This document shows positions 1 through 64,000 of a stretch of DNA of 64,000 bases, piece by piece. The translations under genes were made by a program, and so were the position numbers. Below the pieces are notes generated by a model, which was not told the origin of the DNA, ran no database searches, and saw only the letters and a program-made list of their open reading frames with translations. The DNA is from Nitrosospira multiformis (GTDB taxonomy: Bacteria; Pseudomonadota; Gammaproteobacteria; Burkholderiales; Nitrosomonadaceae), in the NCBI GenBank assembly GCA_017306155.1, contig JAFKJB010000012.1, positions 1 to 64,000 of the forward strand, read 5' to 3'. Numbering within the stretch: the stretch's first letter is position 1; every line of letters begins with the position of its first letter.

Positions 1-34
1 AACAACATCATTACGGAGTAAAGGAGAGAAGCAG

Positions 35-1756
35 ATGTTAATGAAGCCTTGGCTGAGGCTGGTTACGCTTGCGTGTGGAGTGCTGTTTGCGGGCGCCACG
101 TGGGCCAACTTTCCCAGCGTTCCCAAAGAGACGTATAAGGCGCTGAAGCTGGAGCAGTCGGCTTCGCCGAAGGAGCTGCATTCGGCGCTGGTGAAGCGTT
201 ACAAGGATCCTGCGCAGGGAGCGGGACGTGGCACGCTGGCGAAGTACTGGGAGCCGATCCCGATGAGCATGTACTTTGACCCTGCCTCGTACTACAAGCC
301 GCCCACCTCGATGAAGGAAGTTGCGGCGCGGGAGGAATGCGTCAAATGCCACACGGACGAATCGCCGGTATGGGTGAGTGCGTGGAAGAGGAGCACGCAC
401 GCGAACCTGGACAAGATCCGGAACCTGAAGCCTGAAGACCCGACGTACTACAAGAAGGCGAAGCTTGAAGACGTGGAGAAGAATCTTCGCTCGATGGGCA
501 AGCTTGGGGACAAAGACAAGCTCAAGGAAGTAGGGTGCATTGACTGCCACGTTGACATTGGCAAGAAGGACAAGGCAGACCACATGAAGGATTTGCGGAT
601 GCCGACGGCGGACGTTTGCGGCACCTGCCACCTTCAGGAATTTGCCGAACGCGAATCGGAGCGTGACACTTTGGTATGGCCGAACAAGCAATGGCCGCAG
701 GGACGGCCCTCGCACGCACTGGACTGGAAGGCGAATGTGGAAGTAGCGGTATTTGCCTCGATGCCGCAGCGGGAGATTGCCGAAGGCTGCAGCATGTGCC
801 ACACCAACCAGAACAAATGCGACTCCTGCCACACGCGGCACGAATTTTCTGCTGCCGAATCGCGTCATCCTGAAGCGTGCGCCACCTGCCACAGTGGAGT
901 AGACCACAACAACTGGGAAGCCTACTCCATGAGCAAGCACGGCAAGACGGTAGCGATCATGGGCGACAAGTGGAACTGGAACGCGCCCCTGAAGGACGCC
1001 TACACCAAGGGTGGTCAGACAGCGCCCACCTGTGCCGGGTGCCACTTCGAATATGAAGGCAAGTACAGCCACAACGTGGTGAGGAAGATACGCTGGGCCA
1101 ACTACCCTGCGGTTCCGGGGATAGCCGAGAACATCAACAGCGAATGGTCGGAAGGGCGGCTGGACTCCTGGGTCAAGACCTGCACGCAATGCCACTCCGA
1201 GCGTTTTGCCCGCTCCTACCTTGAATTCATGGACAAGGGCACGCTGCACGGCATCGCCAAGTACAAGGAAGCGCACGCGGTGGCCGAGAAGCTCTACAAG
1301 GAAGGCCTGCTGACGGGCCAGAAGACCAACCGTCCGACCCCGCTGCCGCCTGACAAGGAAATGTTCGCAGGCTTCACCCAGCTCTACTGGAGCAAGGACA
1401 ACAACCCTGCTGCAATCGAGCTCAAGGTACTGGAAATGGGAGAGAACAACCTTCCCAAGCTGCACGTAGGGCTGGCGCACGTCAACCCGGGCGGCTGGAC
1501 CTATACCGAAGGCTGGGGCCCGATGAACCGCGACTACGTCGAAGTCATGGACGAGAACACCAAGATCCGTGAGATGGCGGCGTTGCAGGCGAAAGTAGCC
1601 AAGCTCGATGCCAAGCGCAAGACAAGCCTGTTCGACCTTGACAGCAGCGAGAAGCTCTCGCTTGGCGGTCTGGGTGGCGGCATGCTGCTGGCCGGCACGC
1701 TTGCCCTGGCAGGCTGGCGCCGGCGTGAGAAGAACGAGGGCGTCCGCAAGGACTGA
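35..1756 (+). CDS. haoA: Hydroxylamine oxidoreductase (octaheme HAO)
   Basis: Periplasmic enzyme that oxidizes hydroxylamine in ammonia oxidizers and passes electrons to cytochrome c554. The 573-residue product starts with a signal peptide ending near ATWA. It has eight CXXCH heme sites (CVKCH, CIDCH, CGTCH, CSMCH, CDSCH, CATCH, CAGCH, CTQCH) between about residues 102 and 387. The segment [13 protein letters not shown] contains Tyr490, which by position matches the tyrosine that cross-links the P460 heme in the Nitrosomonas enzyme. A glycine-rich hydrophobic helix and a basic tail (about residues 541-573) look like a C-terminal membrane anchor. A purine-rich ribosome site, aaaggagag, precedes the ATG; a second ATG two codons on is possible. 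haoB follows 9 bases after the stop. Confidence 0.97.
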
Positions 1757-1765
1757 TATCCTGTT

Positions 1766-2857
1766 TTGACCGCAAGTACCTCTAGCCGCGCCATACTGGC
1801 GCGGCCTGGCTCCAAACTCCTCCCCTCACTGGGCATTCTCCTGGTGGCGGGAGGAATTCTTTTGCTCCTGTGGTTTGCCTGGGCGTGGTTCAACCCCGGG
1901 CCTGCCCCCTACCGCTACCAGCTGGCGGAAGAAGGCAGCGCAGACAAATTCCCGCAGCTTGGACTGGGCAAGTGGCCGGATCTCTCCATTGCCCGGTATG
2001 AAGTTTTTGCCGAAGACATTCCCCAGCCGCTGGCGGTGCTGCATGCTGCAAGGCAGGGCAATGACGCCCTGGTGAGGCTCGACTGGGAAAACCGCACGAG
2101 TGAGCTGCTGCTCACCACCGATCTCAAACTCGATGAACTGGCCACTTTGGCTACCGCCATTGACAAGTACGCAGGCAAGGATGCGCTGGTGCTGGGCTGG
2201 TGGGACACCTCGCGCCAGCTGAAGCTTCTCTCGAAGCGCGACACCCTGTTTGGCGGACAGTTCTCCGAGTACCTCGTCATACCCGCACCGTGGCAGAAGC
2301 AGGCTGACGCCATCCGCAAATACGAAGACGCCTTCTGGGGCGGCAAGGCAGGCGGGGAAGAAGAGCGGGTATTCGAGCGCTTTGCCGATGCCCTGATGGC
2401 CGAACCCGAGGCGGGTGCTGCCATCCTGCGCGAACTGGCAGGCGATCGCGAAGCCTATGTCGCCATTCATGTCACCGACCTGTACAAGCTTGGCATCATG
2501 CGCGCGGGCCGGTTCGACGTTGCCTATCGCAACTTCCCGATGGAAGGCAACATGCATGGCATGGTCGACTATCTCAAGAGATGGGTACTGGACAACGGCT
2601 ACAAGACCTACACCCTGCAATCCCTGTCCGACAGGCTGGTGCGCGGCTACTTTCTCAAGGATGACAAAAGCGACCGGACGCTGATTGCGCAGATGCTGCC
2701 CTTCACCGAATCGATGCCGCTTGACCTGACCGCGGTGCAGCTCATCTACCAGACCGGGGGCTACTGGGTGTATAAAATACCGGGCGGCAAGGAACCTGCC
2801 TCTGCCGGCGCCCCCCCGGAGGATGCTGCCTCTTCCCCGGCGCCCGCCCTGCCTTAA
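1766..2857 (+). CDS. haoB: HaoB, conserved protein of the hydroxylamine oxidation cluster
   Basis: The second gene of the hao cluster in ammonia-oxidizing betaproteobacteria; its biochemical role is not established. The 363-residue product has one strong hydrophobic segment near the N-terminus (LLPSLGILLVAGGILLLLW, about residues 19-37). The rest is soluble, so it is probably anchored to the membrane with its bulk in the periplasm (inference). There is no CXXCH motif. The C-terminus is rich in Ala and Pro. The frame opens with TTG 9 bases after haoA with no clear ribosome site of its own, which suggests translational coupling to haoA. It is assigned by position and general character, since family motifs are few. 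Confidence 0.85.
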   Translation: MTASTSSRAILARPGSKLLPSLGILLVAGGILLLLWFAWAWFNPGPAPYRYQLAEEGSADKFPQLGLGKWPDLSIARYEVFAEDIPQPLAVLHAARQGNDALVRLDWENRTSELLLTTDLKLDELATLATAIDKYAGKDALVLGWWDTSRQLKLLSKRDTLFGGQFSEYLVIPAPWQKQADAIRKYEDAFWGGKAGGEEERVFERFADALMAEPEAGAAILRELAGDREAYVAIHVTDLYKLGIMRAGRFDVAYRNFPMEGNMHGMVDYLKRWVLDNGYKTYTLQSLSDRLVRGYFLKDDKSDRTLIAQMLPFTESMPLDLTAVQLIYQTGGYWVYKIPGGKEPASAGAPPEDAASSPAPALP

Positions 2858-3801
2858 GCCTCTGAATAAACCGATATCGGCAGCTGTCCGGCAGCCGCAA
2901 GCTGTGACCACCCACTTCAGCCCACAGCCGCATCGGCAGCCACTCATTGCACCATCAAAACATGGCAAGGCAGCCCGGTAAAGTCCGGGCATTCTTCGTT
3001 TACCCGAACTCCAGCAAGACTTCCCTAGGAGGGAGCGGGTCGTTCCGGGTCCTGTCGAAGACCCCTGTACCCCTGACCTCTGTACCTCTGCACCGCGCTG
3101 CGCTACTCCTCTGCGCGATGAACTTCCAGGGCGACCGTGCAGGGGAGCAAGTATTCCATGCGTGATAAACTGCTCTGGAGCGTACACCTCGTGTTTCAGC
3201 CCGGTCGCGGCGCCCCCACCATTACTGGTGCACCGTGCGAAGCGACCGTGCAGGGGAAAAAGAATTTTGGCTGTAGCCAACCACTCCTGCGTGTACACCT
3301 CGTGTTTCAGCCCGGTCGCGGTACTCCTTTACGCGATTAAACTTCCAGGGCGACCGTGCGCGGGAGCAAGGGTTTTCCCTGTAGTCAGTTACTCCTGTGC
3401 GTACACCTGCATTAAGCACGGTCGCAGCGTCCCTTCGCTGCCCGACCCCGCTACGCGGGTCCCCCGTGCCGCGCTCCCGGGACGCCCTGCCCAACCTCGC
3501 TTCGCGGGTCTCCGAACTGCACTCCGGGCGCTACCGGTACCAGTGGTACCAGAAAGAGTGATGGTACTGGTGCTACCCGTCCCTATAAACCGGAGATACA
3601 GTACGGGTACAATAAAAGGTGTGTCCTGAAGTTGCGATCATTGCGCTATCATTACAATGACAGGTAAGACAGACAAAAAAACAGGAACGGGGAACAACAA
3701 AATACGGATCGGTTGTAGTCGCATGAAGCTGGAAGGGATACAGGAATCCAGGGAATAACGGAAACAACGGATATACTTGCCGAAAGAAAAAAGGAGGAAG
3801 G
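2858..3801. other. Long spacer between haoB and cycA
   Basis: A 944-base stretch without a convincing gene. From about 3106 to 3440 it carries three copies of a roughly 110-base repeat, listed separately. Around 3430-3520 follow short GC-rich inverted segments built on cgctacgcggg and cgcttcgcggg, and around 3537-3577 nested GGTACC palindromes. The last 200 bases are AT-richer and may hold the cycA promoter. A weak candidate is TTGCGA at 3632-3637 and TACAAT at 3653-3658, with a short 15-base spacer. Confidence 0.6.
3106..3440. repeat. Three degenerate copies of a ~110-bp tandem repeat
   Basis: The word gcgaccgtgc occurs at 3131, 3242 and 3350, that is 111 and 108 bases apart. The word gtacacct occurs at 3182, 3293 and 3401 with the same spacing. 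A 21-base segment ending in ggtcgcgg is identical at 3190-3210 and 3301-3321. Each unit starts with gcgaccgtgc and ends with a full or partial reverse complement (gcacggtcgc at 3416-3425), so each could fold into a long hairpin. Two units also share tactcct and acttccaggg upstream. Confidence 0.85.
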
Positions 3802-4509
3802 ATGAACCATCGCATGACACTCGCCCTGGCCGCGGCAGCGCTGTTTGCGGTCATGGCAGGCAGCGCGTCTGCCCAATCGTTTGAAGGCCGCAAGAAATGC
3901 AGTTCCTGTCACAAGAGCCAGGCCGAATCCTGGGGCAGCACGGCGCACGCCAAGGCCATGGATTCGCTAAAGCCCAACAACAAGGCCGAAGCCAAGAAGA
4001 AGGCCAAGCTCGATCCTGCCAAGGACTACACCAAGGACAAGGACTGTGTCGGCTGTCATGTGGATGGCTGGGGCAAGGAAGGCGGCTACACGATTGACGA
4101 CCCGAGCAAGTTCCTGACCGGAGTAGGCTGCGAATCCTGCCATGGACCCGGCTCCAAGTATCGCGGCATCCACCGCAAGGCCGGCGCCGCTTTCGAGAAA
4201 TCGAAGAAGACCGCCTCCCGCCAGGTGCTGGCCGATGCGGAGCAGGACTTCAGCTTCGAGGAAAGCTGCAATGCCTGCCACATGAACTACAAGGGCAGCC
4301 CGTGGAAGGGTGCCAAGGAACCCTACACCCCCTTCACCCCGGAAGTGGACAAGAAATACACCTTCGACTTTGACAAGTACGTCAAGGACACCAAGGCCAT
4401 GCACGAGCACTACAAGCTCGACGGGGTCTTCACGGGGGATCCGAAGTTCAAGTACCACGATGAATTCCAGAAGAGCGCCAAGGTAGGCGAGAAAGGTTCG
4501 GACGACTGA
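3802..4509 (+). CDS. cycA: Tetraheme cytochrome c554
   Basis: Periplasmic electron acceptor of hydroxylamine oxidoreductase. The 235-residue product has a signal peptide cut near GSASA-QS and four CXXCH sites (CSSCH, CVGCH, CESCH, CNACH), the number expected for c554. It is Lys- and Asp-rich with a highly charged surface, as is usual for this protein. A strong ribosome site, aaggaggaagg, sits just before ATG 3802. It is followed after one base by the cycB frame, so the two are co-transcribed. Unlike compact hao clusters, nearly 1 kb separates it from haoB, so it may have its own promoter. Confidence 0.96.
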   Translation: MNHRMTLALAAAALFAVMAGSASAQSFEGRKKCSSCHKSQAESWGSTAHAKAMDSLKPNNKAEAKKKAKLDPAKDYTKDKDCVGCHVDGWGKEGGYTIDDPSKFLTGVGCESCHGPGSKYRGIHRKAGAAFEKSKKTASRQVLADAEQDFSFEESCNACHMNYKGSPWKGAKEPYTPFTPEVDKKYTFDFDKYVKDTKAMHEHYKLDGVFTGDPKFKYHDEFQKSAKVGEKGSDD

Positions 4510-4510
4510 C

Positions 4511-5078
4511 ATGGCGATGAAGACAGGCAGCGCCCTTCTGACGGGCGCACTCTTGGGAGTGGTGATGGTGGCGGTGGTACTGGGCGGCGAAGCGGCCGTC
4601 TCCACCACCGAATTCTGCACCAGCTGCCACTCCATGACTTATCCTGCCGAGGAGTTGAAGGATTCCTCGCACTATGGCGCCCTGGGCGCCAACCCTGGCT
4701 GCAAGGACTGCCACATCCCGCAGGGATTGCAGAACTTCCACCTGGCGGTGGCGACCCACGTGGTGGATGGGGCGCGCGAACTCTATCTTGAGGCGGTCAA
4801 CGACTACTCCACGCTGGAGAAATTCAACGAGCGCCGATTGATCATGGCGCACGATGCGCGCATGAATCTCAAGAAGTGGGACAGCGTCACCTGCCGTACC
4901 TGCCACAGGAATCCGCAGCCTCCTGGAGCGGATGCCAAGGCCGCGCACAAGAAACCAGAACCTCGTGCACAAGGAGGTTGCAGAAACCGACCTGAACGAG
5001 AGCATCAAGCAGGGCAAAATGGTGCTCAAGCCTGAAAAGAAGGATGACGAGGACGAAGAAGAGGAAGAGGAGGAGTAG
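4511..5078 (+). pseudogene. cycB: Cytochrome cM552 gene with internal deletion and frameshift
   Basis: A NapC/NirT-family membrane tetraheme cytochrome that normally passes electrons from c554 to quinone. The N-terminal anchor helix (about residues 7-24) and three heme sites, CTSCH, CKDCH and CRTCH, are intact. After AAHKK (codon ending 4954) the frame changes. The family-like C-terminus beginning QNLVHKEV and ending in a run of acidic residues is still encoded, but in another frame (4956 to TAG 5076-5078). The segment between, which should hold the fourth CXXCH, is missing. As read, translation ends at 5035 with 174 residues, an unrelated tail and only three hemes. The intact family member is about 230-240 residues (from memory). 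It is likely non-functional or altered; another genomic copy may serve. Confidence 0.85.
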
Positions 5079-5168
5079 CCGGATGCCGGCAGAGAACGTT
5101 GCAGTGCAGTGCGTTCCTTTGCTGCTGTAATTTGCAGATCCGGTTTATACTTTCTCGTTACCTCTGGT

Positions 5169-5205
5169 GTTTTCGCTGGGTTAGCAAGCCGAATCCAGCG
5201 AAAAC
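5169..5205. repeat. Perfect 11-bp inverted repeat downstream of cycB
   Basis: gttttcgctgg at 5169-5179 is matched exactly by ccagcgaaaac at 5195-5205, with a 15-base loop. There is no T run behind it on the + strand. It could end or stabilise the hao transcript, or be an operator; the sequence does not decide. Confidence 0.7.
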
Positions 5206-5411
5206 ATCCTGCTGTCTGCCATGCTTCACGCTTATCAGTTCAGTCTGGATTTCCTGATCGAGAATTCGAAATTTCCGTCTTTACGGATTATTCTCAGGAC
5301 ACTACACTCATATTGTATGTAACGGCACCCGGATTTACCCTTCGATAGCCTATCACTGAACGATCTTCTGGCTTCGCCGTACGGAGAGGGAGATTCCTTT
5401 TGTGTGAAGGA

Positions 5412-5445
5412 TTGTCACGAAACTGTAACATTTCCATCATACTAT
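5412..5445 (+). promoter_or_regulatory. PHO box and -10 element for pstCAB
   Basis: Two 7-base direct half-sites, TTGTCAC (5412-5418) and CTGTAAC (5423-5429), lie 11 bases apart and match the PhoB-binding PHO box pattern. TACTAT at 5440-5445 sits 10 bases further on, where the -10 of a PhoB-activated promoter belongs. It implies transcription start near 5452 and induction by phosphate limitation. Confidence 0.8.
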
Positions 5446-5486
5446 TTAGGCCCTTCCAATGGTTTTACTTCAAGGTGCAATTCCCG

Positions 5487-6419
5487 GTGACAGTGCGCCG
5501 CTCCGATAATACTTCCGAGTCTAGTACACTTGGATATAACTATCGCCGTCATCTGAGTGAGCGTTTTATTGAGGCCTTGCTTTTTTTGATGGCATTCGTT
5601 TCGGTCGCCATTACCCTTGCGATCGTCGTGATGCTGGTCACCGAATCCCTTTCATTTTTCGAGCATGTATCTCTCTGGGAATTTCTTACCGACACGCAGT
5701 GGACACCCCTTTTCGATAATGCGCATTACGGTATACTTCCACTCGTTTCCGGTACCGTAGTAAGCTCTGCGGTGGCCTTGCTCGTTGCAATCCCGATGGG
5801 CACCATCACTGCCATTTATTTATCCGAGTTCGCGCCTTTTACCGTCCGTGAGGTGGCTAAGCCCTTTCTCGAACTGCTGGGGGGTGTGCCAACAGTCGTA
5901 TACGGTTACTTTGCATTGCTGTTTGTTACACCTCTATTGCAGAAAATTTTTCCGGAGTTGCCCGGTTTCAGTCTTCTTTCAGCAGGGCTGGTGATGGGTA
6001 TCATGATCATTCCCTATGTAAGCTCCATGGCGGAAGATGCGATGCGCGCAGTACCCATGCATCTGCGGGAAGGCTCTTATGCAATGGGTGCGACCCGGTT
6101 CCAGACGGCTGTTCGCGTGGTAATGCCAGGAGCATTCTCCGGCATTGCCGCGGCTTATATCCTGGGTATTTCCCGGGCAGTGGGGGAAACGATGGTGGTT
6201 GCGATAGCAGCAGGAATGCAGCCAAACCTCACGTGGAATCCGATGGAACCTGCCGCCACCATTACCGCTTATATCGTTCAGGTAAGTCTGGGTGATCTGC
6301 CGCATGGCAGTATCGGGTACCAGACTATCTTTGCAGCAGGATTGACCCTGCTGCTTATAACGCTGGTATTCAATATTATCGGGCATCTTCTGCGCAAGCG
6401 CTTCCGCGAGGTATATTGA
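5487..6419 (+). CDS. pstC: Phosphate ABC transporter permease PstC
   Basis: One of the two inner-membrane channel subunits of the high-affinity phosphate importer. The product has about six hydrophobic segments and the permease loop MREGSYAMGATRFQTA-like region (LREGSYAMGATRFQ) followed by GISRAVGETM, typical of PstC. An open frame extends back to a TTG at 5400, but that would place the PHO box and -10 inside the gene. GTG 5487, with aaggtg 9 bases upstream, is therefore preferred (310 residues); GTG 5475 or 5493 are alternatives. pstA follows after 110 bases. No pstS precedes it, so the binding protein must be encoded elsewhere. Confidence 0.93.
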   Translation: MTVRRSDNTSESSTLGYNYRRHLSERFIEALLFLMAFVSVAITLAIVVMLVTESLSFFEHVSLWEFLTDTQWTPLFDNAHYGILPLVSGTVVSSAVALLVAIPMGTITAIYLSEFAPFTVREVAKPFLELLGGVPTVVYGYFALLFVTPLLQKIFPELPGFSLLSAGLVMGIMIIPYVSSMAEDAMRAVPMHLREGSYAMGATRFQTAVRVVMPGAFSGIAAAYILGISRAVGETMVVAIAAGMQPNLTWNPMEPAATITAYIVQVSLGDLPHGSIGYQTIFAAGLTLLLITLVFNIIGHLLRKRFREVY

Positions 6420-6529
6420 AGCATATTGAATCTGTTTCCATGACCGGATCGTTTCATTTCGAAAATTCCGCAGGTGATTCCTGTTGAATCAAGCGCCCCG
6501 GTTTCCATTCCCTTTGCTAGAAGGTACCC

Positions 6530-7456
6530 ATGAGTGACGTTCGAAATCTGAGGGAGATCCGCGCTATCATCGCCCGGCACAAGCTGGGGGATCTGATTTT
6601 CCTTGTTACCGGTTTGCTTGTGCTGATGATTGCCGTACTTACGTTCATCGCCTTGTTCTCGCACATGCTCATTGACGGCCTTCCCCGCCTGTCCTGGGAT
6701 TTCTTCACATCCTTCCCCTCCCGGCGTCCAGGGTCGGCAGGCATACTCTCCGCCTGGGTGGGGACCACTCTTGTAATGATCGTGACAGCCGCGGCAGCGG
6801 TGCCTCTGGGGGTTGGAGCAGGTATTTATCTGGAAGAATACGCCTCTAAAAATATCCTTACCGAGATCATCGAGATCAATGTAACCAACCTTGCCGGTGT
6901 GCCATCGATCATCTACGGGCTTCTGGCGCTGAGCCTGTTTGTTCATCAACTTGGATTCGGCCAGAGCATTCTTTCCGCAGGACTTGCGCTGGCTTTGCTG
7001 ATTCTTCCAATCGTTATCGTTGCAACACGGGAGGCAATACGCGCCATTCCGGTCACCATACGTGAAGGTGCCTACGCGCTGGGTGCAACCAAGTGGCAAA
7101 CTGTTTCTGACCATCTTCTGCCTTATTCCGCAGCCGGCATTCTCACCGGCATCATAATCGGCCTTGCGCGTGCAATTGGAGAAACGGCTCCGGTTATCAC
7201 CATCGGTGCCCTGACCTTTATTGCTTTTCTACCGCCATCCCCCTTCAAGGAGGAGTTTCCTTATATTTCCTTTGAATGGCTGATGGCGCCATTTACTGTC
7301 ATGCCTATCCAGATGTTCAACTGGGTATCGCGGCCGGAAGAAGCGTTTCAGGTGAATGCAGCCGCAGCTGGCCTGGTACTGGTGATAATGACTCTCACCA
7401 TGAATGCGCTCGCGATCTATCTCCGCTACCGGATGCGCAAGAACCTCAAATGGTAG
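6530..7456 (+). CDS. pstA: Phosphate ABC transporter permease PstA
   Basis: Second membrane subunit of the phosphate importer, 308 residues. It has an N-terminal helix ([20 protein letters not shown]), several further membrane segments and the PstA-type permease loop [15 protein letters not shown], followed by [13 protein letters not shown]. The ATG at 6530 follows agaaggtaccc. Its stop overlaps the pstB start (ATGGTAG), so the two are coupled. Confidence 0.95.
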
Positions 7457-8256
7457 AAGATTTTTCGTCCGTGCATTCGGGAGATGTGTCGTCGTCTCAG
7501 TACAAGTCCGAAGTCAGGAACCTGAGTTTCTACTATGGTTCATTTTCGGCACTCAAGAACATCAACATGATGCTGCATGAAAAAAAGGTGACCGCCTTGA
7601 TCGGTCCCTCGGGGTGCGGCAAATCGACGTTCCTGCGCTGCTTCAACCGCATGCATGATCTCTATCCGGGGAATCGCTACATTGGGGAAATTATCCTGCA
7701 CCCGGATAATGTCAACATTCTTTCCCGGAGCGTGGACCCTATTGAAGTACGCATGCGCATCAGCATGGTATTTCAGAAACCCAATCCCTTTCCGAAATCC
7801 ATTTATGAGAATGTCGCTTATGGTTTACGGGTCCGGGGTGTCAGGCGCCGCGCGATACTGGATGAAAAAGTGGAAGACGCGCTCAGGGGCGCCGCCCTGT
7901 GGGATGAAGTGAAGGACCGACTGCATCAGCTTGCCTACAATCTTTCGGGCGGACAGCAACAGCGGTTGTGCATCGCGCGCGCACTTGCAACCGACCCTGA
8001 GATTCTCCTGTTCGATGAACCTACTTCCGCACTTGACCCCATTGCCACAGCCAGCATAGAGGAACTTATAGCCGATTTGAAAGACAAGGTAACGATCCTG
8101 ATCGTCACACATAACATGCAGCAGGCTGCCCGCGTGTCGGATTATACCGCCTACATGTACCTGGGCGAAGTGATCGAGTTTGGAGTGACGGATACGATTT
8201 TCATCAAACCTAAGAACAAACAGACGGAAGATTACATTACCGGGCGCTTCGGATAA
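7450..8256 (+). CDS. pstB: Phosphate ABC transporter ATP-binding protein PstB
   Basis: ATPase subunit driving phosphate import, 268 residues. It shows Walker [10 protein letters not shown], the signature LSGGQQQR and Walker [13 protein letters not shown], plus the PstB-type [22 protein letters not shown] 7450 is chosen because it overlaps the pstA stop and gives the normal family length; the frame stays open further upstream inside pstA, which is not likely to be translated. No phoU follows, so that regulator is either elsewhere or absent. Confidence 0.96.
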
Positions 8257-8471
8257 GGAGCGCTTCGCGCCAATTTTTCCCTCTTTCCCCTTTTTCGGCT
8301 GCCAGGAAATTGCTATTCATCCAGCCGTAAGGCTTTGCTGCCTGAAAGATTCTGACTGGCAGGCAATGATGCTTGCCTCATCAGCGGTTCAAAGCTTCGA
8401 CGTACCCCCGATTGACCCGGTACCCATTCGCAGGTAACATTCGCAGCTTTCAAGTTAAAGGTGATTCCTTC

Positions 8472-9233
8472 ATGGCTATACGTTCCAGGCTGGTTGCGGG
8501 TAACTGGAAAATGCACGGCGGAACGCTGCAGAATCGGGATTTGCTGAATGCAGTTCTTGCTGCAACGGCAGACCTGAGCGGAGTCGAGCTGGCGGTATGT
8601 GTACCTTATCCTTATCTGCCCCAAGCGCAATCGATTCTGGAAGGTACGCACGTTTCCTGGGGTGCCCAGAACGTAAGCCAGCACCAAAAAGGCGCCTATA
8701 CCGGTGAAATTTCAGCATCCATGCTGCTGGATTTTGCCTGTCGCTACGTGATTGTCGGCCACTCCGAGCGGCGGGCGCTGTACGGGGAGGATAGCCACAC
8801 TGTAGCACTCAAATTCAAGGCGGCACAAGGCGCCGGCCTGATACCTGTCTTATGTGTGGGTGAAACGCTTGAGCAGCGGGAGGCCGGAATTACGGAGCAG
8901 GTTGTGGCAGAGCAACTGGATGCGGTGGTGAAGTCGGCGGGGATAAATGCCTTGAACAAGGCGGTGCTGGCTTATGAGCCAGTGTGGGCCATTGGCACCG
9001 GCAAGACCGCGAGCCCCGATCAGGCTCAGGAGGTGCATTCGTTTATTCGCGGCAGAATTGCTGCCAGCGCAGCGGAAGTGGCTGAAGGGGTGAAAATTCT
9101 TTATGGCGGCAGTGTCAAAGGGACCAATGCCACTGAACTATTCGCTATGCCCGACATCGATGGTGGATTGATTGGCGGCGCTTCGCTCGTTGCCGAAGAA
9201 TTTATCGCCATTGCCCGGGCTGCGAAAGATTAA
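8472..9233 (+). CDS. tpiA: Triose-phosphate isomerase
   Basis: Interconverts glyceraldehyde-3-phosphate and dihydroxyacetone phosphate in glycolysis, gluconeogenesis and the Calvin cycle. All active-site elements are visible: AGNWKMHG (lysine), IVGHSERR (histidine), YEPVWAIGTGKTAS (glutamate and mobile loop), and the phosphate-binding ILYGGSVK. ATG 8472 has aaggtga 8 bases upstream and gives 253 residues, the usual size; the frame is open for 33 codons further upstream. secG follows closely, a common tpiA-secG order. Confidence 0.97.
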   Translation: MAIRSRLVAGNWKMHGGTLQNRDLLNAVLAATADLSGVELAVCVPYPYLPQAQSILEGTHVSWGAQNVSQHQKGAYTGEISASMLLDFACRYVIVGHSERRALYGEDSHTVALKFKAAQGAGLIPVLCVGETLEQREAGITEQVVAEQLDAVVKSAGINALNKAVLAYEPVWAIGTGKTASPDQAQEVHSFIRGRIAASAAEVAEGVKILYGGSVKGTNATELFAMPDIDGGLIGGASLVAEEFIAIARAAKD

Positions 9234-9250
9234 TTCTTATTGGAGCAATT

Positions 9251-9601
9251 TTGGAAACACTGATCTGGATACTACATGTCTTGTCCGCAGCGGGCGTAAT
9301 CGTCCTGGTTCTGCTGCAGCACGGCAAAGGTGCGGATATGGGCGCGGCTTTCGGCAGTGGCTCGTCGGGAAGTTTATTCGGCGCCAGTGGTTCCGCGAAC
9401 TTCCTCAGCCGGACGACGGGTGTGCTGGCTGCCATATTTTTCATGACCAGCCTTGGCCTGACCTATCTTTCCACCAACAGGAACGAGAGTGGAGGAGTGA
9501 TGGACAAAGCTGTGCCGATCCAATCTGTCAAACCCGCAGAGCCCGCTCCGGCAGCGCCTGCAGAAGAGGGGCCTTCCAAGGCAACAGAAATACCTGAGTA
9601 A
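9251..9601 (+). CDS. secG: Preprotein translocase subunit SecG
   Basis: Small subunit of the SecYEG channel, 116 residues with two membrane helices (about residues 1-20 and 52-72) joined by the conserved glycine-rich QHGKGADMGAAFGSG segment. The C-terminal tail is rich in Pro, Ala and Glu. It starts at TTG 9251 with tggag just upstream. It lies 17 bases after tpiA and before tRNA-Leu, a frequent order in proteobacteria. Confidence 0.94.
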   Translation: METLIWILHVLSAAGVIVLVLLQHGKGADMGAAFGSGSSGSLFGASGSANFLSRTTGVLAAIFFMTSLGLTYLSTNRNESGGVMDKAVPIQSVKPAEPAPAAPAEEGPSKATEIPE

Positions 9602-9664
9602 GTTAATGCTGAGTTAATTGAACAACCGGCTGGAACTGCGTTCTAACCAGATTACGTTCCGAAT

Positions 9665-9695
9665 CGGCGTTCAAATTAAACGGCATTCGAATTAA
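9665..9695 (+). repeat. Pair of ~15-bp direct repeats before tRNA-Leu
   Basis: cggcgttcaaattaa (9665-9679) and cggcattcgaattaa (9681-9695) differ at two positions and end just before the tRNA. They may belong to the tRNA promoter or processing region. Confidence 0.6.
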
Positions 9696-9698
9696 GCT

Positions 9699-9783
9699 GC
9701 CGACGTGGTGGAATTGGTAGACACGCCGTCTTGAGGGGGCGGTGGCGAAAGCTGTGCGAGTTCGAGTCTCGCCGTCGGCACCA
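9699..9783 (+). tRNA. tRNA-Leu (anticodon GAG)
   Basis: An 85-base cloverleaf with acceptor arms GCCGACG and CGTCGGC, A discriminator and encoded CCA. The D-arm region reads TGGTGGAATTGGTAGACAC. The anticodon stem CCGTC/GGCGG encloses the loop TTGAGGG, giving anticodon GAG. A long variable arm and T-loop GTTCGAGTC fit a class II leucine tRNA. Confidence 0.96.
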
Positions 9784-9885
9784 TTTATAGCGACAGGACT
9801 GAGCATCAGGCCAACGGAGATACCGATAAGGTATAAATGTTACCTGGAAGCGGGTCTTATATTTGTTCGATAGCTAACACATCAC

Positions 9886-10242
9886 ATGCTCGAAAACTAT
9901 TTTCCTATTCTGTTATTTATCCTGCTTGGCCTTGTCATAGGGGCTCTCGCAATGGGATTTGGCTGGCTGTTTGGTCCCAATCGTCCAGATAGCGAGAAAC
10001 TGTCTCCCTATGAATGCGGGTTTGAGGCGTTTGAAGACGCCCGCATGAAATTCGACGTGCGCTACTATCTGGTAGCCATTCTGTTTATTCTGTTCGATCT
10101 GGAGATAGCGTTCCTGTTCCCATGGGCCGTGGTGTTGAATGAAATCGGCCTGTTCGGTTTTATTGCCATGATGGTTTTTCTCGGCATCCTTGTCGTCGGC
10201 TTCATTTACGAGTGGACGAAGGGTGCTCTGGAGTGGGATTGA
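9886..10242 (+). CDS. nuoA: NADH-quinone oxidoreductase subunit A
   Basis: First gene of the complete complex I operon, 118 residues. It is a small membrane subunit with three helices and the conserved loop [26 protein letters not shown], which lies near the quinone site and contains the cysteine exposed in the deactive enzyme. The last helix runs into a short acidic tail. nuoB starts 4 bases after its stop. Confidence 0.96.
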
Positions 10243-10246
10243 GGCC

Positions 10247-10723
10247 ATGAGTACAAACGGAGCAATGGAAAAAGGCTTTGTCACTACAAGCCTCGACTCG
10301 GTCATCAACTGGGGGCGTACCGGCTCGATGTGGCCGATGACTTTTGGCCTGGCATGCTGCGCCGTCGAAATGATGCAGGCAGGTGCATCCCGTTACGATC
10401 TTGACCGCTTTGGAATTGTGTTTCGTCCCAGTCCGCGCCAGTCGGACGTCATGATTGTTGCCGGAACCCTTTGCAATAAAATGGCGCCTGCCCTCCGCAA
10501 GGTGTATGACCAGATGGCAGAGCCGCGCTGGGTGATATCCATGGGCTCCTGCGCCAATGGCGGTGGTTATTATCATTACTCCTACTCGGTGGTGCGCGGA
10601 TGTGATCGTATCGTCCCGGTCGATATTTATGTCCCAGGTTGCCCGCCTACAGCGGAAGCCCTTCTGTACGGCATTATCCAGCTCCAGAACAAGATCCACC
10701 GCACCAATACCATCGCTCGTTAG
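10247..10723 (+). CDS. nuoB: NADH-quinone oxidoreductase subunit B
   Basis: Peripheral-arm subunit that holds the terminal N2 [4Fe-4S] cluster donating to quinone. The ligands are visible: [18 protein letters not shown] and [17 protein letters not shown] 10247 is chosen because it lies just after nuoA and yields the standard 158 residues beginning [11 protein letters not shown]; the frame is open upstream inside nuoA. Confidence 0.97.
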
Positions 10724-10731
10724 GCCCGTCT

Positions 10732-11349
10732 ATGTCGTCCACTCGTCTGGAAACGCTCGCGCTTTGCCTTCAGAATGTGTTGGCGGATGAACTTGCCAAC
10801 ATCGAGCAGCAACTGGATCAGCTCATCATTACGGTGCCTCCGGCTAACCTGTTGCCGGTAATGAGAGTCTTGCGCGACCATCCCGAACTGGGTTTCGAGA
10901 TGCTCATCGACCTGTGTGGAGTGGACTACTCCATCTATGGGGTGGAGCCCACTTCGGAGCAAGGACGTGAGGGCAAACGCTTCGCTGTCGTTTATCACCT
11001 GCTTTCGATCCGGCATAACCGCAGAGCGCGCGTAAAGGTATTCCCCGAGGATGACCAGTTTCCGGTTGTGGATTCGGTAATAGATATATGGCCCTCTGCC
11101 AACTGGTTTGAGCGCGAAGCATTCGATCTTTTTGGCATCGTGTTCACCGGTCACCCCGACCTGCGCCGCATCCTCACGGATTACGGATTTATCGGCAATC
11201 CATTCCGCAAGGATTTTCCGCTCAGCGGCAACGTGGAGATGCGCTACGATCCCGACCAACAGCGGGTCATCTATCAGCCGGTCACCATAGAACCGCGCCA
11301 GATCACGCCCCGTGTTATCCGGGAAGAGCATTATGGGGACTCTGAATGA
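10732..11349 (+). CDS. nuoC: NADH-quinone oxidoreductase subunit C
   Basis: Connecting subunit of the peripheral arm, 205 residues, separate from nuoD here (in E. coli they are fused). The signature [27 protein letters not shown] and the C-terminal FRKDFPLSG are clear. ATG 10732 follows nuoB by 8 bases; the frame runs further back inside nuoB. Confidence 0.96.
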
Positions 11350-11370
11350 GATTTTTGCGGTCTGTCAACA

Positions 11371-12624
11371 ATGGCTGAGATACGAAACTACACGATGAAC
11401 TTCGGCCCGCAGCATCCGGCCGCCCACGGTGTCTTGCGGCTGGTGCTGGAGCTCGACGGAGAAGTCATACAACGCGCCGATCCGCACATCGGGTTGCTGC
11501 ATCGTGCAACGGAAAAGCTTGCCGAATACAAGACATATATCCAGTCAGTCCCTTACATGGACAGATTGGATTATGTCTCCATGATGTCCAACGAGCATGC
11601 ATACGTAATGGCTATCGAGAAACTGCTTCAGCTCGAAGTGCCAATACGCGCGCAGTATATCCGGGTGATGTTCGACGAAATCACGCGGATACTCAATCAT
11701 CTTCTGTGGCTGGGAGCGCATGCCCTGGATGTGGGCGCGATGACGGTATTCCTTTACGCATTCCGTGACCGGGAAGACCTGATGGATGCCTATGAAGCGG
11801 TTTCGGGTGCAAGGCTGCATGCAGCCTACTACCGGCCGGGTGGCGTTTACCGGGATTTGCCGGATTCGATACCGCAATACAAGGCGTCAAAAATTCACGA
11901 CGAAAAAACAATCAAGGCGCGCAACGAGAACCGCCAAGGTTCGCTGCTCGATTTCATCGAAGATTTTACCAACCGGTTTCCAACGTACGTCGACGAGTAC
12001 GAGACCCTGCTTACCGACAATCGTATCTGGAAACAGCGGCTGGTAGGCATCGGAACGGTTTCTCCCGAACGGGCAATGGCTCTGGGATTCACAGGTCCCA
12101 TGCTGCGTGGGTCCGGCGTCGAATGGGATCTGCGGAAGAAGCAACCCTATGAGGTCTATGATCAACTCGATTTCGATATACCTGTCGGCGTCAATGGAGA
12201 TTGCTACGACCGGTATCTGGTCCGGATCGAGGAATTCCGGCAATCCAACCGCATCATCAAACAATGTATCGATTGGTTGCGCAAAAACCCGGGTCCGGTC
12301 ATAACGGACAACCATAAGGTGGCGCCCCCTTCCCGTGTGAACATGAAGCAGAACATGGAGGAACTGATCCATCATTTCAAGCTTTTCACTGAAGGATTTC
12401 ACGTACCGCCCGGTGAAACCTACGCGGCAGTCGAGCACCCGAAAGGAGAGTTCGGCATTTACCTGATATCGGATGGTGCCAATATGCCTTACCGCATGAA
12501 AATCCGCGCTCCGGGCTTCGCCCATCTGGCAGCGCTGGATGAAATGTCGCGCGGCCATATGATTGCCGATGTGGTGGCCATCATTGGTACCCAGGACATT
12601 GTGTTTGGTGAAATAGACAGATGA
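11371..12624 (+). CDS. nuoD: NADH-quinone oxidoreductase subunit D
   Basis: The 49-kDa homolog that forms the quinone pocket with NuoB, 417 residues. The N-terminal [21 protein letters not shown] with its quinone-binding histidine is intact, as are [15 protein letters not shown] and the C-terminal IVFGEIDR. It starts at ATG 11371, 21 bases after nuoC. Confidence 0.97.
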
Positions 12625-12651
12625 CGCACTGAAGGTGAAACGGCTATCAAC

Positions 12652-13128
12652 ATGCTAAGCGCAGAGTCTCTGAAAAAAATCGACTACGAGTTGACCAAAT
12701 ATCCCGCAGACCAGAAGCAATCCGCGGTAATGTCGGCGCTCGCCATCGCCCAGGATGAGAAAGGGTGGCTGACCACCGAAACGATGGATTTTGTGGCGGA
12801 GTACCTGGATATGCCGTCGATCGCCGTATACGAAGTGGCTACTTTCTACAATATGTACAATTTGCAGCCAATCGGAAAATACAAGATCACGGTCTGCACG
12901 AATCTTCCATGTGCGCTGTCCGGCGCGAACGAGGCGGTGACCCGTTTCCGGGAAAGGTTGGGAATAGGCTTCAACGAGACCACTGCGGACGGAAGATTTA
13001 CTTTGAAAGAAGGGGAATGTATGGGTGCATGCGGAGATGCGCCGGTTCTCCTGGTCAATAACAAACGCATGTGCAGTTTCATGTCCAATGACAGGATCGA
13101 CCAGTTGCTGGAGGATTTGAGCAAATGA
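12652..13128 (+). CDS. nuoE: NADH-quinone oxidoreductase subunit E
   Basis: The 24-kDa homolog with the N1a [2Fe-2S] cluster, 158 residues. The four cysteine ligands are in CTNLPC and CMGACGDAP (about residues 82-87 and 123-127). The N-terminal thioredoxin-like part contains the conserved VATFYNMYN. Its stop overlaps the nuoF start (ATGA). Confidence 0.96.
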
Positions 13129-14402
13129 ACCAGCCTGTACAGATATTGCTGGCCGGCTTGAATCCATCGGACCCCGACGATTGGCGGCTCAGGAATTACG
13201 AACAGCGTGAAGGATATGCTGCGCTCAGAAAAATCCTGAGCGAGAAAATCCCTCCGGAAAAGGTCATCGAGGAGGTGAAGAAATCCGCCTTGCGGGGTCG
13301 CGGGGGCGCCGGCTTTCCGACCGGGCTGAAGTGGAGCTTCATGCCTAAGCAGTACGAGGGCGACAAATACCTGGTATGCAATTCGGATGAAGGCGAACCC
13401 GGTACCTTCAAGGATCGCGACATCATGCGTCACAACCCGCATATGCTGATCGAGGGCATGTTGATCGGAGCCTATGCGATGAGCATCAAAGCGGGCTACA
13501 ACTACGTGCATGGCGAAATCTGGGACGTCTACGAGCGCATGGAAGAGGCAGTGGATGAAGCTCGTGCGGCGGGGTATCTCGGGGATAATATCCTCGGTTC
13601 CGATTTCAGCTTCCAGTTATACAACCATCACGGCTATGGCGCCTATATCTGCGGCGAAGAAACAGCGCTGCTTGAGTCGCTGGAAGGCAAGAAAGGTCAA
13701 CCGCGCTTCAAGCCGCCTTTTCCGGCAAGCTTCGGTCTCTATGGCAAGCCGACTACCATCAACAACACAGAGACATTTGCATCGGTACCGTGGATTATCC
13801 GCCACGGCGGTGACAAGTTTCTGCAACTGGGTAAGCCAAACAACGGTGGAACCAAGATTTTTTCTGTTTCCGGCCATGTGAACAAGCCTGGTAATTATGA
13901 AGTGCCGCTGGGCACGCCGTTCGCGACCCTGCTGGAGATGGCTGGCGGCATGCGTGGCGGGCGCAAGCTGAAAGGCTGCATTCCGGGTGGTTCGTCCATG
14001 CCGGTATTGCCGGGCGACGTCATGATGCAGACCGATATGGACTATGACTCGATTGCCAAGGCGGGCTCATTTCTCGGTTCAGGCGCGGTCATTATCATGG
14101 ACGATACGACCTGCATGGTCAGAGCGCTGGAGCGCTTATCCTATTTTTACTATGAGGAATCCTGCGGCCAGTGCACGCCCTGTCGTGAAGGCACGGGATG
14201 GCTTTATCGTATCGTTCATCGGATCGAAACAGGAAAAGGTCGCCTGGAAGATCTGGATCTGCTCAATAATCTCGCCGACAACATTCAGGGACGCACGATC
14301 TGCGCATTGGGTGACGCGGCCGCCATGCCGGTGCGTGCCATGATTCAGCATTTTCGTGACGAATTTGCGTACCACGTCGAACACAAGAGATGTCTCGTGT
14401 AA
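13125..14402 (+). CDS. nuoF: NADH-quinone oxidoreductase subunit F
   Basis: NADH-oxidizing subunit that binds NADH, FMN and the N3 [4Fe-4S] cluster, 425 residues. It shows the flavin/NAD region [13 protein letters not shown], the [13 protein letters not shown] segment, and the cluster ligands in [12 protein letters not shown] with a later cysteine in GRTICALGD. It overlaps nuoE by four bases. Confidence 0.97.
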
Positions 14403-14465
14403 CACGGATGAAGTCATGAGTCTTTTCTTGTTTGCGACCGCTTGTTGCCCCGGAGCACATACGTA

Positions 14466-16907
14466 ATGATCAATTTCGAAATCGACGGTAAACCGGTGTC
14501 CGTGCCCAAGAATGGCACGGTCATGGATGGCGCCAATCAGCTTGGCATATACATCCCTCATTTCTGCTATCACAAGAAACTCTCCATTGCCGCCAACTGC
14601 CGCATGTGTCTCGTGCAGGTGGAGAAAGCGCCCAAGCCGCTGCCTGCGTGCGCCACGCCCGCGATGGAGGGCATGAAAGTTTTCACCCACTCCGGGCAGG
14701 CAGTAACAGCCCAGAAAGGGGTGATGGAATTCCTGCTCATCAATCACCCCCTGGACTGTCCGATCTGCGATCAGGGTGGGGAGTGCCAGTTGCAGGATCT
14801 GGCCGTGGGCTACGGAGCGAGTGCATCGCGTTATACCGAAGCCAAGCGTGTGGTGGTCAACAAGAATCTCGGTCCTCTGATTTCCACCGACATGACCCGT
14901 TGTATCCATTGCACGCGTTGCGTGCGCTTCGGGCAGGAAATCGGGGGGATCATGGAACTGGGCATGGCGGGCCGTGGCGAGCATGCGGAGATCCTTGCGT
15001 TTGTCGGTAAAACCGTGGATTCGGAGTTGTCCGGCAACGTAATCGATCTGTGCCCGGTGGGTGCCCTTGTCAGCAAGCCCTTCCGCTATTCCGCGCGCAC
15101 CTGGGAATTGTCACGCCGAAAATCCATCAGCCCGCATTGCGGTCTTGGCTCCAATCTCATCGTCCAGATAAAGCAGAATCGCGTGATGCGCGTGCTGCCC
15201 CGCGAGAACGAGGAAATCAACGAGTGCTGGCTATCGGACAAAGACCGTTTTTCCTACGAGGGGTTAAACTCCGAGGAGCGTCTTACCCGGCCGATGATAA
15301 AGCAGGGAGGCGTGTGGCAGGAATGCGACTGGCAAACCGCGCTGGAATTCGTGGCCAACGGCCTCAAGGATGTGAAAGAAAAACATGGAGCGGAGAGCAT
15401 CGGAGCGCTGGGTTCTGCTCACAGCACGCTTGAAGAACTTCACCTGTTGCAGAAACTTGTAAGGGGATTAGGCAGTGCCAACGTGGATCATCGCGTGCGC
15501 CAGAGCGATTTCCGTGCGGATTCGCAGATGCAGGGTGCTCCCTGGCTGGGAATGCCCGTTGCCGAAATTTTGCAGTTGAGGTCACTGCTCGTCATAGGCA
15601 GCACCTTGCGAAAGGACCATCCCCTCCTTGCGCATCGTATCCGCCAGGCCGTGAAGCACGGCGCGCAATTGAATGTGATCAATCCGATCGACGATGACCT
15701 GCTGACCAAGGTAAGAAATCGTGCTATTGTTGCGCCCGACAAAATAGTATCCACGCTGGCAGAGGTGTTGAAAGCCGTTGTCGAACTGAAGGGCGTGGAG
15801 ATTCCCGATGACACTAAAAACGCCTTGAGCACTGTCAGTGCGAGCGATACTGCCCGTGCGATGGCGGCCAGTCTCAACGACAATAAACCCGCTGCGATTT
15901 TTATCGGAAATCTCGCGCAACATCATCCCCGTTACGCGGATATCTGCAAGCTGGCCCAGCATATCGCGCAAATTTCCGACGCTCGCTTCGGAGTGCTGGG
16001 AGAGGCTGCCAACAGCGTTGGAGCTTATATTGCCGGTGCGGTTCCCTTTGATAACCGCTTTGGTAACCGTAACGCGGATACTGCCCAAGGCAGGCATGGA
16101 GGGCCGGGCGCCAATGCCTCACAAATGCTCGGCATGGACGACCCGGCGAGCGGGACCGGATGCAAGGCATACGTCCTGTTGAACCTGGAGCCGGAGCTCG
16201 ACAGTTACAACCCCCGGCACGCCGTCAAGGCACTGGCGGCGGCCGACCTGGTTGTAATGATGAGTGCATACAAAAGCCGCGCCGCCATTGAGGGCGGTCA
16301 TGCGGATGTATTACTGCCGATCGCGCCCTTCACTGAAACCTCCGGTACTTTCATCAGCACGGAAGGGCGTGTGCAGAGCTTCAACGGTGTGGTTGCGCCC
16401 CTCGGGGAAACGCGTCCCGCATGGAAGGTGTTGCGGGTGCTGGGTAATATCCTGCAACTCGATGGTTTTGATTATGAAACGTCGGAGCAGGTGCGGGCGG
16501 ATGTTCTTCCAGCTGGAAACGACGTCAGCGCCTGGTTGAATAACAGTCTGGGAAGTCTTGCTGTGAGTCCCATTGAAGCCGGTAAGGAAAATAAGGGAAG
16601 TGAAGGGTTGCAACGTATCGGAGAGGTTCCGATTTATCAGGCCGACCTCATCGTGCGCCGGTCGGAGCCATTGCAGCGCACGCGCGACGCGGCTGCGCCT
16701 CTAGCATGGATGCCGGGGAGCCTCATGGCGCAATTGGGCCTGCAGAGCGAAGAAGTCATACGGTTGAAGCAGGGGGAAGGTGAGGTACAACTGCCTGTCG
16801 CGCAGGATGACAGCCTGCCGGCCAACTGCATAAGAGTTGCGTCCGCCCATCCTTCGACTGCGGCCCTGGGCGGAATGTTTGATCAGATCACGGTAGAAAA
16901 ATCGTGA
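14466..16907 (+). CDS. nuoG: NADH-quinone oxidoreductase subunit G
   Basis: The 75-kDa homolog, 813 residues from ATG 14466. The N-terminal ferredoxin fold binds a [2Fe-2S] cluster (CYHKK, NCRMC). [14 protein letters not shown] gives the His-ligated N5, and RCIHCTRC with DLCPVGAL gives N4. The rest is a degenerate molybdopterin-oxidoreductase domain. SPHCGLGSN keeps only one cysteine, so the extra N7 cluster seen in E. coli is probably absent. The frame opens 8 codons earlier at 14442, but the canonical MINFEIDGK start is at 14466. Confidence 0.95.
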
Positions 16908-16929
16908 CGAACAGTACTCGGATTATCTG

Positions 16930-18030
16930 ATGGAATACGCGCAACAACTGTTCGGGAATTTTTTTGGTCCTGAGTGGGGACCTGCCCTTTTCCTGCTGGT
17001 GAAGAATGTCCTGCTGATTGTGGCCATCGTGCTGCCACTGATGCTGGCAGTCGCCTATCTCACGTTCGCCGAACGCAAAATCATCGGCTATATGCAACTG
17101 CGCGTGGGTCCCAATCGGGTAACCTTCTTTGGCATTCCCTGGCTGGGAGGGTGGGCGCAACCCATTGCCGATGCGGTCAAGGCGGTGATGAAAGAAATCA
17201 TCATCCCGAGCGGAGCGAACAAAGTCCTGTTCGTGCTTGCGCCCATCCTGACGTTCGCGCCGGCGCTGGCAGCCTGGGCAGTCATTCCCTTTTCTCCGGA
17301 TGTGGTCCTGGCGGACATCAACGCCGGCCTGCTTTATATTCTGGCCATGACCTCGATGGGGATCTATGGCATCATCATTGCAGGGTGGGCTTCCAACTCC
17401 AAATATGCATTCCTGGGAGCAATGCGTTCGGCAGCTCAAGTGGTTTCTTACGAACTGGCCATGGGTTTTGCGCTGGTGTGCGTGCTCATGATGTCCCAGA
17501 GCCTGAATCTGGGTGACATCGTCAAGGGCCAGCAAGGCGCCAGCATGCTGAACTGGTATCTGATACCGCTGTTTCCCATGTTCCTGGTTTATTTCATTTC
17601 CGGCGTCGCAGAAACCAATCGTGCGCCATTCGATGTCGCGGAGGGTGAATCCGAAATCGTGGCGGGCTTTCATGTCGAGTATTCGGGCATGGCGTTCACA
17701 GTGTTTTTCCTGGCTGAATATTCCAACATGATCCTGGTGGCCACGCTTGCAAGCATCATATTCCTGGGTGGCTGGCTGCCTCCTGTCAACGTTGCGCCGT
17801 TTACCCTGGTTCCCGGCTTCATCTGGCTGGTCCTGAAAGCATCATTTCTATTGTTCTGTTTTCTCTGGTTCCGCGCCACGTTTCCACGTTATCGCTACGA
17901 CCAGATCATGCGACTTGGCTGGAAGGTGTTCATTCCGATCACGCTCGTCTGGATAGTGGTGCTCGGCCTGGTGATGCAGCTTCCGGCGTCGATTCGGAGC
18001 GCATTCCCGCTTAACTTGTGGTTTCACTGA
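16930..18030 (+). CDS. nuoH: NADH-quinone oxidoreductase subunit H
   Basis: Membrane subunit linking the peripheral and membrane arms and lining the quinone tunnel, 366 residues with about eight helices. Conserved loops [18 protein letters not shown] and [27 protein letters not shown]-type ([14 protein letters not shown]) are present with their acidic residues. ATG 16930 lies 22 bases after nuoG. Confidence 0.97.
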
Positions 18031-18044
18031 CACAGGAGGAAGCC

Positions 18045-18533
18045 ATGAACAGAATCAAGGATTTTTTCCGCACTTTCCTGCTGATCGAGCTCATCAAAGG
18101 AATGATGCTGACGGGGCGAAACATGTTCGCGCGGAAGATCACGGTGTATTTTCCCGAAGAAAAGACGCCGCAATCTCCTCGCTTCAGGGGTTTGCATGCC
18201 TTGCGCAGATACCCTAACGGAGAAGAGCGCTGCATAGCCTGCAAGCTGTGCGAGGCGGTATGCCCGGCGTTGGCGATTACCATCGAATCCGAGCAGCGCG
18301 AGGATGGAACGCGGCGTACCACGCGATATGACATCGATCTGACGAAGTGCATATTTTGCGGTTTCTGCGAGGAATCCTGTCCGGTGGACTCGATCGTGGA
18401 GACGCGCATCCTGGAATACCACGGGGAGAAGCGGGGTGACCTCATCTATACCAAGCAGATGCTGCTGGCGGTCGGGGACCGGTATGAGGAACAGATAGCA
18501 AAGGACCGGGCAGCCGATGCGGGCTACCGATGA
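18045..18533 (+). CDS. nuoI: NADH-quinone oxidoreductase subunit I
   Basis: Ferredoxin-like subunit carrying N6a and N6b, 162 residues. The two eight-iron motifs are [12 protein letters not shown] and [15 protein letters not shown] 18045 has aggagga directly upstream and gives the usual length. The open frame starting at 18018 would overlap nuoH and is not preferred. Confidence 0.97.
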
Positions 18534-18565
18534 GTCGCGCCTGGCTCGCCAATATTGGCTGTGTT

Positions 18566-18604
18566 GGCAGTGGATATTTTCATCAGTTCGATGCATCCAC
18601 TGCC
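18566..18604. repeat. Perfect 10-bp inverted repeat between nuoI and nuoJ
   Basis: ggcagtggat (18566-18575) and atccactgcc (18595-18604) form a perfect stem with a 19-base loop in the 207-base gap that interrupts the otherwise tightly packed nuo operon. There is no T run after it, so it is more likely an RNA stability or processing element than a terminator (inference). Confidence 0.65.
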
Positions 18605-18740
18605 TTCGTTACGGGAGCGCTGGGTTGTCGCGCTTGCGCTCGTTACGCTTACCCGCAGAAACAAGCGGAAGACATTTTCATGAGTTCATTTTTATCTTGC
18701 GTGAATCCTTCCAGGCTCCCGGATTTCTAGAAGTAACCAT

Positions 18741-19346
18741 ATGAGTTTTGCAGATATAATCTTCTACTTTTTTTCCACGGTGCTGGTGGCCTCGGCCCTC
18801 GGGGTCATCACCGCGCGCAATCCGGTGCATTCGGCATTGTTGCTGGTGCTGGCCTTTTTTGCCTCCGCCGGATTATGGCTGTTGCTGGAAGCGGAATTTC
18901 TTGCCATTACCCTGGTGCTGGTTTACGTGGGAGCGGTGATGGTGCTGTTCCTGTTCGTCGTGATGATGCTCGACATCAATCTTGCGCGGCTCAGGGAAGG
19001 TTTCTGGAAGTGGTTTCCGTTCGGATTATTGCTCGGCCTGCTGATGTCGATCGAGATGGCCATGGTCCTGACCGGTAAGCAGTTCGGCGCGAATGAACTT
19101 CCTACCCCAGCGGCGCGGGCGGCTGACTACAGCAACACCAAGGAACTGGGGCGTCTGATCTACACCGAATATGTTTATGCCTTTGAACTGGCTGCGGTGA
19201 TTCTGCTGGTTGCGATCGTGGCTGCAATCGCGCTGACCTTGCGCCAGCGCGGTGGGAGCAAATCCATGGACGTTGCCAAACAGGTAGCGGTGAAGCGTGA
19301 AGACCGCATCCGCATCGTGTCGATGGCATCCGAGAAGAAAGAATAA
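18741..19346 (+). CDS. nuoJ: NADH-quinone oxidoreductase subunit J
   Basis: Membrane subunit with five helices, 201 residues. The N-terminal helix is followed by [22 protein letters not shown], and the third carries [21 protein letters not shown], which contains the characteristic pi-bulge region of this subunit. The C-terminus is a charged tail. It follows the hairpin-bearing gap after nuoI. Confidence 0.95.
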
Positions 19347-19392
19347 AAGTAATATATTGCGGCGTTTTTACGCCGCTATGAAAGGGGGCGTA

Positions 19393-19698
19393 GTGGTTTC
19401 GTTATCCCATTATCTTGTTATCGGTGCGATTCTGTTTGCCATCAGCATTGTCGGTATCTTCCTCAACAGAAAGAACGTGATTATCCTGTTGATGGCAATC
19501 GAGTTGATGCTACTGGCGGTAAACATGAATTTTGTTGCTTTTTCGCATTATCTCCAGGACGCATCCGGGCAAGTGTTCGTGTTTTTCATCCTTACCGTTG
19601 CTGCAGCGGAGTCTGCCATTGGACTTGCGATACTGGTTGTGCTGTTTCGCAGCCTGCGCACCATCAACGTCGATGACCTGGACAGGCTCAAAGGCTGA
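19393..19698 (+). CDS. nuoK: NADH-quinone oxidoreductase subunit K
   Basis: Small three-helix membrane subunit with the two conserved glutamates, in [11 protein letters not shown] and [14 protein letters not shown] 19393, preceded by the purine-rich aaaggggg, gives 101 residues starting [11 protein letters not shown], the exact length common in the family; ATG 19378 would add five residues. It is homologous to Mrp-antiporter MnhC. Confidence 0.93.
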
Positions 19699-19764
19699 GG
19701 CTGATCGCCAGGTTCAATAGTTCGGAGTCGGTATCGCTGGTTCAAAAACAAAAAGCTGGATTTC

Positions 19765-21717
19765 ATGACTGAGATGCAAAATCTATACCTGTTGGTGCCT
19801 CTGGCGCCGCTGGCGGGGGCACTCATAGCCGGCCTGCTTGGACGTGTGATTGGCACTGCAGCAAGCCATCGCGTCACCATTGCCCTTATGTTCGTCTGCG
19901 TGGCAGCGTCGATTGCCGTGTTCCTCGATGTGCTGAAAGGGAACGTATATAACGGCACGGTTTATACCTGGCTGACATCGGGTGGCGTGCGTTTCGAAAT
20001 AGGGTTTCTGATTGATCAGCTTTCCGCGACCATGATGGTCGTGGTGAGTTTCGTATCGCTGATGGTGCATATCTATACCATCGGTTATATGCATGACGAC
20101 CCTGGTTACCAGCGTTTTTTCAGCTATATCTCGCTTTTTACCTTCTCCATGCTGATGCTGGTGATGTCCAATAATTTTCTCCAGCTGTTCTTCGGATGGG
20201 AAGCGGTAGGGCTGGTCTCATATCTCCTGATCGGCTTCTGGTATACGCGTCCGACGGCCATTTACGCGAACCTGAAGGCGTTCATGGTCAATCGCGTCGG
20301 TGACTTCGGTTTTATCCTGGGCATCGGTCTGGTATTGGCGTATTTCGGAACGCTGGATTATGCCGCCGTGTTTGCCCAGGCACCCGGCGCTGCCGCTGAG
20401 ACGATCGAAATCACTTCCGGTTCGCCCTGGGCAGTGCTGACCGTCATCTGCATCCTGCTTTTCGTCGGCGCCATGGGTAAGTCGGCGCAGTTTCCGCTGC
20501 ATGTATGGCTGCCGGATTCGATGGAAGGCCCCACGCCCATTTCAGCGCTGATCCATGCCGCAACCATGGTCACTGCCGGTATTTTCATGGTGGCGCGCAT
20601 GTCGCCCCTGTTCGAACTGACCGAGACCGCGCTCTCCGTGGTGCTGGTGACAGGGGCCATCACGACCCTGTTCATGGCGCTGGTGGCGATCGTCCAGTAC
20701 GACATCAAGCGCGTCGTGGCATACTCGACCCTGTCGCAGCTTGGCTACATGACGATGGCGCTCGGCGCATCCGCTTATCCAGCCGCGATTTTTCACCTCA
20801 TGACGCATGCCTTTTTCAAGGCAGTGCTGTTCCTTGGCGCAGGTTCCGTGATCATTGCCATGCATCATGAACAGGACATGCGCAAGATGGGCGGGCTCAA
20901 GAAGTACATGCCCATTACCTACTGGACCGTGTTCGTCGCAGCGCTCGCCAATGCTGGCGTCATAGGCTTTTCGGGTTTCTTCTCGAAGGATGCGATCATA
21001 GAAGCGGTGCATTTTGCCGATATCCCCGGTGCCGGCTTCGCCTATTTCTGTGCCGTGGCTACTGTCCTGGTAACGGGGTTTTATACCTTTCGCTTGCTGT
21101 TCATGACATTCCATGGGCAGCCGCGCATGGATCATCACACCGAAGAGCATTTGCATGAATCTCCCTGGGTAGTGACCCTGCCCCTGGTTGCCCTCGCCAT
21201 ACCGAGCATTGGCGCAGGCTGGCTGATAGGCCCGATACTGTTTGGCGATTACTTTGCCAATACGATACAGATCGCGCCTCAACACGAAGCAATCGCGAAA
21301 ATGGCAGCGGAGTTTCACGGTATCCCGGGAATGATGAGTCACGCGCTTTCCACTGTGCCTTTCTGGTTAACCGTTGCCAGTATCTTTGCCGCCTGGTATC
21401 TCTATATCGCAAGACCCGATCTGCCCGGAAAAATCAAGCGGGCGGCCGGGCCGTTTGCAACGCTGCTTGAGCGCAAATACTTCATGGACGAACTCTATTC
21501 CTGGCTGTTTGCGGGCGGCGCGCGCTGGCTTGGCCGGGGATTGTGGAAGTTCGGGGATGTCAAGGTAATTGACGGGTTCTTTGTGAATGGCACGGCCGGG
21601 TTAGTAGCCGGAGCCTCCACATTGATGCGCCGCTTCCAGACGGGCTACATCTATCACTACGCGTTCACCATGATCGTTGGCGTGTTTATACTGATGAGCT
21701 TGTGGTTGTTCTGGTAA
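19765..21717 (+). CDS. nuoL: NADH-quinone oxidoreductase subunit L
   Basis: Largest antiporter-like proton-pumping subunit, 650 residues with about 16 helices. It shows the conserved FFGWEAVGLVSYLLIGFW, the functional lysine region GKSAQFPLHVWLPDSMEGPTP, and the C-terminal lateral helix with its final membrane anchor. It starts at ATG 19765, 66 bases after nuoK. Confidence 0.97.
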   Translation: MTEMQNLYLLVPLAPLAGALIAGLLGRVIGTAASHRVTIALMFVCVAASIAVFLDVLKGNVYNGTVYTWLTSGGVRFEIGFLIDQLSATMMVVVSFVSLMVHIYTIGYMHDDPGYQRFFSYISLFTFSMLMLVMSNNFLQLFFGWEAVGLVSYLLIGFWYTRPTAIYANLKAFMVNRVGDFGFILGIGLVLAYFGTLDYAAVFAQAPGAAAETIEITSGSPWAVLTVICILLFVGAMGKSAQFPLHVWLPDSMEGPTPISALIHAATMVTAGIFMVARMSPLFELTETALSVVLVTGAITTLFMALVAIVQYDIKRVVAYSTLSQLGYMTMALGASAYPAAIFHLMTHAFFKAVLFLGAGSVIIAMHHEQDMRKMGGLKKYMPITYWTVFVAALANAGVIGFSGFFSKDAIIEAVHFADIPGAGFAYFCAVATVLVTGFYTFRLLFMTFHGQPRMDHHTEEHLHESPWVVTLPLVALAIPSIGAGWLIGPILFGDYFANTIQIAPQHEAIAKMAAEFHGIPGMMSHALSTVPFWLTVASIFAAWYLYIARPDLPGKIKRAAGPFATLLERKYFMDELYSWLFAGGARWLGRGLWKFGDVKVIDGFFVNGTAGLVAGASTLMRRFQTGYIYHYAFTMIVGVFILMSLWLFW

Positions 21718-21800
21718 TGGGACAACGAAAAATACAATAAAAATGTTAGTTGTGGGACATCCCGCATCCGCTGCACGCTAATGAAAAAAATGGAATAGAC

Positions 21801-23288
21801 ATGTTGTTTGGTTTCCCCCTGTTAAGTCTGGTTATCTGGCTGCCTATTCTTGCCGGTGTTGCTGTACTCGCTACCGGTGGCGATCGTAATGCCCCCCTGG
21901 CGCGCATGATCGCACTCGTCGGATCGGTTGCGGGTTTTCTGGTGGCGATTCCGCTTTATACCAGCTTCGATCCGTTGTCGAGCGGCATGCAGTTCGTCGA
22001 GAACCATGTGTGGATCGAACGCTTCAACGTTCATTATCATCTCGGGGTGGATGGAATCGCCATGCCCCTGATACTGCTGAATGCTTTTACCACCCCCCTG
22101 GTAGTGATCGCGGGATGGGAAGTGATTACCAGGCGCGTATCGCAGTACATGGGCGCCTTTCTCATCATGTCCGGCATCGTCAACGGTGTTTTTTCATCGC
22201 TGGATGCAATTCTCTTCTATGTCTTCTGGGAATCTTCGCTCATTCCGATGTTTCTCATCATTGGCGTCTGGGGCGGGCCCAACCGGGTTTATGCGGCAAT
22301 CAAGTTTTTCCTTTATACGCTGCTCGGTTCACTGCTGATGCTGGTGGCATTCATCTATCTTTACCAGGTTTCCGAAGGCAGCTTCTCGATACTTGAATAT
22401 CATAGACTGCCTTTGTCGATGGCATCGCAGATCCTGATATTCATCGCCTTCCTGCTGGCTTTCGCAGTCAAGGTTCCCATGTGGCCCGTCCATACGTGGC
22501 TGCCTGACGCGCACGTGGAAGCGCCGACCGGGGGTTCGGTGGTGCTTGCCGCCATCCTGCTGAAAATGGGAGGCTATGGATTCCTGCGGTTTTCGCTGCC
22601 GATCCTGCCGGACGCGAGCCACCAGCTCGCGGGCATGATGATCGCTTTGTCGCTGATCGCGGTCGTCTATATCGGCCTGGTTGCGCTGGTGCAGGCGGAC
22701 ATGAAAAAGCTGATTGCCTACTCGTCGGTGGCGCATATGGGTTTCGTCACCCTCGGTTTTTTCCTGTTCAATAATCACGGTCTCGAAGGCGCCATGGTCC
22801 AGATGATTTCACATGGCTTTATTTCGGCTGCAATGTTTCTTTGCATCGGCGTCATGTATGACAGGCTGCATTCCCGCCAGATTGCGGACTATGGAGGGGT
22901 GGCGAACCGCATGCCTGTCTTTGCCGCTTTTTTCATGCTGTTTGCCATGGCCAACTCCGGATTGCCCGGCACCAGCGGTTTCGTCGGCGAATTCATGGTC
23001 ATCATGGCCTCGATGAAAGTGAATTTCTGGTATGCGTTTCTGGTGGCCACGACACTCATCACAGGCGCCGCTTATACCCTCTGGATGTATAAGCGCGTGA
23101 TATTCGGCGCCGTTGTGCACCCTGCAGTGGAGGAAATGAAAGATATCGGCGCGCGCGAAATTCTTGTATTGGCCGTGCTCGCGGCGGCGGTATTGGGCAT
23201 GGGGGTGTATCCGCTTCCCTTGACGGAAGTCATGCATACCACCGTTGATGATTTACTTGCGCATGTTGCTCGCAGCAAATTGCAGTGA
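21801..23288 (+). CDS. nuoM: NADH-quinone oxidoreductase subunit M
   Basis: Second antiporter-like proton-pumping subunit, 495 residues and about 14 helices. The conserved FYVFWESSLIPMFLIIGVWG (key glutamate) and AVKVPMWPVHTWLPDAHVEAPTGGSV (key lysine) are intact. ATG 21801 begins MLFGFPLLSLVIWLP, as expected. The frame is open for 17 codons before, without support. Confidence 0.97.
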   Translation: MLFGFPLLSLVIWLPILAGVAVLATGGDRNAPLARMIALVGSVAGFLVAIPLYTSFDPLSSGMQFVENHVWIERFNVHYHLGVDGIAMPLILLNAFTTPLVVIAGWEVITRRVSQYMGAFLIMSGIVNGVFSSLDAILFYVFWESSLIPMFLIIGVWGGPNRVYAAIKFFLYTLLGSLLMLVAFIYLYQVSEGSFSILEYHRLPLSMASQILIFIAFLLAFAVKVPMWPVHTWLPDAHVEAPTGGSVVLAAILLKMGGYGFLRFSLPILPDASHQLAGMMIALSLIAVVYIGLVALVQADMKKLIAYSSVAHMGFVTLGFFLFNNHGLEGAMVQMISHGFISAAMFLCIGVMYDRLHSRQIADYGGVANRMPVFAAFFMLFAMANSGLPGTSGFVGEFMVIMASMKVNFWYAFLVATTLITGAAYTLWMYKRVIFGAVVHPAVEEMKDIGAREILVLAVLAAAVLGMGVYPLPLTEVMHTTVDDLLAHVARSKLQ

Positions 23289-23332
23289 ATTGCAGTGAGC
23301 GAAGCGCGCCCCGACTCGGCTGAGGATGATAA

Positions 23333-24778
23333 ATGAATTTTATGCTGCCTGATTTCGCGCCGGCCTATCCGGAAATATTCCTTCTGGTGATGGTGTGCGG
23401 AGTATTAATGGCTGATCTTGCATGGGGCGACAAGAAGCCCGGCATTGCCTATCTTTTGACCCAGCTGACGCTGTTCGGCTGCATGCTGATCACCTTCGGT
23501 ACTTCGGGACCTGACGCCGCCCATACGTTTTCCGACATGTTTGTCGATGACACGCTGGCCGATATTCTCAAGATGCTGGTTTATGTCACCGTATCCGTAG
23601 TGCTGGTTTATTCCCGTCCCTATATTTCGGATCGGGGAATACTCAGCGGAGAATTCTTCAGCCTCGCGTTGTTTGCGACCCTCGGAATGATGGTCATGAT
23701 TTCCGCCAGCCACTTCATGACACTCTATCTGGGGTTGGAACTCCTTTCCTTGTCTCTTTATGCGATGGTTGCATTGAGGCGCGAATCGCCTGGGGCAACC
23801 GAGGCGGCAATCAAGTTTTTTGTATTGGGTGCCCTGGCGTCCGGCTTTCTGCTGTATGGCATGTCAATGATTTATGGTGCCACCGGCTCGCTCCATATCG
23901 CCGGTGTGTCGGAAGTGATCGAAGGTGGAGTAATCAGCCAGGGGGTGCTGGTTGTCGGTCTGGTTTTCATTGTGGCCGGCATCAGTTTCAAGCTGAGCGC
24001 GGCACCTTTCCATATGTGGGCGCCCGATGTTTATGAAGGGGCCTCTTCAGCAGTGGTGCTGTTTGTCGGTTCGGCGCCAAAACTCGCGGCATTCGGTTTT
24101 GTCATGCGCCTGCTGGTGGAAGGTCTGGGGGCGATGTCCGGCGACTGGCAGGGCATGCTGATCCTGCTTGCCATCACGTCAATGGTGATCGGCAACATTG
24201 CCGCTATCGCCCAGAGCAACATCAAGCGCATGCTGGCCTATTCCACCATCTCGCACATGGGGTTCATGCTGCTTGGCATTATCGGCGCGAATGAAAACGG
24301 CTACAGCGCCGCCATGTTTTACGTCGTGGTCTACGTACTCATGACAATGGGTACCTTCGGCATTATCATGCTGCTCTCACGCGCGGGCTTTGAAGCGGAT
24401 AGACTGGATGATTACAAAGGGCTCAACCGGCGCAGCCCGTGGTATGCCTTTATCATGCTGCTGCTGATGTTCTCCATGGCCGGCATCCCGCCCACCGTGG
24501 GCATTTATGCCAAGCTGTCAGTGCTTCAGGCCGTGTTGAACGCAGGATACACATGGCTCGCGGTGTTGGCTGTGCTCCTTTCGCTGATCGGGGTATTTTA
24601 TTACCTGCGTATCGTCAAGCTCATGTATTTCGACGAGCCTGAAACCGATGCGGCCATCGCGCCGAAAGGCGACGTCAAGGTATTGCTGAGCGCCAACGGG
24701 CTCGCAATACTTGCATTCGGTATATTCCCCCAATCACTTATCGCCCTCTGCTCTTACGCGATACAACACTCGACTTAG
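23333..24778 (+). CDS. nuoN: NADH-quinone oxidoreductase subunit N
   Basis: Third antiporter-like subunit and last gene of the operon, 481 residues. [15 protein letters not shown] (glutamate) and the lysine in [19 protein letters not shown] are present. ATG 23333 is used; a second in-frame ATG lies three codons on. The stop is followed within four bases by the first copy of a 27-bp repeat. Confidence 0.97.
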
Positions 24779-25078
24779 CCTGCGAAGGGCGGAGCAGTTT
24801 CTTCCGAAGGAAGATGCGACCCCGAAGCAGGCTGACGGCGCCTTAAGGCGGTGGCTAACGCGCTTCAGCTACAAAGTTTCGCAAGCTTTTTGAAGACGCT
24901 TTAAGGGCGCCGCACGAAGGGCGGAGCAGTTTCTTCCGAAGATGGGATTGGTGGAGGTCGGATGGGTGTCTAAAGTTCATTAAGACGTGACTTCTGGAGA
25001 AGAAAATCAACTCATACTGCATTTCGTGCATGGGATTAGGCATTACTTTACGTTAGCTCACCTTAAAAGAGTTTGAGC
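24779..25078. other. Intergenic region after nuoN
   Basis: A 300-base stretch without a gene. Its left half is the 27-bp repeat element. The right half (24942-25078) is AT-richer and should hold the promoter of the orphan gene at 25079, but I see no firm -35/-10 pair. Confidence 0.6.
24783..24941. repeat. 27-bp direct repeats flanking a palindromic block
   Basis: A 27-base word (cgaagggcggagcag plus tttcttccgaag) occurs exactly at 24783-24809 and 24915-24941, 132 bases apart. Between them lies an inverted pair, ggcgccttaa (from 24837) and ttaagggcgcc (24901-24911), with another small palindrome gccttaaggc. The arrangement resembles a small non-autonomous element or the scar of an insertion and may also end the nuo transcript. 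Confidence 0.75.
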
Positions 25079-25855
25079 ATGCGCATTTGGCTATCTCCGG
25101 TAGTGTTCGACTGGGAGCCCTACCCTGGAGCAACAATCCCAAACGATTCCCATAGGGTACGCCGTCCCCACGCAATTCTTGCTCATGTCGAGGAGGTACT
25201 TTCCAAGAACGAATCTGAATTCTCGATTGCTGACTCAATTCTTGGGTTGAAGCGCGCAATCAATAGTCGATTGCGGCACCTAGACGAGATATATGGGTTT
25301 CGAGAACTGTTCCCAAAGCAGGTTGGTTCCCTTGAAAGACTCGAACAGGTAGGACTTGCTCGGCCGTTCCTAATCAAGCAGCTGTTTGAACTTAGAAATG
25401 ACATTGAGCATGAGGATGTTTCGCCGCCCTGTATTGAGCGCGCGCGCGAGCTTATAGATACTGTATGGTACTTTCTGCGCGCCACTGACGCAGCCTGCAA
25501 ATCAATCCCGTGCGAGCTTAATCTTCGGTCATTGGAAGAAGGTTCGTACAGCAATCCGGTGTTCTGGCTTAATGTCGAAATTTTACGTGATCACTGCCAA
25601 CGACGATTCAGAATCAGTGGGTGGCTCTCATCTGAGTTCATATCGGAAATCGAGCAACCCGGATTCCTGTTGCTCGAACTCAGCATTATTCGATCTAAAT
25701 CTTCTGAGCCGACTGACCCAGTAGATCCAACATCAATGAGGGCTTATTCGCATAACGCGGCGCGTGGGGACGATGAGCGCTGGATCCAAGCTCAAGTTGA
25801 TATCCCGCATGATCTCCAAAGGCAAATATGGCGCTTAGCGTTCGAGACTCTGTAG
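25079..25855 (+). CDS. Orphan protein with a HEPN-like R-x4-H motif
   Basis: A 258-residue protein I do not recognise as a named family. It is probably cytoplasmic: no signal peptide and no membrane helix. The region FLIKQLFELRNDIEHED (Arg106 to His111) has the arginine-x4-histidine pattern and helical setting of HEPN domains, which include RNases of toxin-antitoxin and defence systems. That link is inference from a short motif. The DNA is visibly more AT-rich than its surroundings (26 G/C in 25201-25260) and uses codons such as cga, ata and aga, so it looks acquired. It stands alone between a repeat element and a convergent ychJ-like gene. ATG 25079 is chosen; a TTG lies two codons earlier. 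Confidence 0.75.
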   Translation: MRIWLSPVVFDWEPYPGATIPNDSHRVRRPHAILAHVEEVLSKNESEFSIADSILGLKRAINSRLRHLDEIYGFRELFPKQVGSLERLEQVGLARPFLIKQLFELRNDIEHEDVSPPCIERARELIDTVWYFLRATDAACKSIPCELNLRSLEEGSYSNPVFWLNVEILRDHCQRRFRISGWLSSEFISEIEQPGFLLLELSIIRSKSSEPTDPVDPTSMRAYSHNAARGDDERWIQAQVDIPHDLQRQIWRLAFETL

Positions 25856-25920
25856 CGTCCAGATATCCGTCGGGGAGATAACGGCTCAGTGTTCCAGGTA
25901 CGCGATATCATTTTTCAGCC

Positions 25921-26385
25921 TCAAGATCTTATAATATCGCCATCCACATAGAACCATTGCCCGCCCTCACGCACAAAGCGGCTGACTTCATGCAAACGGT
26001 GCGCGCGGCCATCCACCTTGTAACGTGCCACGAATTCCACCACGGCATGATCCGGCTCTGGTTGTTCATGGAGTTTCACTTCCAGTCTCAGCCATTTTCC
26101 AGGCTGTTTACTTTCCAATCCAAGTGATGCTGGGCGCGTGTTTTGACTCCAGGTTGCCAGCAGGTATTCTTCTCGACCGAGGGCGTATGCAGTATAGCGT
26201 GAACGCATCAATGCTTCCGCCGTGGGAGCCGTTTCGCCGTCATCCAGGTAGCGGCCGCAGCAGTCAGCATACTTTCTTCCGCTATTCGTGGAAGGACGAG
26301 CCTGCCGAGTTCCCGCTGGTCTCGCTGTTATCTCCGTGTAACCGCATGGGCAGGACATCGTTTTTGTGTAATATGGATTTGTCAT
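25921..26385 (-). CDS. YchJ/UPF0225-family SEC-C protein
   Basis: A 154-residue protein of the YchJ type, function unknown. The core matches the family: LMRSRYTAYALGREEYLLATW, WLRLEV, VVEFVARYKVDGRAHRLHEVSRF and QWFYVDGD. The zinc-binding SEC-C motif normally reads CPCG, a few residues, then DCCG. Here CPCG and YADCCGRY are separated by about 23 residues containing TARPAGTRQARPSTNSG, which looks like an insertion. The C-terminal second SEC-C motif of E. coli YchJ is absent. Confidence 0.85.
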   Translation of the reverse strand: MTNPYYTKTMSCPCGYTEITARPAGTRQARPSTNSGRKYADCCGRYLDDGETAPTAEALMRSRYTAYALGREEYLLATWSQNTRPASLGLESKQPGKWLRLEVKLHEQPEPDHAVVEFVARYKVDGRAHRLHEVSRFVREGGQWFYVDGDIIRS

Positions 26386-26477
26386 AAAGACCTAAAATGG
26401 AAACTTCAATTTTCCATAATCACAATCGGGTGCATCTGGAACAATAAACATGTGAACAAAATCACATCCCTGTTCCG

Positions 26478-27476
26478 TCATAGCGGCGGTTCATCCATGA
26501 GAGCGATCTGTTCCCGCAATTCGAGAATGCGATCTTGCCAGTAGCGCTGGGTATTGAACCAGGGAAACGCTTGCCTGAAGGCAGGATCGTTCCACCGCTG
26601 CGCAAGCCATGCCGCGTAGTGGATCAAGCGCAGAGTGCGTAACGCCTCGATCAGATGCAACTGCCTTTCGTCGAAATCGAAGAAATTCTCATATCCGGCC
26701 AGCACGCTGTCCAACTGCTTCCTTATGTCGGCCCGTTCGCCGGATAACAGCATCCACAAGTCCTGTACTGCTGGTCCCATGCGGCTGTCGTCAAAATCGA
26801 CGAAATGCGGACCATCGTCAGTCCACAAAACATTGCCTGCATGGCAGTCGCCGTGCAGGCGCAGCCTGTGCGTTTCACCTGCACGTGCAAAACAGTGCCG
26901 CGCGCCCTCCAGCGCCTGATCCACGACACTGCGATAAGCAGCCTCAAGATCAGGTGGAACGAATCCATGACCCAGCAGATAGTCGCGTGGCTGTTCGCCG
27001 AAGCTGGCGATATTCAGTTCCGGGCGTTCATGAAAGGGGTTGAGGGCACCGACAGCATGGATGCGCGCAAGGAAGCGACCCATCCATTCCAGCGTGTATG
27101 GATCTTCCAGTTCCGGCGCGCGGCCGCCGTGCCTTGGAAAAACAGCGAAACGAAATCCCTCAAAATAATGCAGCGATGCTCCCTGCAGCACCAGCGGGGG
27201 GACGACAGGAATTTCGTGGTGGGCCAGTTCCTGCACGAATGCGTGTTCCTCGAGAATGGCGTTGTTCGTCCAGCGTTCCGGGCGGTAGAATTTTGCTATG
27301 AGTGGCGCACCATTTTCGAGGCCGATCTGGTAGACGCGGTTCTCGTAGCTGTTGAGTGCCAGCAGCCGCCCGTCGCTGCGGAAACCCAGGCTTTCCAGAG
27401 CGTCCAGCACGCGTTCAGGAGAGAGCGCGGAAAAATCAATTGAAGTCGAATTATCCGCTGTTCCCACACCGGTCAC
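26478..27476 (-). CDS. srkA: SrkA/RdoA-type stress response protein kinase
   Basis: Cytoplasmic Ser/Thr kinase of the YihE (SrkA) family with an aminoglycoside-phosphotransferase fold, 332 residues. The catalytic loop LHGDCHAGNVLW and the metal-binding HFVDFDDSRMGP are intact, as is the N-terminal nucleotide site around NSYENRVYQIGLE. It starts at GTG 27476. It lies alone; the next gene on the same strand ends 58 bases upstream of it. In E. coli this kinase protects against stress-induced death (family knowledge). Confidence 0.92.
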   Translation of the reverse strand: MTGVGTADNSTSIDFSALSPERVLDALESLGFRSDGRLLALNSYENRVYQIGLENGAPLIAKFYRPERWTNNAILEEHAFVQELAHHEIPVVPPLVLQGASLHYFEGFRFAVFPRHGGRAPELEDPYTLEWMGRFLARIHAVGALNPFHERPELNIASFGEQPRDYLLGHGFVPPDLEAAYRSVVDQALEGARHCFARAGETHRLRLHGDCHAGNVLWTDDGPHFVDFDDSRMGPAVQDLWMLLSGERADIRKQLDSVLAGYENFFDFDERQLHLIEALRTLRLIHYAAWLAQRWNDPAFRQAFPWFNTQRYWQDRILELREQIALMDEPPL

Positions 27477-27534
27477 TCAAATGAAGGCTGCTCCCGAATT
27501 GCTGGTTACGCTCATTTTGCATTGCTAAGTCTGC

Positions 27535-28650
27535 TCAAGGTTTCCTATAACTGATCCGATAAATTACCCCGGCAAAATCATCCGACACGAGCAGTGCCCC
27601 GTCCGGCATCACCAGCACATCCACGGGTCTTCCCCAATTTTTTTCATTTTCCAGCCAGCCTTCGGCAAACACTTCCTGTTTCACCACCTTGTTGTCCTTT
27701 ATCTTTGCGAGCTCGATGCGGTAGCCGATTTTATTGCGCCGGTTCCATGAGCCGTGTTCGGCTATAAAGACGCTGTTGCGATATTGGGGAGGAAACAGGG
27801 TCCCTGTATAGAAGCGCATCCCCAGGGCGGCTCCGTGCGGGGGAAGTTTTGCGGCGGGTGAAACCAGTTTGCGGCAATCCCGCTTTGCACCGTACTTGGG
27901 ATCAAGGATGTCGTCGGAATGGCAGTAGGGGTAGCCGAAATGCAGTCCCTTTTTTGGCGCGCGGTTGAGCTCGTCCGGCGGCAAGTTGTCGCCCATCCAG
28001 TCCCGGCCGTTATCGGTAAACCACAATTCCTTCGTTTCGGGATGCCAGTCGAATCCTACCGAGTTTCGTACCCCGTACGCGAAGACCTCATAGTTCGAGC
28101 CATCGGGATTGATGCGGGAAATCAGTGAAAACTTGTCCGGCTCCGTTTCGCAGATATTGCAGGGGGCACCCACCGCGACATACAGAAGACCATCCGGCCC
28201 AAAACCTATATATCTGCCCCCATGGTGTTTCTCGCTGGGAAATCGTTCGGTGACAACATACGGTTTTCCGGGTTGATCGAGTTTTTCCTCAATATCGTCA
28301 AAACGCAGGATGCGATCGACGGATGAAGCATATAACGCACCCTCGTGAAAGGCGACCCCTATGGGAAGATTAAGCCCTCTGGCAATGGTTTTTACTTCAC
28401 GTTCCCCTCCTTTGTCCCGGATGGCGTAGATATTGCCCTCATTCATCGAGCCTGCGAACACCGTGCCGTTTTTCCCCAGCGCCAGTCCGCGCGCGTTCGG
28501 TACTTCGGCCCACACTTCGATCGAAAATCCGGCAGGTAATTTGATCTTGTCCAGAGGCAGCTTGCCGGTTTTACTATCCGCCATCGCAGGCAAGCCATAA
28601 CAGAACAGGTAAGCGGCCATGAAACGTATGAGAATTTTTGTAATGTGCAT
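27535..28650 (-). CDS. Periplasmic sorbosone dehydrogenase-like beta-propeller protein
   Basis: A 371-residue protein with a signal peptide (cut near PAMA-DS) and the glucose/sorbosone dehydrogenase (GSDH) propeller. Typical stretches are [68 protein letters not shown] and [11 protein letters not shown]. Relatives use PQQ to oxidize sugars, but the substrate here is unknown. There is no CXXCH, so no heme domain is fused. It is divergent from htpG with a 172-base shared region. Confidence 0.9.
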
Positions 28651-28764
28651 GGTCAGACTCCGGTTTAACGATATTCAGAAATCAAATCGAGCATGTGCGG
28701 CAAATGAAGGAGCAGGCAGAGACAGAGAAATGGTGCGGAAAATTATCGGTATGAAGCTTTTCAG

Positions 28765-28792
28765 CTTGAAAATCCCGGATTTGCCCTTATTT
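28765..28792 (+). promoter_or_regulatory. Sigma-32-like heat-shock promoter of htpG
   Basis: CTTGAAA (28765-28771) is a perfect sigma-32 -35 element. After about 13 bases comes CCCTTATTT (28784-28792), close to the CCCCATnT -10 pattern. It lies about 30 bases before the htpG ribosome site. Confidence 0.75.
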
Positions 28793-28822
28793 ACTTTATT
28801 GCATTTTTTTTGGAGGAAAACA

Positions 28823-30742
28823 ATGGAAGCAACAGCTACAAAAGAACATTTGAATTTTCAGACCGAGGTCAAGCAACTCCTTAAGCTGATGATCCATTCC
28901 TTGTATAGTAACAAGGAAATTTTCTTGCGCGAACTGATTTCCAACGCGTCGGATGCTGCCGACAAGCTGCGGTTCGAAGCTTTGACCGATGGGGCCCTGT
29001 ACGAATCCGATTCGGACCTGAAAATACGTGTAAGTTACGATATGGCGGCACGCACCATTACTGTTGCCGACAATGGCATCGGCATGTCGCGGCAGGAAGT
29101 GATAGACCATATCGGCACTATCGCCAAGTCCGGCACACGCGAGTTCTTCGATGCGCTGACCGGCGATCAGGCCAAGGATGCGCATCTGATCGGCCAGTTC
29201 GGGGTGGGTTTTTATTCCGCATTCATTGTTGCTGACAAAGTGACGCTTACCACGCGGCGCGCCGGCCTGACACACGAACATGGTGTGCGCTGGGAATCGG
29301 GCGGCGAGGGAGATTACACCCTTGAGACAGTCGAGAAACCCCGCCGCGGCACCGAGGTGACCTTGCATTTGCGCGAAGGAGAGGATGAGCTGCTCAATGG
29401 CTGGCGGCTACGCTCCATCATCCGCAAATACTCGGACCATATCACTCTTCCCATCGTGATGAAAAAAGAGGAATGGTCGCAGGAAAAAAATGAAAACATC
29501 GTCACGGACGAAGACGAAACCATCAACCAGGCAAGCGCCCTGTGGGCACGGCCGAAAAACGAGATCAGCGAAGAACAGTACAACGAATTCTACAAGCATG
29601 TCGCGCACGACTTTGAACCTCCGCTGGCGTATGTTCATGCCAGGGTAGAGGGCAAGCAGGAATATACGCAGCTGCTCTACATCCCCTCCCGCGCTCCGTT
29701 CGATCTTTATGATCGCGAATCCCGCCATGGCATCAAACTGTATGTCAGAAGAGTATTCATCATGGATGATGCCAAACAGTTGCTGCCCAATTACCTGCGG
29801 TTCGTACGAGGAATAATAGATTCGAATGATCTGCCGCTGAATGTTTCCCGCGAGATATTGCAGGAATCGAAGGACATTGAAGCCATGCGCGCCGGCTCGG
29901 TGAAAAAGGTGCTGGGATTACTCGACGACCTGGCGCAAAGCGAAACCGACGACGGAAAAGCCAGATTCAAGACCTTCTGGAAGGAATTCGGACAGGTGAT
30001 GAAAGAGGGGGTGGCGGAAGACTATGCCAACCGCGAGCGCATCGCCAAGCTGCTGCGCTTTGTTTCTACCCATTCCGGTTCGGAAGAGCAGGACGTCTCC
30101 TTGAGCGATTATGTAGGACGCATGAAGGACGGGCAGGAAAAGATCTACTATGTCACGGCCGACAGTCTCACGGCGGCTAAAAGCAGTCCGCACCTCGAAA
30201 TTTTCCGCAAGAAAGACATCGAAGTCATTCTGCTGTCCGATCGCGTGGACGAGTGGCTGGTTGCGAATCTGCCTGAGTTCGAGGGTAAACACCTGCAGTC
30301 CGTAGCAAAGGGCAGTCTCGATCTGGGTAAACTGGAGGACGAGGCGGAGAAAAAGGAACAGGAAAAAGAAGCGGGCGAATACAAGGAACTTACCGAGAAA
30401 ATAAAAGAAGTGCTCGGCGAGCAGGTAAAGGATGTGCGAATCACCTTGCGCCTGACCGAATCCCCCGCCTGCCTGGTGGCGGAAACCCATGACATGAGCG
30501 GAAACCTGGAGCGCCTGCTCAAGTCTGCCGGGCAGAAGGTCACCCATACCAAACCTATCCTGGAAATCAATCCGTACCATCCCATGGTAGAGCGCCTGAA
30601 ATCGGAGGAAACTCATTTCGCCGACTGGAGCCACATTTTGTTCGACCAGGCGCTGTTGGCAGAGGGCGGGCAACTGGATGATCCTGCCGGTTTCGTCAAG
30701 CGCATCAACCAGTTGTTCCTGAACACCGGGAACACGGCATGA
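28823..30742 (+). CDS. htpG: Molecular chaperone HtpG (Hsp90)
   Basis: ATP-dependent Hsp90-family chaperone, 639 residues. The N-terminal ATPase has the family signature [18 protein letters not shown], the nucleotide motifs DNGIGM and GTIAKSGT, and the lid [10 protein letters not shown]. The middle domain carries the catalytic-loop region [13 protein letters not shown] 28823 has tggaggaaaa upstream; the open frame before it contains the promoter and is not coding. Confidence 0.97.
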
Positions 30743-30799
30743 CGCGAGCGGCAGCGTGAATCCGATGTGTGTGGCGTGGATTTGCGTCTTGGAAGCCCG

Positions 30800-31708
30800 C
30801 TAGGAAGCAATCAGGGTCGCGAATAGTTCCCGGTGGGCTGTATCGTTGATGGCAACGACGGCGGGGTGCGTAAGACGGCGCTCCAGGGAGATGGCGTAGA
30901 ACTGTTCGGTAACCTCGTCAGTCCGGCCGACGACAACAGCGCCATGTTCACGCCGCACCTCGTCGGCTATTACGGAGGGAGCAATGAAAATACCGATACC
31001 TGCCTGGCCGAATGCCTGCATCAGCGCGCTGTCGTCGAACTCTCCCACGATGTGGGGGTGGAGTTGGTGGATGTCGAACCATCGCATCAATGGTATCCGT
31101 ATGGCGGCATCTTTACCGGGAATGAGCAAGGGGGCCGCATCGAGAACATGGGGCCACTTTTTTTTGAACGTTTTTGCAAGACTGGGTGCGGCAAAAAATG
31201 TAATGCCGCAGCTTCCCAGTTTATGGCTGTAGCCTTTCACGTTTGTTTCATCCGGCATGGGGCGGTCGGCCAGTATCAGATCGACTCGCTGGATTGCCAG
31301 TTCCACCAGCAACCGCACCAGTTTGTCCTCGCGGCAGACGATGCGCACAGGCGAAGCAAGCCCCATGGCAGGCGTTAACAATCGGTAGGCGATGGACTTG
31401 GGGACCGCATCATCGACGCCCACCCGGAATGGAATGGCGTGGCGTTCCGGGTGGGCGCGCAATACTTCTTCCAGTTCGTTTCCAATCTGAAAGATTTCGT
31501 CCGCATACGATAGGGCGAGCCGTCCCGTTTCGGTCAGTTCAAGGCGTCTTCCCACTCGTAAAAAAAGCGGCGCCCTCAACGCGTCTTCCAATAATCCGAT
31601 CTGGCCGCTCAGAGTCTGGGGCGTAAGGTTCAGGCGTTCGCTGGCGCGGACAATGCTGCCTGCCTTGGCCACTGCCCAAAAATAGTGTAATTGCCTGTAA
31701 TTAAGCAT
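30800..31708 (-). CDS. nhaR: LysR-family regulator, NhaR-like
   Basis: Transcription activator, 302 residues. The N-terminal winged helix-turn-helix begins MLNYRQLHYFWAVAKAGS, with LNLTPQTLSGQIGLLEDAL as recognition region. The effector domain keeps NhaR-like features: GECGI-like LGSCGITFFAAP, LLIPGKDAAIR, GEFDDSALMQAFGQAGIGIFIAP and YAISLERRLTHPAV. NhaR responds to sodium and controls nhaA in E. coli. Here it is divergent from a metal RND operon, so it might control that, but no nhaA is nearby. Confidence 0.9.
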   Translation of the reverse strand: MLNYRQLHYFWAVAKAGSIVRASERLNLTPQTLSGQIGLLEDALRAPLFLRVGRRLELTETGRLALSYADEIFQIGNELEEVLRAHPERHAIPFRVGVDDAVPKSIAYRLLTPAMGLASPVRIVCREDKLVRLLVELAIQRVDLILADRPMPDETNVKGYSHKLGSCGITFFAAPSLAKTFKKKWPHVLDAAPLLIPGKDAAIRIPLMRWFDIHQLHPHIVGEFDDSALMQAFGQAGIGIFIAPSVIADEVRREHGAVVVGRTDEVTEQFYAISLERRLTHPAVVAINDTAHRELFATLIAS

Positions 31709-31993
31709 CAGTGTGCGGACAAATTCGATACTTCGTAAAAACCGATTATATCATCAGCGAGATACTACTTTTCTTGATGCAATTTCTCCTCTAGACTAAA
31801 TCAGATGAGCTTTGCCTTGTCATCCGTTTCGCTTATCGCGCGTTCGTGTTTGTGTGATGTTCCTTTCGCCGTTTCCACCGATTCCAGCGCTACTGTCGTT
31901 GTTCCGGTTGGTGAAACCCTCTTTCCCGCAGCCTCGACGTATGCTGCAGTGCAATCGCTCAGGCATTGCTTCGAAGAAATCAACGGGTAGCAC

Positions 31994-33469
31994 ATGCATA
32001 TATCACGTCTTTGCCGTATTCTGCCGGCCCTGATCCTTGTTTTGCCATTCTCGCCGGCTTCGGCTCAGCAGCCTTCAACGATTCCTGCCATTACCGCACC
32101 GCCGGCGCTTCCACCGGCTATGGCACCTGCTCCTGCGCCACCTGTCATGCCTGCGCCCCGCTCACCCGCTCTGCCGCCGGCCACTATGCCCGGCCCAACC
32201 GTGCCGGGATCGGCAACGGGACGATTGCCTGGCTTGCTGACTCCTGCCGCCCCCGGTCCAACCATGCCTACGCCAGCTGCACCGCCTTCCCAGGTCCTCA
32301 CCATCGAGGAGTTGCAGCGGCTCGGATTGAAGGCCAACGGCCTGGTGCAGGCAGCGAATTTTCAAATAAAGGCTGCGGAAGCGGGCGTTACCGGCGCATC
32401 GGCTTATCCCAATCCGCAACTGACCTTCATGGCTGGACCTCAGCATGCTCGTATTCCCCAGGCTCAACCTTCGAACAGCCACCGTCAATTTACTATTTCT
32501 CAAACTATTGAGAATCCGTTCCTGCGGAGCGCGCGCATCGGCTCGGCAGAAGCAGGGGTGAATGCCAGTCATGCAGGCCTGGAACAGGTAAGGGCGGATT
32601 TGTCGGCACAGTTGCGGGTCGCTGCCTATGAACTGATCCTGCGGCAGGAAGTGGCGCGAGTGGAGGCAAGTGTTTCCGATCTGATGGAGGAAATACGCCG
32701 GCGCGTCAAGGTGCGTGTGGATGTGGGCGAGGCGCCACGCTTCGAACTGATCAGGGCCGATACGGAAGTTCTGGCCGCGGCTTCGCGCAGGGAAGCGGCG
32801 CTGTTGAATGCCCATAGGGCGCGTATTGCCCTGAGGCAACTTACTGCTGGCGCCTTGCAGCCTGATTTTCAGATAGAGGGGTCGCTCGCACAGCCCGTGA
32901 GCCTTCCTCCCCTGGAAGAGCTGCGCGAAACTGTGCCGGCAGTCAATCCGGAAATTACGCGCCTGGAGGCCGAATGGAAGCGGGCGCGGCTGCGGATCGA
33001 CCAGGAACGCGCCGCGGTGCTGCCATCGTTAACGGTATTGCTCAGTAATTTCCAGGAGGCGCAGTACACTTCGAACCTTGCCGGCCTGAACGTGACCATC
33101 CCATTGTTCTATCAGCGGCGTGGCGAAATCAATGCAGCTGTCGCGGATTCGGAGCGGGCGCGCGGAATATTGGAGTTCCGGCGCTTTGAAATAGGCCAGC
33201 TGCTGGAATCCGCCTGGCAAGCCAAGCAGATCGCCCAGCGCAGAGTGGAGATGTTCGACGGCGGATTGGTCAAGGAAGCTGAAAAGGCGTTGGAAATCGC
33301 GCAGGCAGCCTATCGCTTTGGCGAACGCGGCCTGATCGAAGTGCTCGACACGCAGCGCATGCTGCGCGGAGTGCTTTCGGACTTCTTGCAGGCCCGGTTC
33401 GATTTGCAGGCCGCAGTTACCGAGATTGACCGCCTCAGGGCATATTACCCCAAGGAAGACTTAGAATGA
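31994..33469 (+). CDS. Outer membrane efflux protein of the CzcC/TolC family
   Basis: Outer membrane channel of a tripartite heavy-metal RND pump, 491 residues. After a signal peptide (cut near ASA-QQ) comes an unusual Ala/Pro-rich stretch of about 70 residues with little else. The coiled-coil TolC-like body follows, from VLTIEELQRLGLKAN to the end, including AYPNPQLTFMAGP, SQTIENP and AAYRFGERGLIEVLDTQRML. Its stop overlaps the adaptor gene (ATGA). The metal is not predictable from sequence. Confidence 0.9.
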   Translation: MHISRLCRILPALILVLPFSPASAQQPSTIPAITAPPALPPAMAPAPAPPVMPAPRSPALPPATMPGPTVPGSATGRLPGLLTPAAPGPTMPTPAAPPSQVLTIEELQRLGLKANGLVQAANFQIKAAEAGVTGASAYPNPQLTFMAGPQHARIPQAQPSNSHRQFTISQTIENPFLRSARIGSAEAGVNASHAGLEQVRADLSAQLRVAAYELILRQEVARVEASVSDLMEEIRRRVKVRVDVGEAPRFELIRADTEVLAAASRREAALLNAHRARIALRQLTAGALQPDFQIEGSLAQPVSLPPLEELRETVPAVNPEITRLEAEWKRARLRIDQERAAVLPSLTVLLSNFQEAQYTSNLAGLNVTIPLFYQRRGEINAAVADSERARGILEFRRFEIGQLLESAWQAKQIAQRRVEMFDGGLVKEAEKALEIAQAAYRFGERGLIEVLDTQRMLRGVLSDFLQARFDLQAAVTEIDRLRAYYPKEDLE

Positions 33470-34617
33470 AAATCACCATGCCGTTAATCGGCATCCTGCT
33501 TGTGTTGTCTGTTTCCGGGTGCGGGGGCGGCAAGCCGGCAGTCAAAGAGGAGGTTGTGGCAAAAGAGCCGGAAAACGCGAATCTCGTCACACTGGAGCCC
33601 GAAAAGATGCATCACATCAGGATTGGGAAACCCACCTTGATCAATATCGCCGACAAGCTGCAGGCGCCGAGCCAGGTCGAGGTGGATGAGCACAGGCTGG
33701 TCCGTGTCGGGGCTAACGTCACCGGCCGGATTATCGACGTGTACGCCATGCTGGGCGACAACGTCGAGGCGGGCCTCGAGCTCGCCCGTATTTCCAGTCC
33801 GGAACTGACGCAGGCGCAGCTGGCTTATCTGCGGGCGTTTTCCCTTGAAACCCTGGCGGAAAAAGCGGCCGAGCGTGCGCGTCACTTGCTTGCCGCAGAC
33901 GTCATCAGTGTTGCGGAAATGCAGCGGCGCGAATCCGAACTGCAGGTTTCGCGGGCAGAATTGGGCGCAGCGGCAGATCAGTTGCGTCTGCTGGGCATGG
34001 ACAACAGGGCCCTGAACAAGCTTGGCAAAGACGGAACCATCATGCCCTCAGTAGCGATCAAGAGCTCCAAGCCGGGCATCGTTATCGAGCGGAATGTCGC
34101 CATTGGGCAGGTAGTCCAACCCTCCGACCTGTTGTTTCAGGTTGCCGATCTCTCTTCCGTGTGGGTCGTGGGGGACGTGCCGGAGCAGATTGCGCGCCAT
34201 GTGCAGGTTGGCCAGCATGTGGAAATCCATGTTCCAGCACTGGGGAATATCAGCTTCGACGGTTTGATCATCTTTGTCGCCGATACCGTGAATCCGTTGA
34301 CAAGAACAGTGATGGTGCGGACCGTGGTGGAAAACCCGCGGAGGAAGCTCAAGCCGGCCATGCTCGCGAGCATGCATATTCTCGACAATCCGGTTGAAAG
34401 CCTGGTGGTGCCGGAGACAGCCGTGGTGCGCGAAAACAATCGGGATTATGTATTTCTTGTCCAGGGCGACAACCGGTTCCTTCGCGTCCCTGTCGAACTG
34501 GGGGCGGAGGTAGGCGATATGCGTCCTGTGTTGAAAGGACTTTCCATCGATCAGACCGTCGTAGTCGACGGCGCATTTCACCTGGAAAACGAGCGCAAGC
34601 TCGCCGAGCTGGAGTAG
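33466..34617 (+). CDS. RND efflux adaptor (CzcB/CusB-like lipoprotein)
   Basis: Periplasmic membrane-fusion subunit, 383 residues. It is a lipoprotein: LVLSVSGC is a good lipobox, with Cys19 as the modified residue. The half-lipoyl motif region NVTGRIIDVYAMLGDNVEAG, the alpha hairpin (about residues 115-170) and the beta-barrel PGIVIERNVAIGQVVQPSDLLFQVADLSSVWV follow. It overlaps the outer membrane factor by four bases and precedes the pump by four. Confidence 0.93.
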   Translation: MKITMPLIGILLVLSVSGCGGGKPAVKEEVVAKEPENANLVTLEPEKMHHIRIGKPTLINIADKLQAPSQVEVDEHRLVRVGANVTGRIIDVYAMLGDNVEAGLELARISSPELTQAQLAYLRAFSLETLAEKAAERARHLLAADVISVAEMQRRESELQVSRAELGAAADQLRLLGMDNRALNKLGKDGTIMPSVAIKSSKPGIVIERNVAIGQVVQPSDLLFQVADLSSVWVVGDVPEQIARHVQVGQHVEIHVPALGNISFDGLIIFVADTVNPLTRTVMVRTVVENPRRKLKPAMLASMHILDNPVESLVVPETAVVRENNRDYVFLVQGDNRFLRVPVELGAEVGDMRPVLKGLSIDQTVVVDGAFHLENERKLAELE

Positions 34618-34621
34618 TCCC

Positions 34622-37600
34622 GTGCTGGCATCCATCATTCGTGCAATGCTCAAGCAACGCCTGATAGTGGTGGTAGTGGCACTCGGCCTGGTGGCTGCCG
34701 GCATGCGTGCTTCAACCAGGTTGTCGGTGGATGCCTTTCCAGACGTGACCAATGTACAGGTAATTGTCGCGACGGAAGCGCCAGGCCGCAGTCCCGAAGA
34801 AATCGAGCGGATTGTAACCGTACCGGTGGAAATTGCGATGACCGGGCTCCCCGGACTGGTGGAAATGCGCGCCCTGAACAAAAGCGGAATATCGATTATT
34901 ACGCTGGTTTTCACCGACCAGACGGATGTCTATTTTGCGCGCCAGCTGGTGATGGAGCGGCTGCTTGGGGTTGCCGGCAAGATGCCGCCCGGTATTACGC
35001 CGGTACTTGGACCTGTCAGCACCGGCCTGGGGGAGGTCTATCAATATACCCTGGAGCATCCCGATGACGGCCAGCAGGCGCTTTCAGTGGAGGAACTGAC
35101 GCGGCGGCGCACCATACAGGACTGGGTAGTGCGGCCGCTGCTGCGTTCGGTGCAGGGCGTGGCCGAAATCAATTCGATGGGGGGTTACGTCAAGCAATAC
35201 CATGTGCTGGTCAACCCTAACCGCCTGCGCCACTACGATCTGACCCTGGCACAGGTGGACCGGGCGATTGCGAATAATAACGCCAACTCGACCGGCAACA
35301 TCTTGCCCCTGCATGCCGAGCAGTACCTGATCAGGGGCGTCGGACTGATCCAGTCGCTGGATGATATCCGAAACATCGTCTTAAAAGAAGTTGATGGCGT
35401 TCCTGTGTTTGTGCGGGATGTCGCCGAAGTGAAGTTTGGTGCGGAAGTACGGCAGGGTGCGAGCATCAAGGGCGGATATACGGAGTCCGTCGCCGGTATT
35501 GTGATGATGCTGCGTGGCGGGAATGCAAAGGAAATTGTCGGGCGGATAAAGGCAAAAGTTGACGAAATCAACGATCGCAAGCTGCTGCCGGGCGGTCTTC
35601 AGATTGTTCCATTCTATGATCGTACCGACCTCGTGGATGCTGCATTGTGGACGGTAAGCAAAGTCCTGATGGAAGGGATTTTTCTGGTTGTGGTCGTATT
35701 GTTCATCTTTCTGGGAGATGTCCGCTCCAGTCTGATCGTCGTCGCGACGCTGATCATTACACCCCTGGTCACCTTTATGGTGATGAACCAGCAGGAGATT
35801 TCCGCCAACCTGATGTCGCTCGGAGGGCTTGCCATCGCCATTGGCTTGATGGTCGATTCTACCGTGGTAGTGGTGGAAAATGTCTATCATCGCCTCGGAC
35901 ATGCGAGCGGCACGCGCGAATCCAGACTGCAAACCATCCTCGATGCGGTCGTCGAGGTAGGAACGCCGGTGATTTTCGGTATCTGCATCATCATTCTGGT
36001 ATTTCTTCCGCTCATGGCATTACAGGGCATGGAGGGCAAGACCTTCAGCCCGCTGGCATTCACCATCGCGATTGCGCTGGCGGTGTCGCTGGTCGTATCG
36101 TTGACGCTTTCACCCGTGCTCTGTGCCTATATTCTCAAGGGAGGCGCCGATAAAGATACTCGAATCATAGCCTTCCTCAAATCGACTTATCATCGGCTGC
36201 TGAATTCGGCCCTGGCGCACGAGAAAACCACGATCGCCACTGCAATCGGTCTGCTCGCATTATCGTTTTCGTTGTTCCCGCTCCTCGGAAAATCCTTCAT
36301 CCCGACCATGCAGGAGGGTTCCATCACGCCTGTCATCATCCGGGTGCCTTCGATCTCACTGGATGAGGCCATCGAAATCGAATCGGAGGCAATGACACTG
36401 ATTGCGGCAGTGCCGGGTGTCAAGACCGTAGTATCGAAGCTCGGTCGCGGGGAGTCTCCTGCCGACCCGGCTTCGCAGAACGAGTCTGATCCCATTGCGG
36501 CCCTGGATCCCGAATCCGGTCGAACCCAGGCGGAAGTCGAGGAGGACATTCGCAAGGCCCTGGCTGTCTTGCCCGGTGTATCCATCGTGTTGTCCCAACC
36601 TATCGCGCAACGGGTTGACGAGATGGTGACGGGTGTACGTTCGGAGATTGCCGTCAAAATTTTTGGCGATGATCTGGATAAATTGCGTGAACTGTCTGAA
36701 CAGGTGGCGCGCATCCTGAAGTCTGTACGGGGGGCGCGCGACCTTCGCATCGAGCGCTTGTCGGGACAGCAATCCCTGACCATCGATATCAACCGGTATG
36801 CGATCGCCCGTCATGGCCTCAACGTAGCCGATGTGAATGAGCTGATCCAGACGGCCATCGGGGGAAAAGCAGTGACGACCGTATTCGAGCGTGAACGGCG
36901 CATCTCGCTCGTTCTGCGCTTTCCCGAGCGGTTTCGCGACGATGTCGAGTCGATTCGTGATCTTCTGCTGCGGCGTTCGGGCGTGCGGGGTGCGGATGGC
37001 GTCCTGGCACAAGGAGGTCTCCTGGTGCCGCTGAGCGCCGTTGCGGATATCCGCGTTGTCGATGGTCCGGCGCAGGTATCGCGTGAATATGCGAAACGGC
37101 GCGTGGTGGTAGGGGTCAACGTGCATGAACGCGACCTCGGGGGCTTCGTTGAAGAAGTGCAGCAGCGCATCGCGAAGGAAGTGCAGCTTCCGACAGGTTA
37201 TTACTTTGTCTGGGGGGGGCAGTTCGAGAACATGGAACGCGCAATGGAAACACTTTCGATTATAGTCCCGCTTACCATCGCCGTGATTTTCTTCTTGCTG
37301 TTCGTGCTGTTCAATTCGATCAAACTTGCGGGGCTCATCATCCTCGTGCTGCCGTTTGCTTCCATCGGCGGAGTCATTGGACTCTTTGTCACCGGCGAAT
37401 ACCTTTCAGTGCCGGCCTCCGTCGGTTTTATCGCGTTATGGGGTATTGCGGTGCTCAACGGGGTCGTGCTGATTTCCTATATCCGGAAGCTGCGCGAGCA
37501 GGGAGCAAGCGTTGCGGAATCTGTCATCAAGGGCTGTGAGCAACGCTTTCGTCCAGTGCTGATGACGGCAACAGTTGCGATGCTTGGCCTGATACCGTTT

Positions 37601-37744
37601 CTCTTCGCGACCGGTCCGGGTTCGGAGGTGCAGCGTCCCCTCGCCGTGGTGGTCATTGGTGGATTGATCACTTCAACCCTGCTGACACTGGTTGTATTAC
37701 CGACGTTATACCGCTGGTTCGACGAGAAGCCGGTAGAAACCTGA
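34622..37744 (+). CDS. Heavy-metal RND efflux pump (CzcA/CusA family)
   Basis: Inner-membrane proton-driven transporter, 1040 residues with the usual 12 helices and two large periplasmic loops (about residues 35-340 and 560-870). The helix-4 motif reads AIAIGLMVDSTVVVVENVYHRL, with Asp412 as likely proton-relay residue. It does not carry the DFG-x3-DGA form of CzcA, so zinc/cobalt/cadmium specificity should not be assumed. FDERDLGGFVEEVQ-like HERDLGGFVEEVQ and the C-terminal VLPTLYRWF are typical of the HME family. GTG start at 34622. Confidence 0.93.
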   Translation: MLASIIRAMLKQRLIVVVVALGLVAAGMRASTRLSVDAFPDVTNVQVIVATEAPGRSPEEIERIVTVPVEIAMTGLPGLVEMRALNKSGISIITLVFTDQTDVYFARQLVMERLLGVAGKMPPGITPVLGPVSTGLGEVYQYTLEHPDDGQQALSVEELTRRRTIQDWVVRPLLRSVQGVAEINSMGGYVKQYHVLVNPNRLRHYDLTLAQVDRAIANNNANSTGNILPLHAEQYLIRGVGLIQSLDDIRNIVLKEVDGVPVFVRDVAEVKFGAEVRQGASIKGGYTESVAGIVMMLRGGNAKEIVGRIKAKVDEINDRKLLPGGLQIVPFYDRTDLVDAALWTVSKVLMEGIFLVVVVLFIFLGDVRSSLIVVATLIITPLVTFMVMNQQEISANLMSLGGLAIAIGLMVDSTVVVVENVYHRLGHASGTRESRLQTILDAVVEVGTPVIFGICIIILVFLPLMALQGMEGKTFSPLAFTIAIALAVSLVVSLTLSPVLCAYILKGGADKDTRIIAFLKSTYHRLLNSALAHEKTTIATAIGLLALSFSLFPLLGKSFIPTMQEGSITPVIIRVPSISLDEAIEIESEAMTLIAAVPGVKTVVSKLGRGESPADPASQNESDPIAALDPESGRTQAEVEEDIRKALAVLPGVSIVLSQPIAQRVDEMVTGVRSEIAVKIFGDDLDKLRELSEQVARILKSVRGARDLRIERLSGQQSLTIDINRYAIARHGLNVADVNELIQTAIGGKAVTTVFERERRISLVLRFPERFRDDVESIRDLLLRRSGVRGADGVLAQGGLLVPLSAVADIRVVDGPAQVSREYAKRRVVVGVNVHERDLGGFVEEVQQRIAKEVQLPTGYYFVWGGQFENMERAMETLSIIVPLTIAVIFFLLFVLFNSIKLAGLIILVLPFASIGGVIGLFVTGEYLSVPASVGFIALWGIAVLNGVVLISYIRKLREQGASVAESVIKGCEQRFRPVLMTATVAMLGLIPFLFATGPGSEVQRPLAVVVIGGLITSTLLTLVVLPTLYRWFDEKPVET

Positions 37745-37757
37745 AGGAGGGGGCAAT

Positions 37758-38082
37758 ATGAAGGAGATTCGTGCAATACTTCGTCCAGAATCGCCTGCAC
37801 GCATTGCGTGAGGCTTTACGCAAGATCCCGGATTTTCCGGGGCTGACCGTCATGAACGTAAAGGGTTTTACTGCGCCTGCCTCATTGATAATCCCACAAT
37901 CAAGGATGATCTCACGGATTTTAGCGGGAAAATCATGCTTTGCACCCTTGTCGCTGACATGGTCGATAGCATTACCGCTGTGATAATGCATGAGGGTCGT
38001 ACCGGTCAGATCGGCGACGGCCTTGTCTGGGTCCCTGCCAGTTGAATTCGCGCGCCGTGTCTGCGATGGAAGTAACCTCTGA
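37758..38082 (+). pseudogene. Decayed PII-like signalling protein behind the RND operon
   Basis: A strong ribosome site (aaggaggggg) precedes ATG 37758, which reads MKEIRAILRPE. An extra T at 37791 then breaks the frame. Skipping it gives RLHALREALRKIPDFPGLTV and then MNVKGF. A second shift later restores DFSGKIMLCTLVADMVDSIT and HEGRTGQIGDGLVW. A third, an extra C near 38034, is needed for LPVEFARRVCDG before TGA 38080. Together these follow the PII fold in order, including the RTGxIGDG motif. Three frame breaks make it a pseudogene. PII-like genes behind metal RND pumps occur in other proteobacteria (from memory). Confidence 0.8.
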
Positions 38083-38183
38083 CATGACCCCTCAGGCATG
38101 TTATACCGACTGGGGCGGCAAATTTTTGAAACCCGGCAGCACGCTACTCAAGGTAAAATAGCGTAGAAAATTTTCTCAAGTAA

Positions 38184-39071
<888 letters not shown>

Positions 39072-39363
39072 TTTACTGCTTCATGACAGTCCGACAGGGC
39101 GAAGTGTGGCTCATGGCCGAATATCTCTCAAGGTCCTATGGACTTCTTCGAGTGAGGTGGTCATAGTATATTTTCTGGTGGGACCGAACACCTGAAGTTG
39201 AGCTTGGATGCTGACAAGGTACACCGAACGAAGCAAGTGTAATCCGGGAGATACTCTTGTTCTCCAGGGCGATATCAGGGACTGCGGCCTCCCTTGGTAT
39301 GCCGTGTGCGCTGGTTATCATAAAGTGGTAAGGCTTGAAATTCGGTATTGAAGCGAGGGATCA

Positions 39364-39966
39364 ATGACGGGCAGGCTGGGTGAAAGAAAAGATCAGATTC
39401 TGCAGGTTCTGGCAGAGATGCTGGAAGAGCCTAGGGCAGGTAAAATTACCACAGCGGCGCTGGCGGCAAAACTGGATGTTTCCGAGGCCGCGCTTTATCG
39501 TCATTTTGCCAGCAAAGCACAAATGTTTGACAATTTGATCGAATTCATAGAAAAAACCCTGCTCACCTTCATCAATAAGATGACAGCGGAAGAAAAAAGC
39601 GGCATCAGGCAGATTGAAGGCATCCTTGCCCTACTGCTTGGTTTTGCAAAGAAAAATCCTGGAATGACCAGGGTGTTGATCGGCGATGCCTTGATAAACG
39701 AGAATGAGCGTTTGCAAAATCGCGTCAACCAACTGCACGACCGACTGGAGGCGACGCTCAAGCAGGCACTGCGTTTTGCAGTAAGTGAGCGGGAAGTAGT
39801 AGAGGACCTGGACGTATCCGCTCACGCGAATATGCTGCTATGTTATGTCGTGGGCCGCTGGCACCAGTTTGCCAAAAGCGGCTTCAAACGTGATCCGATG
39901 GAATATTGGGAAGCACAGTTCAGAGAGATAGTTTCCAGCAGTTCCTTTGGGCAGGTGGTTTCGTAG
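39364..39966 (+). CDS. slmA: Nucleoid occlusion factor SlmA (TetR family)
   Basis: DNA-binding inhibitor of FtsZ assembly over the chromosome, 200 residues. The N-terminal TetR helix-turn-helix region KITTAALAAKLDVSEAALYRHFASKAQMFDNLIEF is SlmA-like. The C-terminal part includes QNRVNQLHDRLEATLKQALR and VGRWHQFAKSGFKRDP. It starts at ATG 39364 after gaggga. It is convergent with the MoeB/ThiF-like gene. Confidence 0.93.
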   Translation: MTGRLGERKDQILQVLAEMLEEPRAGKITTAALAAKLDVSEAALYRHFASKAQMFDNLIEFIEKTLLTFINKMTAEEKSGIRQIEGILALLLGFAKKNPGMTRVLIGDALINENERLQNRVNQLHDRLEATLKQALRFAVSEREVVEDLDVSAHANMLLCYVVGRWHQFAKSGFKRDPMEYWEAQFREIVSSSSFGQVVS

Positions 39967-40028
39967 CGCTACGGCATGCTGACGCTCTGTTTTCAGGGAG
40001 CACATCAAATTTCAAGTTCATTTCACGA

Positions 40029-40805
40029 TCACACCGTGGGGCTGAACACCTGGTTACACAGATTTCCACAAACCTCGCACGCTGGATCCTTTCTCAGTTC
40101 TGACGATCTCCATTTCATGGCCAGACCGTCCAGGGTAAGCAGGCGGCCGTTCAAGGTTTGGCCGGTGTTGGTGAGGATTTTCAGCGTTTCCGCCGCCTGC
40201 ATGCAGCCAATGATTCCTACCAGCGGCGCAAACACGCCCATCAACGCACAGCGCATGTCCTGATCTTCACCCCCTGCTGGAAACAGGCAGTGATAGCATG
40301 GACTGTTCGAATGCCTGCGATCGAATACCGCGACTTGTCCCTCAAAACGCATGGCTGCGCCTGATACGAGGGGCTTGCGGCGAAGGACGCAAGAATGGTT
40401 GATGGCATAACGGGTGGGAAAGTTATCGCTCGCGTCCACGACCACATCAGCGCTCTCGACCAGTTGCAGCAATCTTTTTCCATCCATGCGCTCGGTCAGT
40501 TCGATTACTTCGACCTCAGGATTGATTTTCGCAAGGGTCTTCCTGGCAGAGTGTGTTTTCGGTGCGCCGATGTCGTCCGTACCGTGAATGATCTGGCGCT
40601 GGAGGTTCGTCAGGTCAACTCTGTCATTGTCACAGATAGTGAGCCTGCCCACCCCGCTCGAAGCAAGGTACATGGCGGCAGGGGAGCCGAGGCCGCCTGC
40701 GCCGACTACCAGTACATGCGACCGGATCAACGCTTCCTGACCCTGTATTCCTATCTCTGGCAACAGGATGTGACGGCTGTAACGCAGCAGCTGATCATCA
40801 TTCAT
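40029..40805 (-). CDS. moeB: MoeB/ThiF-type sulfur-carrier adenylyltransferase
   Basis: Activates the C-terminus of a sulfur carrier (MoaD or ThiS) with ATP, 258 residues. It has the nucleotide motif VVGAGGLGSPAAMYLA, NLQRQIIHGTDDIG, DASDNFPTRYAIN, and the zinc pairs CYHC and CEVC. ATG 40805 begins MNDDQLLRYSRHILLPEIG, the canonical start; the frame continues 15 codons upstream. MoeB and ThiF cannot be told apart from sequence, and no thi or moa gene is adjacent. Confidence 0.92.
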   Translation of the reverse strand: MNDDQLLRYSRHILLPEIGIQGQEALIRSHVLVVGAGGLGSPAAMYLASSGVGRLTICDNDRVDLTNLQRQIIHGTDDIGAPKTHSARKTLAKINPEVEVIELTERMDGKRLLQLVESADVVVDASDNFPTRYAINHSCVLRRKPLVSGAAMRFEGQVAVFDRRHSNSPCYHCLFPAGGEDQDMRCALMGVFAPLVGIIGCMQAAETLKILTNTGQTLNGRLLTLDGLAMKWRSSELRKDPACEVCGNLCNQVFSPTV

Positions 40806-41114
40806 CTGGAAATGGTCCGTCGCCGTCCGGAGGGTGCTACTGGATATCACCTTTTTTCAGAAGATGGGTAGCGGATATAAGTGAGGCATACGGGGACATA
40901 AGGGCAGATGCGAGACAATCAGATGAATGGTATATCGATGTGAACTTCCCCGAGACAGGGGAAAGATAGGGGCATAATAAATAAGCGAGGTGATGCGCTA
41001 AACGAAGGGCTCGACCTTGTGCATGGCATCTGTGGACTTTGCAGGAAGGCAGGCAGCGGAAGAAAATGGCATTTCGCCTCGATTCCTCCGCTGCCTTATG
41101 TTCAGGCAGTTGCC
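40806..41114. other. Gap between ctpA and moeB
   Basis: A 309-base stretch between two leftward genes. I see no gene, strong hairpin or repeat in it. It should hold the moeB promoter if that gene is not read through from ctpA. Confidence 0.5.
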
Positions 41115-42578
41115 TCAGTTTTCTACTTTTGCAGTTGCCCGCCTGCCTGAATTTTCCTTGATATAGCTGATTGCCTGAACCAGCAGCAGATCATCGCTGG
41201 AGCCGAATTCAGCAGGTGACTCACGCTTCTTGTTCTTGTCTTCTTCGTTCTCGGACTTGGCCGGCTTGACTCCCGGTTTTGGCGCCACCTTCGCTTCCGG
41301 CACTACTTTCGCTTCGGGTACTCCCTTCACTTCCGTCTCCCGTTTCGACTCCTCCGTCTTGCCATTGGATAGATGACGATCGAGGTCAGCTTCACGCAGG
41401 CGTTCTACTTCATCCTTTGCCAGTTCGTCCATGACATCAGGCGTAATTCCCTTGGCCTGGATGGATTGCCCATTTGGCGTATAGTACCGCGCCGTGGTCA
41501 ATTTGATGGCTGTGTTGTTCCCCAGTGGTAAAATGGTTTGCACCGAACCTTTGCCGAAGGTTTGCGTTCCCATCACGATCGACCGTTTATGATCCTGCAA
41601 TGCGCCGGCGACGATTTCAGAGGCTGAAGCCGAGCCGCCATTTACGAGTGTCACCATCGGTACTGTCTTGATACCCGGCGGGAGCCGCTTGACATAGTCA
41701 TTCTTCGTATCGCGCAGATAGAACTCGGGACTGGCCTTGAGTTTCATCTTCGCATCTTCGCTACGGCCATCAGTATAGACAACTAGAGAATCCTCCGGTA
41801 AAAAGGCCGCAGATACTGCCACTGCTCCATTCAGCAGACCGCCCGGGTCATTACGCAGGTCCAGTACCAGCCCCTTCATCGATCCGCCATTTTCCTTGAA
41901 AAGCTTATCTATCGCTTTTGCCAGATTTTCCCCCGTCTGTTCCTGAAACTGGGTGATACGAATATACCCATAGCCGGGTTCGATCATTTTTGACTTTACG
42001 CTTTGTATCCTGATGACGGCGCGAACCAGCGGGAACACGATCGGCTTGTTTTCACCCTTGCGAGCCACGGTAAGGGTAATAGGAGTATCGGGCTTGCCGC
42101 GCATGCGCTTGATGGCTTCCGTAAGCGAGAGTCCCTTGACTGCCGTATCGTCCAGCTTGATGATGAGATCCCCCGGTTTTATCCCGGCGCGGAAAGCGGG
42201 CGTATCCTCTATAGGAGAAATGACCTTGACAAACCCGTCTTCCATGCTCACTTCAATGCCCAAACCACCGAACTCGCCCTGTGTGCCAATCTGCAGTTCC
42301 TTGAATGCATCCGCATCCAGATAGGCGGAATGGGGATCGAGGCCTGTCAGCATGCCATTGATGGCTTCGGTGATGAGCTTTTTGTCTTCTACCGGTTCGA
42401 CGTAATCATTTTTTATCCGGCCGAATACTTCGGTGAAGGCGCGAAGTTCCTCCACCGGAAGGGGATGCAGGACCCCCTGCGGTTCCTTATTGGCAACAGC
42501 AGAAAAATTGAGGCTCAGCATCACGCCGGTGATTGCACCGAAAATGACGAGGCCGAACTGCCGCATTTTGTCGCCCAT
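41115..42578 (-). CDS. ctpA: Carboxyl-terminal processing protease (S41, CtpA)
   Basis: Periplasmic serine protease, 487 residues. An N-terminal signal or anchor (QFGLVIFGAITGVMLSLNF) precedes a PDZ domain (about residues 90-170, GLGIEV and GDLIIKLDD). The catalytic domain has the Ser-Lys pair in NGGSASASEIVAGALQD and GTQTFGKGSVQ. The C-terminal region has KVVPEAKVAPKPG-type Lys/Pro repeats. ATG 42578 has ttggag upstream; an ATG six codons earlier lacks support. envC is directly upstream on the same strand. Confidence 0.95.
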   Translation of the reverse strand: MGDKMRQFGLVIFGAITGVMLSLNFSAVANKEPQGVLHPLPVEELRAFTEVFGRIKNDYVEPVEDKKLITEAINGMLTGLDPHSAYLDADAFKELQIGTQGEFGGLGIEVSMEDGFVKVISPIEDTPAFRAGIKPGDLIIKLDDTAVKGLSLTEAIKRMRGKPDTPITLTVARKGENKPIVFPLVRAVIRIQSVKSKMIEPGYGYIRITQFQEQTGENLAKAIDKLFKENGGSMKGLVLDLRNDPGGLLNGAVAVSAAFLPEDSLVVYTDGRSEDAKMKLKASPEFYLRDTKNDYVKRLPPGIKTVPMVTLVNGGSASASEIVAGALQDHKRSIVMGTQTFGKGSVQTILPLGNNTAIKLTTARYYTPNGQSIQAKGITPDVMDELAKDEVERLREADLDRHLSNGKTEESKRETEVKGVPEAKVVPEAKVAPKPGVKPAKSENEEDKNKKRESPAEFGSSDDLLLVQAISYIKENSGRRATAKVEN

Positions 42579-42614
42579 TAAATATTCTCCAAACAAGTCA
42601 AATTGTTGCTTAGA

Positions 42615-43889
42615 TCATTTTATTCTGACCCAGTTCAAAGGGTCAAACGGTTTGCCCTGATGGCGCAATTCAAAGTATAAACCGGTATCGGAGTTTCCAC
42701 TGCTATTGCCTACTGTGGCTATCGTCTCTCCGGCATTGATCACGTCTCCTACCCGCTTATGGACCGCTTCATTATTTCCATAAAGACTCATATAGCTATC
42801 GCCGTGGTCCAGAATCATCAGATTGCCGAACCCTCTGAGCCAGTCGGCGAATACGACGCGTCCATTTGCAATCGCCTTCACACTCTCGCCGCCAGCGGCG
42901 CGGATGAACAACCCTTTCCAGGTAACGCCACCATCTGCACGTGGACTCCCGAAGCGGCTCGCAAGTTCCCCGCGCACCGGTGAATTCAGGCGGCCGCGGA
43001 GGGAGGCGAAGGACGTTCCATCCGTGAATGGCATCGCATTCTCCGATGAATCGGGGGAACTGCGGATGTCGGCAGGAGCAGAAGGGGCGCCTGGCTCGAA
43101 AGGTTTTTCAGATGCTTCGAATTTCTTTTTCTTCGCAAGTATCCTGGTGAGTTTTTCCACCAGCCTGGTGAGACGGTCTTCATTGCGCCTGAGACGGTTG
43201 ATTTCGCGCCGCTGCTCTTCGGCTTGCAGTGATATTTCTGCCAGAAGCTTCGCATGCTCGTCTTTCTGTTGTTCGAGCTGTACTTTCTGCTCGGCGTGCC
43301 GTGCGTGCACACCCGAGATTTCCGCACTTTTTTCCCGGCTGGTGTGGCTGAGCGTTTCGAGTCTCTGAAGATTCGCACGCAGGTCATCGATACCTTCCTT
43401 GCGGGCGCGTGAGAAATATTCGTAGTAGTGAAGATTGCGGGCTATTTCATTGGGATTTCGCTGGCTCAGCAAGAGACTCAAGTACTCTTTTCGTCCGCCT
43501 CCGGCAATATAGAGCCCGTAAAGCAGGTTCCTCAACTGCAATTGCTGTGCTGCTATTTCCTTCCTGATCTGGGCGGCCTGTGCTTTCAGTTGGCCAAGCT
43601 TGCTGTTCGCCGCCCGCCGCTGTCTGGCGAGTTCCGTAAGCCGCCGGTTGGCGGCATCGATCGCTTTTTCCGATTCACGCAGCGCACCCGCCGCTTCCGA
43701 TCGGTATCCTTCCGTATCCGTGAGTTCCTTTTCCAGCGTCTCGATCTTGTTTCTCAGCTGTTTCAGTTCTTCCCTATCGGATGTTTCCGCAGCCACAGGT
43801 GCTTGCCAGATTAACAGCGCGCAGACAGGGATAAGCGTGCGGCAGACCTTGAGCCAGGGATGAATACGGATTGAGGCTGAAATTTTCAA
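42615..43889 (-). CDS. envC: EnvC-like murein hydrolase activator
   Basis: Periplasmic activator of cell-separation amidases, 424 residues. After a signal peptide (cut near VAA-ET) come two long coiled-coil stretches (about residues 36-115 and 160-250), then a LytM (M23) domain at the C-terminus. The LytM domain lacks the usual zinc ligands: the first motif reads GVTWKGLFI and the last LYFELRH. That is the degenerate pattern of EnvC, which activates rather than cuts. It forms a pair with ctpA, a common order. Confidence 0.93.
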   Translation of the reverse strand: MKISASIRIHPWLKVCRTLIPVCALLIWQAPVAAETSDREELKQLRNKIETLEKELTDTEGYRSEAAGALRESEKAIDAANRRLTELARQRRAANSKLGQLKAQAAQIRKEIAAQQLQLRNLLYGLYIAGGGRKEYLSLLLSQRNPNEIARNLHYYEYFSRARKEGIDDLRANLQRLETLSHTSREKSAEISGVHARHAEQKVQLEQQKDEHAKLLAEISLQAEEQRREINRLRRNEDRLTRLVEKLTRILAKKKKFEASEKPFEPGAPSAPADIRSSPDSSENAMPFTDGTSFASLRGRLNSPVRGELASRFGSPRADGGVTWKGLFIRAAGGESVKAIANGRVVFADWLRGFGNLMILDHGDSYMSLYGNNEAVHKRVGDVINAGETIATVGNSSGNSDTGLYFELRHQGKPFDPLNWVRIK

Positions 43890-44037
43890 ACGTATCGAGC
43901 GTGAGCAGATCCTACGCCATCGAGCAGTGGGATGAGAAGAAAAGGTAGCCGGAAGAAATCAGAGGATATGCGTATAAAGAATGAAAGACCGGGCATGGCA
44001 AGCACGACCACAGGAAAAACAGAGATTAAACCAAAAA

Positions 44038-44793
44038 TTAAGGGTTGGGCAGAATTTTTCCCTGATTTGCGACGACCTGCATGGCCTGCTCGATTTTTGC
44101 CTGGTCTCCGAGGTAATAGCTGCGGACTGGTTTCAGGTTGTCATCAAGCTCATAGACGAGCGGAATGCCGGTCGGAATATTGAGGTCCATGATTTCCTGT
44201 TCGGAAAGGTTGTCAAGATACATGACGAGGGCCCGCAGCGAATTTCCATGCGCGGTGATGAGCACGCTTTTGTCACTTTCGACTTGCGGGGCAATACTTT
44301 CGCGCCAGTAGGGCAGAAACCGTGACACGGTATCCCGCAGGCACTCGGTAAGAGGAATATCCTGTTTTGGCAAATTCCGGTAGCGAGGGTCGGATCCGGG
44401 ATACCGGGGATCATCGTGAGTGAGCGCAGGCGGGCGAATATCGTAACTTCGCCGCCAGACCAATACTTGCTCTTCACCATATTCAACGGCTGTTTCAAGT
44501 TTGTTCAGGCCTTGCAATGCGCCATAATGACGTTCATTCAGCCGCCATGATAATTCGACGGGAATCCACATCTGATCCATTTCATCCAGTACGATCCATA
44601 ATGTGCGAATGGCACGTTTCAGTACCGAAGTGTAGGCGATATCGAAAGTGAATCCGGCTGCCCGCAACAGACGTCCGGAATTGCGGGCCTCCTCCACTCC
44701 TTTTGGAGTCAAGTCCACATCAGTCCAGCCCGTAAAGCGATTCTCCTTGTTCCAGGCGCTTTCTCCATGTCGCAGGAGAACGAGTTTTTTCAT
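44038..44793 (-). CDS. gpmA: 2,3-bisphosphoglycerate-dependent phosphoglycerate mutase
   Basis: Interconverts 2- and 3-phosphoglycerate, 251 residues. The phosphohistidine motif [27 protein letters not shown] is intact (quoted in part: [10 protein letters not shown]), with RRSYDIRPP and the second histidine in [15 protein letters not shown] 44793 ([10 protein letters not shown]) is the canonical start; the frame extends to a TTG at 44835. Confidence 0.96.
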
Positions 44794-45029
44794 GTTCTTG
44801 GGCAGATAATATTTTCCGCGATGGAAAAACTTCAAATTTTACCGTATTTTCGACACTACCGCAGCAGCCAGACCAACTGACCAGCCACAAGAAGTGGCGC
44901 GGGAGTGGTTAGGGCAGTGAAGCGCGAGAATTCCGCACATCTTCTGTCTCTGATAGAATAATCGGTTACGAAAGTCAAGGAAACCGGAGACGGAGACCAG
45001 AGACTAAAGGGATTTTTAGGAGACTTGGC

Positions 45030-45440
45030 GTGTCATCATTCTTACAGAACAACATTATGCTGATTGTTGCTGCTCTTGCGAGCGGTATCCTGCTGTTATG
45101 GCCGCTGGTTTCGCGGCGCGGCAAAGAAGTGGATACGATGGCAGCGGTGCAGCTCATCAATTATAAGGAAGCGCTGGTGCTGGATGTTCGCGAAGGGAGC
45201 GAATATGAGTCCGGGCACGTTCCCAATTCAAAGCATATTCCAGTCGACAAGCTCGAACAGCGGTTGCCGGAGCTGGATAAGTTCAAGGACAAACCGGTGA
45301 TATTGATTCATCGCAGTGGAGCTAATACCACCGGCAAGGCGGGTTTCCTTCTGCGGAACCAGGGTTTCCAGCATGTGCACAATCTTGCAGGTGGTTTTGA
45401 TGCCTGGCAGCAGGCTAATTTGCCGGTAATAAAAAAATGA
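45030..45440 (+). CDS. Membrane-anchored rhodanese-like protein (YibN-type)
   Basis: A 136-residue protein with one N-terminal membrane helix (IMLIVAALASGILLLWPLV) and one rhodanese domain. LVLDVREGSEYESGHVPNSKHIP is typical. The active-site loop reads ILIHRSGANTT: His94 stands where the catalytic cysteine should be, so it cannot work as a normal sulfurtransferase. E. coli YibN, also N-terminally anchored and beside grxC and secB, similarly lacks it (from memory). GTG 45030 follows taggag. It overlaps grxC (ATGA). Confidence 0.9.
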   Translation: MSSFLQNNIMLIVAALASGILLLWPLVSRRGKEVDTMAAVQLINYKEALVLDVREGSEYESGHVPNSKHIPVDKLEQRLPELDKFKDKPVILIHRSGANTTGKAGFLLRNQGFQHVHNLAGGFDAWQQANLPVIKK

Positions 45441-45706
45441 GCGAGGGGTCTGCAAAGGTATTGATGTACTCCACCGGCTTCTGCCCGTATTGCGTCATGG
45501 CAGAACGATTGTTGCGAGCCAGGGGTGTGGAGGAAATAGAAAAGGTACGGGTGGATCTTGAACCCGCACGCCGGGTGGAGATGATGGAGAAAACCGGACG
45601 CCGCACGGTTCCCCAGATCTATATTGGTGACACGCATGTAGGCGGTTACGACGATCTGACGAAGCTCGACCGCAGTGAAGGACTGGCAAAGCTCCTCACA
45701 ACGTGA
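45437..45706 (+). CDS. grxC: Glutaredoxin 3
   Basis: Small thiol-disulfide oxidoreductase, 89 residues. It shows the active site TGFCPYCVMAERLL, the cis-proline region RRTVPQIYIGD and GGYDDL. It overlaps the rhodanese gene by four bases; the order rhodanese-grxC-secB-gpsA-trmL matches the enterobacterial yibN-grxC-secB-gpsA-trmL group. Confidence 0.96.
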   Translation: MSEGSAKVLMYSTGFCPYCVMAERLLRARGVEEIEKVRVDLEPARRVEMMEKTGRRTVPQIYIGDTHVGGYDDLTKLDRSEGLAKLLTT

Positions 45707-45859
45707 ATTGCCTCTCGAAAAGACGAGGCGGCGAGGAGGGTTGCAGCAAGTTTGAGCAGGATGGAAACATTTTTTTGTGAACAGTTTTTATTTCCGGGGA
45801 TTATGGTTTCGGATTAATATTCACCTGATTCACAGTTTTATCATTCTTTGGAATCCAAC

Positions 45860-46336
45860 ATGAGCAACGAGCAGCAGCAACCGGTTTTCAGCATCGAAAA
45901 GATCTATGTCAAGGATCTTTCTGTTGAAATACCAAACGCGCCCGGAATATACCTGGAGCGCGAGACGCCTGAAGTGAACATCCAGCTGCACAGCAAGAGC
46001 GAGCGCATCGATGAAACCTTGTATGAGGTCGTGTTGACCACGACAGTCACCGCAAAGGTCAAGGACAAGACGATGTTTCTGGTGGAGATACAGCAAGGGG
46101 GTGTTTTTCAGATTCGTCATGTTCCAGAAGCTGAAATGGAGCTTGTGCTCGGTATTGCATGCCCAAATATTCTCTTCCCTTACCTGCGCGAGGCGGTTTC
46201 GGATACTGTGACGCGCGCGGGATTTCATCCGGTCATTTTGAATCCAGTGAATTTCGAGGCACTTTACTACCAGAGAAAGCAGGCGGAGAATTCGGCGACG
46301 TCGCAGACTCCGGAGACACAGCAAATCACGCATTAA
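45860..46336 (+). CDS. secB: Protein-export chaperone SecB
   Basis: Cytoplasmic tetrameric chaperone that delivers unfolded preproteins to SecA, 158 residues. It has the SecB core FSIEKIYVKDLSVEIPNAP, YEVVLTTTVTAKV, GVFQIRHV and CPNILFPYLREAVSD, ending in NFEALYYQR. ATG 45860 is canonical; the frame is open four codons upstream. It follows grxC by 153 bases. Confidence 0.97.
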   Translation: MSNEQQQPVFSIEKIYVKDLSVEIPNAPGIYLERETPEVNIQLHSKSERIDETLYEVVLTTTVTAKVKDKTMFLVEIQQGGVFQIRHVPEAEMELVLGIACPNILFPYLREAVSDTVTRAGFHPVILNPVNFEALYYQRKQAENSATSQTPETQQITH

Positions 46337-46343
46337 AATAAAA

Positions 46344-46832
46344 ATGGGGCTTGTGCGCGGTTCATCGCTGAAAATATCATCCTCGCTGGGCCGGGGACTG
46401 GCCATTCTCGGAATGACGGTGTCGATGCTTCCATCGCTCGCCATTGCGGCGCTGGAGTTTTATTCGATCAATGACAACGTCGCAATAATGTATGACGCGC
46501 CGTCCCTCAAGGCGGGGAAGTTATATGTGGCCGGCCGGAATCTGCCCGTTGAGGCTATTGTAAAAGTCGACGGATGGGTAAAGGTTCGCGACAGTGAGGG
46601 CGCGCTTGCCTGGGTGGAAGAAAAAGCCCTGAGCGAGAAGCGCTATATTATCGTTACCTCGCCGCTGGCAGATGTCTATCAGGTGGCAACTACCAATTCG
46701 CCTCTGATGTTCCAGGTACAGCAAGGTGTAATCCTGGAGTGGCTTGAGCCACCCGCCAACGGGTGGGTGAGGGTGCGGCACCGTGACGGTCAAACCGGGT
46801 ACGTCAAGACCAGCCAGGTCTGGGGCTCATGA
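46344..46832 (+). CDS. Exported SH3-domain protein
   Basis: A 162-residue protein with a signal peptide (cut near AIA-AL) and two bacterial SH3-like repeats, about residues 38-97 and 100-162. The motifs are NVAIMYDAPSLKAGKLYVAG with WVKVRDSEGALAWVE, then PLADVYQVATTNSPLMFQV with GWVRVRHRDGQTGYVKTSQVWG. Such proteins often bind cell wall, but the role is unknown. It lies between secB and gpsA and overlaps gpsA by four bases. Confidence 0.88.
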   Translation: MGLVRGSSLKISSSLGRGLAILGMTVSMLPSLAIAALEFYSINDNVAIMYDAPSLKAGKLYVAGRNLPVEAIVKVDGWVKVRDSEGALAWVEEKALSEKRYIIVTSPLADVYQVATTNSPLMFQVQQGVILEWLEPPANGWVRVRHRDGQTGYVKTSQVWGS

Positions 46833-47830
46833 GAATAGCGGTGATGGGAGCCGGCGCATGGGGCACCGCGCTGGCTCTCAGTCTTTGTGCAAGCACCGTC
46901 TCTGCCCACCAGGTGACGTTGTGGACCCGCAGTCGCCAGCATCTGGCTGATCTCGTTTCAGAGCGTATCAATCACCGTTATTTTCCCGCTTTTTCTTTAC
47001 CGGCATCGTTGCGGCTGACTGCGGGGCTCGAAGAGGCTGTCGAGGATGCTGACCTCGCCCTGATCGTTGTGCCGGTTTCAGGTTTGCGCGAGACTTTACG
47101 GGAAATTGCAGCAAGCGGCAAAAGGGTCCCTGTAATTTGGGGATGCAAGGGATTTGAATCGCAATCGGCAAAGCTGCCTCATCAGGTGGCCGACGAGGAA
47201 TATGCCGGAGTAGCGCCCTATGGTGTCCTGTCAGGACCGAGTTTTGCACTTGAAGTCGCGCAAGGCTTGCCCGCGGCCCTGACTCTGGCCTCCGAGGATG
47301 GGGAATTCGCACGAGAGGTTGCTGCGCAATTGCACACCCCGCGGCTGCGCGTTTATTCCTGTACCGATGTAGTGGGGGTGGAAACGGGGGGCGCAGTCAA
47401 GAACGTCATATCGATCGCCGCAGGCATTTGCGACGGTATGGGGTTCGGGTACAACGCCCGCGCGGCCTTGATCACCCGTGGACTGGCGGAAATCACCCGC
47501 TTGGGTTTGAAACTGGGAGGACGTATGGAAACCTTCCTGGGTTTGACCGGAGTGGGTGATCTGACACTGACCTGCACAGGGGATTTGTCGCGCAACCGCC
47601 GGGTTGGACTGGCGCTTGCTGCGGGTCGCTCCCTGCCCGACATTCTGCAGGAACTGGGTCATATCGCCGAAGGCGTCCACACGGCCCGGGAGGTATTGCG
47701 ATTAAGTCACCTGATGGATATTGAAATGCCTATCACAAAGGGTGTGTGCAGTATATTGGATGACGGTGTTCCGGCTGGACAGGCAGTAGAAGCGCTGCTC
47801 AATCGTGAACCGAAATCAGAAATCTATTGA
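46829..47830 (+). CDS. gpsA: Glycerol-3-phosphate dehydrogenase [NAD(P)+]
   Basis: Makes sn-glycerol-3-phosphate for phospholipids, 333 residues. The N-terminal nucleotide site is MGAGAWGTALAL. WGCKGFE, LSGPSFALEVAQGLPAA, the catalytic lysine in GGAVKNVISIAAGICDG, and TCTGDLSRNRRVG are typical. It is the last gene of the secB-side group and convergent with trmL. Confidence 0.96.
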   Translation: MRIAVMGAGAWGTALALSLCASTVSAHQVTLWTRSRQHLADLVSERINHRYFPAFSLPASLRLTAGLEEAVEDADLALIVVPVSGLRETLREIAASGKRVPVIWGCKGFESQSAKLPHQVADEEYAGVAPYGVLSGPSFALEVAQGLPAALTLASEDGEFAREVAAQLHTPRLRVYSCTDVVGVETGGAVKNVISIAAGICDGMGFGYNARAALITRGLAEITRLGLKLGGRMETFLGLTGVGDLTLTCTGDLSRNRRVGLALAAGRSLPDILQELGHIAEGVHTAREVLRLSHLMDIEMPITKGVCSILDDGVPAGQAVEALLNREPKSEIY

Positions 47831-47889
47831 GCGGATCAAAAGCCAACAGAGAAAATAATACGTCCGGCTCATCCGGCGCTAAGTGAATG

Positions 47890-48351
47890 TCATGCGAATT
47901 CCATCTGGCGCCACGCCTCATAGATTATCACCGCAACGGCATTCGACAGGTTGAGACTGCGGCTTCCCTCTGCCATCGGTACACGAAGACGGCGCTGCTC
48001 AGGAAAATTCCCCAGCAGATCGGCTGGCAGGCCGCGGCTTTCGGGGCCGAAAAGAAAAACATCGCCAGGCGAATAGGTAACAAGGTCATAGCGTTGCTTT
48101 CCTTTGGTGGAAATCGCAAAAAAACGTCTGTTCCTTTCCCCGAGTTCGCTCATACATTCCACCCAGCCTGCATGCACGCTGATACTGGCGAATTCGTGGT
48201 AATCCAGTCCGGCACGAAGCAGTTGTTTGTCTTCCAGCGTAAAGCCGAGGGGCTTGACCAGATGTAAGCGAGTTCCTGTATTGGCGCACAGGCGAATGAT
48301 ATTGCCGGTATTGGGTGGAATCTCGGGCTGATACAGAATTACATCGAACAT
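47890..48351 (-). CDS. trmL: tRNA (cytidine/uridine-34 2'-O)-methyltransferase TrmL
   Basis: SPOUT-class methylase of the wobble base of tRNA-Leu, 153 residues. The three SPOUT motifs are visible: LYQPEIPPNTGNIIRLCANTG, LFGPESRGLPADLL, and VPMAEGSRSLNLSNAVAVIIYEAWRQ (in part). It starts at ATG 48351, 22 bases below comF, so both may be one transcript. Confidence 0.96.
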   Translation of the reverse strand: MFDVILYQPEIPPNTGNIIRLCANTGTRLHLVKPLGFTLEDKQLLRAGLDYHEFASISVHAGWVECMSELGERNRRFFAISTKGKQRYDLVTYSPGDVFLFGPESRGLPADLLGNFPEQRRLRVPMAEGSRSLNLSNAVAVIIYEAWRQMEFA

Positions 48352-48373
48352 ATCGATTCTGTCTTACATGTTT

Positions 48374-49090
48374 TTATGGAGTACCGGGAAGCGTGCGTGC
48401 GACTACCCACGTGCTGACATGAACCGCGCCGCATTTATGCAATACCCTCGCCAGTTCGTTCAACGTTGCGCCGGTGGTCATCACATCATCGACGATGGCG
48501 ATACGCTTTCCGTTTAATTTTCCCTCGCAGTCAAATGCGTCTCGAATATTTTTTCCCCGCTCCTTCCACGGAAGCCCGGTTTGGGAAGCCGTATCCCGGA
48601 TGCGACGGCATAGTGCGGGCAGCAGGGGAACACCTGATTTTTTCGATATTCGCCGGGCGATCTCAATGGCCTGGTTGAAACCGCGTTCCCGCAATCGCAC
48701 CGGGTGTAACGGCATCGGAATGATGAAATCCGGCAATGCAGCCCCGTCGATCCGCGCTAGCAGCAAATCTGCCAGGACCGGCGCCAGGGCAAGATTAGTC
48801 CGGTATTTGAGCGAGTGGAGAAGCGCATCGATCGGAAAGGCGTAATTCACGGCGGCGAGCGTACAATCAAAGACTGGAGGATGAGCAAGGCAGGCACCGC
48901 AGATGCGGGCTTCCTCTGTCGGTAATGCGCAGACCGGGCAATGCTGCGATGAAAGATGAGGCAGGCTGTCCCGGCAAGGGACGCAAAAGTCTTCAGTCGC
49001 GACACTTCCACAGAGGAGGCAGTTTCTCCCGAATAACGGCTGCACTATTTTTGACCGGTAGTTCAAAAAAATCCAGGAAAAAATTGACAA
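48374..49090 (-). CDS. comF: ComF-family phosphoribosyltransferase-like protein
   Basis: A 238-residue protein with an N-terminal zinc ribbon (CLLCG, CVPC, CPVC, CGAC) and a C-terminal PRTase domain with the PRPP motif IAIVDDVMTTGATLNELA and PMHPVRLRERGFNQA-like PLHPVRLRERGFNQ. ComF proteins are tied to natural transformation and DNA repair. The start is uncertain: the frame opens at TTG 49090, and inner alternatives such as a GTG just before QPLFGRNCLLCG are possible. It is divergent from bioB, as is common (comF-bio). Confidence 0.9.
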   Translation of the reverse strand: MSIFSWIFLNYRSKIVQPLFGRNCLLCGSVATEDFCVPCRDSLPHLSSQHCPVCALPTEEARICGACLAHPPVFDCTLAAVNYAFPIDALLHSLKYRTNLALAPVLADLLLARIDGAALPDFIIPMPLHPVRLRERGFNQAIEIARRISKKSGVPLLPALCRRIRDTASQTGLPWKERGKNIRDAFDCEGKLNGKRIAIVDDVMTTGATLNELARVLHKCGAVHVSTWVVARTLPGTP

Positions 49091-49223
49091 CTATGGCGCA
49101 ATTTGTGATTATGCCATTCGCTACTGAAGACGAGGCGTGAAAATGAGAGCCATTTGGCTTTCATTTCGTTTGTCGTGAACAGGGATTAAGATAAATCAAC
49201 TGCCAAACATTGAAGGATAGGGT

Positions 49224-50252
49224 ATGAGCCGATCAGCTTCCGGTGTCGTTGACATGGAAACGTCCTCGGGCGAAGTGGTCGACGGTTTCGCTGACAAACT
49301 TTCCAGCATCGGCACTGATTTTCGGCGCTGGGACGTTCGTCGCATCGAGGTGCTGCTCGATCTGCCGTTCAGCGACCTGATTCATCGGGCGCAACAGGTT
49401 CACCGTCAACATCACGATCCCAATGGAGTGCAGCTTTCCACGCTGATTTCCGTCAAGACCGGGGGATGTCCCGAGGATTGCGGATATTGTCCGCAGGCAG
49501 CGCGCTATCATACGGCTGTGGAAAATCAGGACATGCTCACGGTTGAAGATGTGGTAGCAGCAGCGACAGCCGCCAAAGCGCAGGGGGCCACGCGGTTTTG
49601 CATGGGTGCAGCATGGCGCGGTCCCAGGGAGCGGGATATGAAAAGCGTGGTGGAAATGGTGAGGGCTGTAAAAGCGTTGGGACTCGAAGCATGCACGACG
49701 TTAGGCATGTTGAAGCCGGGACAGGCGGAACAGCTGCAAGAGGCGGGTCTGGACTATTACAACCATAATCTCGATACATCACCCGAATTTTACGGGGAGA
49801 TCATTACTACCCGCGATTACGAGGACCGGCTCGACACCTTGCAAAAGGTTCGTCATGCAGGTATCAACGTGTGTTGTGGAGGCATTGTGGGCATGGGTGA
49901 ATCGCGCCGCGCCCGCGCCGGACTAATCGCCCAGTTGGCCAATCTCGATCCTTATCCCGAATCCGTTCCTGTCAACCATCTGGTGCAGGTCGAAGGCACG
50001 CCCCTTCACGGGACAGAGGCGCTGGATCCCCTGGAATTCGTGCGCACGATTGCAGTTGCGCGCATTACGATGCCGAAGGCAATGGTAAGGCTATCAGCCG
50101 GAAGGAGAGAAATGTCCGATGCGGTCCAGGCGCTGTGTTTTCTCGCTGGCGCCAATTCCATTTTTTACGGCGATAAACTGCTTACTACCGGCAATCCTGA
50201 AGCCGAACGGGATAAAGCCTTATTTGACAAGTTGGGGCTGCATTCCATATAG
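49224..50252 (+). CDS. bioB: Biotin synthase
   Basis: Radical-SAM enzyme inserting sulfur into dethiobiotin, 342 residues. The cluster motif [18 protein letters not shown] is intact, followed by [30 protein letters not shown] and the [2Fe-2S] region [13 protein letters not shown]. The first 30 residues are a weakly conserved extension. ATG 49224 has aaggatag upstream. It heads the bioB-F-H-C-D group. Confidence 0.97.
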
Positions 50253-50326
50253 CGGCTCTTTACCCCGATCTCCTTTATTTTCCACTACCCTGCGGCAAAT
50301 GATCTTATCGGGCAACCTCTGCTCGC

Positions 50327-51541
50327 ATGCTCAACGACTCGGATTCAATCCATCAACCGGGTGAAGACCTGCGCGATTACCTGCGCAGCCGTGAAAACCG
50401 GAGCCTGTATCGTTACCGTCTGACACTTGAGAGTCCCCAGGCTCCCCGGGTTACGGTAAGCGGTCGTGAATACCTGGCATTCTGCAGCAATGATTATCTT
50501 GGTCTTGCCAATCATCCCGAACTGATTGCAGCGGTTTGCGAAGGCGCGGCGCAGTATGGCGTGGGAGCAGGTGCTTCCCATCTCGTCAGCGGTCATTCGC
50601 GGGCCCATCATCTGCTGGAGGAAGCGCTGGCCTCCTTTACCCGGTATCCCCGGGCATTGCTGTTTTCCACGGGATACATGGCAAACGCAGGCGTAGTAAC
50701 AGTGTTTACCGATCGGGGCGACGCCATATTCGCGGACAAACTCAATCATGCATCGCTCAATGACGCGGCGCTTCTCTCGCACGCGAGGTTGATCCGTTAT
50801 CCCCATCTGGATCTGGCTGTCCTGGAGCGGCAGCTTGCCGCATCTCAGGCTCGGCGCAAACTCGTAGTATCGGATGCGGTATTCAGTATGGATGGAGATG
50901 TGGTGCCGCTTCCAGGCTTGCTGGGGTTATGCGAAAGATACGACGCCTGGCTGTTGCTCGACGATGCGCATGGGTTCGGAGTGCTGGGCGATCAGGGGAG
51001 GGGGATCCTGGCGCATTTCAATATCAGCTCGCCGCGCATTATCTACATGGGGACACTCGGCAAAGCGGCAGGCGTATCCGGGGCTTTCGTAGCTGCCCAG
51101 GAAGAGATCATCGAAATGCTCATTCAGTGCGCACGAAGCTACATCTATACCACTGCGACTCCGCCGTTTCTGTCTCATGCCTTGCTGAAAAGCCTGGAGC
51201 TGATCGCAGCCGGTACGTGGCGGCGTGAGAAACTGGTGCGACTCACCCGGTTGCTCAAGCAGGAATGCCGTTTGCTGTCCTGGAAACTGCTTCCGTCGGA
51301 TACTCCCATCCAGCCGCTGGTCATGGGAGAGAGTGCCAAGGCTCTGCAGGTCAGCGAAGCGTTGCGCCAGAAAGGTATTCTGGTGACCGCCATCCGACCG
51401 CCTACCGTGCCCGAGGGGACAGCGCGCTTGCGCATCTCGTTATCCAGTTCGCATGATACGGAGGGTGTCATGGAACTGGGCGCGGCATTGCGGAAAATCG
51501 ACCGGGATATGGAATGCGACTACGGAATGACTATGGAATGA
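50327..51541 (+). CDS. bioF: 8-amino-7-oxononanoate synthase
   Basis: PLP enzyme joining alanine to pimeloyl-ACP, 404 residues. It has the substrate loop LAFCSNDYLGLANHPE, GVGAGASHLVSGHSRAHHLLE, the PLP-binding DDAHGFGVLG and the Schiff-base lysine in YMGTLGKAAGVSGAFV. It follows bioB by 74 bases. Confidence 0.97.
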   Translation: MLNDSDSIHQPGEDLRDYLRSRENRSLYRYRLTLESPQAPRVTVSGREYLAFCSNDYLGLANHPELIAAVCEGAAQYGVGAGASHLVSGHSRAHHLLEEALASFTRYPRALLFSTGYMANAGVVTVFTDRGDAIFADKLNHASLNDAALLSHARLIRYPHLDLAVLERQLAASQARRKLVVSDAVFSMDGDVVPLPGLLGLCERYDAWLLLDDAHGFGVLGDQGRGILAHFNISSPRIIYMGTLGKAAGVSGAFVAAQEEIIEMLIQCARSYIYTTATPPFLSHALLKSLELIAAGTWRREKLVRLTRLLKQECRLLSWKLLPSDTPIQPLVMGESAKALQVSEALRQKGILVTAIRPPTVPEGTARLRISLSSSHDTEGVMELGAALRKIDRDMECDYGMTME

Positions 51542-51613
51542 CTGGGCGCCTTTACGCCGGCTATGGCATTCGCCTTGTAAGGGCAAATCCGCGGATGCAA
51601 TGTGGAATGGTGG

Positions 51614-52414
51614 ATGGGCCAGGTGAGCCTTTTCGTTGAATCTCTTGGTGAAGGCCCCGATCTCGTTCTGCTGCATGGATGGGCCATGCATAGCGGAATG
51701 TGGGGAGACGCCCCGGAATTTCTGGCGCAGTATTTCCGCGTGCATCTCATTGACCTGCCGGGCCATGGATTCAGCCAGCCCGCCTCCCTTTATGAAACGG
51801 GAAAAAAAAACAATGTTGGCGAGTGCATGGCTGAGAGGGTGATAGAGGTTCTGCCTTCCGGCTGTGTAATTTGTGGATGGTCGCTGGGCGGCCAACTCGC
51901 CATCGAACTCGCATTGCGCGAACCTGCGCGCGTGAAGAAAATCATATTGACTTCCACTACGCCCAGCTTCGTCAAACGCAAGGACTGGCAATGGGGAATG
52001 GAGGAATTGACATTGAAGGCGTTTGCGGAAAATCTCAAACGAGACTTCAGCACCACCATGAAGCGATTTCTTACCCTGCAGGTAAATGGGGGAGGAGACG
52101 CCGGGAAGGTATTGCCCGAGATGCGAAGACTTTTGTTCGAGCGCAGTGTGCCGGAGACGGAAGCACTGGAAGCGGGGTTACAGATCGTGCTTGCGAACGA
52201 CCTTCGTCGAAAGCTGCGAAACATCGTCCAGCCCGTTTTGCTGATACACGGTGAGAACGACGTCATTGCCTGTCCCGAGGCAGCGGAATGGATGAAGCAG
52301 CAGTTTCAGGATGCCGAGCTAGTCATGCTGCCGGATTGCAGCCATGTGCCGTTCCTGTCCTATCCTGATAAATTCGTTGCGAATATTGTTCGCTTCACAG
52401 ATGAGCTCAAATGA
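51614..52414 (+). CDS. bioH: Pimeloyl-[ACP] methyl ester esterase BioH
   Basis: Alpha/beta hydrolase that removes the methyl group from pimeloyl-ACP methyl ester, 266 residues. The triad is visible: Ser in CGWSLGGQL, Asp in IHGENDVIA, His in DCSHVPFLSYP, plus the oxyanion LLHGWAMHSG. ATG 51614 is preferred; a GTG four codons earlier and a GTG three codons later are alternatives. Its last 14 bases overlap the bioC start. Confidence 0.93.
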   Translation: MGQVSLFVESLGEGPDLVLLHGWAMHSGMWGDAPEFLAQYFRVHLIDLPGHGFSQPASLYETGKKNNVGECMAERVIEVLPSGCVICGWSLGGQLAIELALREPARVKKIILTSTTPSFVKRKDWQWGMEELTLKAFAENLKRDFSTTMKRFLTLQVNGGGDAGKVLPEMRRLLFERSVPETEALEAGLQIVLANDLRRKLRNIVQPVLLIHGENDVIACPEAAEWMKQQFQDAELVMLPDCSHVPFLSYPDKFVANIVRFTDELK

Positions 52415-53324
52415 GTCTGCAGTGAATCACGATCATTTCATCGATAAACGCCGGGTGCGTAAGGCGTTCGAACGGGCTGCACCCTTATATGATCAGGCCG
52501 CGATTCTCCAGCGCGAAGTGTGCGACCGGATGTTATCCCGCCTTGAATACATCAAATATACGCCTGATGTTGTTCTCGATGCGGGAAGCGGCACCGGCTA
52601 TGGCACGCGTAGACTGCTTGAACGCTATCCGGAGGCATCCCTGCTTGCCATCGATATTGCACCGGGAATGCACCGGCAGGCTCGAGGCAGAGTGAATTCC
52701 ACAATCCCGCGCTGGCGCCGACTGCTCGGGGCGGGGTCCAAACAGGGCGCAAACCGGATCCGCTATGTCGCAGGCGATATCGAACAACTGCCGTTGAAAG
52801 ATTCCTGCGCCGGTCTTGCCTGGTCCAACCTGGCACTGCAATGGTGCAATGATCTCAAAAAAACCTTTGACGAGATACGACGCATTCTGCAAACCGGCGG
52901 CTTGTTCATGTTCAGCACTTTCGGGCCCGATACGCTGAAAGAGTTGCGGCAGGCTTTTCGTCAGGTGGATGATTACAGCCATGTCAATCGCTTTACGGAC
53001 ATGCACGACATCGGCGACATGCTGGTGCATAGCGGCTTTGCAACTCCGGTTATGGATATGGAATATATTACGCTCACCTATGACGAAGTAATCGGCGTGA
53101 TGCGCGATCTCAAGGCCATCGGCGCCCATAACGCCACCGGGGCGCGGCCCCGCGGCCTGACCGGAAGAAATGCGTGGCAAAAAGCGGTGGGCCATTATGA
53201 GGCCCTGCGTACAGCGGGAAAATTGCCAGCAACTTTTGAAGTGGTGTATGGTCATGCATGGAAACCGGCGTCCCGAACATCCATTCTTACGCCGGAAACA
53301 CGCCGCCACATCGGTCTGGAATAA
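52401..53324 (+). CDS. bioC: Malonyl-[ACP] O-methyltransferase BioC
   Basis: SAM methyltransferase that starts pimelate synthesis by masking malonyl-ACP, 307 residues. Motif I is VVLDAGSGTGYGTRRL, then LLAIDIAPGM, YVAGDIEQLPL and SNLALQWCNDL. ATG 52401 overlaps bioH; the frame runs back 19 codons further. It and BioH together mark the BioC-BioH pathway. Confidence 0.95.
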   Translation: MSSNESAVNHDHFIDKRRVRKAFERAAPLYDQAAILQREVCDRMLSRLEYIKYTPDVVLDAGSGTGYGTRRLLERYPEASLLAIDIAPGMHRQARGRVNSTIPRWRRLLGAGSKQGANRIRYVAGDIEQLPLKDSCAGLAWSNLALQWCNDLKKTFDEIRRILQTGGLFMFSTFGPDTLKELRQAFRQVDDYSHVNRFTDMHDIGDMLVHSGFATPVMDMEYITLTYDEVIGVMRDLKAIGAHNATGARPRGLTGRNAWQKAVGHYEALRTAGKLPATFEVVYGHAWKPASRTSILTPETRRHIGLE

Positions 53325-53338
53325 GGATATTTCGCTTT

Positions 53339-54019
53339 ATGGGAATGGGAAGCGGGTATTTCGTCACCGGGACAGATACCGGCGTGGGTAAAACGCGCGT
53401 AAGCTGCGCTCTGCTGCATGCCTTTGCTGCCGCGGGAAAAACTGTGGCGGGCATGAAGCCCGTCGCGGCCGGATGCGAAAACGGGACATGGCCTGATGTC
53501 GAATTACTTGCTGCGGCAAGCAGCGTTTCCGCGGAACGCGAGCATATCAATCCTTATGCGCTCGTTCCTCCGATTGCTCCACACATTGCTGCAGACAGGG
53601 CAGGCGTTGAAATCGATCCCGAAGTCATTCGTCAGGCATACCTTGAACTGAGAAAAAGAGCGGACATCGTGATCGTGGAAGGGGCAGGTGGATTTCTTGT
53701 CCCTTTGAACGATCATGAGGACATGGCAGCCATGGTGCAGGCTCTGGATTTGCCGGTCCTGCTGGTGGTGGGGATGCGGCTTGGCTGTATCAACCACGCG
53801 CTATTGACGGCCCATGCCGTTCGAACAGCCAAGCTCTCGCTAGCAGGATGGGTGGCAAACCGGATCGATCCCGAAATGGCGGGGTTCGAGGAGAATATAC
53901 TTGCCCTGGAGCGGCGGCTCGATTGTCCCTTGCTAGGCATATTGCCTTACGATCAGAGTCATGATGCCAGGGATTTGTCGCCCTTGCTGGATATTGCAAA
54001 AATCAGGATAAGCTCCTGA
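53339..54019 (+). CDS. bioD: Dethiobiotin synthetase
   Basis: ATP-dependent ring closure of DAPA to dethiobiotin, 226 residues. The P-loop is GTDTGVGKTRVSCAL, with AGMKPVAAGC and VEGAGGFLVPLND. ATG 53339 has aaggat about 10 bases upstream; ATG 53345 is close and possible. It closes the bio operon; a weak hairpin follows. Confidence 0.95.
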   Translation: MGMGSGYFVTGTDTGVGKTRVSCALLHAFAAAGKTVAGMKPVAAGCENGTWPDVELLAAASSVSAEREHINPYALVPPIAPHIAADRAGVEIDPEVIRQAYLELRKRADIVIVEGAGGFLVPLNDHEDMAAMVQALDLPVLLVVGMRLGCINHALLTAHAVRTAKLSLAGWVANRIDPEMAGFEENILALERRLDCPLLGILPYDQSHDARDLSPLLDIAKIRISS

Positions 54020-54036
54020 TTAATACAGAAATGCGT

Positions 54037-54064
54037 CTCCCGAGGATTTGCTCGGAGTCTTTAT
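54037..54064 (+). terminator. Candidate terminator after bioD
   Basis: ctcccgag and ctcggag pair around the loop gatttg with one bulged base, followed by tcttta. The T tract is short, so the call is moderate. Confidence 0.5.
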
Positions 54065-54101
54065 CAATAGACGAGAATGAGGGTACGTTGATTTATTGCC
54101 C

Positions 54102-54506
54102 TCAGATCATCACGCCTTTTTGCTGAGTGGGCATCTCGAAGTAATTCTTTTCGGGTTGAAATACCATCGTGCCGATGAACAGGCTGACGACCGTGACAAC
54201 GATACTTGCAAAAAAGGCAGTCCAGAATCCGGAAATCCTGAATCCGGGCACGAGTGCCGATACCAGCATCATCATAAGGGCATTGATAACCAGCAAAAAA
54301 AAGCCAAAGGTGATCAATGTCAGCGGGATGGTCAGAATGATGATGACTGGTTTCACGACGGCATTGACCAGGCCCAGCAGCAAAGCGGATATGAACAGAG
54401 ATTTTTTATTGCTGAATGAAATTCCATGAAACATCAGGCTTGCTATCCATAGCGAGAGCGATGTGACGCCCCAATGAGCCAGAAATGCCATCATGTTATC
54501 CAGCAT
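54102..54506 (-). CDS. Four-helix membrane protein of the YvlD / phage-holin-IV family
   Basis: A 134-residue protein with four predicted membrane helices. The family-like segment LLGLVNAVVKPVIIILTIPLTLITFGFFLLVINALM (in part: NAVVKPVIIILTIPLTLITFG) is clear. Function is unknown, and despite the name it is usually chromosomal and not phage-borne. It stands alone, convergent with bioD. Confidence 0.87.
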   Translation of the reverse strand: MLDNMMAFLAHWGVTSLSLWIASLMFHGISFSNKKSLFISALLLGLVNAVVKPVIIILTIPLTLITFGFFLLVINALMMMLVSALVPGFRISGFWTAFFASIVVTVVSLFIGTMVFQPEKNYFEMPTQQKGVMI

Positions 54507-55131
54507 TTTTCAGTCCTGATTTCCAGGGTCATATTTAATTGGTATATGAGCGGCTACCGCCAGATGGACAAGAGAGTTTGGCATGATAGTACATTTGCCC
54601 TTCAGGGGCATCGGCAAATTTTACAGTGATTTGACTGTCGCTTGGGAAGAACGGCTTGCATGGCTAGGCCAAGCGGGTGGCACAGATCTTGCTTATTTAT
54701 TTTTAAAGTGCGGCGTTTCGGTATCGGTTCTGATGGATTGCGGGTCCTGCGGTATTTCCAGCTTCCACAGATATTGTAGGGTGGCGTGAACAGGATTATG
54801 ATGCGGCGTCTTCACCCCCATCATATAAGGGGTAAATCCGGATAATCAATCTGTCATGCGAGCGGACGAGCGATGCCATATGCAAAGCAGCAGGTTGGGT
54901 TGAGAATCGGAATAAAAATTTATTGGCCATGAACGCGCCAGCATTAAACAAATACTCAATGACCACCAGCTAAAGCTGGTGGGATGAGGCGCCGGGGCAG
55001 CGGGCTGAAAGCCCGCGCACCCATGCCCCAGCTTCAAAAGCACATTGTCCAAGCTGGCCAGTAAACTCAACATCCGCAAGAAATGTCGCAGCTAAAGCTG
55101 ACCGGCTAAAGCCGGTGGATTTAACCTTACA
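54507..55131. other. Intergenic region with REP-like palindromes
   Basis: A 625-base stretch without a supported gene. The left part (54507-54960) shows no clear structure. The right part holds four hairpins of one palindrome family (listed separately), the last ending 15 bases before the next gene. Confidence 0.6.
54963..55116. repeat. Cluster of four REP-like hairpins
   Basis: Perfect stems at 54963-54982 (CCACCAGCT/AGCTGGTGG), 55000-55016 (GCGGGCT/AGCCCGC), 55089-55100 (CAGCT/AGCTG) and 55101-55116 (ACCGGCT/AGCCGGT). All share the core GCT-(A/G)AA-GC at the tip. Such GC-rich tips with AA loops resemble REP elements spread by RAYT transposases (inference); no transposase is in view. Confidence 0.75.
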
Positions 55132-57453
55132 ATGGATATTAAAACGGAAAATTCGATGACGTCTTCTGCCGATATTCTTAATGCCCGGATTTTAGTGGTC
55201 GACGACCGGAAAGGGAATGTCGAGCTCCTCCACGGCATGCTTTCGAGCGCCGGCTACACTTCAATCACCAACACCATGAATCCCTGGGAAGTGTGCGATC
55301 TTCATCGCACCAACCGGTATGATCTCATTCTCCTCGATCTGATGATGCCAGGAATGGATGGATTCCAGGTGATGGAATGTTTGAGAGAAATAGAAGCGCA
55401 AATAGAATTGGAAGCAGGATATGAAAGCGGGCTTCAGGTTGAATCTCAAGGTGAGCGTTCCGCTCTTCCTGTCCTGGTAATCACTGCCCAGCCGCAGCAT
55501 AAGGAGAGAGCCTTGCAGGCAGGCGCAAAAGGTTTTATTACCAAGCCTTTTGACCGTCTGCAGATGCTCACCCATATTCACGACGTGCTTGAAATCAGGC
55601 AGTTGCAAAAAAAGCTGCAGAAATTTGCTATGCGCAGCGAAATCCTGCCAGGAGAGAAAATTTTTCCCCGGGAAACTGGAGATTTGTTTGATCAGCTTGC
55701 GGGTAATCTTCCCCAGGTCTTCTGGATATGGGATGTCCATGACAAAACCTTTCGCTATATTAACCCCGAGTGGGAGAAAATGACGGGGCAGCAGGTTGGC
55801 CAGGGAGATAAGCTGGAAACGATTTTCGAACCTGTGCATCCGGAAGACATGGAGCGTGTCCTGCGTGAGGCGGCAAATCTGCCGCTCGGGGGTGTGGACC
55901 ATGATTACCGCTTGTTATTGCCGGATATGTCGATACGCTGGGTCCATTCGCGCACTTTCCCGATCAAGGATTCAGCCGGTGTGCATCGCATCGTGGGTGT
56001 AATGGATGACATCACGCAGCGCAAGGAGGCTGATCAGCAGTTACTGCAGGTTTCCCATTATGATGCGCTTACGCATCTTCCCAACCGCGTCCTGTTCTAT
56101 GAGTCACTCCGAAAGGTAATCAAACAATCTGAAATGAATCACCGGATCGTTTCAGTACTGTTTCTCGATATCGATAACTTCAAAAATATAAATGACACGC
56201 TGGGTTTTGCGCTGGGAGATGAACTGCTGTGTGAATTCAGTCTTCGTTTGCTGGAATGCCTGCGCGTAACCGATATCATCGCGCGCATCGGAGGAGATGA
56301 ATTCGGTTGCATTCTTGTCAGTGCTGACGGTCTGGGGAATGCGGGTGTGGTTGCAAGCAAGATCAGGGAAGCATTGCGCCAGCCCTTCGATTTACGGGGT
56401 CACCAGGTCACGGTAACAGCGAGCATTGGAATCAGTGTGTATCCGATAGATTCGATCGATGCCGATACGCTCGTAAAAAATGGAGATACTGCGATGTACC
56501 GGTCAAAGACGGCGGGCAGGGACACCTATCGCTTCTTTACGCCGGAAATGAATGCCCGCGCAATCGAGAAACTCGACCAGGAAAATGCTTTGCGAAAGGC
56601 ACTCGATCGGGATGAGTTTGTCTTGCATTATCAGCCGAAGGTGGACCTCTCCAGCGGATGGGTCACCGGCATGGAAGCCCTCCTGAGATGGAAGCGGCCG
56701 GAACATGGCGTGGTGGGGCCGCTGGAATTCATTCCAGTCCTCGAACAGACCGGGTTGATTACCCAGGTGGGCGCCTGGGTAATCGAGAGCGTATGCAGGC
56801 AGATTGCGGCGTGGCGGCATGCGGGAGTAGGAGAAATCCCGGTTTCGGTCAATGTTTCGGGAAGACAGTTTTCGCGGAGCACCTTGAACCAGGATGTTAT
56901 TCGGGCAACTCAGGCCAACGGCATCCAGCCCACGCTGCTCGAATTCGAATTGCAGACGGAAAGAGCATTGCGGGAAAACAGCATCGATTCCGATCTGCTG
57001 GAACTGGAACTGACGGAAAGTTCTTTGATGATGCATGCAAAAAAAACAGTAAGTATTCTGCAGAGGTTGAAGGTACTCGGAATCCAGATCTCGATCGACG
57101 ACTTTGGAACCGGTTATTCAAGCCTGTCCTATGTGAAACGATTTCCAATAGATGTGCTGAAGATCGACCGTTCTTTTATCCAGGAGATCACTACAAATTC
57201 CGCCGATGCCGCCATTACGACTGCAATCATCGATATGGCGCACAGCATTCATGTGAGAGTGGTGGCGGAGGGTGTGGAAACTGCCGAACAATTTGATTTT
57301 CTGAAAGGAAGAGGTTGCGACGAAGTGCAGGGTTTCTATTTTTCACCTCCACTCCCGGCAAACGAGATATCCCAATTATTGTTGAGCGGAAGCCGCCGGC
57401 TCAAACCTGCTCCATGCCGGCCCAATGCCGGCGAATCTGCCTGTAATCCTTGA
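55132..57453 (+). CDS. REC-PAS-GGDEF-EAL cyclic-di-GMP regulator
   Basis: Cytoplasmic response regulator, 773 residues. REC (about 19-155) has phospho-acceptor Asp69 in LILLDLMMPGMDG and ends with ITKPFD. A PAS domain (about 190-305) leads into GGDEF with the active motif RIGGDEFG (387-391). EAL follows, with EALLRW (Glu515), VSVNVSGRQF, ELTES, IDDFGTGYSSLSY, KIDRSFI and VAEGVET, all suggesting an active phosphodiesterase. A 20-residue insertion sits before ELTES: LLEFELQTE (602-610) resembles LLELELTES (622-630). No separate histidine kinase is nearby. The start is uncertain; an ATG at 55156 is also possible. Confidence 0.95.
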   Translation: MDIKTENSMTSSADILNARILVVDDRKGNVELLHGMLSSAGYTSITNTMNPWEVCDLHRTNRYDLILLDLMMPGMDGFQVMECLREIEAQIELEAGYESGLQVESQGERSALPVLVITAQPQHKERALQAGAKGFITKPFDRLQMLTHIHDVLEIRQLQKKLQKFAMRSEILPGEKIFPRETGDLFDQLAGNLPQVFWIWDVHDKTFRYINPEWEKMTGQQVGQGDKLETIFEPVHPEDMERVLREAANLPLGGVDHDYRLLLPDMSIRWVHSRTFPIKDSAGVHRIVGVMDDITQRKEADQQLLQVSHYDALTHLPNRVLFYESLRKVIKQSEMNHRIVSVLFLDIDNFKNINDTLGFALGDELLCEFSLRLLECLRVTDIIARIGGDEFGCILVSADGLGNAGVVASKIREALRQPFDLRGHQVTVTASIGISVYPIDSIDADTLVKNGDTAMYRSKTAGRDTYRFFTPEMNARAIEKLDQENALRKALDRDEFVLHYQPKVDLSSGWVTGMEALLRWKRPEHGVVGPLEFIPVLEQTGLITQVGAWVIESVCRQIAAWRHAGVGEIPVSVNVSGRQFSRSTLNQDVIRATQANGIQPTLLEFELQTERALRENSIDSDLLELELTESSLMMHAKKTVSILQRLKVLGIQISIDDFGTGYSSLSYVKRFPIDVLKIDRSFIQEITTNSADAAITTAIIDMAHSIHVRVVAEGVETAEQFDFLKGRGCDEVQGFYFSPPLPANEISQLLLSGSRRLKPAPCRPNAGESACNP

Positions 57454-57703
57454 TCTCCACGACTGGCATCTGGCAGATTCTTCCACTTCCCCCCTGGAAT
57501 GATTTGTTCAGCGGTTCCTTCATCTGCATTGAATATGCTGCGACGATCGTTAATCGCGCGCTCCGCTCAGGCCGAGTGCAAGAGGAAAAGAAGAAGGGGA
57601 GTAATAAATTCGGGATCAGGACGGATAGCGTTACTGTTGGGGCCTGGAACGGGTAAAATAGGTACCTGCTCCTTTCTGTTATCTCTCATAATTTCTTTTG
57701 TTC

Positions 57704-58477
57704 ATGAGCATGCGCTTTGCCTGTTTGGGAAGTGGTTCGCAGGGCAACGCTCTGGTAGTCGAAGCAGGGAACACCCGGTTGTTGCTGGATTGTGGTTTCA
57801 CGCTCCAGGAAACCGTTATTCGCCTCGCCCGGCTCGGTCTCGAACCGGACACGATCGATGCGGTTGTCGTAACCCATGAGCATGGTGATCATATTTGTGG
57901 TGTTGCCCGGTTTGCACGCAAGTTCGGCATTCCTGTCTGGTTGACGCACGGCACGCTGCGCAGTGCGGGAAAAGTGTTCGGAAAATTGTCAGGAGTCAAT
58001 ATCATAGAGGGTTACCAGCGTTTTTCCATCAAGGACATTGAGGTAGAACCTTATCCTGTCCCTCATGATGCCCAGGAACCTGCGCAATTCGTGTTTGGAA
58101 ACGGTTCACTGCGATTGGGCGTATTGACCGATACAGGTTGCTCGACTCCCCATATCGAAGCGGTCCTGAGCGACTGTGACGCTCTGGTGCTGGAATGCAA
58201 CCATGATGCCCGGATGCTGGCAAACAGCGACTATCCGGAAAGCCTGAAGCGAAGGGTGGGGGGGCGTTTCGGCCATCTTGAGAATACTGCGTCGGCAAGT
58301 CTTCTCGCCAGGCTCAACTGCAGCCGCCTGCAGCATGTCATAGCAGCCCATCTGAGCCAGAAGAACAATACACCTCTGCTTGCTCAGGGAATGCTGAGCG
58401 ATGCCTTGAACTGCGAAGCAGCCTGGATTGGCGTAGCCACCCAGGGCGAGGGCTTTGGATGGCGCCAGTTGTTCTGA
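57704..58477 (+). CDS. MBL-fold metallohydrolase, YycJ/WalJ type
   Basis: A 257-residue metallo-beta-lactamase-fold protein. The metal motif is VVTHEHGDHICGV, with FACLGSGSQGNALVVEAG at the N-terminus, PVPHDAQEPAQFVF, LTDTGCSTPHI, ECNHD and HLSQKNNTP. YycJ relatives act on nucleic acids (5'-3' exonuclease proposed). ATG 57704 is chosen over 57710. The upstream 250 bases after the GGDEF-EAL gene show nothing clear. Confidence 0.92.
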   Translation: MSMRFACLGSGSQGNALVVEAGNTRLLLDCGFTLQETVIRLARLGLEPDTIDAVVVTHEHGDHICGVARFARKFGIPVWLTHGTLRSAGKVFGKLSGVNIIEGYQRFSIKDIEVEPYPVPHDAQEPAQFVFGNGSLRLGVLTDTGCSTPHIEAVLSDCDALVLECNHDARMLANSDYPESLKRRVGGRFGHLENTASASLLARLNCSRLQHVIAAHLSQKNNTPLLAQGMLSDALNCEAAWIGVATQGEGFGWRQLF

Positions 58478-58536
58478 CAGGAACAGCAAAATCGGGGAGC
58501 AGCGAGACAACAGAAATAAAACCGGTAAACCAATAA

Positions 58537-58572
58537 AAAGCCGTCCTGGGACGGCTTTCTTTTCTTTTTTAT
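58537..58572. terminator. Bidirectional terminator between MBL gene and lipoprotein 1
   Basis: Perfect stem aaagccgtcc/ggacggcttt with T-rich runs outside on both strands (cttttctttttt to the right, ttttt to the left on the opposite strand). It serves the rightward MBL gene and the leftward small lipoprotein gene. Confidence 0.92.
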
Positions 58573-58589
58573 TACGTTAAAAAGCGGTT

Positions 58590-58772
58590 TTACTTGTCAG
58601 CTTCGCCGGAAGAAGTATCGGATCCGGCAGCAGGCTGATCGGGGGCTGAGGATTCTTGCGACATGATTTTCGCGTGGTTTTCCTTTTCCTGCTCAGGAAG
58701 CGCCTGGTTCGGTTTGCCGCAAGCGGCCATTGTCAGCACTACTGCGGCAGCCAGAAGCGAGAGTCTTATCAT
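58590..58772 (-). CDS. Small lipoprotein 1 of a four-gene array
   Basis: A 60-residue product: signal peptide with lipobox LTMAAC (Cys18), then GKPNQALPEQ and a Ser/Ala/Asp-rich, acidic tail. It shares the C-x-(K/R)-P-x-QALP pattern with the next gene (58999-59316), so the two are paralogs. A good ribosome site (aagaggga) precedes ATG 58772. It ends 18 bases before a strong terminator, so it is probably a single-gene unit. Function unknown; it is likely a lipid-anchored periplasmic peptide. Confidence 0.82.
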   Translation of the reverse strand: MIRLSLLAAAVVLTMAACGKPNQALPEQEKENHAKIMSQESSAPDQPAAGSDTSSGEADK

Positions 58773-58953
58773 TTTATTCCCTCTTGATAGTCTATTTATG
58801 AAATCAACATTCTACATCGGAATGTCTTTGTGCTTCAAGAGACAAGGAGAACAAGGAGGTGGGATCGCTGATGAGCAGCAGGGGAGGTACAGGCATCCGG
58901 CAAGTGCCGTTCGCCTGTTCTATCATCCGGGGGATATCGATTATTTGGAGCAA

Positions 58954-58983
58954 AAAAAAACCATCCGAAAGGATGGTTTTTTT
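58954..58983. terminator. Terminator of lipoprotein 2
   Basis: A perfect 13-bp stem, AAAAAAACCATCC/GGATGGTTTTTTT, with GAAA tetraloop. The long A and T runs make it work in both directions. It lies just beyond the stop of the leftward gene at 58999. Confidence 0.93.
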
Positions 58984-58998
58984 GTCTGGTACCTGGAC

Positions 58999-59316
58999 TT
59001 AGTGTCCTTCCGGTATCGCGCTTTGTCCCTCTGGCAGAGGATTTCCATTCCCGTCGAGTTGATGCCCGGGGAGAACAGCCTGTCCGGCGTATTCATCATC
59101 CGGACTTGTGCCAGCGGCTGAAGCGGTTGACTCACCGGCTGGAGCTGCTGAACTCTTGTCGCCCGTAGACTCGCCACGCTCTTGATCCAGAGTGGTACCC
59201 TCTTGAGTCCGGGTTCCATACGATGTCGAATTCGCAGGCAAAGCCTGTTCCGGTCTTTTGCATGCGGAAAGAGCGAGTGCTGCCATCAAAGCTGCGGCGA
59301 TAAGTGAAAGTTTCAT
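58999..59316 (-). CDS. Small lipoprotein 2 of a four-gene array
   Basis: A 105-residue product with lipobox ALSAC (Cys19) followed by KRPEQALPANS, clearly related to lipoprotein 1. The rest is low-complexity, rich in Ser, Ala, Glu, Gly and Thr, ending with GHQLDGNGNPLPEGQSAIPEGH-type Gly/Pro/Glu residues. ATG 59316 has aaggac upstream. A strong terminator follows directly. Function unknown. Confidence 0.85.
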   Translation of the reverse strand: MKLSLIAAALMAALALSACKRPEQALPANSTSYGTRTQEGTTLDQERGESTGDKSSAAPAGESTASAAGTSPDDEYAGQAVLPGHQLDGNGNPLPEGQSAIPEGH

Positions 59317-59467
59317 TGTCGAGCGTCCTTAGTAAAAATGAATGATATGACGGGAGTCATATTATATAGTAAAAAATTTTCATTCAATCGAAATTTCCTG
59401 CCCTCTTGAAGCGCTGGGTCCGCAGGTTGCGCTTATCGACTGATGGAAAGTGCCTTTTTATTTTCCG

Positions 59468-59671
59468 TTATTGTGCCGGAGCCTGCTTGGCGTCATCTCC
59501 TGTAGCTCCTGAAGCATTGTCCGGAGTTTCCTTATCAAGTTCGCTGAAATCTGGCGCCGAATCGCGGTCGACCATAGCGGAGGGAGGCGGTTTATCCATA
59601 GGATGTTTTTTGTATTCGCAAGCGGACAGCGTAACTGCTGCCAACACAATGGCAAGGAGTGAGTATTTCAT
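59468..59671 (-). CDS. Small lipoprotein 3 of a four-gene array
   Basis: A 67-residue product starting MKYSLLA, with lipobox TLSAC (Cys18), then EYKKHPMDKPPP and an acidic, Asp-rich tail. The signal sequence is nearly the same as in lipoprotein 4, while the tails differ. Ribosome site aggat lies before ATG 59671. I see no clear hairpin behind it. Function unknown. Confidence 0.8.
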   Translation of the reverse strand: MKYSLLAIVLAAVTLSACEYKKHPMDKPPPSAMVDRDSAPDFSELDKETPDNASGATGDDAKQAPAQ

Positions 59672-59794
59672 TATTCAATCATCCTATAGAGTACAAAAAC
59701 GATAGTTTAACAGAAGCGTTTGAGGATTCAAATCCCCTTGTTCCGATCCTTTTCTCCTGGAACGGAAACACGGCGGAATCTGGGTACAGGCCAT

Positions 59795-59824
59795 AAAAAG
59801 GCCGTCCCGCGGGACGGCCTTTTT
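59795..59824. terminator. Terminator of lipoprotein 4 (perfect palindrome)
   Basis: A 30-base perfect palindrome, aaaaaggccgtcccg followed by its reverse complement. It has A and T runs at both ends, so it acts in both directions. It lies 22 bases past the stop of the leftward gene. Confidence 0.93.
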
Positions 59825-59845
59825 AACACCTGGTTAAGCGTATTG

Positions 59846-60070
59846 TTATTTCGCCTCGTCTTTCGGTGGTTCATCTTTCTTTGTCTCCGTCCCGGCCCCT
59901 TCATTCTGGGCCGCTTCAATATCCGCATCACTGAGCTGTCCTTCACGTTTTTCCCAGAGGCTGGGTGGATATTGGCCGGGTTTTCCTTCTCCCGCCTTGT
60001 GCTCCTTCATTTGATCACATGCGGAAAATGCCAGTGTTACCAACGCTGCGGCGAGGAGCGAGTACTTCAT
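59846..60070 (-). CDS. Small lipoprotein 4 of a four-gene array
   Basis: A 74-residue product beginning MKYSLLAAALVTLAFSAC; Cys18 is the lipidation site. Aspartate at +2 is the inner-membrane retention signal in E. coli, unlike the other three (Gly, Lys, Glu at +2). The tail is charged (KEHKAGEGKPG, QLSDADIEAAQNEGAG, then Lys/Glu/Asp/Pro). ATG 60070 has aaggaga upstream; the frame continues 32 codons before it. Function unknown. Confidence 0.82.
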   Translation of the reverse strand: MKYSLLAAALVTLAFSACDQMKEHKAGEGKPGQYPPSLWEKREGQLSDADIEAAQNEGAGTETKKDEPPKDEAK

Positions 60071-60438
60071 TTTTTTAATCTCCTTATAAGGTTTATAACA
60101 AATCATGGGTAAGTTACAAGAGCGTTTCGGCCATTCAAACCTGAGCGGACCACCATCTAGCAGCACCTATCGTAATAGCAGAATTGCCATTACTTTAATA
60201 GCAGAATTAGGAAATATTGTCTAGTCGTTGTGTTTGCGCCATTCTCCTGCAATGGCTTTTGTTCTCATTTAGAAGTTGGTTGAGATATCCATTTTTAACT
60301 GGAACGGGATTCGGAGAATCTGCGGATTGCATTTCTTTGCCCTGAGAGAACCTATGCCAGAGGTAGCCGCATCCATGGCGATGGTGATTTTTACCAATTC
60401 GTCAGGTGAAAATATTTCAATGTGTTTTTTCGATTTCA
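60071..60438. other. Gap between lipoprotein 4 and the RoxA-type gene
   Basis: A 368-base stretch with no supported gene. A 13-base direct repeat, taatagcagaatt, occurs at 60173-60185 and 60196-60208, about 105-140 bases upstream of lipoprotein 4, and could be an operator. A forward frame at 60276-60629 overlaps the real leftward gene and is a shadow. Confidence 0.55.
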
Positions 60439-61575
60439 TCAATCTGCTTCGGTATCTTCAACATAAACGTAACCATCGAGGTACCACTGATAAAGCAGCG
60501 CCTGTGCTTCGGCATCGCTATCCCTTACAGGGGATAAGGCAAGGCGATCGGCTAACTCTCCTAATATCCGTTGTGCAGTTTTTCCAACTTCATATACGTC
60601 TCCATTCAGGAAAATTCTGTGTCCCCTGAAGAGCATGCGGCTTTTCAAATCCAGTTGCAGTTTCCCCTTTCTCATCCGGCGTGCGAATTCCCGTTCGGAT
60701 ATCGGCTCCGAGGGAGGGGTAAAGAAAACGTGAGGTTTGGGCTCGGTTAAATACATGCCGATAAAACGTTCCACTTCACCGTTGTCCCACTCGATTTTGC
60801 CGAGCGCCGCGCTGATCTGGTCCAGCATCGCGGAACTGATTCGTCCCGGATGGGTTTGAATCCTGAGATCCGGATCCTCGTACATGCCCGCCATTTCGCA
60901 ACTGTCCTGGAGATGAACGAGAAACTGCGTCGCGAGCTCCTGATAGGTTGGCGCGCGAAAACCGATGGAGTAGGTCATGCAGGGTTCCACCGCAACTCCG
61001 TCATGCGCGTAGCCGGGCGGCAGATACAGCATATCGCCCGGTTCCAGCACCCATTCCTGCTCCGGTCTGAAGTCCAGCAGAATCTTGAGCGGCGCGGCGG
61101 CCACCAGCGTTCTGTCCTTCTGGGCCGATATCCGCCAGCGTCTACGGCCTGTTCCTTGCAGCAGAAAAACGTCGTAGGAGTCAAAGTGGGGCCCCACGCC
61201 TCCGTCTTCGGGAGCGTAGCTGACCATCAGATCGTCGAGCCGGGAATGCGGAATGAAGTTGAATTTCAGCAGCAGTTCACGCGCCGCCGGAAGGAAGTGA
61301 TTGACATCCTGCACCAGCAGAGTCCAGCCTTTCTTCGGCAGGCGCGCGAAAGCGCGAGGCGCGAAGGGACCCTGCCTCATCTCCCACCGGCCATTTCTGC
61401 GGGTAACCAGACGCGATTGCGCATCCTCCTGGCAGGCCAGGTCGATAAGCTCATTGGCATCCAGCAGTCCCCTGAAATCCGGCAAGGCTTGGCGTATCAG
61501 CAAAGGTTTTTTCTGCCAGTAATCCCGCAGGAAATCGCCTGGCGAGATGCCGCCTAAAAGCTGGATGTTCGTCAT
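60439..61575 (-). CDS. roxA: RoxA-type ribosomal protein arginine hydroxylase (cupin, JmjC-like)
   Basis: 2-oxoglutarate/Fe(II) oxygenase of the YcfD/RoxA family, which hydroxylates an arginine of ribosomal protein uL16, 378 residues. The iron motif is GPHFDSYDVFLLQ with the distal histidine in GYAHDGVAVEP. The N-terminal DYWQKKPLLIRQALPDF and the later SIGFRAPTYQELATQFL agree. The C-terminus holds the winged-helix part. It starts at ATG 61575, downstream of mutL on the same strand and separated by a 10-bp tandem repeat. Confidence 0.92.
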   Translation of the reverse strand: MTNIQLLGGISPGDFLRDYWQKKPLLIRQALPDFRGLLDANELIDLACQEDAQSRLVTRRNGRWEMRQGPFAPRAFARLPKKGWTLLVQDVNHFLPAARELLLKFNFIPHSRLDDLMVSYAPEDGGVGPHFDSYDVFLLQGTGRRRWRISAQKDRTLVAAAPLKILLDFRPEQEWVLEPGDMLYLPPGYAHDGVAVEPCMTYSIGFRAPTYQELATQFLVHLQDSCEMAGMYEDPDLRIQTHPGRISSAMLDQISAALGKIEWDNGEVERFIGMYLTEPKPHVFFTPPSEPISEREFARRMRKGKLQLDLKSRMLFRGHRIFLNGDVYEVGKTAQRILGELADRLALSPVRDSDAEAQALLYQWYLDGYVYVEDTEAD

Positions 61576-61610
61576 GGGATCATTGGGTGTGAGCGATCGG
61601 ATGTGAGCGT

Positions 61611-61660
61611 CTGGTAAAGGCAGTTAAAGACAGTTAAAGGCAGCTAAAGGCAGCTAAAGG
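61611..61660. repeat. 10-bp tandem repeat (five units)
   Basis: Units of ten bases, cagttaaag(g/a) or cagctaaagg, follow one another exactly from 61621 to 61660, with a weaker unit (ctggtaaagg) before. The period equals about one helical turn. It lies just upstream of the leftward hydroxylase gene start. Confidence 0.8.
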
Positions 61661-61766
61661 TAACAATGGGCAACAATGACTGCACGACAGGCAGAGGCAG
61701 GCCAGCGGGGTAGCGGTGCAATCATTTCGGGTCTTCCCGGTGATAATCTCGATGCAAGCCATTCTC

Positions 61767-63616
<1,850 letters not shown>

Positions 63617-63620
<4 letters not shown>

Positions 63621-64000
63621 GGCCGCTCCGTCATGGCTGCCGCAACTGTTGCCCGATCAAGATGCGGGGCAAACATTTCGATGAAATCATACACGTATTT
63701 GCGCAGATAACTGTTGCGGCTGATACCAATGCGTGTCGTGCTGGGTTCGAACAGGTGGCTGGCGTCGATAGCCCGCAAATGCTTGTCGCGTGAAGGCTCA
63801 AACGCCATCTGCGCCAGTATCCCGATCCCCAGTCCCAGTTCCACATAGGTTTTAATGACATCAGCATCAATCGCCGTGAGCACGACATTGGGAACCAGGC
63901 CTTTTGCATCGAATGCCTGATTGATCTTCGAGCGGCCGGTAAATGCAAAATCATAAGTGATGATCGGATGCTCGGCGATCGCTTCCAGTGTCAATTCCTT
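63617..64000 (-). CDS. cysB: CysB-like LysR regulator (3' part; cut by window edge)
   Basis: The C-terminal 127 or so residues of a LysR-family activator; the DNA-binding part lies beyond 64000. LTLEAIAEHPIITYDFAFTGRS, VVLTAIDADVIKTYVELGLGIGILAQMAF and ISRNSYLRKYVYDFIEMFAPHLDR match CysB or Cbl, the regulators of sulfate assimilation that sense N- or O-acetylserine. It runs into mutL with a four-base overlap. Confidence 0.9.

Follow-up and report, generated by a model that had tools for sequence, protein, structure and literature searches.

A 35-base gap that removes the fourth heme site of cycB in a Nitrosospira multiformis draft genome is probably an assembly join error at a collapsed hao cluster

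The window studied here comprises the opening 64,000 bases of the 219,585-base contig C19 in a 36-contig draft genome of Nitrosospira multiformis. It contains a hao gene cluster whose last gene, cycB, is written with three heme-binding motifs. The question raised by this locus is whether the organism has lost the fourth heme site of cytochrome cM552 or whether the sequence misrepresents an ordinary gene. The cM552 proteins (NapC/NrfH-like) are thought to carry electrons from HAO and c554 to the quinone pool, and quinol/quinone redox activity is the function given in the literature to the NapC/NirT-type family. A preliminary description of this DNA had proposed that the fourth site was lost in the organism and that HAO would then pass electrons to c554 without a local quinone reductase.

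The cluster, like the other annotated parts of the window, lies on the forward strand. It begins with an intact ORF of 573 amino acids (35..1756), which we take to be hao, encoding hydroxylamine oxidoreductase, and which has 98-99% identity to the HAO of G003, G007, G008, and G009. It continues with two intact ORFs that are present in all 17 clusters compared: one of 363 amino acids (1766..2857), presumably haoB (orf2), and one of 235 amino acids (3802..4509), cycA, encoding cytochrome c554. The cycB gene is placed directly after hao-haoB-cycA, the position expected for cM552, and the same gene order, hao-haoB-cycA-cycB, is found in the hao clusters of Nitrosospira and Nitrosomonas. Further downstream lies an ORF that we assume to encode a pstC-like phosphate transporter permease (5400..6419); in each of the six near-complete relatives compared, such a gene adjoins hao cluster A on its 3' side.

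The protein encoded by cycB in the window matched PF03264 (Cytochrom_NNT) with 133.2 bits at a cut-off of 24.1, in agreement with its earlier assignment as a cM552/NapC-like protein, and a hydrophobic stretch is visible at its N-terminus. This match ends at profile position 154, covering positions 6-154 of 174, whereas an intact relative spans positions 6-172. When the intact relative Nl12 was used as query in a sequence search of solved chains (threshold E 0.01), NrfH chain C of 2j7a was the sole match (2j7a_C, residues 9-168, E 9e-8). The first 148 amino acids of the window protein showed 95-97% identity to the cM552 of N. multiformis strains and G007. Relatives at 78-82% identity also occurred outside the usual ammonia oxidizers, under the record labels Ca. 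Desulfobacillus, Rhodocyclales, Burkholderiaceae, and Lautropia (L109, L111, L112, and L114).

As written, cycB is an ORF of 174 amino acids (4511..5035) with three CXXCH motifs, all in frame up to 4953. Translation of window 4511-4954 gave 148 residues containing CTSCH, CKDCH, and CRTCH and ending in AAHKK, which agrees with the intact frame described earlier. Alignment to N. multiformis Nl12, Nl18, and Nl7 and to the near-complete relative G007 revealed that 35 bases are absent after 4953 (junction 4953..4954, with an ambiguity of 1 base at 4954), and in the relatives this piece encodes CIDCH, the fourth CXXCH. The preliminary description was therefore right that the missing piece holds the fourth motif and that more than a simple indel is involved, with 35 bases absent and not one. 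Past the junction, the 3' end of the gene (4954..5077) keeps its original frame from 4956, and translation of window 4956-5078 gives QNLVHKEVAETDLNESIKQGKMVLKPEKKDDEDEEEEEEE followed by a stop. This frame, with the tail QNLVHKEV...EEE and TAG at 5076, had been read as the continuation of the protein; its letters are as described, but the tail is not translated, since translation would not shift into the frame that begins at 4956, and the 174-residue ORF instead ends in PEPRAQGGCRNRPEREHQAGQNGAQA at the TGA of 5033-5035. Thus, the cM552 of relatives carries a fourth CXXCH and an in-frame acidic tail, whereas the window copy as written has neither, and its ORF contains three of the four CXXCH motifs that characterize a tetraheme cM552. 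After the tail, TAG is followed by CCGGA (window 5076-5083), one base shorter than the TAAGCC(G/A)GA in four cluster A flanks (G007 and the drafts G003, G008, and G009).

The fourth site is conserved among the relatives. All 17 cycB copies of the six near-complete relatives had four CXXCH motifs. Among the relatives of the first 148 amino acids, of which 80 loci were kept of 345 and the best cycB matches were N. multiformis strains, the fourth site was found in 78, and the other two (L079 and L090) are cut by the sequence end before the site. Sixty-three loci had four sites and a stop codon, 13 had four sites and ran off the locus end, and two (L115 and L116) begin inside the gene with the fourth site present. 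The preliminary description had allowed that relatives might share a three-heme cM552 of this length; no complete three-heme cM552 without the fourth site was found among the 80 kept relatives (of 345).

A DNA search of the genome with cycB gave one further hit, at the very end of contig C34. In the direction of the stop codon, the final 149 bases of C34 consist of 25 bases including CIDCH, which are 25 of the 35 absent from the window, and then 124 bases identical to window 4954-5077. At least one cycB 3' end in the genome thus encodes the fourth heme site. Because this holds whether the gap is a deletion or a join error, the proposal that HAO works without a local quinone reductase is not supported. 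The preliminary description had named reads with a missing segment of about 40 bases and a CXXCH as evidence that would count against it; such a segment was in fact found here, on contig C34 rather than in reads of this locus, which counts against heme loss in the organism.

The 5' side of the cluster is likewise shared. Window 1-149 is identical to the end of C23, and window 1-140 is identical to the ends of C21 and C14; the presence of the 5' end of the hao cluster at three contig ends suggests about three clusters in the genome. The repeat shared by all hao-cluster copies begins with the very first base of C19, and three contigs overlap there, so that C19 does not assign its cluster to any single locus. 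The unit hao-haoB-cycA-cycB (1..5077) is therefore a collapsed repeat in which about three genomic copies are shown once, as judged from its identity with the ends of C23, C21, C14, and C34.

Five near-complete relatives (G006, G012, G020, G021, and G022) have three hao clusters at conserved places, and G007 has clusters A and B only. Cluster A lies between sucCD and pstC, cluster B after a NIF3-like gene, and cluster C upstream of a 260-aa ORF and a DEAD-box helicase; upstream of cluster C, G006 and G020 have an FNT-type transporter and a cytochrome oxidase gene. By synteny, C23 and the pstC side of C19 would be the flanks of cluster A, C14 the 5' flank of cluster B, and C21 and C34 the flanks of cluster C, with gene names that we take to be correct for these five contigs. 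No 3' flank of cluster B was found in the readable sequence of the genome; contigs C1, C3, and C18, all shorter than 3 kb and N throughout, might hold it.

The drafts of Nl12 (G009), Nl7 (G008), and Nl18 (G003) show the same topology: the cluster has three 5' flanks, cycB has two 3' flanks, and the repeat itself is collapsed into a single unit (candidates scored: 40 of 78 in G009, 39 of 39 in G008, and 40 of 50 in G003). In those drafts the repeat is a separate contig of about 5 kb with an intact four-heme cycB, whereas in the present genome it continues into one of the flanks and lacks 35 bases. PMC6053082, which also uses the name haoB, lists haoA, haoB, cycA, and cycB among the genes under long-lasting concerted evolution in eight Nitrosomonadales and describes their copies as nearly identical in nucleotide sequence. 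From this near identity we infer that hao clusters collapse in short-read assemblies. Our literature search recognised no paper on the assembly of this strain.

The contig ends of the genome follow a simple rule. Both ends of all 36 contigs were considered, and each was compared with the other ends, with window positions up to 6 kb, and with the terminal part of C4 in search of a partner; 6 ends were masked, 16 had no alternative partner, and 50 were testable. The run from terminus to divergence was exactly 149 bases at 48 of the 50 testable ends, and 148 and 141 bases at the other two. C34 fits the rule with 25 + 124 = 149 bases. Its first shared base is position 26, compared with positions 1 to 16 at other ends, and sharing starts this late because its partner on C19 is without those 25 bases. 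Under the same rule, the expected end of the contig with the pstC flank falls inside the 35-base gap, 10 bases from the left break and 25 from the right. An internal partner at C4 also fits the rule and is gap-free. As a candidate control for the repeat-to-flank join, the end of C32 resembles the start of C19, and no contig end matched inside C32. For other unpaired ends, 40 of 53 candidates were scored in a genome-wide partner search, with the start of C19 handled separately.

We consider it probable that the 35-base gap is an assembly error, made where the collapsed repeat was joined to one of its flanks. On this account, the hao-haoB-cycA-cycB cluster would be present in about three nearly identical copies, and the assembler would have merged their reads into a single unit; the unit would have been joined to the 3' flank of one cluster, on the pstC side, and the 35 bases with the fourth heme site would have been lost at this join. 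What we observed directly is that the repeat is collapsed, that contig ends follow the 149-base rule, that a second and intact 3' end exists, and that the gap sits where a contig boundary is expected. The window cycB thus probably falls short of four heme motifs only through assembly, and the cell's own version is most likely an ordinary four-heme cM552 of the NapC/NrfH-like type. The claim that the organism lost the fourth heme site is accordingly not supported, given the CIDCH on C34, the collapsed state of the cluster, and a gap that spans an expected contig boundary.

Several points weigh against a join error. A join made purely through a de Bruijn graph would leave no 35-base loss. Moreover, the examined part of the 36-contig genome, which comprised 13 contigs and 80 kb from the start of C19 (about 387 kb), contained no runs of N, and hence there is no sign of gapped scaffolding in this part. 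The 149 bases at C34 do not single out the pstC copy, because cluster B has a cycB in all six near-complete relatives and could also set the boundary of C34; for this reason, we rejected the 149-base rule alone as proof of a join error. In addition, the junction lies between the arms of an imperfect 18-nt inverted repeat (78%), a structure that might speak for a real deletion.

The strongest alternative, which we regard as unlikely but worth serious attention, is that cluster A, which lies between sucCD and pstC, suffered a real and recent 35-base deletion that inactivated its cycB. What remains would be a three-heme protein of 174 amino acids with a scrambled end, with the copies of clusters B and C supplying cM552. 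The sequence as it stands does contain the gap, the examined contigs are free of N runs, as an assembly from overlapping reads only would be, and three redundant copies would make one loss tolerable. If cluster B has the 149 bases of C34, copy A is not needed to account for where C34 ends, and in two of the five three-cluster relatives (G012 and G021) the 149-base words that A and B share with C do stop at the same base; in the other three (G006, G020, and G022) they stop at differing bases. However, none of the 78 related loci that reach the site is without it, and a random 35-base deletion in an intact gene would span the expected boundary in about 34 of 568 placements, or about 6% of the time. 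The breakpoints themselves offer hardly any homology, with no more than 1 base shared as judged from relatives. The sole 10-nt direct repeat near the junction is kept in both copies, so that simple slippage is not indicated, and we rejected slippage between direct repeats as the mechanism. Furthermore, the 124 bases past the gap are still identical to copy C, and any real loss would therefore have to be recent. It thus seems rather doubtful that the cycB of one hao cluster out of three has truly undergone a frameshifting deletion so recent that gene conversion has not yet erased it. If it has, the deletion would be a snapshot of concerted evolution among the three clusters starting to fail or to repair, and a natural test of gene conversion keeping them alike.

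It is quite improbable that the gap is a minority variant, a chimeric read, or a product of strain mixture taken by the assembler at the low-confidence repeat boundary. In that case the gap would enter the graph without scaffolding, which fits the lack of N runs in the part examined, but the estimated contamination of the genome is 0.08. A functional three-heme cM552 selected in the organism, with HAO reducing c554 without a local quinone reductase, has only the missing motif in its favour and was rejected as extremely improbable, because the reading frame past the gap is scrambled, no relative among the 80 has a complete form of this kind, and C34 encodes CIDCH.

If the gap is an assembly join error, as we favour, the locus would show that near-identical multi-copy operons of energy metabolism in ammonia oxidizers collapse in short-read assemblies. 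The lesson is one of caution and not of discovery: where a gene seems to be missing at the border of such a repeat, no physiological conclusion should be drawn from it.

Other features of these clusters were observed as well. In all six near-complete relatives (L228, L235, L238, L240, L245, and L246), a MocR-type regulator and, on the opposite strand, an amoBAC operon come after the cycB of cluster B, which indicates a conserved hao-amo linkage. A complete amoCAB operon was not seen in the present genome, where a search with the G007 region gave only pieces of amoC at contig ends (C26 end and C27 end), C1, C3, and C18 consisting of N; amoCAB is probably another collapsed repeat. Finally, the long spacer between haoB and cycA contains three imperfect 59-nt direct repeats (window 3131-3408) at a spacing of 111 and 108 bases, and parts of the spacer have similar counterparts on C23 and directly upstream of hao on C14.
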